A stretch of 36,633 nt of DNA from an uncultured Pelagibacteraceae bacterium (GTDB taxonomy: Bacteria; Pseudomonadota; Alphaproteobacteria; Pelagibacterales; Pelagibacteraceae): assembly GCA_902633515.1 (NCBI GenBank), contig CACPGB010000005.1, positions 1-36,633 on the forward strand, read 5' to 3'. Position 1 is the stretch's first letter. Every line of letters starts with the position of its first letter. The notes below the pieces were generated by a model. That model ran no database searches. It had not been told where the DNA came from and was given only the letters and a program-made list of their open reading frames with translations. Positions 1-36,633 of this stretch are shown piece by piece. The translations under genes were made by a program, and so were the position numbers.

Positions 1-943
1 CACTTTTTTCAGCCATTAATGAGTCAAAGTCCATAGTCAAAGTCTCACACTTGTCTTTTGGTATTAACGGCATTGATGATCCACCAGGTATAACAGCTTT
101 TAAATTATCCCAGCCACCTATGACTCCTCCAGCATGTACTTCAATTAGTTCTTTTAATGGAATGTTCATCTCTTCCTCAACATTACAAGGATTATTTACG
201 TTTCCAGATATGCAAAAGATTTTAGTACCCGTATTTTTTTCTCTTCCCAAAGATGCAAACCATTTACCACCTCTTCTTAATATTGTTGGTACAACAGCTA
301 TAGTTTCCACATTATTTATTATTGTTGGGCAACCATAAAGACCGACTAATGCTGGAAAAGGAGGTTTTAATCTTGGTTGACCTTTTTTCCCCTCAATACT
401 TTCAAGTAATGCTGTCTCTTCTCCACAAATATATGCTCCAGCTCCATAGTGAATATGAATATCCAGATCCCACCCTGTGTCTGCAGCATTTTTACCTAAT
501 AGTTTTTTTTCATAAGCCTCATCAATCGCTGCTTGTAATCTTTGTCCATCTAAAAAATATTCACCTCTAATGTAGATATAGCAAACATGTGCTTGAATTG
601 CATAAGATGCAATCAAGCAACCTTCGATTAATTTATGAGGTTCAAATCTTAAAATATCTCTGTCTTTGCAAGTACCTGGCTCCGACTCGTCTCCGTTAAT
701 CACTAAATAATGTGGTCTAGAGCCTACTTCTTTAGGTGCAAAAGACCATTTCAAACCTGTTGGAAAACCTGCACCACCTCTTCCCCTGAGTTGAGAGTCT
801 TTAATTTCATTTATAATCCAGTCTCTGCCCTTGTCTGTTATTTCTTTAGTATTAACCCAATCACCTCTTTTTTGAGATGAAGTTATATCAGGTCCTAAAT
901 CGTTGTATAAATTTTGAAAAATTCTGTCTTGATCCTTAAGCAT
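1..943 (-). CDS. nuoF: NADH-quinone oxidoreductase subunit F, 3' part cut by window edge
   Basis: NuoF is the peripheral-arm subunit of respiratory complex I that binds NADH and FMN and holds iron-sulfur cluster N3. The frame reads from an ATG at 943 without a stop to base 1, giving about 314 residues. Seen directly: the FMN-site glycine motif [10 protein letters not shown] at residues 54-63, then NGDESEPG, a [16 protein letters not shown] stretch and a GGSS segment near the cut. All are typical of NuoF. The C-terminal cysteines for N3 lie outside the window. The ATG overlaps the end of nuoE by 8 bases, so the two are probably translationally coupled in the nuoABCDEF operon. Identity is near certain; only the C-terminus is missing. 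Confidence 0.95.
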
Positions 944-1544
944 TTTTTAAATCTATTAGTGTTTTTCTATTATTTTCTGGTTCATTACTTATTCTCCCTC
1001 TATAAGAACCAGGTGTTGGTTTTTCTCCATTCAGAATTTTATCCAAAATTTTTAAAGTTTTTTCTTTATCAAGATCTTCATAGTAATCATCATTAATTTG
1101 CATCATCGGAGCATTGACACATGCTCCCAGACACTCAACTTCCATCCATGAACAACTTTTATCATTTGAAAGAACTGACTCATCCTCAGAAATTTTTTCT
1201 TTACATGCTTCAACTAATCTGTATGCGCCCCTTATCATACATGGAGTTGTAGTACACACTTGAACAAAATATTTACCTACAGGTGATAAATTATACATGC
1301 TATAGAAAGTAGCAACTTCATATACTTTTATATATGGCATATCTAAAAATTTTGCGATATATTTCATTGCAGCTAAAGGTATCCAATTATCATTTTGCTT
1401 TTGAGCAATATATAATAATGCCATCACGGCACTTTGTTGTTTTCCTTCTGGATATTTGGTTACAATACTTTTTGCAGCCTCTAATGAAGAAGAGTTGAAT
1501 TCAAAATTTTCAGGTTGATTTTTTGCAGGTCTTCTTAAACTCAT
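936..1544 (-). CDS. nuoE: NADH-quinone oxidoreductase subunit E
   Basis: NuoE is the thioredoxin-fold subunit of complex I that carries the [2Fe-2S] cluster N1a next to NuoF. The 202-residue product shows the expected four ligands: C97 and C102 in VCTTTPC, and C138 and C142 in CLGAC. The helical N-terminal region and the motif [10 protein letters not shown] (around 77-86) also fit the family. The ATG overlaps the nuoD stop by 4 bases (ATGA type) and its end overlaps the nuoF start by 8 bases. Length is somewhat greater than E. coli NuoE (about 166 aa) because of an extended C-terminal tail, as is usual in alphaproteobacteria. Confidence 0.96.
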
Positions 1545-2716
1545 CTATCGACCTCCCCAAAAACTATATCCAGTGAACCAAGAACAGCAGGTACATCTGC
1601 TAACATATGACCCTTAATTAAATAGTCCATTGATTGTAAATGCGAAAATCCTGGCGCTCTAATCTTGCACTTGTAAGGTTTATTTGATCCATCTGAGATT
1701 AAATAAACACCAAATTCTCCTTTAGGTGCTTCTACAGCGGTGTAAATTTCATCTTTTGGCACACGATATCCCTCAGTAAATAATTTAAAGTGATGTATCA
1801 ACGCTTCCATAGATTGTTTTATTTCTGCTTTAGATGGTGGAGATATTTTTCCATCAAAAGTTTTGATTGGACCTTTTTCCATCCTCGCTAAACATTGTTT
1901 TATAATTGATACACTTTCCTTCATTTCCTCTATTCTACATAAATATCGATCATAACAATCACCATTTTTACCTATCGGAATTTTAAATTCTAATTGATCA
2001 TAACAATCGTATGGTTGAGATTTTCTTAAATCCCATGGAACCCCTGAGCCTCTAATCATTACACCACTAAAGGAGTAGTCTAATGCATCATCTTTGGTAA
2101 CTAAACCTATATCAACGTTTCTCTGCTTAAATATTCTATTATCGGTTAAAAGATTCTCAAGATCATTTATTATTTTTGGAAAAGTTTCACAAAATTTCGC
2201 TATATCGTTTTCTAAACCAGCGGGTAAATCTTGATGAACTCCACCAGCTCTGAAATAATTTGCGTGTAATCTTGATCCAGATGCTCGTTCGTAAAAAGTC
2301 ATCAATGTCTCCCTTTCCTCAAAACCCCATAATGATGGTGTTAAGGCACCTACATCTAAAGCTTGAGTAGTAACATTTAATATATGGCTTAATATTCTTC
2401 CGATTTCACAAAACATAACTCTTATATATTGCGCTCTTATTGGAACATCGATATCTAGAATTTTCTCTATAGCTAAAGCAAAAGCATGTTCTTGGTTCAT
2501 GGGAGCAACATAATCAAGTCGATCAAAATATGGGACAGCTTGCATATATGTTTTATTTTCAATTAATTTTTCTGTTCCTCGATGTAACAATCCAATATGG
2601 GGGTCTGCTTTTTCTACAACCTCACCATCCAGCTCAAGAATAAGCCTTAATACACCATGGGCAGCAGGATGCTGTGGCCCAAAATTTAAATTTAGATTTT
2701 TAATTTTTTTTGTCAT
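1541..2716 (-). CDS. nuoD: NADH-quinone oxidoreductase subunit D
   Basis: NuoD (49-kDa type) is the complex I subunit that, with NuoB, forms the quinone-binding pocket. The 391-residue product starts with the family hallmark [16 protein letters not shown] at residues 9-24 and retains [12 protein letters not shown], the [11 protein letters not shown] block and the C-terminal [10 protein letters not shown]. It is a stand-alone NuoD, not the NuoCD fusion of enterobacteria. Its start lies inside the nuoC 3' end (17-base overlap), and its stop overlaps the nuoE start. No residue oddities were noticed. Confidence 0.97.
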
Positions 2717-3305
2717 TAGTTTCCGATAATTCTTTTATATATTTTGTTCCTTCCCAAGGACTTTCATAATCAAAATTTCTATAATTTTGCTCTAACTTTA
2801 CAGGCTCACTGATAACTTTTTTTTTCTCTTCGCTATACCTAACTTCTGAGTGACCAGTCAAAGGAAAATCTTTTCTTAATGGGTGACCTTCAAAACCATA
2901 ATCAGTCAAGATTCTTCTTAAATCAGGATGATCTTTAAAATTTACACCATACATGTCAAAAACTTCTCTTTCCATCCAATTGGCTGATGGAAATACTGAT
3001 GTTAAAGAAGAGATAAGCTCATTTTCATTGATAAAATAACTTAGGATCATTCTATGATTAAACTCGTGACTTAAGAATAAATACACAATCTTAAATCTTT
3101 GTGTTTCTTCAGGATAATCTACAACAGTAATATCAATAAGTTGTCTAAACTTCATATCTTTGTTTGTTTTCATAAATAAGGCAACTTCAATTAAATCTTC
3201 TTTATCAATTTCAACAAAAATTTGATCATGATTGATAGAAGTCTTATTAATTTTTGTTGTAAGTTCAGAATTTATCTTTTTCTCTAAATCAGTTAAATTA
3301 TTCAT
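2700..3305 (-). CDS. nuoC: NADH-quinone oxidoreductase subunit C
   Basis: NuoC (30-kDa type) is a structural subunit of the complex I peripheral arm contacting NuoD and NuoB. The 201-residue product has the family signature at residues 110-150: [11 protein letters not shown] followed by [20 protein letters not shown]. It follows nuoB with a single base between them and overlaps nuoD by 17 bases, so the genes must be co-transcribed. The C-terminus is acidic and lysine-rich, as is common for the family. The ATG start is the first in frame and gives normal length. Confidence 0.96.
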
Positions 3306-3306
3306 T

Positions 3307-3822
3307 TTATCTATTAAAAGATCCCTTATTTCTAATTTTTTTTTGCAATTGCATTATCCCATATAACAATGCCTCAGCTGAAGGTGGACAACCTGGTACA
3401 TAAATATCAACAGGCACTATACGATCACAACCTCTTACAACAGAATATGAATAATGATAATAACCTCCTCCATTGGCGCAACTCCCCATTGATATAACAT
3501 ACCTTGGTTCTGGCATTTGGTCATAAACTTTTCTTAATGCAGGTGCCATTTTGTTTGTTAAAGTGCCTGCAACGATCATAACATCAGATTGTCTAGGTGA
3601 CCCTCTTGGGGCAGCGCCAAACCTTTCAAGATCATATCTTGGCATAGCTGTTTGCATCATTTCAACAGCACAGCAAGCAAGTCCAAAAGTCATCCAATGC
3701 AAAGACCCAGATCTTGACCAATTTACCAAATTTTCTAGTGATGTCGTAATAAACCCATTCTTGCCAAAATCTTCTGCGAGTTGTTTAAATTCTTCAGGTA
3801 CTTGATCTAATTTATTGTTCAT
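3307..3822 (-). CDS. nuoB: NADH-quinone oxidoreductase subunit B
   Basis: NuoB (PSST type) holds the terminal [4Fe-4S] cluster N2 that passes electrons to quinone. Seen in the 171-residue product: the tandem C50-C51 in [12 protein letters not shown]115 in [10 protein letters not shown] and C145 in [11 protein letters not shown], the four N2 ligands. A longer frame begins at 3864, but that start lies inside nuoA and adds 14 residues unlike the family. I chose the ATG at 3822, which begins MNNKLDQ and is preceded by GGAAT about 12 bases upstream within the nuoA tail. It is followed by nuoC after one base. Confidence 0.95.
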
Positions 3823-3833
3823 TAAAAAAAATT

Positions 3834-4202
3834 TTATTCCCAGTCTAATGCACCTTTTTTCCATTCATAAATAAATCCAATTGTAAGTATGAATAAAAAA
3901 ATCATCATTGACGTAAAACCTAAGACTCCAATATTTCCTAAAGATATTGCCCACGGAAATAAAAACGCAATTTCAAGATCAAAAATAATAAATAATATTG
4001 CAACCAAATAGAACCTTACATCAAATTCCATTCTCGAGTCTTGAAATGGCTCAAATCCACACTCGTAAGCTGATAACTTTTCTGGATCTGGATTTTTTGG
4101 TGATAAGATAAAATTGACTACCACAAATGCACAACTTAGCCCCAATGCTATAATTAAAAATAATATTATAGGTAAGTAATCTTTTAAAAATTCCGCAGTC
4201 AT
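3834..4202 (-). CDS. nuoA: NADH-quinone oxidoreductase subunit A
   Basis: NuoA is a small three-helix membrane subunit at the junction of the two arms of complex I. The 122-residue product has three hydrophobic segments (about 10-33, 64-86 and 92-112). It has the conserved loop [17 protein letters not shown], with the cysteine known to respond to active/deactive state in the family, and [11 protein letters not shown] in the second helix. It is the first gene of the nuo run seen here. It lies 106 bases downstream of tRNA-Asp on the same strand, and I cannot place a convincing separate promoter, so read-through from the tRNA unit is possible. Confidence 0.96.
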
Positions 4203-4276
4203 GATGGAATATATATCATTTTTTGTGGGCAGATGAAGTGGTGTTAGGTCACATTATTCAAAATATACACCTCAAT

Positions 4277-4291
4277 TGATAACAATTATCA
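4277..4291. promoter_or_regulatory. Inverted repeat between tRNA-Asp and nuoA
   Basis: TGATAA-CAA-TTATCA is a perfect 6+3+6 dyad about 75 bases upstream of the nuoA start and 18 bases past the tRNA-Asp 3' end. It could be an operator or a weak hairpin; there is no following T-run, so it is not a normal intrinsic terminator. The factor is unknown, and in an A+T-rich genome such a dyad may be chance. Confidence 0.3.
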
Positions 4292-4308
4292 GCTGTAAAC
4301 TAAGGAAG

Positions 4309-4385
4309 TGGCGGGAGTGAAGGGACTCGAACCCTCGACCTATCGCGTGACAGGCGATCGCTCTAACCAACTGAGCTACACCCCC
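4309..4385 (-). tRNA. tRNA-Asp (anticodon GTC)
   Basis: Read on the minus strand this folds as a full cloverleaf of 77 nt, including an encoded CCA. The acceptor GGGGGTG pairs with CACTCCC (one G-U), the D arm is TAGCTCAGTTGG, the anticodon loop CTGTCAC gives GTC, and the T loop is GTTCGAGTC. Discriminator is G, as expected for Asp. It lies 14 bases downstream of tRNA-Val and is probably processed from the same transcript. Confidence 0.97.
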
Positions 4386-4399
4386 ACTTTTAATTCATT

Positions 4400-4475
4400 T
4401 GGTGGGCAGTAAAGGACTCGAACCTTTGACCCCCTCGGTGTAAACGAGATGCTCTACCAACTGAGCTAACCGCCC
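4400..4475 (-). tRNA. tRNA-Val (anticodon TAC)
   Basis: Minus-strand cloverleaf of 76 nt with encoded CCA. Acceptor GGGCGGT pairs with ACTGCCC, the D arm is TAGCTCAGTTGG, the anticodon stem is TCTCG/CGAGG with loop TTTACAC giving TAC (Val), and the T arm contains GGTTCGAGTCC. It is the first tRNA of a Val-Asp pair directly downstream of a good promoter. Confidence 0.96.
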
Positions 4476-4490
4476 ATAACCAAAATAGTG

Positions 4491-4518
4491 GTTATATCTT
4501 TTAGTAAAATAACGTCAA
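4491..4518 (-). promoter_or_regulatory. Sigma70-like promoter for tRNA-Val/tRNA-Asp
   Basis: On the minus strand TTGACG (4513-4518) and TATAAC (4491-4496) are 16 bases apart, each matching consensus at 5 of 6. The expected start near 4484 is about 9 bases before tRNA-Val. A dyad ATAACC/GGTTAT (4476-4481 and 4490-4495) overlaps the -10 box. The unit may read on into nuoA. Confidence 0.6.
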
Positions 4519-4552
4519 GATTTATTACTTGTTATAAATATTAGAAAATCTT

Positions 4553-4672
4553 TTAAAATCCACCTCTCCAATTATTTTTGGAGTTAAAATTCTGTTCCTC
4601 TATTTTAGAAGTGGGTCGTATTAAATAAAAAATTACAAAAACGACACATAGTAAAATTATTAATAATTCCAT
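4553..4672 (-). CDS. 39-aa single-span membrane peptide downstream of lon
   Basis: A short frame not recognised as any family. It reads MELLIILLCVVFVIFYLI, one strong transmembrane segment (about residues 2-18). A short polar tail follows, ending in NNWRGGF. The ATG lies 8 bases after the lon stop on the same strand, so it is placed as the last gene of the tig-clpPX-lon run. The clear split into a hydrophobic helix and polar tail and the tight spacing argue that it is real; no start-site ribosome binding sequence stands out. Function is unknown. A link to Lon, such as a substrate or membrane adaptor, is only suggested by position. Confidence 0.5.
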   Translation of the reverse strand: MELLIILLCVVFVIFYLIRPTSKIEEQNFNSKNNWRGGF

Positions 4673-4680
4673 TGATATTT

Positions 4681-7059
4681 TTATTGAATACTTGCTTGAG
4701 ATTTGTCATCTTTTTTTGACATATCAACCTCAACCCATTCAGTTTTTTTAAGTTCTTTAGTTAAAGCAATTTTTAAAACCTCATCAGCGTTTTCTACAGA
4801 TGTAATTTTTATATCATCAATTATTTTTTTCGGCATATCCACAAGATCTTTTTCATTTTCTTTTGGTATAAGCACTTGTTTGATGCCTGCTCTGTGAGCA
4901 GCTAATAATTTTTCTTTTAGACCGCCTATTTGTAAAACCTGACCTGTTAAAGTTACTTCACCTGTCATTGCTAAATCTTTTCTAACTGGAATATTTGTAA
5001 TTGATGATACAATCGAAGTTACCATTGCTATACCGGCAGAAGGACCATCCTTGGGAGTTGCTCCTTCAGGAACATGTATATGAAAATCCTTCTTTTCAAA
5101 AAGTGGGGGTATAATTCCATATTCTAAACATTTAGATCTTACAAATGATTTAGCGGCTTTAACAGACTCTTGCATTACATCTCCTAGTTTACCAGTAATC
5201 TGCATTCTGCCCTTACCCGGCATAGTGACTGTCTCAATCTTTAATATTTCTCCACCATACTCTGTCCAAGCTAGACCAGTTACAATACCAATCTTATCAT
5301 TTATCTCTAATTCACCAAATTTATGTTTGGGGACTCCAAGAAAATCAGATAAATTTTTTGTATCTACTTTTACTTCTTTCTCTTCACCAGCAACAACTTT
5401 TTTTACTACCTTTCTTGCAACTTTTGATATTTCCCTTTCAAGATTTCTAACGCCAGACTCTCGCGTATATCTTCTTATAATTTCCTTAATTATATCATCA
5501 CCAACTTTCATCTCATTCTCCTTTACACCATTATCTTTGATTTGTTTTGGGAGAAGGAATTTATTAGCAATATTAATTTTTTCATCTTCAGTGTAACCAG
5601 CCAACCTTATTACTTCCATTCTATCTAATAAAGGCGGCAAAATATTTAAAGTATTAGCTGTTGTTACAAACATTACATCAGATAAATCATAGTCAACCTC
5701 AAGATAATGGTCATTGAATGTAGTATTCTGCTCCGGATCCAATGCTTCTAATAAAGCTGATGACGGGTCTCCTCGATAATCATTTCCAATTTTATCAATT
5801 TCATCCAATAAAATTAAAGGATTTTTTGTTCCTGCTTTTTTCATCATTTGAATAATCTTACCAGGTAATGATCCTATATATGTTCTTCTATGGCCTCTAA
5901 TTTCTGCTTCATCTCTCATTCCACCAACTGACATTCTTACAAATTCTCTGTTAGTAGCTTTTGCAATAGATTTACCAAGAGATGTTTTACCAACTCCAGG
6001 AGGGCCAACTAAGCACAAAATAGGTCCTTTAATTTTTTCCATTCTCTTTTGAACAGCTAAGAATTCAATTATTCTCTCTTTTATCTTTTCCAATCCAAAA
6101 TGGTCTTTATCTAGAACATTTAAGGCTTTCGATAGATCTATATCAACTTCACTTTTTTTATGCCATGGTAGTTCTGTCATCCAATCTAAATAATTTCTTA
6201 CGACTGTCGCTTCAGCTGACATTGGGCTCATATTTTTTAATTTCTTAAGTTCTTGCAAACATTTTTTTTCAACATCTTTAGGCATCCTAGACTTAATTAT
6301 TGCTTTATTTAAACTGGTGCTTTCATCTTTTCCATCCTCAATCTCACCTAATTCTTTTTGAATAGCTTTTAATTGTTCATTTAAATAATATTCTCTTTGA
6401 GTTTTCTCCATTTGCGTTTTAACTCTTCCACGTATTCTTTTTTCAACACCAATAATGCTTGTTTCATTTTCCATTATTTTAATTATTGCGTTTAATCTTT
6501 TCTTAACGTCTAAAGTTTCGAAAATTTGCTGTTTTTCTGAAATAGTTGCTGTTATATGGGAGGCAATGTTATCTGCAATTTGAGATGGATCTTTCAATTG
6601 TTTTATAGAATTAATAGTTTCATTAGAAATTTTTTTATTTATAGATGTTAATTTTTCTAACCTTCTAAGAGCTGTTGCCGCAAGAGGATACAAATCTTCA
6701 TCTTTGGTAAGAATGTCGTTATTATGAGTGAATTCGCAACTTATGAATTTATCATTATCCTTAAAATCCAAAATCTTAACTCTTTTATTTCCCTCTACCA
6801 AAACTTTTACAGTCCCATCTGGTAATTTTAGAAGCTGAAGTATACTCCCTTCACAACCATACATAAAAATATCTGTTTTTTTGGGATCATCAATTTCAGA
6901 ATTTTTTTGGGTAACCAAAATTATTTTTTTATCTTTTTTCATTACCTCATTTAGAGCAGTTATAGATTTGTCTCTACCTACAAAAAGTGGAATGACCATA
7001 CTAGGAAAAACCACGATGTCTCTTAGTGGCAGTAAAGGTAATGATATTTTAACATCCAT
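4681..7059 (-). CDS. lon: ATP-dependent Lon protease
   Basis: Lon is a cytoplasmic AAA+ serine protease that degrades misfolded and short-lived regulatory proteins. The 792-residue product has the LonA layout: N-terminal substrate domain beginning LPLLPLRDIVVFPSMV, AAA+ module with Walker A GPPGVGKT at 352-359 and Walker B ILLDEIDK near 416-423, and the protease domain with the Ser-Lys dyad at S674 (DGPSAGIAM) and K717 (GGLKEK). Length matches E. coli Lon (784). It follows clpX after 60 bases. The C-terminus ends in a short charged tail. No defects seen. Confidence 0.98.
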   Translation of the reverse strand: MDVKISLPLLPLRDIVVFPSMVIPLFVGRDKSITALNEVMKKDKKIILVTQKNSEIDDPKKTDIFMYGCEGSILQLLKLPDGTVKVLVEGNKRVKILDFKDNDKFISCEFTHNNDILTKDEDLYPLAATALRRLEKLTSINKKISNETINSIKQLKDPSQIADNIASHITATISEKQQIFETLDVKKRLNAIIKIMENETSIIGVEKRIRGRVKTQMEKTQREYYLNEQLKAIQKELGEIEDGKDESTSLNKAIIKSRMPKDVEKKCLQELKKLKNMSPMSAEATVVRNYLDWMTELPWHKKSEVDIDLSKALNVLDKDHFGLEKIKERIIEFLAVQKRMEKIKGPILCLVGPPGVGKTSLGKSIAKATNREFVRMSVGGMRDEAEIRGHRRTYIGSLPGKIIQMMKKAGTKNPLILLDEIDKIGNDYRGDPSSALLEALDPEQNTTFNDHYLEVDYDLSDVMFVTTANTLNILPPLLDRMEVIRLAGYTEDEKINIANKFLLPKQIKDNGVKENEMKVGDDIIKEIIRRYTRESGVRNLEREISKVARKVVKKVVAGEEKEVKVDTKNLSDFLGVPKHKFGELEINDKIGIVTGLAWTEYGGEILKIETVTMPGKGRMQITGKLGDVMQESVKAAKSFVRSKCLEYGIIPPLFEKKDFHIHVPEGATPKDGPSAGIAMVTSIVSSITNIPVRKDLAMTGEVTLTGQVLQIGGLKEKLLAAHRAGIKQVLIPKENEKDLVDMPKKIIDDIKITSVENADEVLKIALTKELKKTEWVEVDMSKKDDKSQASIQ

Positions 7060-7064
7060 AAGAA

Positions 7065-7093
7065 GAATATGGATATTATAAATTATATTGCAA
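7065..7093 (-). promoter_or_regulatory. Possible heat-shock-type promoter before lon
   Basis: On the minus strand TTGCAA (7088-7093) and CCATATTC (7065-7072) are 15 bases apart. This resembles the general sigma32 pattern CTTGAA...CCCATnT, and lon genes are commonly heat-shock controlled. The predicted start would fall at or very near the lon ATG, so this is a weak call. TATAAT at 7075-7080 is also present but has no good -35 partner. Confidence 0.25.
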
Positions 7094-7119
7094 TACCTTT
7101 TTTTTATTTATTAGGGATA

Positions 7120-8388
7120 TTACGCCGCTGAAGTCTTATTTGTTTTAGATTTATCGTCTGATTCTGAATGGACTATTATTGGTTGTGAATGTCCTTTAAC
7201 GGAAGCAGCATCAACTATGACCTCTTTAATATTGTCTTGACTTGGTAAATCATACATCGTCCTAAGCAAAATATTCTCCAAAATTGATCGCAAACCTCGT
7301 GCTCCAGTTTTTTTTCTAATTGCCTTTAGGGCAATTTCCTTCAACGCACTCTCTTTGAAACTTAGTTTAGCACCATCTAGTTTAAATAATTCTTGATATT
7401 GTTTTGTTAAAGAATTTTTTGGTTCTTGTAATATCTTAATTAAAGATTTTTCATCTAAGTCATCTAGAGTAGCAATCATTGGTAATCTACCAATGAATTC
7501 TGGAATAAGCCCATATCGCAATAAATCCTCTGGTTCCAATCCTTTCATCCATTCACCAGTCTTTTTATCTTGAGTATTCTTAACGTCAGCACCAAAACCA
7601 ATTGAAGTTCCCTTATCTCTTTGTGATATAATTTTATCTAATCCTGCAAACGCACCACCACAAATAAATAATATATTTGTTGTATCAACTTGTAAAAATT
7701 CCTGCTGAGGATGTTTTCTTCCACCCTGTGGTGGAACACTTGCTATAGTTCCTTCCATAATTTTTAATAAAGCTTGTTGAACTCCCTCTCCTGAAACATC
7801 TCTAGTAATCGATGGGTTTTCTGATTTCCTACTTATTTTATCAACCTCGTCTATGTAAACTATTCCTCGTTGAGCTTTTTCAACATTATAATCTGCTGCT
7901 TGTAATAACTTTAAAATAATATTCTCAACATCCTCACCCACATATCCTGCCTCGGTTAAAGTTGTTGCATCGGCCATCGTAAATGGAACATCTAAAATTC
8001 TTGCAAGTGTTTGTGCTAATAAAGTTTTTCCACATCCAGTGGGGCCAACTAGAAGGATATTTGATTTCGCAAGTTCTACATTTTTACTTGTTTTATTTTC
8101 ATAATTAAGTCTTTTATAATGATTATGAACTGCGACAGATAAAACTTTTTTTGCATGTGATTGTCCTATTACATAATCATCTAAAACTGAACAAATCTCT
8201 TTTGGTGAAGGTAGGCCATCTTGATGTTTTACAAAAGTATCTTTACTCTCTTCTTTGATGATATCCATACAAAGTTCAACACACTCATCGCAGATAAAAA
8301 CAGTTGGACCAGCTATAAGCTTTCTTACTTCGTGTTGACTCTTTCCGCAGAAAGAACAATATAAAATATTTTTGTTATTTGCATTCAT
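7120..8388 (-). CDS. clpX: ATP-dependent Clp protease ATP-binding subunit ClpX
   Basis: ClpX is the hexameric AAA+ unfoldase that feeds tagged proteins to ClpP. The 422-residue product has the N-terminal zinc-binding domain (C11, C14, C33, C36), Walker A GPTGCGKT at 115-122, the pore loop GYVG at 148-151 and Walker [10 protein letters not shown] near 176-184. An IGF-type loop for docking on ClpP is replaced by IGFGADV near 280. Length is that of E. coli ClpX (424). It sits between clpP (89 bases upstream) and lon (60 bases downstream), the usual order tig-clpP-clpX-lon. Confidence 0.98.
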
Positions 8389-8419
8389 ATTATTTATAAC
8401 GAATCAGTAAATTTATCTT

Positions 8420-8445
8420 ATTATAAGAGACTTATATTAATCAAG
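8420..8445 (-). promoter_or_regulatory. Candidate promoter before clpX
   Basis: In the 89-base clpP-clpX gap, minus-strand CTTGAT (8440-8445) and CTTATAAT (8420-8427) are 12 bases apart. The -10 contains a perfect TATAAT. CTTG followed by C-Y-T-A-T loosely resembles alphaproteobacterial sigma32 promoters, but the match is partial. A TTGACA at 8461-8466 is also present without a good partner box. Confidence 0.3.
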
Positions 8446-8477
8446 TTTCTAATAAATTGATGTCAATATCTTGTGTA

Positions 8478-9089
8478 TTAAGATCTTTTTTCTACCACTT
8501 CATCTATTAAACCAAATGACTTAGCTGCATCAGCTGTCATGAAATTATCTCTCTCTAAAGCAGATTTTATTTCATCAACTGACTTACCAGTATGTTTAGA
8601 ATAAATTTCATTTAATCTTTTTTTTAGAGACAAAACTTCATTAGCATGTATCTCTATATCAGTTGCTTGTCCCTGAAAACCTGCTGATGGTTGATGAACC
8701 ATTATCCTTGAATTTGGTAATGAAAATCTTTTACCTTTTTTTCCTGCTGAAAGTAAAAATGATCCCATTGATGCTGCTTGTCCAATGCATAAAGTAGAAA
8801 TATCAGGCTTAACATATTGCATAGTATCGTAAATACCAAGGCCAGCTGTTACAAGGCCTCCTGGGCTGTTTATATATAAATAAATTTCTTTTTTTGGATC
8901 TTCTGCCTCTAAAAATAAAAGTTGAGCAGTAACTAATGAAGCAACATTGTCATTAATTTGGCCTGTTAAAAAAATTATTCTCTCTTTTAACAGTCTTGAG
9001 TAAATATCATAAGCTCTTTCTCCTTTGCTTGATTGTTCAACAACCATAGGAACTAAAGTGTTCATATGTTCTGATATTTTATTTGTCAT
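8478..9089 (-). CDS. clpP: ATP-dependent Clp protease proteolytic subunit ClpP
   Basis: ClpP forms the tetradecameric serine-protease barrel that works with ClpX. In the 203-residue product the catalytic triad is visible: S107 in GQAASMGS, H132 in [10 protein letters not shown] and D181 in ERDNFM. The INSPGG oxyanion-region motif is at 74-79. An N-terminal stretch of about 12 residues before VPMVVEQ probably corresponds to the processed propeptide. It lies 32 bases after tig and 89 before clpX on the same strand. Confidence 0.98.
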
Positions 9090-9121
9090 AAACTGATTCG
9101 TTTTACTTATACAACTTGAGA

Positions 9122-10555
9122 TTACTTTTTGCTAACTTTTTTTGTTTTTTTGACTGATGACTTTGTTTTGGAGGTTTTTGTTTTAGTTTTGTTCGTTGAA
9201 GGTTTTTTTGTCTCAACCTTATTTTCAGTTTTTTTTTTGGCCTCATTGATATGACTATATTCTTGCATTTGAGATTGTTTCAAAATTTTTTCCGCCTCCT
9301 CTTTTGAAACTTCTTTCTTATTTGGTTTTGCTTTTTCTTTAATTAACTTTAAAATTTTTTCCTCGTAAACAGTGCCTCTTAAGCTAGATAATGCTGAAGG
9401 ATTTTTTTGATAAAAATCCATGACCATTTTCTCTTGTCCTGGCATCATTCTAATTTGTTTTTGGACTTCAGCTTGTAATTCTTGTTCTGTAACCTTTATT
9501 TGATTTTGTTCACCAAATTCATTTAATACTAACCCAACTTTTATTCTTTTTTTAGCAATTTCTTCAAAATTTTTTCTACTTTTTTTTGAGTCTTCTTCGG
9601 ACATACCTTGCGAAAGAATTTTTACCTCTTCATTAATTAAATTATGTGGGATTTCTGTTATTTTAAATTTCTCAATTTCTTTTAATATTTGATTTTTAGA
9701 AAATCGCTCAAGTGAATTTTTGTATTCGTCATTTATTTGCTTCGAGATTAAAGATTTAAGATCTTTTAGATCCTTTGCACCAAAATTTTTTGCAAACTTA
9801 TCATCAATTTTTACTGGTTCAGGATTTTTTAATATAGTTATTTTGCATTTAAATTTTGCTTTTTTATTTACTAATTCTTTTTCGGGAAAATTTTCAGGTA
9901 AAGTAGCCTCAACAGTTTTTTCGTCACCTACTTTAACACCGATCAATTGTTTATCAAAACCTTTTAAAAATAAATCTTTACCTAAAGTTAATTGAGTATT
10001 TTTTCCTTCTCCACCTTTAAATGGCTTATCATCAACGGTGGCATTATAATCAAAAGCTATTAAATCACCTTCTTTTGCAATAGTATCATTTGGAGCTTCT
10101 TTAAAACTCGGCTGATTTTTTGCAATTTCTTTTATTCTTTTATCTGTTTCAGCTTCATCTATTTTAACCGAATACTCATCAAACTTTATGTTTTCTATAG
10201 GCTTTACTTCAACCTTTGGGAGTTCTGTTACCGAAATAATATACTCTAGGTCTTTGTCTTCCCCATATGTTTTGAGATCTAGCTTAGGCTGACCCGCAGG
10301 TTTTATATTATTTTGTTGTAACGCTTTAGCTGAAGTATCTTTTATAACTTTATCTAAGACTTCACCAAAAATTGCTTTTCCAAATTGTCTTTTTAAGATC
10401 TCCTTTGGTACTTTTCCAGGTCTAAAACCCTTAAGGTTTACAGTTTCTTTTATCTCGTCATACCTTTGATCCATATGAGTATTCATAGTTTTTTTATCTA
10501 TAAATACTTTTAAGTCTTTATTTAAACCTTTTTTATTTTCTATTGTTACTTTCAT
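9122..10555 (-). CDS. tig: Trigger factor, with long lysine-rich C-terminal tail
   Basis: Trigger factor is the ribosome-associated chaperone and peptidyl-prolyl isomerase that meets nascent chains at the exit tunnel. The 477-residue product has the ribosome-docking signature GFRPGKVP at 43-50, an FKBP-like domain around 155-245 ([17 protein letters not shown]) and the helical C-terminal arms. It is about 45 residues longer than E. coli trigger factor. The extra part is a low-complexity tail rich in Lys, Thr and Ser over the last 40 residues. The ATG is only 10 bases from the 3' CCA of tRNA-Leu, with no ribosome binding site between, so tig seems to share that tRNA's transcript. Confidence 0.96.
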
Positions 10556-10565
10556 AATTAAATGA

Positions 10566-10650
10566 TGGTAGGGCGAAAAGGACTCGAACCTTCACAGATT
10601 GCTCTATCGGTTCCTAAGACCGACGCGTCTACCAATTCCGCCATCGCCCC
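10566..10650 (-). tRNA. tRNA-Leu (anticodon TAG)
   Basis: An 85-nt class II tRNA on the minus strand with encoded CCA. Acceptor GGGGCGA pairs with TCGCCCT (terminal G-U), the anticodon stem is TCGGT/ACCGA with loop CTTAGGA giving TAG (Leu), and a long variable arm follows before the T loop GTTCGAGTC. Discriminator A fits leucine. Its 3' end is 10 bases from the tig start codon. Confidence 0.97.
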
Positions 10651-10664
10651 ACAAATCTTGGAGT

Positions 10665-10692
10665 TTTATATATTATTGAAACTATTTGTCCA
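10665..10692 (-). promoter_or_regulatory. Promoter for tRNA-Leu and probably tig
   Basis: Minus-strand TGGACA (10687-10692, 5 of 6 consensus) and TATAAA (10665-10670, 5 of 6) are 16 bases apart. The expected start near 10658 is about 8 bases before the tRNA. No other promoter can fit between the tRNA and tig. Confidence 0.55.
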
Positions 10693-10702
10693 ACGACATT
10701 TG

Positions 10703-10732
10703 TTGTAAAATTTATAAATTTTCCACTATAAT
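10703..10732 (+). promoter_or_regulatory. Promoter for the DUF1289 gene, probably giving a leaderless mRNA
   Basis: Plus-strand TTGTAA (10703-10708) and a perfect TATAAT (10727-10732) are 18 bases apart. The predicted start, about 10739-10740, coincides with the ATG at 10740. It is back to back with the tRNA-Leu promoter. Confidence 0.45.
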
Positions 10733-10739
10733 GATAATT

Positions 10740-10991
10740 ATGATTGTTTCGCCATGTATAAGTATTTGTAAAACAGATCCCAAAACAGGGTATTGTTATG
10801 GCTGTGGCAGAAATAATGAGGAAAAAAAAATTTGGAAACAAGATCATACTTCAGATCAATGGAAAATAGAAAACCTTAAAACAATTAAAGCTAGATTATC
10901 TGGATGGCAATTAGAAAGTTTTGAAGAATCCTATACATATAAAATTGAAAATGGTATTTCTCTTTTTAAAAAAAGTTTAAAGAATGAATAG
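10740..10991 (+). CDS. DUF1289 family small cysteine protein
   Basis: The 83-residue product carries the DUF1289 signature SPCISICKTDPKTG followed by CYGCGRN, with four cysteines arranged as a likely metal or Fe-S site. The family is annotated as a predicted Fe-S protein of unknown role. The open frame extends upstream to an ATG at 10686, but those extra residues do not look like the family and lie upstream of the TATAAT. I chose the ATG at 10740 because the family normally begins just before SPC and because that start suits the promoter. The C-terminal half (tryptophan and lysine rich) is longer than in minimal members. Its stop overlaps the next small gene by 8 bases. Confidence 0.75.
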   Translation: MIVSPCISICKTDPKTGYCYGCGRNNEEKKIWKQDHTSDQWKIENLKTIKARLSGWQLESFEESYTYKIENGISLFKKSLKNE

Positions 10992-11157
10992 AACTACAAT
11001 TGTATTAATTATTTACATAATTGGCCTTATCTTTGGAGCTTTGTTTCTTAAAATATGGAGTGCGGACACCAACGTATACAAGGGTCTTTTAGGATTAGGC
11101 TGGACAGCTATATTTTTAATAAGTTTATTTTTAGCTGACAAACATGAAAAAAGTTAA
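10984..11157 (+). CDS. 57-aa two-span membrane protein
   Basis: Not recognised. The frame starts at an ATG overlapping the DUF1289 gene by 8 bases and ends 14 bases inside the next gene, so three genes are chained by overlaps. The product has two hydrophobic segments (about residues 5-22 and 34-50) with KIWSADTNVYKG between, and a short charged end HEKS. This is a plausible hairpin membrane protein. The overlaps on both sides and the clean hydropathy support a real gene. No function can be stated. Confidence 0.6.
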   Translation: MNRTTIVLIIYIIGLIFGALFLKIWSADTNVYKGLLGLGWTAIFLISLFLADKHEKS

Positions 11158-11566
11158 ATATTTTATCATTTTTTTATTGTTCATTTTACCCATCGAAAGT
11201 TTAAAATCTGAGATCATCGTAATGAGTGGTTGTGACGACAAACAAGATGAGTTTTTAAAAAATGAATACATACTTAATTTAAATGAATTAATCATGGTCA
11301 GAAATTATGTATACAAAGAAAAAACTTATCAAAAATATAGATTAACAGACCTAAGTGTAAAAAAATCTAATTCATACGTGAGGAATATCTACCAAGAAAA
11401 TGGAAAAATTTTAACTCACAAACATGGATACCCACAATTTTATACTCAAATACTTTTTGAAAAAGGTAAGCAAGAAATTTTTATGAAAACTGTTTTAAAT
11501 AATGAGGAGGGAATTACTAAAATTTCCACGTGCAAAAAAGTAGAAAAATTTGATGGGGAAAGTTAA
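11144..11566 (+). CDS. Secreted or periplasmic hypothetical protein, 140 aa
   Basis: Not recognised. It begins with a good signal peptide: KKVK, then a hydrophobic core IIFLLFILPI, with cleavage likely near residues 18-22. The mature part is small, rich in Lys, Tyr and Asn, with two cysteines (in SGCDD and ISTCKK) that could form a disulfide. It overlaps the 57-aa membrane gene by 14 bases and is probably co-transcribed with DUF1289. Its TAA stop overlaps the TTA of the convergent 41-aa gene in a shared TTAA. Probably an envelope protein of unknown role. Confidence 0.7.
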   Translation: MKKVKYFIIFLLFILPIESLKSEIIVMSGCDDKQDEFLKNEYILNLNELIMVRNYVYKEKTYQKYRLTDLSVKKSNSYVRNIYQENGKILTHKHGYPQFYTQILFEKGKQEIFMKTVLNNEEGITKISTCKKVEKFDGES

Positions 11567-11688
11567 TTTTTTTTATTTTTTTTTGTAAAATTTCTTTTTT
11601 TTTGATTAAATCTACTTTGAGTAATGTTACTCCTATGTCTAGCATAAGCTTGCTTTTGCGCTTGTTTCATTGCTCTTTTAGAGGACAT
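11563..11688 (-). CDS. 41-aa highly basic peptide
   Basis: Not recognised. The product is MSSKRAMKQAQKQAYARHRS followed by a Lys/Asn/Arg-rich end, with almost no acidic residues. It may bind nucleic acid or ribosomes, but poly-A tracts in this genome could also mimic such a peptide. The ATG lies 5 bases after the stop of the phosphatase gene on the same strand, and its stop shares TTAA with the convergent gene. The organised first half, rich in Gln, Ala and Arg rather than only Lys and Asn, favours a true gene. Moderate doubt remains. Confidence 0.45.
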   Translation of the reverse strand: MSSKRAMKQAQKQAYARHRSNITQSRFNQKKRNFTKKNKKN

Positions 11689-11693
11689 AATCT

Positions 11694-12251
11694 TTAATAA
11701 TTTATTTCTAAACTTCCTATAATATTAAAATTTTTATCGGAAACAACTATTTCACCAGAAGATGTACCATAGTTCAAAACTTCGGATATTAATACGTAAT
11801 GTGTTACTAAAATTAAATTTTTGTCACTTTCAAATTTTTTAATATATTCTATTAATGCCTCAATCTGCATATTCTTATTTTTAGCGAATTTTGAACTATA
11901 GAAAGAATTTAAAAAACTATTTGACGAAAAGTTTTTGAAAGCAATTTGTGCTGTTTCTTTGCATCTACACCACTCGCTAGACAATACTTTTTCAATTTTT
12001 ATTTTATTATTTCTAAAAAATTCACCAATATATTCCGCTTGTTTTCTTCCTTCTTTACTCAAATTTCTTTGTGTAGAGCAATCGTCTAAATTGAAATTAT
12101 TTGGATCTCCACTTCCAGGGGCATATGCATGCCTTATGAATATTAATTTTCCACCATCGTCTAATTGATCAATTAATTTTTTATTTAAATCTGCTTTAAT
12201 AGATGTGGTTAAAGATATAAATAAGATTAATAAGAAAATTAAAAATTTCAT
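11694..12251 (-). CDS. Exported histidine phosphatase family protein
   Basis: A 185-residue member of the histidine phosphatase (phosphoglycerate mutase-like) superfamily. An N-terminal signal peptide (MKFLIFLLILFISLTT, cleavage near 20) points to the periplasm. The catalytic RH motif is LIFIRHAYAPG with H41. SSEWCRCKETA (92-102) supplies the phosphate-binding arginine, and the second core histidine is H151 in LVTHYVLI. Substrate is unknown. Its start codon is 2 bases from the divergent start of the DNA glycosylase gene. Small size fits SixA-like phosphatases rather than true mutases. Confidence 0.85.
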   Translation of the reverse strand: MKFLIFLLILFISLTTSIKADLNKKLIDQLDDGGKLIFIRHAYAPGSGDPNNFNLDDCSTQRNLSKEGRKQAEYIGEFFRNNKIKIEKVLSSEWCRCKETAQIAFKNFSSNSFLNSFYSSKFAKNKNMQIEALIEYIKKFESDKNLILVTHYVLISEVLNYGTSSGEIVVSDKNFNIIGSLEINY

Positions 12252-12253
12252 AT

Positions 12254-12934
12254 ATGGATATTAGATTAGAAAATTTAAATAAGACAATTATTAATTGTAA
12301 AAAATGTCCGAGACTAGTTAAGTATATTCACAAAGTAAGCACTCAAAAAAGAAAACAAAATATTAATGAAATATATTGGGGTAAACCTGTTCCAGGTTTT
12401 GGAAATTTAAATTCAAAATTAGCAATTATTGGCCTTGCACCTGCTGCCCATGGTGGCACCAGGACTGGAAGGGCTTTTACTGGAGACAAATCAGGAGATT
12501 TTTTATTTAAGTGTTTATATGAAGCAGGCATTTCAAATGTTCCTTTTTCGAAAAGTTTAAATGATAATTTAAGATTAAGATCTACTTACATTACTAACAT
12601 ACTAAAATGTGTGCCTCCTGAAGATAAACCGCTAAGTAATGAAATCTCTAATTGCTCTAATTTTTTCGATGAGGAAATATTGTCTTTAAAAAAACTAAAA
12701 GTAATTGTTACACTAGGTAAAGTTGCTTTTGATAATTGTATTAAATTATATAAACAAAAATTTAATATTAAAAAAAAATTTATTTTCAAACATGGTAAAT
12801 CTCAACTATTGCCAAATGGTTTAATCATTTTATCGTGTTATCATCCAAGTCCTAGAAATGTTAATACAAAACTTATTTCAAATAAAATGATGGTAGATTT
12901 ATTTAAAAAAGCAAAAAAACTTGCTAAGTTTTAA
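12254..12934 (+). CDS. Uracil-DNA glycosylase, family 5 (UdgB) type
   Basis: An Fe-S uracil-DNA glycosylase for base-excision repair. In the 226-residue product, motif 1 reads GLAPAAHGGTRTGRAFTGD (60-78). The GLAPA form, lacking the polar catalytic residue of families 1 and 4, is the hallmark of family 5. Motif 2 is HPSPRN (197-202). Four cysteines fit the [4Fe-4S] pattern C-x2-C-x100-C-x14-C (C15, C18, C119, C134). Family 5 enzymes act on uracil and also on some deaminated or oxidised bases. The start is divergent with the phosphatase (2 bases between start codons), and the 3' end overlaps the convergent thioesterase by 11 bases. Confidence 0.88.
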   Translation: MDIRLENLNKTIINCKKCPRLVKYIHKVSTQKRKQNINEIYWGKPVPGFGNLNSKLAIIGLAPAAHGGTRTGRAFTGDKSGDFLFKCLYEAGISNVPFSKSLNDNLRLRSTYITNILKCVPPEDKPLSNEISNCSNFFDEEILSLKKLKVIVTLGKVAFDNCIKLYKQKFNIKKKFIFKHGKSQLLPNGLIILSCYHPSPRNVNTKLISNKMMVDLFKKAKKLAKF

Positions 12935-13346
12935 TACTATCACAAAAATAGGGACTAAATTTTGAATATATATCCTCAGGAATTTTCACTGGTTTACCAT
13001 CTTTGTTAACAAAAACTAGATGTACTTGTGCTTCAACTATTACTTCCTCAATCTTTGTAATAATTTGATTCATAAAAAAAGATGTTTTAGTTATGGATTT
13101 AACAAAAGATCTAACAGTCAGTTCATCCTCTAAAAAAGCTGATTTTTTATATTCAATGTTACATGACTTAACAATTATTAATAAACCAAATTGATCTTGA
13201 ATTTTTTTATTACTAGACCCAATGGAAAATAATGCCTCTGTTCTTGCTCTTTCTAAATACTTTAGATAATTAGCATAGTAAACAACCCCACCAGAGTCTG
13301 TGTCCTCATAATAAACCTTTAATTTATGAAAAAAATTTTCATGCAT
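12924..13346 (-). CDS. ybgC: YbgC-type acyl-CoA thioesterase
   Basis: A 140-residue hot-dog-fold thioesterase of the YbgC/4-hydroxybenzoyl-CoA family. The active-site block is VYYEDTDSGGVVYYANYL with D17 as the probable catalytic aspartate. The family usually has VYHANY, and here the histidine is tyrosine, a change worth noting. YbgC genes often accompany tol-pal, but no tol genes lie in this window. The 3' end overlaps the convergent glycosylase gene by 11 bases. Substrate cannot be told from sequence; short-chain acyl-CoA is typical. Confidence 0.85.
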   Translation of the reverse strand: MHENFFHKLKVYYEDTDSGGVVYYANYLKYLERARTEALFSIGSSNKKIQDQFGLLIIVKSCNIEYKKSAFLEDELTVRSFVKSITKTSFFMNQIITKIEEVIVEAQVHLVFVNKDGKPVKIPEDIYSKFSPYFCDSIKT

Positions 13347-13403
13347 GATTAAATTATATCAAAAAAATTATCATTTTACATAAACTAAGATATAGTTGTT
13401 GTT

Positions 13404-13544
13404 GTGAATATTTTTATTATATGGTTAGTATTAGTTGTAGCTTGGAACTTTGGCTATCCCCAAGCAAGCCCGTTAGAAGATGTAATTGTTGCAGTAGCTC
13501 TTTCTTTTTTTGGTACAATTTTAAAAAAACATCTTAAAATGTAA
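13404..13544 (+). CDS. 46-aa membrane protein with GTG start
   Basis: Not recognised. The frame opens at GTG 13404, as the only useful start after an in-frame stop at 13386-13388. It encodes a hydrophobic segment (about 2-15), a short polar link NFGYPQASPLEDV, a second hydrophobic segment (27-40) and a basic end KKHLK. That layout of two helices and a positive tail is not what random A+T-rich frames give. Its stop touches the stop of the convergent DUF3047 gene with no base between. Function unknown. Confidence 0.55.
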   Translation: MNIFIIWLVLVVAWNFGYPQASPLEDVIVAVALSFFGTILKKHLKM

Positions 13545-14195
13545 TTAATCTGCAGAAAAATAAACGTTTTGAAAATAAGCCACACTCTTCATTTTAGAAT
13601 TATCTGTATCAGACATTATAGCCAGTCCGTCTAATTCGTTAACATCCAAGTCGTGAAATTTTTTGAAATCCTCTTTAACGTTTGCTTTAACTGTAACCCA
13701 TTCATTTAAATTCTTTTTAGTAGTTGATAAAACATTATCTATTGATTTTTTAGTGTAGGGACTAGGTGAACTGAAGCCAATTTCTCTATTGCTTGAAAAA
13801 ACGTAGTTTATTGCTCTATTAGAAAGTGGTGTTGCGCCAGTTTTTTTTACAACAAATACTCTAGCTGCAAAATCATGACCTTTTTTTGTGTCTTCCTTTA
13901 TGCCAAATAAATCTTTTTCGACCTTCCACGTAATATTTATAAAAGGTGTTTTATTAAGATCTATTTTTACCTCTTTACCTAAACCGGAGGCAGAATTATC
14001 GGCAACAGCTTTTAAATAATTACCATTTTCATTTGATCCTATAGAGTAATTAGTCTTATTATCTGCACCTCTAACCTTCCTGACCTCTAATTGCGAAAGC
14101 TCAACTTCTGTAAACTCAAATGCTTTTATTTCATTAGCAATACCTATCTCAGTCAATAAAAAGACACTAATTAGGAATTTTAAAACTATTTTCAT
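13545..14195 (-). CDS. DUF3047 family exported protein
   Basis: A 216-residue protein with an N-terminal signal peptide (about 1-20). The fold-level pattern matches DUF3047: ITWKVEKDL, then HDFAARVFVV (the conserved D-F-A-A-R-V block), a YVFSS strand, and the C-terminal block LAIMSDTDNSKMKS followed by AYFQNVYFS. DUF3047 proteins are exported, probably beta-rich, and of unknown role. It is a single gene between convergent small genes on one side and a divergent 45-aa gene on the other. Confidence 0.78.
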   Translation of the reverse strand: MKIVLKFLISVFLLTEIGIANEIKAFEFTEVELSQLEVRKVRGADNKTNYSIGSNENGNYLKAVADNSASGLGKEVKIDLNKTPFINITWKVEKDLFGIKEDTKKGHDFAARVFVVKKTGATPLSNRAINYVFSSNREIGFSSPSPYTKKSIDNVLSTTKKNLNEWVTVKANVKEDFKKFHDLDVNELDGLAIMSDTDNSKMKSVAYFQNVYFSAD

Positions 14196-14277
14196 AAATT
14201 TTTAAAAAAATTGTTAATACATTATTTTGACAAAATTTAAACAATCAAAAATCAATTTTTATGTGTATTTATAGATT

Positions 14278-14415
14278 ATGAAGACAATTTCAATTTTTAT
14301 ATTATTAATTTACTGGTCGATAATGATTTTTGCTCCAGTTATGTCAAAAGATATCAAATTTAGCAGAGCTAAATCTAATCAGACTAAAATAGTAGAACTA
14401 AAGCCACAAAGTTAA
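14278..14415 (+). CDS. 45-aa membrane-anchored or exported peptide
   Basis: Not recognised. ATG 14278 starts MKTISIFILLIYWSIMIFAP, a signal-peptide or single-span segment, followed by a basic tail (KDIKFSRAKSNQTK) and the end PQS. The stop TAA shares the TTAA at 14412-14415 with the convergent SDR gene. A consensus TTGACA lies at 14227-14232, but no matching -10 box is clear. Supported by hydropathy and by tight convergent packing; function unknown. Confidence 0.5.
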   Translation: MKTISIFILLIYWSIMIFAPVMSKDIKFSRAKSNQTKIVELKPQS

Positions 14416-15164
14416 TACGTTGAACGACCACCACTTATATCAAATACAGCGGCAGTTGAAAAAGTATTTTCCTCTGAAGACAACCAGCAAACTAGTGATG
14501 TAAACTCCTCTACTTCAAGAAACCTTCCTCTTGGTACTTTCGACAACATTCTTTTTACGTGTTCTTTGGTCATTTGGTCTAAAATTCTAGTTTTTGCACC
14601 TGCAGGAGTGACAGCATTTACTGCTATATTCTTATCTGCTAGCTCTTTACCTAATGACTTTGTTAATCCAATTGCCCCTGCTTTACCAACACTATAAGCA
14701 CTAGCATTAGCATTGCCATCTTTGCCTGCTACAGAGGCTACATTGACTATCCTGCCATAATTATTTTTGATCATATTGGGTACAATTGTTCTGCAGCAAT
14801 TAAAAGTTCCCATTAAATTTATGTCTACAACTTTTTTCCACATCTCAATCTCATATTCCCATAAAGTCGCTGTTGGACCAGTTATGCCAGCGTTATTAAT
14901 TAATATATCAATATTTTTTTGCTTGGTAATTTCTCTTACACATTCCTCAACTTTAAAATAATTTGAAATATCAACTATGTTAAAACTTAAATTGGGACTT
15001 TTAATATCTTTAATCGCTTTTTCGATCATTTTTTGATCATTGTCCCAGATAATTACACTCGCATCTGACTTTATTAACCTTTTTGTGATATCCAAACCAA
15101 AGCCTTGTGCGCCTCCAGTAACAATTGCAGTTCTACCTTTAAAGTCAAAAGAAATTTTGTCCAT
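14412..15164 (-). CDS. SDR family oxidoreductase (FabG-like)
   Basis: A 250-residue classical short-chain dehydrogenase/reductase. Seen: the nucleotide-binding TGGAQGFG (16-23), NNAG (around 90), the catalytic Ser in VNVASVAG and Tyr-x3-Lys in YSVGK. An acidic residue at the end of the second strand (IIWDND) suggests NAD(H) rather than NADP(H). It is the last gene of the run dctP-dctQ-dctM-NCS1-SDR, 4 bases after the permease. That context suggests a catabolic dehydrogenase for the imported compound rather than fatty-acid synthesis. The substrate is unknown. Confidence 0.85.
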   Translation of the reverse strand: MDKISFDFKGRTAIVTGGAQGFGLDITKRLIKSDASVIIWDNDQKMIEKAIKDIKSPNLSFNIVDISNYFKVEECVREITKQKNIDILINNAGITGPTATLWEYEIEMWKKVVDINLMGTFNCCRTIVPNMIKNNYGRIVNVASVAGKDGNANASAYSVGKAGAIGLTKSLGKELADKNIAVNAVTPAGAKTRILDQMTKEHVKRMLSKVPRGRFLEVEEFTSLVCWLSSEENTFSTAAVFDISGGRSTY

Positions 15165-15168
15165 AGAA

Positions 15169-16626
15169 CTACTTTCTAGCTAAAAGAAAATAAACGAATG
15201 CTGCAACTAAAGCACCAATAATCCAAGAGTAAGATTGTAAAAACATTAGATTTGTATTCCAAATTGTTGAAGCAGAAAAAATAAATCCTAATATTAACGA
15301 GTAAACTCCTTTAATGTGCCATCCACCCGAATAATAATAAGAACCACCTCTTTCAAGCGAATATATATCTTTATTAACTATTTTCTCTTTTTTAATGATA
15401 TAAAAATCAGCAATCATTAATCCAAATAATGGACCAAAAAAAGCACCAATTGTGTCTATGTATGACAAGACTCCAACTTGACTTAAAAGAGTTAACCAAA
15501 AAACTCCTATAATAAAACCAAAAATTGCAATTACATAACTAGCACTTTTAAAAGAAAAAGATGAGGGGTCAAAATTTATCAAGGTGTATTGAGAGGGAAT
15601 AAAGTTTGCTATCAAATTTGTCGATGCAGAAGCAATAATAATAAAAATTAAGGCTAAAGAAACTAAAAGAATATTGTCTAATTTTCCAATTATATCTGTG
15701 GGATTAGTTAAGATCATCTCTACATTTTGTGAGTTCAGGTTTTGAAATGCGTTCGCACCTGTTACAATAAATAACGCAAAAAATGAAAAGATGATTAAAT
15801 TTAAAATTAAACTTAAATTTCCTTTTTTTAACTCATTTTCATTTTTAACATATCTTGAAAAATCACCAAAAGATAAGATTACAATTGAAAAAAAAGTAAA
15901 AGTTGTACCTGCAACAGTTATAATGGGGCCAATATTATTGGTATTAAATATATTTTGAAGATCTAATACATTAATGAAAGATTTTGTAGTCAATTTTACA
16001 TCAGATAAAAAAACGATTAAAAAAAATATTATCATCGCTGCGTAAATTAATAGAGCAGAAAGCTTAATTAATTTTTTATTAAAATTCATTCCAACACTGA
16101 AAAGGTATGTTTGTAAAATAATAGATATAATGATTGAAAACCAATCAATTACATTTAATCCAACAAAAAAAATTAATAAAATTTCTTTTTGTAAGATTGT
16201 ATTATCGATTGAATATATCAAAACTCTTATAAGAAAACCAATCGCTTTTGATAAAAAATATGTTTGAATACCAAACATAAATATTCCTACAATACCTCTA
16301 AATAATCCAAAAATTTGTGCACCTCTAAATCCTAACGAGGATCTTAGTAAAACAACGAATGGTAATCCAAATTTCTGCGATGGTTTACCAATTAAATTAG
16401 AAAATATATAAACTAAAAAAGTACCTAAAATTGTTCCAAAAAATACTACGAAAGAATTTAAATTATATATCAGGTACAGAGATGCAATTAATGAAAACCC
16501 TATAACACTTTGTATATTTACGCCCCAAAAACAAAATAAGTCTTTCCAGTCCCAAGTTTTGTTATTTGGATTAACAGTTACTAAATCCCAATTAATTAGA
16601 TTTTTTTTCGAATCTTGTTTGCTCAC
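15169..16626 (-). CDS. NCS1 family permease (nucleobase/hydantoin/allantoin type)
   Basis: A 485-residue membrane protein with about 12 hydrophobic segments. The N-terminus has the NCS1 pattern: NLINWDLVTV then WDWKDLFCFWGVNI, and GLPFVVLLRSSLGFRG in the third-helix region (like Mhp1 hydantoin permease). These transporters are sodium or proton symporters for nucleobases, hydantoins or vitamins. The start codon is GTG, with no visible ribosome binding site. It lies between dctM (25 bases) and the SDR gene (4 bases) and is probably co-transcribed with the TRAP genes. An NCS1 permease next to a TRAP system suggests more than one related substrate. The exact ligand is not predictable. Confidence 0.85.
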   Translation of the reverse strand: MSKQDSKKNLINWDLVTVNPNNKTWDWKDLFCFWGVNIQSVIGFSLIASLYLIYNLNSFVVFFGTILGTFLVYIFSNLIGKPSQKFGLPFVVLLRSSLGFRGAQIFGLFRGIVGIFMFGIQTYFLSKAIGFLIRVLIYSIDNTILQKEILLIFFVGLNVIDWFSIIISIILQTYLFSVGMNFNKKLIKLSALLIYAAMIIFFLIVFLSDVKLTTKSFINVLDLQNIFNTNNIGPIITVAGTTFTFFSIVILSFGDFSRYVKNENELKKGNLSLILNLIIFSFFALFIVTGANAFQNLNSQNVEMILTNPTDIIGKLDNILLVSLALIFIIIASASTNLIANFIPSQYTLINFDPSSFSFKSASYVIAIFGFIIGVFWLTLLSQVGVLSYIDTIGAFFGPLFGLMIADFYIIKKEKIVNKDIYSLERGGSYYYSGGWHIKGVYSLILGFIFSASTIWNTNLMFLQSYSWIIGALVAAFVYFLLARK

Positions 16627-16651
16627 TTAAACAATATAAAACTTAAATATT

Positions 16652-17986
16652 CTACTGTCCATATAAGAGAGTTGGTAACCAAAGTGCAATTTTTGGAAAT
16701 ATAATAATTAAAACTAATCCTATTACCTGTAGAACCATAAACTGCATCATTCCATAATAGATATCTTTAAGGTCCCATTCAGGTACAACTCCCTTTAAAA
16801 AATAAGCTGAAAGAGCTACAGGTGGTGATAACCAGGCGGTTTGTAAATTGACTGCCACAAGTATTGCAAACCAAGTTAGATTAAATTCTAAGGCTTCAAC
16901 CAAAGGTAAAATTATCGGAACAATAATCATTACAATAGGTACCCATTCTAAAGGCCAACCTAATAGAAATATCATAACCATTATCATTGCTAGAATTAAA
17001 TATCTGTTCATTTCTAAACCTAATAAAAATTCAGTTAATAGAGTTGGTGTTCCTAATCTTGCAAAAACTGCTCCAAAAAAATTTGATGCAGCAACTAGCA
17101 CCATTATTAAAGCTGTGATCTCTAATGTTTTTACTAATGCTTCTTGTAATTTTGGAAGAGTTAATTTTTTATAAGCTAAAGATAGAAGTAAAGCACCCAT
17201 AGCTCCACAACCTGCAGCTTCTGTAGGAGTTGCAAATCCAAATAAAATACTTCCTAGAGCTGCAAATACTAGTGCTGCTGGTGGAACTAATCCAAGGAAA
17301 AACTCTATCCAAACTTCTTTCATACTAGCAGTTCTCATCTCATCAGGTAAAACTGGACCGAGTTTTGGATTTATCATGCATCTAATTGTTGTGTAGCCTG
17401 CATAAAGACTTGCGAGGAGAATTCCTGGTAAAATTGCAGCTGCAAATAAATCAATCACTGGAATTTCCATTATTGGTCCCATTACAACCAACATAATACT
17501 CGGTGGAATTAGAATTCCTAGAGTACCGCCTGCCGTAATAGTACCAGCAGCAAGTCTTACATCATAACCAGACCTATTCATTGACTTAGCAGCCATAATT
17601 CCAAGAATTGTAACTGATGCACCAACGATACCTGTTGCTGCTGCAAATATTACTGAAACAAATAAAACTGCGTAATATAATGACCCCTTTACTTTTGCTA
17701 GCATCAACTGGAATGCTGAAAATAATCTTTCCATCAATCCTGCTTGTTCCATCATAATACCCATAAAAACAAAGAGTGGAACAGCCGCGAGAGTTTGTTC
17801 AGTCATTACCATTGAAAATTGAAGGGTCATTAAATAGAAAACTAATTTTCCAAATCCAAGATAACCAAATACGAAACCTAAAAATATTAAAGTGAATGAA
17901 ATTGGAAACCCGACAAATATTGCAAAAAGCATCACTCCTACTAAAATGAAACCTAAAATAGCTGGATCAATGAATTCTGCTATCAT
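16652..17986 (-). CDS. dctM: TRAP transporter large permease DctM
   Basis: DctM is the large membrane subunit that forms the elevator-type transport channel of TRAP systems. The 444-residue product has about 12 hydrophobic segments, the N-terminal VGFPISFTL block, AAATGIVGASVTILGI and the LGILIPPSIMLVV motif typical of the family. The frame extends to 18004, but I chose the ATG at 17986. It has a strong AGGAG about 8 bases upstream and overlaps the dctQ stop as ATGA. It works with DctQ and the periplasmic DctP encoded just upstream. Confidence 0.93.
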   Translation of the reverse strand: MIAEFIDPAILGFILVGVMLFAIFVGFPISFTLIFLGFVFGYLGFGKLVFYLMTLQFSMVMTEQTLAAVPLFVFMGIMMEQAGLMERLFSAFQLMLAKVKGSLYYAVLFVSVIFAAATGIVGASVTILGIMAAKSMNRSGYDVRLAAGTITAGGTLGILIPPSIMLVVMGPIMEIPVIDLFAAAILPGILLASLYAGYTTIRCMINPKLGPVLPDEMRTASMKEVWIEFFLGLVPPAALVFAALGSILFGFATPTEAAGCGAMGALLLSLAYKKLTLPKLQEALVKTLEITALIMVLVAASNFFGAVFARLGTPTLLTEFLLGLEMNRYLILAMIMVMIFLLGWPLEWVPIVMIIVPIILPLVEALEFNLTWFAILVAVNLQTAWLSPPVALSAYFLKGVVPEWDLKDIYYGMMQFMVLQVIGLVLIIIFPKIALWLPTLLYGQ

Positions 17987-18597
17987 TTTTTTTCTCCTGG
18001 CCACTCACCTTTTCTTGCTGCCCAATAGCTTTTTAGTAATTCTGAAAAACCTTGGATTAATAAAAATACAATTCCAAGTAACAAACATGTTTTAATAGGC
18101 CACATATAGGGCATCCAAGTTGTATCCATCCCTCGTTCGCCTCTTCTAATCGACTCTTCAACAAAACCTATAGTCATATAAAGAAAAACAATTAATCCCG
18201 GAAAATAAAACAGGAGATATAACCAAAAATCGATTAGCCCTTGTGTTTTAGTTTTAAAGTTTCTGTATAAAAAATCTGCTCTTATATGTACTCCTTTTGA
18301 AAGGGCATATCCTGCTCCAAGCATAAACAATGCTCCATAAAGAAAACGGCTTATATCGTAAGCCCAAATTGTTGGTGCTAAAAATAGTTTTCTTGCAAGA
18401 ACTTCATATGTCATTGCAAAAATTAGAGGCATTAAAATCCAACAGACTATATTGCCAATCTGTTTACTAAATTTATCAATATTGATAATAGATTTTGCCA
18501 TCCATGATGGCATGTCCTTGGGCATGTTTCCCGAACCACCTCGCCTTTCAGCAATCATTTCATCTGAAATATCTAGTTTTCCTGGTTCGTCTGTCAT
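17983..18597 (-). CDS. dctQ: TRAP transporter small permease DctQ
   Basis: DctQ is the four-helix small membrane subunit that pairs with DctM. Seen in the 204-residue product: four hydrophobic segments and the family block YDISRFLYGALFMLGAGYAL followed by GVHIRADFLY. An open frame runs to a TTG at 18618, but the ATG at 18597 is the better start. The first 45 residues are soluble and Gly/Met rich, longer than usual, so a start at a later methionine is possible. The upstream gap to dctP contains a 32-bp perfect palindrome. It ends in an ATGA overlap with dctM. Confidence 0.9.
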   Translation of the reverse strand: MTDEPGKLDISDEMIAERRGGSGNMPKDMPSWMAKSIINIDKFSKQIGNIVCWILMPLIFAMTYEVLARKLFLAPTIWAYDISRFLYGALFMLGAGYALSKGVHIRADFLYRNFKTKTQGLIDFWLYLLFYFPGLIVFLYMTIGFVEESIRRGERGMDTTWMPYMWPIKTCLLLGIVFLLIQGFSELLKSYWAARKGEWPGEKK

Positions 18598-18616
18598 AAA
18601 AATTTTAGTTAAAAAC

Positions 18617-18648
18617 AATTAGAGCGGATTTATAAATCCGCTCTAATT
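18617..18648 (-). promoter_or_regulatory. Perfect 32-bp palindrome between dctP and dctQ (attenuator or mRNA-stabilising hairpin)
   Basis: AATTAGAGCGGATTTA is followed immediately by its exact reverse complement. As RNA it forms a 14-bp stem with a 4-nt loop, with a GC-rich middle that stands out here. On the transcribed (minus) strand it is followed by GTTTTTAAC, a short T-run. It begins 20 bases after the dctP stop. Hairpins after a binding-protein gene commonly protect its mRNA and lower downstream permease levels; that role is inferred. Confidence 0.8.
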
Positions 18649-18668
18649 AAATCAAGATTGATTACTGA

Positions 18669-19763
18669 TTACTTTAATGTTGCTGCGTGAGCCATTCCTA
18701 GCTTCGCATTAGACATTTGAGAACCACTCCAGAAAGGAACAGCAACATCAGCAAAATTTTTCATTGAAGTATAAACTTCATTAAAAAATGCATTTTTCTT
18801 CGCATTTTTATTCAATGTAGCTTTTGCAGCTGCCATATATTCTACGAAGTAGTCAGAAGGAGTATCTTCTAGTTTTACACCATGAACTTCGGTAAGCTCT
18901 TTTAGAGCTTTTCCATTTTCATAGATTCTGTAGCTTAAAGATTTTGCTAATGAAGCATTAGCAGCAACTTCAAGAGACTTCTTCTCATGAGCGCTCATAG
19001 CATTGTAAGTTTTTCCAGTAATATAAAAGTCAGCATTTACGACTACTTGGTGTAAACCTTGTAGGTAGTAGTGCTTTAAAACTTTTTGGAAACCAAATGT
19101 TAAGTCTGGTTTTGGACAACACCACTCAGCAGCATCGATAGTTCCCGCCTCAAGAGCTGGTAAAATGTCTCCACCACCCATTGCAACTGATGCTATACCA
19201 ATGTCTTTGTAAGTCTGTCCAGGAATTCCTGGGGGTGTTCTGAATTTATATTTTCTAAAATCAGCCATATCTTTAATTGGTTTTGGAAACCACCCTAAAG
19301 CTTCTGGTCCAACTGGTTGTAACATAAATCCTTTAATATCTCTTCCCATTTCTTTCCAAAGTTGGTCGTATAATTCTTTACCACCACCATATTGGAACCA
19401 TGATAGGAATGCGATATTGTCAATACCTACTCCACCACCAGCTACTGGCGAACCAAATAACATAGCAGCAGGGTGATCACCTGACCAATAGTGTGTCCAT
19501 GCAAATCCACAATCAATTAATCCTTTATCAACTGCGTCTAGAGTTTCTTTTACTCCAACAACTGCACCGGCAGGTAATATCTCAAATTTTAACGATCCAC
19601 TCGTTAATTCAGTTACTGTATCAGTAAAGTCCTTTAACATTTTCACTTCATCAGCTTTAGTGTTAAGAACAGTCTGACATTTAAGTGTCTTTGCAGCGTT
19701 AGCACTAGACGTAAATCCAATTACTAAAATTGATGCAAAAAACATTGAAATGATTTTTTTCAT
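18669..19763 (-). CDS. dctP: TRAP transporter periplasmic substrate-binding protein DctP
   Basis: The 364-residue extracytoplasmic binding protein of the TRAP system. A signal peptide ends at SSANA (residues 20-24). The block KYKFRTPPGIPGQTYKDIG contains the DctP-family arginine that binds a carboxylate, and ALEAGTIDAAEWCCPKPDLTFGF resembles the TakP and mannitol/chloroaromatic subgroup, often 2-oxo-acid binders. An AGAGGA ribosome binding site precedes the ATG. The gene opens the TRAP operon, divergent from the GMC oxidoreductase gene across 131 bases. A carboxylated substrate is likely; the specific one is not known. Confidence 0.93.
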   Translation of the reverse strand: MKKIISMFFASILVIGFTSSANAAKTLKCQTVLNTKADEVKMLKDFTDTVTELTSGSLKFEILPAGAVVGVKETLDAVDKGLIDCGFAWTHYWSGDHPAAMLFGSPVAGGGVGIDNIAFLSWFQYGGGKELYDQLWKEMGRDIKGFMLQPVGPEALGWFPKPIKDMADFRKYKFRTPPGIPGQTYKDIGIASVAMGGGDILPALEAGTIDAAEWCCPKPDLTFGFQKVLKHYYLQGLHQVVVNADFYITGKTYNAMSAHEKKSLEVAANASLAKSLSYRIYENGKALKELTEVHGVKLEDTPSDYFVEYMAAAKATLNKNAKKNAFFNEVYTSMKNFADVAVPFWSGSQMSNAKLGMAHAATLK

Positions 19764-19778
19764 TATTTTCCTCTTCTA

Positions 19779-19790
19779 GTTAAATTTAAC
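19779..19790. promoter_or_regulatory. 12-bp palindrome just upstream of dctP
   Basis: GTTAAATTTAAC is a perfect palindrome 16 bases before the dctP start and next to its ribosome binding site. It could be an operator for the TRAP operon. A second imperfect dyad, ATCAG/CTGAT, lies further upstream in the same divergent gap. Both may be chance in A+T-rich DNA. Confidence 0.25.
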
Positions 19791-19894
19791 AAATTAATTC
19801 AATCAGAAAAACAATCCTGATACAAGTGACAATTGATTAATATAAGTGTAAAGATGATTTAATAATAAAAATTAAAAAAACTATTCAACTTGAG

Positions 19895-21490
19895 ATGGAA
19901 AAATTTGATTTTATAATTGTTGGTGCTGGATCAGCAGGATGTGTGCTTGCCAACAGACTTTCTGAAAATCCCAAACACAAAGTTATGTTAATTGAAGCTG
20001 GAGGAAAAGACAATTATCCATGGATCCACATACCCGTTGGATATTTTAAAACTATGCACAATCCCTCAGTTGACTGGTGTTATAAAACTGAACCAGATGA
20101 GACAATGAATAATCGCTCAATTCGTTATCCAAGAGGAAAAACTTTAGGTGGTAGTTCTGCTATAAATGGTTTGTTGTATATCAGGGGACAAAGTAGGGAT
20201 TATGATGTTTGGCGTCAATTAGGTAATACCGGGTGGGGCTGGGAAGATGTCCTTCCGTATTTTATCAAAGCCGAAAATCAAGAGCGAGGCAAAGATCAAT
20301 TTCATGGTGTTGGTGGACCTTTATCTGTCTCTGACCAAAGAATTCAGCTTCCATTATTAAATGAATTTCAAAATGCTGCTGAAGAGTTTGGAATTCCAAA
20401 AACTAAAGACTTTAACACTGGGGACAATCATGGCTGTGGTTATTTTCAAGTTACTGAAAAAGATGGTTTTAGGTGTAGTACTGCTGTTGGATATTTAAAT
20501 CCAATTAAAAGTAGAAATAATCTTAAGATTGTCACCAATGCTCATGTAAAGAAAATAAACTTTGAAAATAAAACTGCAAAAAGCGTTGAATACTGGCAAG
20601 AAAATGAACTTAAAAAAGTATCAGCAAATAAAGAAATTATACTTTCATCGGGATCGATTGGTTCACCTCAAATTTTACAAACATCTGGGATTGGTAATTC
20701 GGAAAAACTGAAAGATTTGGGTATAGATGTAGTTCGTGATTTAAAGGGTGTTGGAGAAAATCTTCAGGATCATCTCATGTTTAGGCCAATCTACAAAGTT
20801 CATGGACTTAAATCATTAAATAAAAAAATTAATAGTTTATTTGGTAAATTATTGATTGGACTTGAATATGTTTTTAATCGAAGTGGTCCAATGACAATGG
20901 GTGCGAGTCAAATGTGTATGTTTGCTAAAAGTGACTCATCTTTAGAACTTCCAGATCTTCAATGGCATGTACAACCTATGAGTATGGACACTTTAGGTGC
21001 AACAAAAAATCATGACTTTCATGCATTTACTCCTACAGTGTCTAATATAAGACCTACTAGTAGAGGCTATGTAAACATTATAAATAAAGACTCTAGAATT
21101 TATGCTAAAGTTAAACTCAATTATCTATCAACTGATCACGATCGTATGGTTGCTGCAAAAGGTTTAAAACTTACAAGAAAAATTGTAATGGAATCTGAAA
21201 CATTTAAAAAGTTTAAACCAGAAGAATATAGACCTGGTATTAATATTAATGATGATGAAGAACTTGTAAAAGCTGGTTCAGAATTTACTCAAACCATTTT
21301 TCATCCTGTAGGTACTTGTAAAATGGGACAAGATGAAATGGCAGTGGTTGATGAAACGCTTAGAGTTAAGGGTATAAATAATCTAAGAGTAATTGATGCA
21401 TCTATCATGCCAAATATAACTTCAGGTAATACGAATGCTCCTACAATAATGATTGCAGAAAAAGGTGCTGATATGATACTTAGAAATTAA
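19895..21490 (+). CDS. GMC family FAD-dependent alcohol/choline dehydrogenase
   Basis: A 531-residue glucose-methanol-choline oxidoreductase. The N-terminal FAD motif is FIIVGAGSAGCVLANRLSE (5-23). The GMC signature RYPRGKTLGGSSAINGLLY is near 78-96, and the second signature SSGSIGSPQILQTSGIG is near 251-267. The C-terminal active site FHPVGTCKMG and NTNAPTIMIAEKGAD carry the catalytic His-Asn pair. Related proteins are labelled BetA or alcohol dehydrogenase; without a betaine aldehyde dehydrogenase beside it I do not assign choline as substrate. Its stop overlaps the terC-like start as TAATG. It is divergent from the TRAP operon, whose ligand could be a related alcohol or acid. Confidence 0.9.
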   Translation: MEKFDFIIVGAGSAGCVLANRLSENPKHKVMLIEAGGKDNYPWIHIPVGYFKTMHNPSVDWCYKTEPDETMNNRSIRYPRGKTLGGSSAINGLLYIRGQSRDYDVWRQLGNTGWGWEDVLPYFIKAENQERGKDQFHGVGGPLSVSDQRIQLPLLNEFQNAAEEFGIPKTKDFNTGDNHGCGYFQVTEKDGFRCSTAVGYLNPIKSRNNLKIVTNAHVKKINFENKTAKSVEYWQENELKKVSANKEIILSSGSIGSPQILQTSGIGNSEKLKDLGIDVVRDLKGVGENLQDHLMFRPIYKVHGLKSLNKKINSLFGKLLIGLEYVFNRSGPMTMGASQMCMFAKSDSSLELPDLQWHVQPMSMDTLGATKNHDFHAFTPTVSNIRPTSRGYVNIINKDSRIYAKVKLNYLSTDHDRMVAAKGLKLTRKIVMESETFKKFKPEEYRPGININDDEELVKAGSEFTQTIFHPVGTCKMGQDEMAVVDETLRVKGINNLRVIDASIMPNITSGNTNAPTIMIAEKGADMILRN

Positions 21491-22083
21491 TGTTCACTGA
21501 TTTAATTTCTCCAGAACAAATTACAATTTTAACACAAATTATATTAATTGATCTTGTTTTAGCTGGAGACAATGCAATCATAATTGGGATGGTCGCATCA
21601 AAATTTCCCACTGAACAAAGAAAAAAAATTATTTTTTGGGGCATAGGTGGTGCTGTTGTCTTAAGGATAATTTTAACTTTATTAACTGCTTACTTATTGC
21701 AAATAACTGGTTTAAGATTGATTGGGGGTCTTCTTCTACTCTATATAGTATACAAGCTTTATGTAGATGTTGTGAAGGGATCTAATCACGATAGTGATAT
21801 AAAAGTAGACAATTCAAGTTTCTTAAAAGCTATTTGGACAATTTTATTAGCTGATTTTACAATGAGCTTGGACAATGTTTTGGGTGTTGCTGGAGCAGCT
21901 GGAGATCATTATTATTTACTAATTTTTGGTCTAGTTTTATCAATTGTTTTGATGGCTACTGCCGCAACATTAATTTCTAATTGGATAAAGAAATACAAGT
22001 GGATTGCTTGGGCTGGTTTAATAGCTATTCTAATTGTTGCTATTGAGTTGATTTACACGGATATTAAAATATTATTTTTATAA
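21490..22083 (+). CDS. TerC/YjbE family membrane protein
   Basis: A 197-residue integral membrane protein of the TerC family, several members of which export manganese. Seen: the family motif LIDLVLAGDNAIIIGMVAS (17-35) with the acidic residues that bind metal, and the repeat LLADFTMSLDNVLGVAG in the second half (about 120-136). Six to seven helices are predicted by eye. It is joined at both ends by one-base overlaps (TAATG) to the GMC gene and the SDR gene, which indicates translational coupling. There is no obvious functional link with those enzymes. Confidence 0.88.
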   Translation: MFTDLISPEQITILTQIILIDLVLAGDNAIIIGMVASKFPTEQRKKIIFWGIGGAVVLRIILTLLTAYLLQITGLRLIGGLLLLYIVYKLYVDVVKGSNHDSDIKVDNSSFLKAIWTILLADFTMSLDNVLGVAGAAGDHYYLLIFGLVLSIVLMATAATLISNWIKKYKWIAWAGLIAILIVAIELIYTDIKILFL

Positions 22084-22850
22084 TGTTCTTAAAAAATTAT
22101 AACTTTAAAAATAAGACAGCAATCGTAACTGGTGCGGGCAAAGGTATTGGTAGAGCTTGCGCTTTAGCTTTGGCAGAAGCAGGAGCAAATTTAATAATTG
22201 TTAGTAGAACCAAAAAAGATTTAGATGAGGTTTCAAAGAAAATAAAAAAGTTTAAAACAAAGTGTAAATCCTATGTTTGTGACATTACGAATTATAATGA
22301 TATTAAAGAAATTATTAACAAACAAGCCAAAATAGATATTCTAATAAACAATGCTGGAAATAATAGACCAGCACATTTCACAAAAGTAAAAACCAAAGAT
22401 ATGGAATATATGGTTAAGATAAATACAATTGCCACTTTCAATCTTGCACATCTATGTGCACTAAAAATGATAAAAGCAAAAAATAGAAAAAAAACAGGTG
22501 GTGCTATTGTTAATATGTCATCACAAATGGGTCATGTAGGTGGGCCAATAAGAAGTGTTTATAACATGAATAAATTTGGTTTAGAGGGTTTAACAAAAGG
22601 AATGTCTATAGATCTTGCAAAATATAATATTAGAGTGAATACTGTTTGCCCAACATTTGTTGTTACTCCTATGACAAAGAAGTTTTTAAAAGACAAAAAA
22701 TTTAAAAGAGAGATGCTGAATAATATTCCTCTTGGAAGATTTGCTGAATTATCTGAAGTAGCGTCTGCTGTGGTATTTCTAGTTTCTGATGCAGCATCAA
22801 TGATAACAGGCACTTCTTTATTGGTTGATGGTGGATGGACTGCAAAATAA
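22083..22850 (+). CDS. SDR family oxidoreductase
   Basis: A 255-residue classical SDR. Seen: TGAGKGIGRACALALAEAGA (residues 17-36) as the nucleotide-binding loop, NNAGNNRP (around 90), the catalytic Ser in VNMSSQMG, and Tyr and Lys in YNMNKFG, where the fold's Y-x3-K is kept. The C-terminal VSDAASMITGTSLLVDGGWTA is typical. An arginine in the second strand region (VSRTKKD) favours NADP(H). It is coupled to terC by TAATG and overlaps the M23 gene by 16 bases. It may act with the GMC enzyme on sugars or polyols; that is inference. Confidence 0.87.
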   Translation: MFLKNYNFKNKTAIVTGAGKGIGRACALALAEAGANLIIVSRTKKDLDEVSKKIKKFKTKCKSYVCDITNYNDIKEIINKQAKIDILINNAGNNRPAHFTKVKTKDMEYMVKINTIATFNLAHLCALKMIKAKNRKKTGGAIVNMSSQMGHVGGPIRSVYNMNKFGLEGLTKGMSIDLAKYNIRVNTVCPTFVVTPMTKKFLKDKKFKREMLNNIPLGRFAELSEVASAVVFLVSDAASMITGTSLLVDGGWTAK

Positions 22851-23638
22851 TATCTAGATTTTTATTTGTAATAATTTTTTTTACTACAACTAAGCTAAAT
22901 GCTGTTGAGTTTAAGGGAAAATTTTTACAAGGACATTTCATAATTGGTTTAACTGACCCATCAGCTAAAATTATTATTGGCAAAAAAGAGGTAAAAGTAT
23001 CAAAAGAAGGTTATTTTGTTTTTGGAATTGATAGAGATAGAAAATTTGATTTAGTTATAACAAAAATTCAGGACGGACAAAAAGATAAAATCACTAAAAA
23101 AATTCTTAAGAGAAAATATAATATCCAAAGAATAGATGGTTTAGAGGAAAGTAAAGTCACCCCACCCGAGTCAGTTTATAAAAGAATTAAAGAAGAAAAT
23201 AACAAGATCGGTGAGGCAAGAGCAATTAACTCAGATTTATCTTTTTTCAAAAATCAATTTATTATGCCTGTTGAAGGTATCATTAGTGGTGTTTATGGAA
23301 GCCAAAGAATTTTAAATGGTAAACCTAAATGGCCTCATTACGGAATCGACATTGCAGCTAAACAAGGAACTATGATAAGATCATCAGGATCTGGTATTGT
23401 TACTATGGCAGAAGATGATCTTTATTATACGGGAGGAACAATTATTATGGATCACGGTCATGGTATCTCAACTATTTATTCACACCTTGAAAATGTGATG
23501 GTGTCTGTTGGTGATAAAATTAATCAAGGAGACATTATTGGAACAGTTGGTTCAACTGGAAGATCAACTGGCCCACATCTGGATTTTAGAGTCAATTGGT
23601 TTCAGACTAGACTGGATCCATTAACAATTATAAATTAA
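22835..23638 (+). CDS. Exported M23-type peptidase, HxD variant
   Basis: A 267-residue murein-type endopeptidase. A signal peptide (hydrophobic 8-18) ends near LNA at 21-23. A beta-rich N-terminal domain precedes the LytM-type domain (about 145-265). Zinc ligands H168 and D172 are in HYGIDIA and the active-site H217 in YSHLENV, but the usual HxH reads H248-L-D250, so the third zinc ligand is Asp instead of His. This GPHLD variant is, as I recall, common in a proteobacterial subgroup, so activity is possible but not certain. The start overlaps the SDR gene by 16 bases. Role: cell-wall hydrolysis or its regulation. Confidence 0.88.
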   Translation: MDCKIISRFLFVIIFFTTTKLNAVEFKGKFLQGHFIIGLTDPSAKIIIGKKEVKVSKEGYFVFGIDRDRKFDLVITKIQDGQKDKITKKILKRKYNIQRIDGLEESKVTPPESVYKRIKEENNKIGEARAINSDLSFFKNQFIMPVEGIISGVYGSQRILNGKPKWPHYGIDIAAKQGTMIRSSGSGIVTMAEDDLYYTGGTIIMDHGHGISTIYSHLENVMVSVGDKINQGDIIGTVGSTGRSTGPHLDFRVNWFQTRLDPLTIIN

Positions 23639-23641
23639 AGA

Positions 23642-24577
23642 ATGAAAAAAATTTTTTTAATTTTTATCCTTAGCTTGAGTTTTACAAATTTTATATTTAT
23701 TAAAGTTTTAGCCAAGTCCTACAAAATTAATGATGTTATTGAAAATAGTTTTTCAGTAAGTAAAAATTTTGGAATAGATTTACCGAAGGGCGAATGGATT
23801 CTTGTAGAAAAATATTATCGTGATTACTATGATCTTAGATTTAAATCATACACATTAGCAAGATTAGAAAAAAATAGATTGGTTGAGTCAATAGAAATAG
23901 GAAGAGTACATACTGCTGCAGTATACGAGTGGGCTGTAAACTCGGCTTTACAAGAAATACTATTTAAAGATAAATATGATGGATGTTATGAAAGACCAGA
24001 ATATTCAATTTTAAGGTTTTATACTAAAGGAAATACTCATAATTGTTTCTGGGTAAGACATATTGATGTTTATTCAGAAATATTTACTCCCGAAGATCCA
24101 GATCAAAAAAATACTTCTAGAAAGGCACGTAGATGGATAAAAGAAAACCAGATTCAGTTACCAGAAATTATGTTATTGAGCGAACATTCCTACTTTTCTA
24201 GATTAAAAGCGGGATATTGGTATACTTTAACATATGGAATTGATCCTAAAATACTCGGTGCTCCTAAAAATAAGTTTAGGACTGAAAAAAGCTCAGAATA
24301 TCACAAATATAACATTGAAAATTATCCAAAGCACAAAAAAATTATGAATACGTGGGCATCTATTTCAGCAAAAAGACATAAAGATTTTGAAAAAATCATT
24401 AATATTATTGATAGACATAAACTAGAATTAGATGATCTGTTTTTAAACGAGAATATTGAAAATGAAAAAAATTCAAATGATATTTCAAGCCAGATACAAA
24501 AATTGTATGACTTATATAAAAATGGTATACTTTCAAAAGATGAATTTGACAAAGCAAAAAAGAAACTCTTAAACTAA
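23642..24577 (+). CDS. Exported hypothetical protein with C-terminal SHOCT domain
   Basis: A 311-residue protein with a signal peptide (about 1-25, ending near VLA). The middle shows no family that I recognise but is rich in Tyr, Trp and Arg. Cys pairs in DGCYERP and HNCFWVRH could form a disulfide. The last 30 residues (about 282-311) form a short SHOCT-type helical domain ending YKNGILSKDEFDKAKKKLL. SHOCT domains are usually C-terminal oligomerisation modules. It starts 3 bases after the M23 gene and may work in the same envelope process. Confidence 0.75.
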   Translation: MKKIFLIFILSLSFTNFIFIKVLAKSYKINDVIENSFSVSKNFGIDLPKGEWILVEKYYRDYYDLRFKSYTLARLEKNRLVESIEIGRVHTAAVYEWAVNSALQEILFKDKYDGCYERPEYSILRFYTKGNTHNCFWVRHIDVYSEIFTPEDPDQKNTSRKARRWIKENQIQLPEIMLLSEHSYFSRLKAGYWYTLTYGIDPKILGAPKNKFRTEKSSEYHKYNIENYPKHKKIMNTWASISAKRHKDFEKIINIIDRHKLELDDLFLNENIENEKNSNDISSQIQKLYDLYKNGILSKDEFDKAKKKLLN

Positions 24578-24580
24578 ATC

Positions 24581-24703
24581 ATGAAAACTTTAATACTATT
24601 AACTTTAGTAATTGTTATTGGTTGGGTATTATTTAGACCCATTACTCAAAAAGAGCTTGATAGATATAATAATAAAAAAAATAGACCAAATTTAGATTTG
24701 TAA
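24581..24703 (+). CDS. 40-aa single-span membrane peptide
   Basis: Not recognised. ATG 24581 is 3 bases after the SHOCT gene stop. The product begins MKTLILLTLVIVIGWVLF, one transmembrane segment, followed by a charged tail (RPITQKELDRYNNKKNRP) and NLDL. The layout is like that of the 39-aa peptide after lon: short N-terminal helix, then RP and a polar tail. Likely the last gene of the 19.9-24.7 kb operon. Function unknown. Confidence 0.55.
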   Translation: MKTLILLTLVIVIGWVLFRPITQKELDRYNNKKNRPNLDL

Positions 24704-24712
24704 TAAAATCAA

Positions 24713-24739
24713 TTGCATTACATTCGTTTTAATTATAGA
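24713..24739 (+). promoter_or_regulatory. Candidate promoter for the 63-aa gene
   Basis: TTGCAT (24713-24718) and TATAGA (24734-24739) are 15 bases apart on the plus strand, with a start expected near 24745. This would give an 80-nt leader before the ATG at 24825. Confidence 0.4.
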
Positions 24740-24744
24740 TTCTC

Positions 24745-24824
24745 ACTACCATATCTCATGGTGAAAAAGAGGCCGATATCGCATCGGTTAAAAGCGAGTT
24801 TTGGAAAACTAACAAGGAGAGTGT
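24745..24824 (+). promoter_or_regulatory. Hairpin-rich leader before the 63-aa gene
   Basis: Three consecutive inverted repeats can be read: ACCAT-ATCTC-ATGGT (about 24748-24762), CCGAT-ATCGC-ATCGG (24773-24787) and AGTTTT-GG-AAAACT (about 24797-24810). A clean AAGGAG ribosome binding site follows 7-8 bases before the ATG. The middle stem is GC-rich against an A+T background. It may be a structured regulatory leader; I cannot match it to a named riboswitch class. Confidence 0.4.
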
Positions 24825-25016
24825 ATGAAAAGAATGCACAGAATACTAAGTTTGTTTAGCCGAGGCTCAAAAAATGCAAGGCTAAATGAACTTATGTTTC
24901 GAAATGCAAAAACTGTAAATGCTAACGACAATGGCACAAGTGGTTATTTAGTAAAGTCAGGAAAAAATAGCGGAAAAATCCTGGGACATATAAGAAGTCG
25001 GTCTAAAGTTATTTAA
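24825..25016 (+). CDS. 63-aa basic hypothetical protein
   Basis: Not recognised. The product starts MKRMHRILSLFSRGSKNARL and is strongly basic (many Arg and Lys, few acidic residues). The C-terminal half, GYLVKSGKNSGKILGHIRSR, has a repeated SGK. There is no signal peptide or membrane segment. The ribosome binding site AAGGAG is one of the best in this window, and a hairpin-rich leader precedes it, so it is probably expressed. It stands alone on the plus strand at the left border of the GIY-YIG region. It could be RNA- or DNA-binding; that rests on charge only. Confidence 0.6.
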   Translation: MKRMHRILSLFSRGSKNARLNELMFRNAKTVNANDNGTSGYLVKSGKNSGKILGHIRSRSKVI

Positions 25017-25072
25017 GTTCATTGGGGTATGGGGTAACAACAAAATAGTACTTAAAAAAAAAGGAGTTATTA

Positions 25073-25132
25073 ATGAGTGGATTAGAAATATTAGCAGTAG
25101 TTGCTGTCGTATATTATTTTATGAACAATTAA
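25073..25132 (+). CDS. 19-aa membrane micro-ORF with strong ribosome binding site
   Basis: MSGLEILAVVAVVYYFMNN is a complete frame whose body is one hydrophobic helix. It is preceded by AAAGGAG 6-7 bases before the ATG, a near-perfect Shine-Dalgarno sequence that most genes here lack. It lies 56 bases after the 63-aa gene on the same strand and could share its transcript. Such a peptide could be a small membrane regulator or toxin-like peptide, or a leader. No family is recognised. Confidence 0.5.
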   Translation: MSGLEILAVVAVVYYFMNN

Positions 25133-25159
25133 AACCTACGGGGTCAGGGGCACCTGGCA

Positions 25160-25171
25160 ACAGAACGCCCC
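25160..25171 (-). repeat. GGGGCGTTCTGT element, copy 1
   Basis: Read on the minus strand, GGGGCGTTCTGT is continued by TG and, 8 bases on, GCCCC, so it can form a hairpin GGGGC...GCCCC (down to 25147). Exact 12-mer copies occur at 27170-27181 and 27828-27839 in the same orientation, all intergenic. A degenerate relative with GGGG pairs and AACAACA lies at about 25022-25042. Confidence 0.7.
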
Positions 25172-25215
25172 ATATTAAAGGATTCCGTTAACCTAACTAA
25201 TTTTTATAAAATAAA

Positions 25216-25248
25216 GTTCAATGAAGGTTCAATGAAGATTCAATGAAG
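25216..25248. repeat. Three tandem 11-bp repeats (TTCAATGAAG)
   Basis: Units at 25216-25226, 25227-25237 and 25238-25248 are GTTCAATGAAG, GTTCAATGAAG and ATTCAATGAAG. Each contains the dyad TTCA-A-TGAA, a shape typical of a protein-binding half-site pair. The same decamer recurs near 27101-27122 and, in variant form, in the leaders of both GIY-YIG genes. Confidence 0.8.
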
Positions 25249-25268
25249 TTTGAAAACAATTTCAAACT
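25247..25268. terminator. 9-bp stem hairpin at the 3' end of the first GIY-YIG gene
   Basis: AGTTTGAAA-ACAA-TTTCAAACT is a perfect 9-bp inverted repeat with a 4-base loop, overlapping the stop codon of the minus-strand gene. No long T-run follows in either direction, so the terminator role is tentative. Confidence 0.35.
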
Positions 25269-26370
25269 ATTTCACTATTTTTAAATGTCTTTTTTTTATT
25301 CTTTTTTTTGACTTTTTAATTTGCATTTCAATTGCTAACTCAATTTTTTTATCTTTGTTAACCTTCTTTAACTCATTCTCAATTTCTTTTTCCATTTTAT
25401 AAATTAATCTTTGTATTTCTGCTGGCGCCCTAATACTAAATCGGGTCACTATTTTTAGGAAAGTTTCTAGATATAATTTTCGATTTCCTCTTGGGATGGT
25501 AGAGGAAATTGCTTGTAATACATAATCAATATCATGTTTGCCTTGAAATTTATCAATTATCTTTTTTGTTAATTTAAATGATTTTACATCCAAATACTTT
25601 TGTTCAGGTCGTTCCCAATACGCACATCCAACTGGATCTTTTGGGTATTTCTTTATAAGAGATTTATATTTTTTTTCGAACATATTGAATATTTCAATAT
25701 TTACTGCGCTTTCTACATGCAAAATACTTTTTGCCTTAAATTTTTTTCTAATTTTGAAATTATCATCAAAAAATTTTTTGAACTCAGCACCAATATAACC
25801 ATATTGCTGACCATAAAATTTTTCTTTTAGGTGTTTTGTATATTTGTATCTATACTCTTTTAAATCAACTTTATTAATATCTAAGATTTTTGCTTCAATT
25901 GTAATGTTGCCATCTTTATCATGCTTGTCTCCTAAACGATTTATATCTGCTATAGGAATAAAACCTGCGAAATAACCAAATCTAGCATCTTTCAATGTTG
26001 TTTCTGAAAAACTAAAAGTTTCATAAGTATCAAGTTCTTTGTCTATATAATATTCAGATAAATAAAATTTGCTTAAAGACCAAAAATGATGAAGTTTATT
26101 AAATTTATGCTGAAACTTTAAAAAATGTTTATAAATAACATCAAAGTCTAATTTATAACACTCGCTTTTATCAACTCTATAATAGTCAAATTTGTTTTTG
26201 AAAGACCATTCGAGATCTTGATCTAATCCATCAATTTCAGAAAAAAATTTAATTTTTAAACTTGGATTTGATGTTTTATAGGTAGTTAACCTTTTTTTAA
26301 TTCGATCTAATGAGGATGCAACGCCAACTTTATAATAATTTTTAATTTTTGTTGTGCAGTAAAAAAACAT
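25267..26370 (-). CDS. GIY-YIG (T5orf172-type) domain protein with unknown C-terminal region
   Basis: The 367-residue product has an N-terminal GIY-YIG-superfamily module (about 1-65) of the T5orf172/MUG113 type. It shows a first strand with Y4, KVGVAS (14-19), arginines at 23 and 27, a catalytic-type E54 in DLEWSFKNKF, and a conserved-looking DKSECYKL end. The rest is lysine-rich and unknown, with a basic helical C-terminus (KKSKKRIKKRHLK) fit for DNA contact. Family members include homing-type nucleases, phage proteins and restriction-related proteins. Its upstream leader is nearly identical to that of the next GIY-YIG gene, pointing to common control. Nuclease activity is inferred from the motif only. 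Confidence 0.7.
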   Translation of the reverse strand: MFFYCTTKIKNYYKVGVASSLDRIKKRLTTYKTSNPSLKIKFFSEIDGLDQDLEWSFKNKFDYYRVDKSECYKLDFDVIYKHFLKFQHKFNKLHHFWSLSKFYLSEYYIDKELDTYETFSFSETTLKDARFGYFAGFIPIADINRLGDKHDKDGNITIEAKILDINKVDLKEYRYKYTKHLKEKFYGQQYGYIGAEFKKFFDDNFKIRKKFKAKSILHVESAVNIEIFNMFEKKYKSLIKKYPKDPVGCAYWERPEQKYLDVKSFKLTKKIIDKFQGKHDIDYVLQAISSTIPRGNRKLYLETFLKIVTRFSIRAPAEIQRLIYKMEKEIENELKKVNKDKKIELAIEMQIKKSKKRIKKRHLKIVK

Positions 26371-26375
26371 TCTTA

Positions 26376-26401
26376 AATTTTACCCTAACTCTTAATGAAG
26401 T
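26376..26401 (-). promoter_or_regulatory. Shared leader element, copy at first GIY-YIG gene
   Basis: This 26-base segment matches 27042-27067 at 23 positions; all three differences are C/T changes. On the minus strand it ends in TAAAAT (-10 like), 6 bases before the ATG, which suggests a leaderless transcript. It contains a variant (CTTAATGAAG on plus) of the TTCA-N-TGAA dyad. Confidence 0.6.
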
Positions 26402-26429
26402 TTAAAATTTATCGTATTTACCTTGTTCA

Positions 26430-27035
26430 TTACTCATATTCTCTTCGCAACTCTGACATTGTCTTTCCGTTATAACTCCACCAAATTGGTCCTTGAACTG
26501 CTGCCCAGTCATAACCCATATCTCTTAAAACAATATCTGCAGCATCTGATAATGATGTGATTTTATCTCTAAACTTTACTTTTGTATCATCATGAATTTC
26601 ACAAGTAATTGTCTTGTCTTTTACAAATTCTAAGATTGTACCTGGTTTTAAATTAATCATGTCAAAATTAAATTTTTTTCTAATTTTTCTAGCATTTTCT
26701 AGTGCCTGCTTATCTTGAGGTGTTTCAACAATATCATCAGCAGGAGTAACATTTTTACCTCCCATGACCTCTGCTATTTCTAAAATTGCTTTTGCTTGTT
26801 CGGGTGTTGAATTAAAAAATTCTCTGTTTTGTCTTATTCTTTTATCATCTAAACCCTCATGAATTTTTTTTTCAATAACCTTTGCGTCTTGAACTTCAAC
26901 TGCATAATAACACTCAAATGGAAGTGGTGTAGATGTGTTATCCAACTCCTTCATTCTTCTTTCAAGGTTATCTGTAATGCCAATTTTAATAGTATCAGGC
27001 ATCGATTGATTTGTTAAAATATAAACTATTTTCAT
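26430..27035 (-). CDS. GIY-YIG (T5orf172-type) protein with a RAMA/DUF4357-like C-terminal domain
   Basis: The 201-residue product has a clear T5orf172 module (1-85): VYILTNQ with Y5, IKIGITDN (16-23), R26/R27, E55 with H59 in VIEKKIHEGL, and NREFFN (70-75). Residues about 122-201 read LKPGTILEFV, then ITSLSDAADIVLRDMGY and WWSYNGKTMSELR. That pattern of a turn, an SLS-AA helix and a terminal W-x-G-x-L-LR resembles the RAMA or DUF4357 domains thought to read modified DNA in restriction systems. It could therefore be a modification-guided nuclease or a homing-type element. The domain call is by eye. The leader copy upstream matches its neighbour. Confidence 0.72.
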   Translation of the reverse strand: MKIVYILTNQSMPDTIKIGITDNLERRMKELDNTSTPLPFECYYAVEVQDAKVIEKKIHEGLDDKRIRQNREFFNSTPEQAKAILEIAEVMGGKNVTPADDIVETPQDKQALENARKIRKKFNFDMINLKPGTILEFVKDKTITCEIHDDTKVKFRDKITSLSDAADIVLRDMGYDWAAVQGPIWWSYNGKTMSELRREYE

Positions 27036-27041
27036 AAATGT

Positions 27042-27067
27042 AATTTTACCCCAATTCTCAATGAAGT
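27042..27067 (-). promoter_or_regulatory. Shared leader element, copy at second GIY-YIG gene
   Basis: Partner of 26376-26401 (23 of 26 identical). On the minus strand TAAAAT is 7 bases before the ATG at 27035, again suggesting leaderless transcription. The spacer region upstream of the -10 holds the CTCAATGAAG variant of the dyad (27057-27066). Confidence 0.6.
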
Positions 27068-27100
27068 CTAGAAACGGAGTTTTTGAAAAAAGGTCAAACT

Positions 27101-27122
27101 TTCAATGAAGTCTTCAATGAAG
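27101..27122. repeat. Two copies of TTCAATGAAG upstream of the second GIY-YIG gene
   Basis: Exact decamers at 27101-27110 and 27113-27122, 12 bases apart; the second is part of the full dyad CTTCA-A-TGAAG. They lie in the 237-base gap 27036-27272, which otherwise holds one leader element, one GGGGCGTTCTGT element, a weak hairpin near 27201-27216 and A-rich DNA, with no gene seen. Confidence 0.7.
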
Positions 27123-27169
27123 TATTTAAATAACCTAGGTATTTTGGTATGATTTGGTTCTCGGGGGAC

Positions 27170-27181
27170 ACAGAACGCCCC
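27170..27181 (-). repeat. GGGGCGTTCTGT element, copy 2
   Basis: Same 12-mer and orientation as copies 1 and 3. On the minus strand it continues GTCCCCC, allowing a GGGG/CCCC hairpin with the CGTTCTGTGT loop. It lies between the second GIY-YIG gene and the membrane protein gene. Confidence 0.7.
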
Positions 27182-27272
27182 TATAAAAAAAATAATCATT
27201 AAAACTCAATAGTTTTTTAATAATAAAAATAAAAAAAAATTATTTACTGACTATGTACGATGCCTTCAAGAC

Positions 27273-27695
27273 TCAAAATTTACTTTCTTTAAAATATTCT
27301 TTTATGTCTTTTTGAAATAAAAGGTAAATACAAGAAATCTGTAATAAAGTATTTAAAATTAAAATAGATCTTACTGCCAATTCATTAAATCCTATTTCTG
27401 GTATAGGTCCATAAGGAACAGCAAAACTTACATTTATTGCCCCAATTAAATCTAACAAACCAATCACATTCCAAGAAAGCAAAAGACCCCAAAGTATAGT
27501 GCTCGGTTTTTTTATAATGTGGTAAACTAAAAATAAAGCAGTTGTCCCAATAAAAAAGTCGCCCACAAAAGGAGCTATCCATTCGGACGATGCCGAACGC
27601 TCATTTTCAGTAAAGATCCAAAACAAAAACAAACCTGACCCAACTGCTCTGAATGACATCCATCCAGTTACAAAAATAATCCAATTTAATTTCAT
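27273..27695 (-). CDS. Hypothetical four-helix membrane protein
   Basis: Not recognised. The 140-residue product has hydrophobic segments at about 5-28, 42-60, 65-88 and 108-126, with a short charged cytoplasmic-type end KDIKEYFKESKF. A proline/glycine loop, VPYGPIPEIG, lies before the last helix. It is bracketed by GGGGCGTTCTGT copies 2 and 3, and a 9-base direct repeat ACTATGTAC occurs outside both ends (27250-27258 and 27771-27779). Composition is like its neighbours. No function proposed. Confidence 0.7.
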   Translation of the reverse strand: MKLNWIIFVTGWMSFRAVGSGLFLFWIFTENERSASSEWIAPFVGDFFIGTTALFLVYHIIKKPSTILWGLLLSWNVIGLLDLIGAINVSFAVPYGPIPEIGFNELAVRSILILNTLLQISCIYLLFQKDIKEYFKESKF

Positions 27696-27827
27696 TTAAG
27701 AATTATATATCAAAAAAAAATCTCAATTACAAAGTCGTCACAAAGAAATCATAGTTTAACCATGTACACTACTATGTACCTTTCGAGAAACCTATAATTT
27801 CTGATATAAACTCAATTGGGTGGAACA

Positions 27828-27839
27828 ACAGAACGCCCC
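27828..27839 (-). repeat. GGGGCGTTCTGT element, copy 3
   Basis: Same 12-mer and orientation, 16 bases beyond the xsc stop. On the minus strand it continues TGTTCCACCC, so the GGG/CCC hairpin is retained with a different 3' arm. It lies in the 160-base gap 27696-27855, where no gene is seen. Confidence 0.7.
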
Positions 27840-27855
27840 TTACTAAAATTTAATT

Positions 27856-29640
27856 TTAAGAAATTAAAGAAGGTTGCTTTTTCATATCCTCCTTTTTAAT
27901 ACCTGCTACCCTTACTGGTTTCTTCATGGCATCTCTTCTGAAAGGTTCTCCAAGCTCTTGGTTTAAAATTACCTCAATAAATGTAGTAATACCTTTCTTT
28001 TGATCTTCGCAAGATTGTTTAATAGCTGTAGTTGTCTCCTCCATACTCTTGACAATAATACCTTTTAAACCACATGCATCAGCTACTTTTGCAAAACTTA
28101 ATTCTGGATCTAATTCCGTCCCAATAAAATTATTATCAAACCAAAGGGTAGTGTTTCTTTTTTCAGCTCCCCATTGGTAATTTCTAAAAATAACCATTGT
28201 AATTGCTGGCCACTCTTCTCTTGCACAAGAACTCATTTCATTCATGCTAATTCCAAAAGCACCATCTCCAGCAAAACCTATAACTGGAGTATCAGGGCAT
28301 CCAATTTTCGCACCTAAGATTGATGGAAAACCATAACCACAAGGCCCAAATAAACCAGGAGCTAAATACTTTCTAGGTTTCTCAAAAGTTGGGTAAGCAT
28401 TTCCTATCGCACAATTATTTCCAATATCACTTGAAATAATCACATCCTCTGGCATTCCTGCTTGTATCGCTCTCCATGCTTGTCTTGGTGACATTCTATC
28501 TTTATCTCTTTCTCTAGCCTCTTTATTCCAAACTGTGCCCTCATCATCTTCCTCATGGTCTAAACTTGATAATTTTTGTAACCATGCTGATTTTGTTTGA
28601 TGAATAAGATCTTTTCTTTTTTGTCTATCAGCATCACCGGCATTTGAAGATAATTTTTCTAAAATCTGGGTAGCTACTAATTTTGCGTCTCCACTAATTC
28701 CAACTGTTACTTTTTTTGTTAATCCAATTCTGTCTGGATTCATATCAACTTGTATTATACTTGCTTTTTTTGGCCAATAATCAATTCCATAACCTGGTAG
28801 AGTTGAAAAAGGATTCAATCTTGTTCCCAAAGCTAAAACTACATCAGCTTTTGATATTAGCTCCATTGCAGCTTTTGATCCATTATATCCTAATGGACCG
28901 ACTGCTAAAGGATGACTACCTGGAAAACTATCATTATGTTGGTATCCAGAGCAAACCGGTGAATCTAATTTTTCAGCAAGTTTTTTAGTTTCCTCAATTG
29001 CTCCACCTATTACGACACCCGCTCCAGATAATATTACTGGGAACTTTGCTTTTGATAATAAATCTGCTGCTTTTGTAATTGCTTCTGCTCCACCACTTTG
29101 TCTTTCCAATCTCACTATTGGTGGAAGATCAACATCAATAACTTGGCACCAATAGTCTCTTGGAACGTTTATTTGTGCAGGTGCTGAACCTCTAATTGCT
29201 TTTTCGATAACTCTGTTTAAAACTTCTGCCATTCTCGATGGATCTCTAACTTCTTCTTGATAACAAACCATATCTTTAAATAAATTCATTTGCTCAACTT
29301 CTTGAAAACCACCTTGTCCCATAGTTTTATTTGCGGCTTGAGGAGTGACTAATAACAATGGTGTGTGATTCCAAAAAGCTGTTTTAATTGGTGTAACTAG
29401 TCCTGTAATACCTGGTCCATTTTGTGCAATGACCATCGACATTTTTCCAGTTGCTCTTGTATAACCATCGGCAATCAAACCACCATTAGTCTCGTGGGCA
29501 ACATCCCAAAAAGTAATTCCTGCATCTGGAAAAATATCAGATATAGGCATAAACGCAGAACCAATAATTCCAAAAGAATGTTCAATACCATGCATTTGTA
29601 AAACTTTTACAAAAGCTTCCTCTGTTGTCATTTTAGTCAT
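27856..29640 (-). CDS. xsc: Sulfoacetaldehyde acetyltransferase
   Basis: Xsc is a thiamine-diphosphate enzyme converting sulfoacetaldehyde and phosphate to acetyl phosphate and sulfite, the desulfonation step for taurine and isethionate. The 594-residue product has the Xsc-type N-terminus (HGIEHSFGIIGSAFMPISDI), the catalytic Glu in AHETNGG (E50), and the ThDP-binding GDGAFGISMNEMSS block continuing to FRNYQWGAEKRN. Length is normal for Xsc (about 590). Other ThDP enzymes such as acetolactate synthase lack the Xsc-specific GQGGFQEVEQM stretch. An AGAAAGG lies about 9 bases before the ATG. It is divergent from suyAB, which also yields sulfite. Confidence 0.93.
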   Translation of the reverse strand: MTKMTTEEAFVKVLQMHGIEHSFGIIGSAFMPISDIFPDAGITFWDVAHETNGGLIADGYTRATGKMSMVIAQNGPGITGLVTPIKTAFWNHTPLLLVTPQAANKTMGQGGFQEVEQMNLFKDMVCYQEEVRDPSRMAEVLNRVIEKAIRGSAPAQINVPRDYWCQVIDVDLPPIVRLERQSGGAEAITKAADLLSKAKFPVILSGAGVVIGGAIEETKKLAEKLDSPVCSGYQHNDSFPGSHPLAVGPLGYNGSKAAMELISKADVVLALGTRLNPFSTLPGYGIDYWPKKASIIQVDMNPDRIGLTKKVTVGISGDAKLVATQILEKLSSNAGDADRQKRKDLIHQTKSAWLQKLSSLDHEEDDEGTVWNKEARERDKDRMSPRQAWRAIQAGMPEDVIISSDIGNNCAIGNAYPTFEKPRKYLAPGLFGPCGYGFPSILGAKIGCPDTPVIGFAGDGAFGISMNEMSSCAREEWPAITMVIFRNYQWGAEKRNTTLWFDNNFIGTELDPELSFAKVADACGLKGIIVKSMEETTTAIKQSCEDQKKGITTFIEVILNQELGEPFRRDAMKKPVRVAGIKKEDMKKQPSLIS

Positions 29641-29664
29641 TCATATAGCCTTTCTAAATTACTT

Positions 29665-29693
29665 ATTTTAACTTTTTAAAAAATAATTGTTAA
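29665..29693 (-). promoter_or_regulatory. Sigma70-like promoter for xsc
   Basis: Minus-strand TTAACA (29688-29693) and TAAAAT (29665-29670), each 5 of 6 to consensus, are exactly 17 bases apart. The expected start near 29658 gives an 18-base leader containing AAAGG. Its -35 overlaps that of suyA. Confidence 0.6.
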
Positions 29694-29714
29694 TTTTTTG
29701 GATTAATATATAAG
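29687..29714 (+). promoter_or_regulatory. Candidate promoter for suyAB
   Basis: Plus-strand TTGTTA (29687-29692) and TATAAG (29709-29714) are 16 bases apart, with a start near 29721 and a leader of about 33 bases. The -35 box shares five bases with the oppositely directed xsc -35. Confidence 0.45.
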
Positions 29715-29753
29715 ATTTTAGAAAATTCAAATAAACAAATCGACACTATATAA

Positions 29754-30038
29754 ATGTCAACAGATATTATAATCCACGATAAAAAAGATAATGTTGGGGT
29801 GGTAGTAATTGAAAAAATAACTCCAAAACAGGAATGTAAATGTTGGATAATGGAGAATGATAGCTCTACAAATATTCAATCAGCAGATGAAATTCCTTTG
29901 GGTCACAAAATTGCAATGGTTGATTTAAGAGAGGGTGAAACAATTTTAAAATATGGTCATGACATAGGCAAAGTGGTTAAAGCAATTAAAAAAGGTGAAC
30001 ATGTACATGTTCATAATGTAAAAACTAAGAAGTGGTAA
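29754..30038 (+). CDS. suyA: (2R)-sulfolactate sulfo-lyase alpha subunit (UxaA-type small domain)
   Basis: A 94-residue SAF-fold protein matching the small subunit of sulfolactate sulfo-lyase or altronate dehydratase. The [20 protein letters not shown] block (about 49-68) followed by [19 protein letters not shown] is characteristic. SuyAB cleaves 3-sulfolactate to pyruvate and sulfite. Altronate dehydratase (UxaA) shares this fold, so the name depends on context: xsc on the other side, a TauE/SafE exporter and apr genes downstream strongly favour SuyA. It is 4 bases from suyB. No good ribosome binding site is visible. Confidence 0.82.
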
Positions 30039-30042
30039 GTAC

Positions 30043-31209
30043 ATGGAAATTCCAAAAAGTTTTTTAGGTTATAAAAGAGAAAATGGTAGAGCAGGAACTA
30101 GAAATCATGTAATAATTTTACCAGTTGATGATATTTCAAATGCATGTGCAGAGGCAGTTGCTAATAATATTAAAGGAACAATTGCCCTTCCTCATTCTTA
30201 TGGGAGATTACAATTTGGAGCAGATTTAGAACTTCATTTTAGAACAATGATTGGAACAGGAAGTAATCCAAATGTTGCAGCAGTAATTGTAATAGGTATT
30301 GAACCTAAATGGACGAAGAGAATTGTAGATGGAATAGCAAAAACTGGTAAACCGGTTGAAGGTTTTCACATAGAGCGTACTGGAGACATTGGAACTGTAA
30401 TGAAAGCATCCAAAAAAGCACAAGAGCTAGTGATGTGGGCCTCAGAGAAACAAAGAGAAGAGTGTCCAATGAGCGATTTATGGATTTCAGTAAAATGTGG
30501 AGAATCTGACACTACGTCTGGTTTAGCTTCTAACCCAACTGTTGGTAACTTAATGGATAAATTGGAACCACTTGGTGTTCACTTATGTTTTGGTGAAACA
30601 TCAGAGCTCACTGGAGCAGAAAAGGTCTGTGCCACAAGAGGTGCAACTAAAGAGGCATCAGATAAATTTATGAAAACTTGGAGTGCTTATAACGATTTTA
30701 TTCTTAAAGAAGCAACAGATGATCTTTCTGAAAGTCAACCAACTGCTGGTAATATTGCAGGTGGTTTAACGACTATTGAAGAAAAAGCTTTTGGAAATTT
30801 TCAAAAAATTGGAAATTGCAAATTCGTTGATGTTTTAGAACCAGCTGAAGAACCAAAAAAAGGAAAAGGTTTATACTTTATGGATACTTCCTCTGCGGCA
30901 GCAGAGTGTGTAACACTTCAAGCAGCTGCAGGATTTAACATTCACTTATTCCCTACTGGTCAAGGCAACATTGTTGGAAATCCAATTGAACCAGTTATAA
31001 AACTAACTGCAAATCCGTTAACAGTTAAATCTATGGGTGAGCATATTGATTGTGATGTTTCAAAAATTCTTTCCCGAGAAATGAATTTATCTGAAGCTGG
31101 TGATGAATTGATTAAAATAACTTTAAAAGTTGCAAATGGTAGACTTACTTGTGCTGAGGCCTTGGGTCATAAAGAATTTGTAATGACTAAATTATACCGA
31201 AGTGCTTAA
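30043..31209 (+). CDS. suyB: (2R)-sulfolactate sulfo-lyase beta subunit
   Basis: The 388-residue catalytic subunit of the UxaA/SuyB family. Seen: [20 protein letters not shown] (residues 7-26), the family N-terminal motif, then the ALPHSYGR block and [16 protein letters not shown]. Cysteines that could bind iron are in [11 protein letters not shown] (about 151) and in the [14 protein letters not shown] region (about 289). The length matches SuyB. With SuyA it releases sulfite from sulfolactate and leaves pyruvate. Altronate or galactarate dehydratases are the alternative relatives. Its stop is 5 bases from the convergent TSUP gene end, leaving no room for terminators. Confidence 0.85.
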
Positions 31210-31214
31210 AATTA

Positions 31215-32300
31215 TTACTTAGCTGGTTTACTAAAGTGCTTATTTTTAAAATCAGATAAAAATCTTCTAATAAATGCTGCTGCTACACCTAGCGCTACTG
31301 CAAAAAATATAGAGAATAAACTATAAACAATTGGCAGATCTTTGGAAAATTTTTGAACTAAAATTGATAATGGGGTTAAATCTTTTTCACTATAAGGAGA
31401 AATTCCATTCATAGTATGTTCAGCAAAAAAGGTGTCATATGCAATCGCTATACCAACTATTAATAGCAAAACAGCTAACAACACTTTTAATCCTGAACTT
31501 TCTATAGACTGACCAATTTTTTGACCTGTTTGCACACCAATTATTGAACCAAACACCAACATTAAAACTAAAATTAAATCTATAGATCCATAATTAAATG
31601 CATGTAAAAAAGTAACAATGACACTAACAAAAATAGTTACAAATAATGAGGTTCCTGGAACTAACTTTGTTGGCACACCTATAACGTAGATCATTGCTGG
31701 TACTAAAATAAAAGCTCCGCCAATACCCATTATCGCTGCAATAAATCCAACAAATAAACCAATTATGATTGGAGTAAATGCACTCTCATATAATTTAGAT
31801 TTTGGAAATCTCACCCTGAATGGAAGACCATGTATCCAGTAATGAACATGTAATTTACGTTTTACAAAAGTATTTTTTCTGGCTTTATCTATTTCACCAA
31901 GACTTTCAACAAGCATCAGAGTTCCTATGATTGCTAATATATACATGTAAGCTAGGGAAATAACAGTATCAATTTTGCCGATGTCTTTAAAGTAAGTGAA
32001 TGTATAAATTCCAATAATAGTTCCAATTGCACCGCCAATAACAATCATAAATCCCATTTTATAATCCAAAGTATTTTTTAAATAATGTGTTGTAGATCCA
32101 GAGACTGACGTGGCTAGAATATTATTTGCCTCATTTGCAACAGCATAAGCTGGGGGTACACCCAAAAAAATTAAGAATGGTGTCATTAAAAAACCACCAC
32201 CCACTCCAAATAGTCCTGATAAAACTCCAACTAAAGCGCTTAACAAAATGATTTCTATAGCGGTAACGTGTACTTGAGCTATTGGTAGAAAAACATCCAT
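31215..32300 (-). CDS. TauE/SafE (TSUP) family sulfite exporter
   Basis: A 361-residue inner-membrane protein of the TSUP family. The two internal repeats are visible: GVLSGLFGVGGGFLMTPFLI near 25-44, and GFIAAIMGIGGAFILVPAMI near 187-206. About eight helices are present. TSUP members in taurine and sulfoacetate clusters (TauE, SafE) are proposed to export sulfite. It is the last gene of a minus-strand run after aprMBA and two small genes, and is convergent with suyAB. Sulfite efflux when AprAB is saturated would fit; the ion is inferred from context. Confidence 0.88.
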   Translation of the reverse strand: MDVFLPIAQVHVTAIEIILLSALVGVLSGLFGVGGGFLMTPFLIFLGVPPAYAVANEANNILATSVSGSTTHYLKNTLDYKMGFMIVIGGAIGTIIGIYTFTYFKDIGKIDTVISLAYMYILAIIGTLMLVESLGEIDKARKNTFVKRKLHVHYWIHGLPFRVRFPKSKLYESAFTPIIIGLFVGFIAAIMGIGGAFILVPAMIYVIGVPTKLVPGTSLFVTIFVSVIVTFLHAFNYGSIDLILVLMLVFGSIIGVQTGQKIGQSIESSGLKVLLAVLLLIVGIAIAYDTFFAEHTMNGISPYSEKDLTPLSILVQKFSKDLPIVYSLFSIFFAVALGVAAAFIRRFLSDFKNKHFSKPAK

Positions 32301-32324
32301 TAAAATAAAAAACTTTTAAAAAAT

Positions 32325-32459
32325 TTATTTAAAAGTTAAAAAAGTTCCAAATAATATCACACCCCAACAAGCTACTATTGCTGAAAAAATTCCTGTTTTA
32401 ATTAGTGCTGTTTTATAATTTAAAATTTTTTGAAGAATTTTTATATTTGAAAGGTGCAT
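32325..32459 (-). CDS. 44-aa single-span membrane peptide before the TSUP exporter
   Basis: Not recognised. ATG 32459 has a good GAGGA ribosome binding site 6 bases upstream. The product has a basic, polar first half (MHLSNIKILQKILNYKTAL) and one hydrophobic segment (about 24-42, FSAIVACWGVILFGTFL). The stop is 24 bases before the TSUP start. It sits inside the aprMBA-X-TSUP run and is probably translated with it. Position suggests a small accessory of the exporter or of AprM; no direct evidence. Confidence 0.65.
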   Translation of the reverse strand: MHLSNIKILQKILNYKTALIKTGIFSAIVACWGVILFGTFLTFK

Positions 32460-32502
32460 TTATATCCTCAATAACACCAGTAGAGAAATTGTCAAACTTT
32501 AA

Positions 32503-32853
32503 TTAGTAAATTGTTGCTCCAAAAATTTTTACCTCTCCATCCTCAATACCTAAAACTAATCTACCTAAAAATTCACCGGGTATCTCCTTATTAGTCTGTT
32601 TAATCAATATAGTAATATGATCACCCCTCCTCAAGGTCCCAAAAGGTTCATAGGTCTCTTTTAAATTAGTAATTATTTTATTATTCGCCCATTGTTTTCC
32701 AAGCTCAACTTCATTAGCTCCAAATAACATTTGAGTAGAAAAATCTTTTGTAAAGCCGCCATAATCTTTCATATTAGAAGCTCTAACAAGATTTTCCCAA
32801 AAAGGCTTTGCTATTGCAAATATCTCCTCATCAGATTTTTTTAAAAGGTCCAT
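32503..32853 (-). CDS. Unknown 116-aa protein next to aprA
   Basis: Not recognised with confidence. No signal peptide or membrane helix. An N-terminal helix-rich half (IFAIAKPFWENLVRASNMKD) is followed by alternating strands (RGDHITILIKQ, EFLGRLVLGIEDGEVKIFG). That order, with long amphipathic helix then strands, recalls a small NTF2-like (cone-shaped) fold. It starts 20 bases after aprA on the same strand and precedes the membrane peptide and the exporter. Its job may concern sulfite or APS handling, but this is only from position. Confidence 0.72.
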   Translation of the reverse strand: MDLLKKSDEEIFAIAKPFWENLVRASNMKDYGGFTKDFSTQMLFGANEVELGKQWANNKIITNLKETYEPFGTLRRGDHITILIKQTNKEIPGEFLGRLVLGIEDGEVKIFGATIY

Positions 32854-32873
32854 AAAGAGATTTTAAATAGTGG

Positions 32874-34733
32874 TTAAGAGGCCTTCTTCTTCTCTTTCTC
32901 ATCAACAATATGGTACACTGGGACCTTTTCCAAAGTGAATTTTCCAGTTTTAGGGTCTCTTCTTGACACTGTTAGGCAATGCCAATTTTCATCATCAAGC
33001 TTCATGTGATCTCCTCTATAATAATAACCCGGCCAACGTGTTTCTTCTCTAAATAATGTATGCTCCGTTACACATTGAGAAGTCAATGTTCTGTGTTTTA
33101 ATTCCCAAGCTCTCATTAACTGGTGGTAATCCTCAGCTCCAACATTTTCTAAATCTTCTTGAAGCCAATTAAGAAGTTCAAGGGCTCTTTTAAGCATATT
33201 GCCATTGGTCATATAATTTGAGGTAATACCTCCAACATATTCATCCATAATTTTTTGAAGTCTTTGCAGTCCTTGAATTGGAGATATATAGCTTGGTGAA
33301 ACAGTCCCACCAGTTATCTCATTTTGAGCAACTGTATAAGTTTCTAGAGGTTTATAAACCGCATTTTTGAAATCATCACATTGTTTATCTGAAACATTAA
33401 TTCCCTCAGCTTTTTTATCCTCGATATATTTTACTGCAGCTTTTGCGGCCAATCTTCCTTCAGTAAAAGATCCAGATGAAAATTTATGAGCACTACCACC
33501 GACTGTGTCCCCCGCACCAAAAAGCCCATCAATAGTTAGCATTCTGTTATAACCCCAGAAATATTCTGGAGGAGAAAGATCTTCTGGGCCACTAACCCAT
33601 GCTCCAGAACATGTGGCATGAGATCCCATTACATAGGGTTCAGAGGTCGTTAGTTCTGGATTTGTATACTTTGGATCAATGTTTTGTGACGCCCAAACTA
33701 CAGCTTGACCAACTGTCATTCCTAAAAAATTTTCCCAACCAACTGTTTCTAAATGAGGATCTTGAAAAGCCTCTGTGGTTACCATGTGTATTGGTCCACC
33801 ACCTGCAGCAACTTCTTGAATAAATGCATGGTTTCTTAAGCAAGTAGGCGTTGGATGATGGTCAATATACTCCCCAACTAATTCTTTAGTTTGCTCATAC
33901 CATTTTTTCTCATAGTTTTCGCCGTTAGCATTTTGTGTATATGTTTTTAAATGTAAAAAATATGCCCCAACTGGTCCATAACCATCTTTAAATCTGCACA
34001 ATACAATTCTATTTTCCATTTGTGTCATCTTTGCACCTGCAGCAATAGGTAATGCGTAAGCAGATCCATTACTCCATGGTGCATACCAAGTTCTTCCCAT
34101 ACCTTCTCCTACAGCTCTAGGTTTAAAAATATGTGATGCTCCACCAGCTGAAACTATGACAGCTTTAGCCCTGAACACATGAAAATCTCCTGTTCTCATA
34201 TTAAAACCCACAGCTCCACCAATTCTATTCTCTTGAGACTCATCCATTAATAAATGAGTAACCATTATTCTATTGTAAATTTTATCTGCAGATTTTTTTG
34301 CCGCCTCAGCAACGATGGGTTTATAACTTTCACCATGAATCATTATTTGCCATTTACCTTCTCTTAGATATCTTCCAGTTTTTTCATTTTTCATCATAGG
34401 AAGACCCCACTCATCAAACATGTGAACTGTTGAATCTACATGACGAGCCATGTCGTAACCTAAATCTTCTCTTACCATTCCCATTAAATCATTTCTGGCA
34501 TACCTGACATGATCCTCAGGCTGATTTTCATTCCATTGCATACCCATGTAACAATTGATTGCATATAAACCTTGTGCTACTGCACCACTTCGGTCAATAT
34601 TTGCTTTTTCAACACAAATAATTTTTAAATCTCTACCCCAATGTCTTGCTTCAAACGTTGCTCCAGTGCCAGCCATTCCACCGCCAACAACTAATACATC
34701 ACATTCTTCGTAGTGTGTTTTGTACTTAGCCAT
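32874..34733 (-). CDS. aprA: Adenylylsulfate (APS) reductase alpha subunit
   Basis: AprA is the FAD-containing catalytic subunit of dissimilatory APS reductase. In aerobic bacteria it runs in the oxidative direction, sulfite plus AMP to APS. The 619-residue product shows the FAD motif VLVVGGGMAGTGATFEA (13-29), the SGAVAQGLYAINCYMG block near the isoalloxazine, and the GAGDTVGGSAHKFSSGSFTEG segment. C-terminal tryptophans and charged residues fit AprA. Start and stop are joined to aprB by TAATG. It belongs to aprM-aprB-aprA. Sat (ATP sulfurylase) is not in this window. Confidence 0.97.
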   Translation of the reverse strand: MAKYKTHYEECDVLVVGGGMAGTGATFEARHWGRDLKIICVEKANIDRSGAVAQGLYAINCYMGMQWNENQPEDHVRYARNDLMGMVREDLGYDMARHVDSTVHMFDEWGLPMMKNEKTGRYLREGKWQIMIHGESYKPIVAEAAKKSADKIYNRIMVTHLLMDESQENRIGGAVGFNMRTGDFHVFRAKAVIVSAGGASHIFKPRAVGEGMGRTWYAPWSNGSAYALPIAAGAKMTQMENRIVLCRFKDGYGPVGAYFLHLKTYTQNANGENYEKKWYEQTKELVGEYIDHHPTPTCLRNHAFIQEVAAGGGPIHMVTTEAFQDPHLETVGWENFLGMTVGQAVVWASQNIDPKYTNPELTTSEPYVMGSHATCSGAWVSGPEDLSPPEYFWGYNRMLTIDGLFGAGDTVGGSAHKFSSGSFTEGRLAAKAAVKYIEDKKAEGINVSDKQCDDFKNAVYKPLETYTVAQNEITGGTVSPSYISPIQGLQRLQKIMDEYVGGITSNYMTNGNMLKRALELLNWLQEDLENVGAEDYHQLMRAWELKHRTLTSQCVTEHTLFREETRWPGYYYRGDHMKLDDENWHCLTVSRRDPKTGKFTLEKVPVYHIVDEKEKKKAS

Positions 34734-35203
34734 TAATAATAAACCCCTTTTTTGAAGGACTCTTTAGGGACTGATGGCAATTCTTGATTTGTATTTAAAC
34801 CTTCTGGCTCACTATATAATCTTTGTGAATTAATCTCTCCTTGGTTGGGTGTATCGCCTTCAGCAAGTTTAGGAATAAATTTGCCCCAAGGCTTTGTTGT
34901 TATAGGTGAGACAAAGTTTTTTTCTGTTCCATTTCTAAATTTTATTTTCCAAGAGATGGTTCCTTTTTCCTCTTCTCTTCTAACTCTAACGCTGTGTCCC
35001 ATTGGAGCAAAATCAGCATAACCTCTTACATCGATTGCGTGATTAGGACATGCTTTGACACACGAATAACATTCCCAACAAAAATTTGGTTCAATATTTT
35101 TTGCTCTTCTAATATTTTCATCAATGTGCATGATATCTGAAGGACATATATCTACGCAATGACCGCAGCCATCACATCTTGTCATGTATACAAAAGTTGA
35201 CAT
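34733..35203 (-). CDS. aprB: Adenylylsulfate (APS) reductase beta subunit
   Basis: AprB is the iron-sulfur subunit passing electrons between AprA and the membrane partner. The 156-residue product has two [4Fe-4S] motifs: C10, C13, C16, C20 (CDGCGHCVDICP) and C42, C45, C48, C52 (CWECYSCVKACP). A strand-rich tail with VRVRREEEKG and the end SFKKGVYY probably wraps AprA. AAGGAG lies 13 bases before the ATG. Its stop overlaps the aprA start by one base. Confidence 0.97.
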   Translation of the reverse strand: MSTFVYMTRCDGCGHCVDICPSDIMHIDENIRRAKNIEPNFCWECYSCVKACPNHAIDVRGYADFAPMGHSVRVRREEEKGTISWKIKFRNGTEKNFVSPITTKPWGKFIPKLAEGDTPNQGEINSQRLYSEPEGLNTNQELPSVPKESFKKGVYY

Positions 35204-35236
35204 AATTTTTAATTTTCTCCTTTTTCTATTAACATA

Positions 35237-36031
35237 TTAATAATGTTTTGGCTCTTCTCTTTTTATACCCAGGCCAAATTGTTCGGGGGCATCAGCTGGT
35301 GGTGGTAAGTTATCCCTAGATCCATCTGCTACAGCTAAATTTTTTTGTATAGCTGCTCCAGGTTTATAAAACATATGAGCAAATTTTGACCAATAAACAC
35401 CTCCAAATAAAATAAAATTAGATGCAACAAATAAAATTAAAAATAAATAAGACAAACCTATTTGTCCATTAAATTGAGTGAATGACCAAGCTAAACCAAA
35501 TGTTGAACAAGCAAGTAATGCTAAAACAAATAAATCAGCTTTAATAATTCTATACCAAGGATGAGCCTCTGCTGATACATCAACTCTTAAAAAAAACCAA
35601 AACCAGTATCCGCCTAAACATGTTAGTATTGCCCCTGCATGCCAAATCATTGACCAAGTTTGAGAATTTGGTTTGTCAGCACCTGTATAACAAAAAACTA
35701 AAATAGCAGAAGACACCCAAAACAAAATTGTTCCATACATTCCGAGAACATGTGCAAGTCTTCTTTTTCCAAAACCTAATTCAGAGGTAGTTCCAATATC
35801 AACAACTGTTGTTTTAGCAATGACAGAAACCTTTTCTCCTGCACCTAATTTTTTTGTTGCTGCAAGTTTAGCTTTTTTAGCATTATTAAAAAAATATGTA
35901 AGATTTTTATGATGTATCATTTGAATAATTGTCCCAACTGCAATCAATAAAACCATTGCTATAATAAAAGATTGCATTGCAAATGGTGAAATTGTTTCTG
36001 ATAAAATTGAAAATGGATTATTACTTAACAT
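35237..36031 (-). CDS. aprM: AprM membrane anchor of APS reductase
   Basis: AprM is the putative membrane partner that links AprBA to the quinone pool in some sulfite-oxidising bacteria. The 264-residue product has about five hydrophobic segments (near 18-37, 88-110, 125-148, 165-190, 195-213) and histidines in helical positions (GKRRLAHVLG, WHAGAIL, AEAHPWYR), possible haem or quinone ligands. The Pro-rich C-terminal tail is soluble. AAAGG precedes the ATG. First gene of the apr operon, under a readable promoter. The alternative QmoC-type partner is unlikely, as it would carry Fe-S motifs. Confidence 0.88.
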   Translation of the reverse strand: MLSNNPFSILSETISPFAMQSFIIAMVLLIAVGTIIQMIHHKNLTYFFNNAKKAKLAATKKLGAGEKVSVIAKTTVVDIGTTSELGFGKRRLAHVLGMYGTILFWVSSAILVFCYTGADKPNSQTWSMIWHAGAILTCLGGYWFWFFLRVDVSAEAHPWYRIIKADLFVLALLACSTFGLAWSFTQFNGQIGLSYLFLILFVASNFILFGGVYWSKFAHMFYKPGAAIQKNLAVADGSRDNLPPPADAPEQFGLGIKREEPKHY

Positions 36032-36077
36032 TTCCGCCTTTTGTTAAATTTTGAATTAATTTACATTTTTATATATA

Positions 36078-36112
36078 GTTGAATTTATAGTTCAACCTCA
36101 AACTAGGGTCAA
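36078..36112 (-). promoter_or_regulatory. Promoter with overlapping dyad operator for the aprMBA operon
   Basis: On the minus strand TTGACC (36107-36112) and TATAAA (36084-36089) are exactly 17 bases apart. GTTGAA-TTTATAG-TTCAAC (36078-36096) is a 6+7+6 inverted repeat that encloses the -10 box, well placed for a repressor. The expected start near 36077 gives a leader of about 45 bases. Confidence 0.65.
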
Positions 36113-36130
36113 TTTGTCTTTTATAACAGG

Positions 36131-36529
36131 CTAATTATTTCTTTTATAATGTTGTTTGTTTGGAATAACAGATCTCACTCCACCCTGAGGATTTTCAACA
36201 TCTCCCTCTCTTCTGGGAATCAAATGAAAATGGCAATGTAAAATAGACTGGCCAGAAACAGTTCCAACGTTTGTGCCTATGTTAAACCCCTTAACTAAAG
36301 GATCTTTTCTTATTATTTCTTTCTTTACAATTTTTATGAGATTATTACATGCAACTAATTCATCATTAGATAAACCAAAATAATCCTTTATGTGTCTTTT
36401 GGGTACGATCAAACAATGATGTTCTGAAACTGGATATGAGTCATAACTTGCATAGGCAAGCTCATTTTCATGTGCAGATCCACTTTTTTTAACATCACAA
36501 AATAAGCATGGATTATTTGGATCTTTCAT
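36131..36529 (-). CDS. HIT family protein
   Basis: A 132-residue histidine-triad hydrolase or transferase that acts on nucleotide derivatives such as AMP conjugates. The triad is HCHFHLIPR with H98, H100 and H102; H39-region EHHCLIVPKRH is the substrate-side block. CLFCDV at 8-13 may bind zinc with a histidine. Length is typical. It lies upstream of the apr operon with 99 bases between and 4 bases after the partial gene at the right edge. A tie to APS metabolism is tempting, since some HIT proteins act on APS, but the separate apr promoter means it may be unrelated. Confidence 0.88.
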   Translation of the reverse strand: MKDPNNPCLFCDVKKSGSAHENELAYASYDSYPVSEHHCLIVPKRHIKDYFGLSNDELVACNNLIKIVKKEIIRKDPLVKGFNIGTNVGTVSGQSILHCHFHLIPRREGDVENPQGGVRSVIPNKQHYKRNN

Positions 36530-36533
36530 TTAT

Positions 36534-36633
36534 TTAAAGTCTATAAGGATTACAGTTATTTATAACTAAATCATATTGTTTTGATAGATGCTTAAATTTT
36601 TTTAAGTTTTTTCTTTTCCATTTAATCTCATTT
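36534..36633 (-). CDS. 3' end of an unidentified gene, cut by window edge
   Basis: An open frame enters from the right edge and ends at TAA 36534-36536, giving the last 33 residues, which end KQYDLVINNCNPYRL. The piece is basic (KWKRKNLKKFK). It is 4 bases from the HIT gene on the same strand, the spacing usual here. Too short to name. Confidence 0.45.
   Translation of the reverse strand, partial: NEIKWKRKNLKKFKHLSKQYDLVINNCNPYRL

Follow-up and report, generated by a model that had tools for sequence, protein, structure and literature searches.

We read P0001, a 201-residue GIY-YIG protein of a SAR11 (Pelagibacteraceae) genome, as a compact anti-phage restriction nuclease that is carried on a mobile cassette and whose RAMA-like C-terminal domain chooses the target, and we hold this reading with moderate confidence. 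Indirect support for the anti-phage role comes from the match of P0001 to the candidate defence family PDC-S57, carriage on mobile cassettes, restriction-modification (R-M) genes among the neighbours of homologs, and shuffling of the reader domain. In the mechanism that we propose, the GIY-YIG (T5orf172) domain would cut DNA by the usual metal-dependent GIY-YIG chemistry, and the RAMA-like domain would dock on modified or foreign DNA and pick the target by its sequence, through a modification mark or by the two combined, with protection against phage as the presumed outcome. P0001 and a second nuclease-like gene would ride a cassette bounded by copies of the ssrA 3' end, and the cassette would spread the gene pair between SAR11 strains. 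Features are listed below by their positions in the window, by which we mean the whole 36,633-nt stretch of DNA that was analysed.

Table. Positions of P0001, its domains, the second cassette gene, the boundary repeats and the surrounding insertion in the window.
Feature	Positions	Strand	Remarks
P0001, T5orf172-type GIY-YIG + RAMA-like protein, PADLOC PDC-S57 member	26430..27035	-	201 aa
GIY-YIG (T5orf172) nuclease domain of P0001, residues 1-92	26760..27035	-	Pfam, invariant residues, predicted fold
RAMA-like domain of P0001, residues ~122-201	26433..26672	-	Fold matches to MPND 7ydw and CcrM 6pbd; profile
P0002, second cassette gene	25267..26370	-	367 aa; N-terminal ~90 aa like a divergent GIY-YIG/T5orf172 domain
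Boundary repeat GGGGCGTTCTGT, 3' side of the cassette	25160..25171	-	
Boundary repeat GGGGCGTTCTGT, 5' side of the cassette	27170..27181	-	DNA identity with locus L002 begins here
Third boundary repeat GGGGCGTTCTGT	27828..27839	-	16 nt past the TPP-enzyme stop codon
3' end of permuted ssrA, 34-nt copy ACGGGGTCAGGGGCACCTGGCAACAGAACGCCCC	25138..25171	+	Rfam alpha_tmRNA, below cut-off
140-aa ORF of the neighbouring cassette (27181-27839)	27273..27695	-	
3.2-kb insertion relative to close relatives	24677..27855		Flanks contiguous in L186 and L209

The reading frame of P0001 runs from an ATG start at 27035 through 201 codons, and the plus strand across the same interval is interrupted by stops; the 201-aa ORF reported in the sequence-only reading was thus borne out, with the strand now assigned. 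Judging from Pfam matches and from full-length homologs elsewhere, the ORF is real and not a chance one. P0001 matched Pfam T5orf172 (PF10544) over residues 3-86 at 8.4e-20 (71.6 bits; cut-off: 20), and MUG113 (Pfam), a second GIY-YIG relative, matched the same residues at 1.9e-17. All of the residues named earlier were found (Y5, K17-I18-G19-I20-T21, R26/R27, E55 and R71-E72-F73-F74), and Y5, K17, G19, R27, L31, E55 and E72 are invariant across 29 full-length homologs. An AlphaFold2 model built with 29 homologs had a mean pLDDT of 87, and in a Foldseek search of the model against PDB the GIY-YIG half matched the Slx1 GIY-YIG nucleases. The GIY-YIG nuclease fold that had been proposed is upheld by the T5orf172 match, the predicted fold and the invariant active-site residues. 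A sequence search of PDB with P0001 returned chance matches only, and a search of NCBIfam returned nothing useful.

The motifs from which a RAMA/DUF4357-like reader had been proposed, a helix (TSLSDAA, residues 160-166) and the C-terminal end (GPIWWSYNGKTMSELRREYE), are both present. The core of this domain is modelled with pLDDT ~96 (AlphaFold2). When the whole model was searched against PDB with Foldseek, the matches were to the CcrM-DNA structure 6pbd (probability: 1.00; E-value: 0.004) and to the DNA-bound RAMA domain of MPND (7ydw_B; probability: 0.99; TM-score on the target: 0.59; 2.7 A over 78 columns), the latter with a weak E-value of 0.14. The C domain was then compared by hhalign with CcrM RAMA domains (CcrM C-terminal domains gathered with PF18755), which gave a probability of 86.5% (P 4.6e-6 for one comparison; 78 of 84 columns) against 0.2% for the P0001 N domain as control and 0.2-0.5% over the span of controls. 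A Pfam search with residues 122-201 (E ≤ 10) gave no match, PF18755 included, and the PF18755 model found nothing in the source genome. Because fold and profile match RAMA but PF18755 does not recognise the domain, we call it RAMA-like, on predicted structure, and do not count it in PF18755, whose curated score it does not reach. The structure check against RAMA (PF18755) that the sequence-only reading had put forward therefore succeeded on the fold and fell below the curated score; of the two names it offered, RAMA stands by predicted fold and profile, but DUF4357 was rejected, with no Pfam match even at E ≤ 10. A winged-helix reader, as in type IV wH-GIY-YIG enzymes, was likewise rejected, as the domain is predicted to fold as RAMA instead. 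With the nuclease and the RAMA-like domain both matched, the architecture first proposed therefore holds. A preference of the MPND RAMA domain for m6A could not be confirmed (PMC11037411).

P0001 matched PDC-S57, a phage-defence candidate of PADLOC-DB (models PDLC05041/05043), along its whole length (6.7e-72; residues 2-200 against 6-206 of 212) and has the two-part layout in common with it; the SAR11 copies differ in being paired with a second nuclease-like gene, often in ssrA-site cassettes. We know of no functional test of this candidate family. The C-terminal part of PD-Lambda-1, which we take to be the DUF4041 protein of PMC9519451, has a T5orf172 domain in common with P0001 (1.9e-8), but PD-Lambda-1 is a large protein with a central coiled-coil DUF4041 part and no RAMA-like domain shown; membership was rejected, as the 201-aa P0001 matches just positions 358-474 of 496, without the DUF4041 part. 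The domain combination of P0001 is that of the GIY-YIG-RAMA fusions mentioned in prokaryotes as possible m6A readers (PMC11037411, Front Microbiol 2024), although these were only mentioned, without characterisation and without a SAR11 or cassette context. Given this 2024 mention and the PDC-S57 match, P0001 is not a new kind of protein. The wH-GIY-YIG type IV enzymes Ahi29725I and Apa233I (PMC11037411) are works-like analogues in joining a GIY-YIG nuclease to a DNA-reading domain, but they read DNA through a winged helix whose dependence on Gm6ATC has been demonstrated, whereas the putative reader of P0001 is C-terminal and RAMA-like. The T5orf172 homing endonucleases of phage ICP1 (PMC10448857) belong to the same nuclease subfamily but bind DNA through Zn-finger/CapR-type repeats and are phage-borne, near essential phage genes.

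Full-length homologs of P0001 occur in other SAR11, in SAR116, in other Alphaproteobacteria and in one Flavobacteriales MAG, and a 100% identical protein is present in the single-cell genome AG-365-G16. PDC-S57 was found in 22 of 385 alphaproteobacterial genomes, some of these by single-domain matches, and P0001-like genes in 12 of 201 SAR11 genomes (full-length in 8). A phage-borne origin of the gene was rejected: matches among phages and plasmids cover mostly the nuclease domain alone, no phage record covers at least 80% of P0001, and full-length relatives among mobile-element records are limited to 5 plasmid records and a single IMG/VR contig. Most members of the family are chromosomal.

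Between P0001 and its homolog at locus L010, identity is 95% over the N domain and 47% over the C domain; for the homolog at L017 the corresponding values are 65% and 70%, and the C domains of L010 and L008 are 86% identical to each other. In AU tests the tree of either domain is rejected by the alignment of the other (p 1.8e-4 and about 1e-71); the second value is not to be taken literally because the N-domain tree has many near-zero branches. These comparisons add to the sequence-only reading that, as far as alignments tell, the nuclease domain is nearly constant in the SAR11 homologs and the RAMA-like domain swapped or diverged. Such a pattern fits a constant cutting domain joined to an exchanged or fast-changing recognition domain, and is what would be expected if selection changes recognition.

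Also new is the finding that copies of GGGGCGTTCTGT bound a cassette with the P0001/P0002 pair inside. The window has three exact copies, each on the minus strand (25160, 27170 and 27828), and 5 matches were found with up to 2 mismatches against 0.39 expected. The permuted ssrA gene has GGGGCGTTCTGT as its 3' end, and the Rfam alpha_tmRNA match ends there in L006 and L011; at 25138-25171 the remainder of ssrA is absent. L002, the locus with which the window shares DNA from the 27181 repeat onward, lies downstream of thrC. The neighbouring cassette with the 140-aa ORF is 92% identical in DNA to positions 8195-8795 of L127, which belong to an array beside ssrA in a different SAR11 genome, where the cassette ends at the same ssrA-end repeat. 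In L186 and L209, whose TPP enzyme is 95-97% identical to that of the window, the M23 peptidase gene, a short spacer and the TPP-enzyme gene follow in a row and represent the empty site. Because the flanks are contiguous in these two relatives, the interval listed in the table is an insertion that replaced about 24 bp. Signs of mobility are a near-identical gene in unrelated contexts, the repeats and the empty site.

Iterated CTTCATTGA motifs lie near both cassette ends (25210-25260 and 27040-27120, minus strand) and were seen also in L006, L007 and L011; a recombinase or regulator may bind them. Compared with L186 and L209, the SHOCT-domain gene at 23649-24570, just past the M23 peptidase gene, forms an insertion of its own.

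The first 90 aa of P0002 retain the active-site residues Y4, K14, G16, R27, E54 and E70 and are weakly T5orf172-like (Pfam E-value: 0.03; hhalign P: 0.003, with a probability of just 10%). P0002 takes the place that a PD-(D/E)XK-like partner has in other SAR11, where most loci carry a ~170-aa protein that falls into two diverged types and has D...(Q/R)VK motifs. A low-confidence model of this partner (pLDDT 59) matched I-Ssp6803I and PvuII. I-Ssp6803I is a PD-(D/E)XK homing endonuclease, and the predicted match to it tentatively places the partner among PD-(D/E)XK-like proteins. The window DNA in common with L002 ends 13 nt past P0001 and that in common with L011 restarts 7 nt past the P0002 stop; because the one identity ends before P0002 and the other restarts after it, the second gene has been exchanged. 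The second gene of the pair is thus interchangeable by this DNA comparison, a point that goes beyond the earlier reading. No P0002 was found in viral contigs.

The pattern GGGGCGTTCTGTT was found in 167 of 201 SAR11 genomes and in 29 of the 29 that are at least 90% complete, with a single match in the table for the reversed pattern. Many genomes have 2 to 6 copies, often on one strand and within a few kb, which adjoin ssrA or lie at thrC/rnhA and other spots; in several near-complete genomes the one copy is the bare ssrA end. Tandem arrays of small GGGGCGTTCTGTT-bounded cassettes were seen in L121, L122, L127, L129, L130, L135 and others. Among the array cargo are Type I R-M, AlwI, methyltransferases, PDC-S57, PDC-S11 and numerous small unknown proteins, and another small GIY-YIG-like protein is cargo of the ssrA-side array of L135 (6990-7496). 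The remark of the sequence-only reading that such genomes usually lack these systems agrees with the report that SAR11 is usually without R-M (PMC9516812), but several of the SAR11 genomes examined carry R-M in such cassettes.

A repeat lies within 3 kb at 8 of the 18 SAR11 GIY-YIG-RAMA loci (chance ~3e-12, a rough value that assumes independence and uniform density), and at the other 10 there is none within this distance, some of them near groEL. In L003, L004 and L005 the gene pair was found near groEL without an ssrA-type repeat, which suggests the groEL region as a second insertion hotspot. No integrase or recombinase was found in cis beside the arrays. Each of the 13 SAR11 genomes checked encodes one ~325-aa Xer-type tyrosine recombinase, and few encode another; a small serine recombinase is encoded directly upstream of the homolog in L010 (7311-7973). 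Pelagimyophage contigs (L142-L145, L148, L149, L151 and L154) carry their own permuted ssrA with the tag ADENLALAA. This ssrA shares its 3'-terminal sequence with the SAR11 cassette repeat, and the viral contigs with the repeat comprise pelagimyophages with their own ssrA and GC-rich chance matches; inspection by eye recognised no integrase on them. A literature search of incomplete coverage returned no description of ssrA cassettes in SAR11.

We offer only tentatively, and with more doubt than conviction, the generalisation that the SAR11 defence-gene pool consists of small cassettes, mostly without an integrase, that build up as tandem arrays at the permuted ssrA 3' end and a few other spots (thrC/rnhA, the TPP-enzyme gene) and would be moved by the single core Xer or a trans-acting recombinase, possibly aided by pelagimyophages, with the GIY-YIG-RAMA gene and its interchangeable second nucleases as one type. 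The main reading itself has P0001, through its ssrA-end cassette, come and go with a pool of defence and accessory genes that SAR11 strains would share.

The homologs in L002, L006 and L010 adjoin DNA methyltransferases, an AlwI-type endonuclease and helicase-nucleases. Across 16 alphaproteobacterial loci outside SAR11, neighbours matched 93 PADLOC models (E ≤ 1e-25), whereas a control set of the same size (82 proteins) matched 7; this excess is no more than suggestive, because it comes mostly from few loci, namely two Type I R-M loci and two methyltransferases. In the window genome no defence gene was found beside P0001, except possibly P0002. A 1120-1122-aa helicase/RNase H-like/Cas4-like protein (L002 9131-12499, L006 9190-12558 and L010 10069-13431) recurs with DNA methyltransferases near the GIY-YIG-RAMA gene and is a possible defence component.

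The main rival, by virtue of nuclease family, partner fold and mobility, is a selfish nuclease of the homing type: P0001 and its partner would cut cassette-free alleles and be copied in by recombination, with any anti-phage effect secondary. T5orf172 proteins are often homing endonucleases (PMC10448857), the low-confidence model of the usual SAR11 partner resembles the fold of such an enzyme, and the genes lie in precise repeat-bounded cassettes at the end of a conserved RNA gene. However, most cassettes with the same boundary repeat have no detected GIY-YIG gene, so the repeat is independent of the nuclease; cassettes that have this boundary in common carry widely different recognition domains; more than half of the SAR11 copies are without a nearby repeat; and the family is mostly chromosomal with methyltransferase neighbours. 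We therefore regard homing as unlikely. Improbable, too, is a methylation-blocked nuclease that cuts unmodified phage DNA at GANTC-like sites and spares host DNA carrying the CcrM mark: the nearest solved fold of the RAMA-like domain is indeed the CcrM C-terminal domain, but the domain is too variable in SAR11 for one fixed site, and the RAMA of CcrM works together with its methyltransferase domain. A nuclease for DNA repair, recombination or plasmid exclusion, as likeness to the branched-DNA nuclease Slx1 might indicate, has a similarly small chance of being right, since patchy distribution, cassette carriage and C-domain shuffling misfit a housekeeping role.

Read as an anti-phage restriction nuclease, P0001 is an exchangeable enzyme that travels on small cassettes and has a defined address in the chromosome; this would explain in concrete terms how phage resistance can vary in a minimal genome, and cassette carriage would help to explain how SAR11 keeps virus defences swappable in so small a genome. 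Reading between copies of the ssrA 3'-end repeat is a simple way to find more such genes. The homologs also form a natural series, one nuclease domain joined to many RAMA-like domains, that is suited to testing whether RAMA domains read modified DNA.
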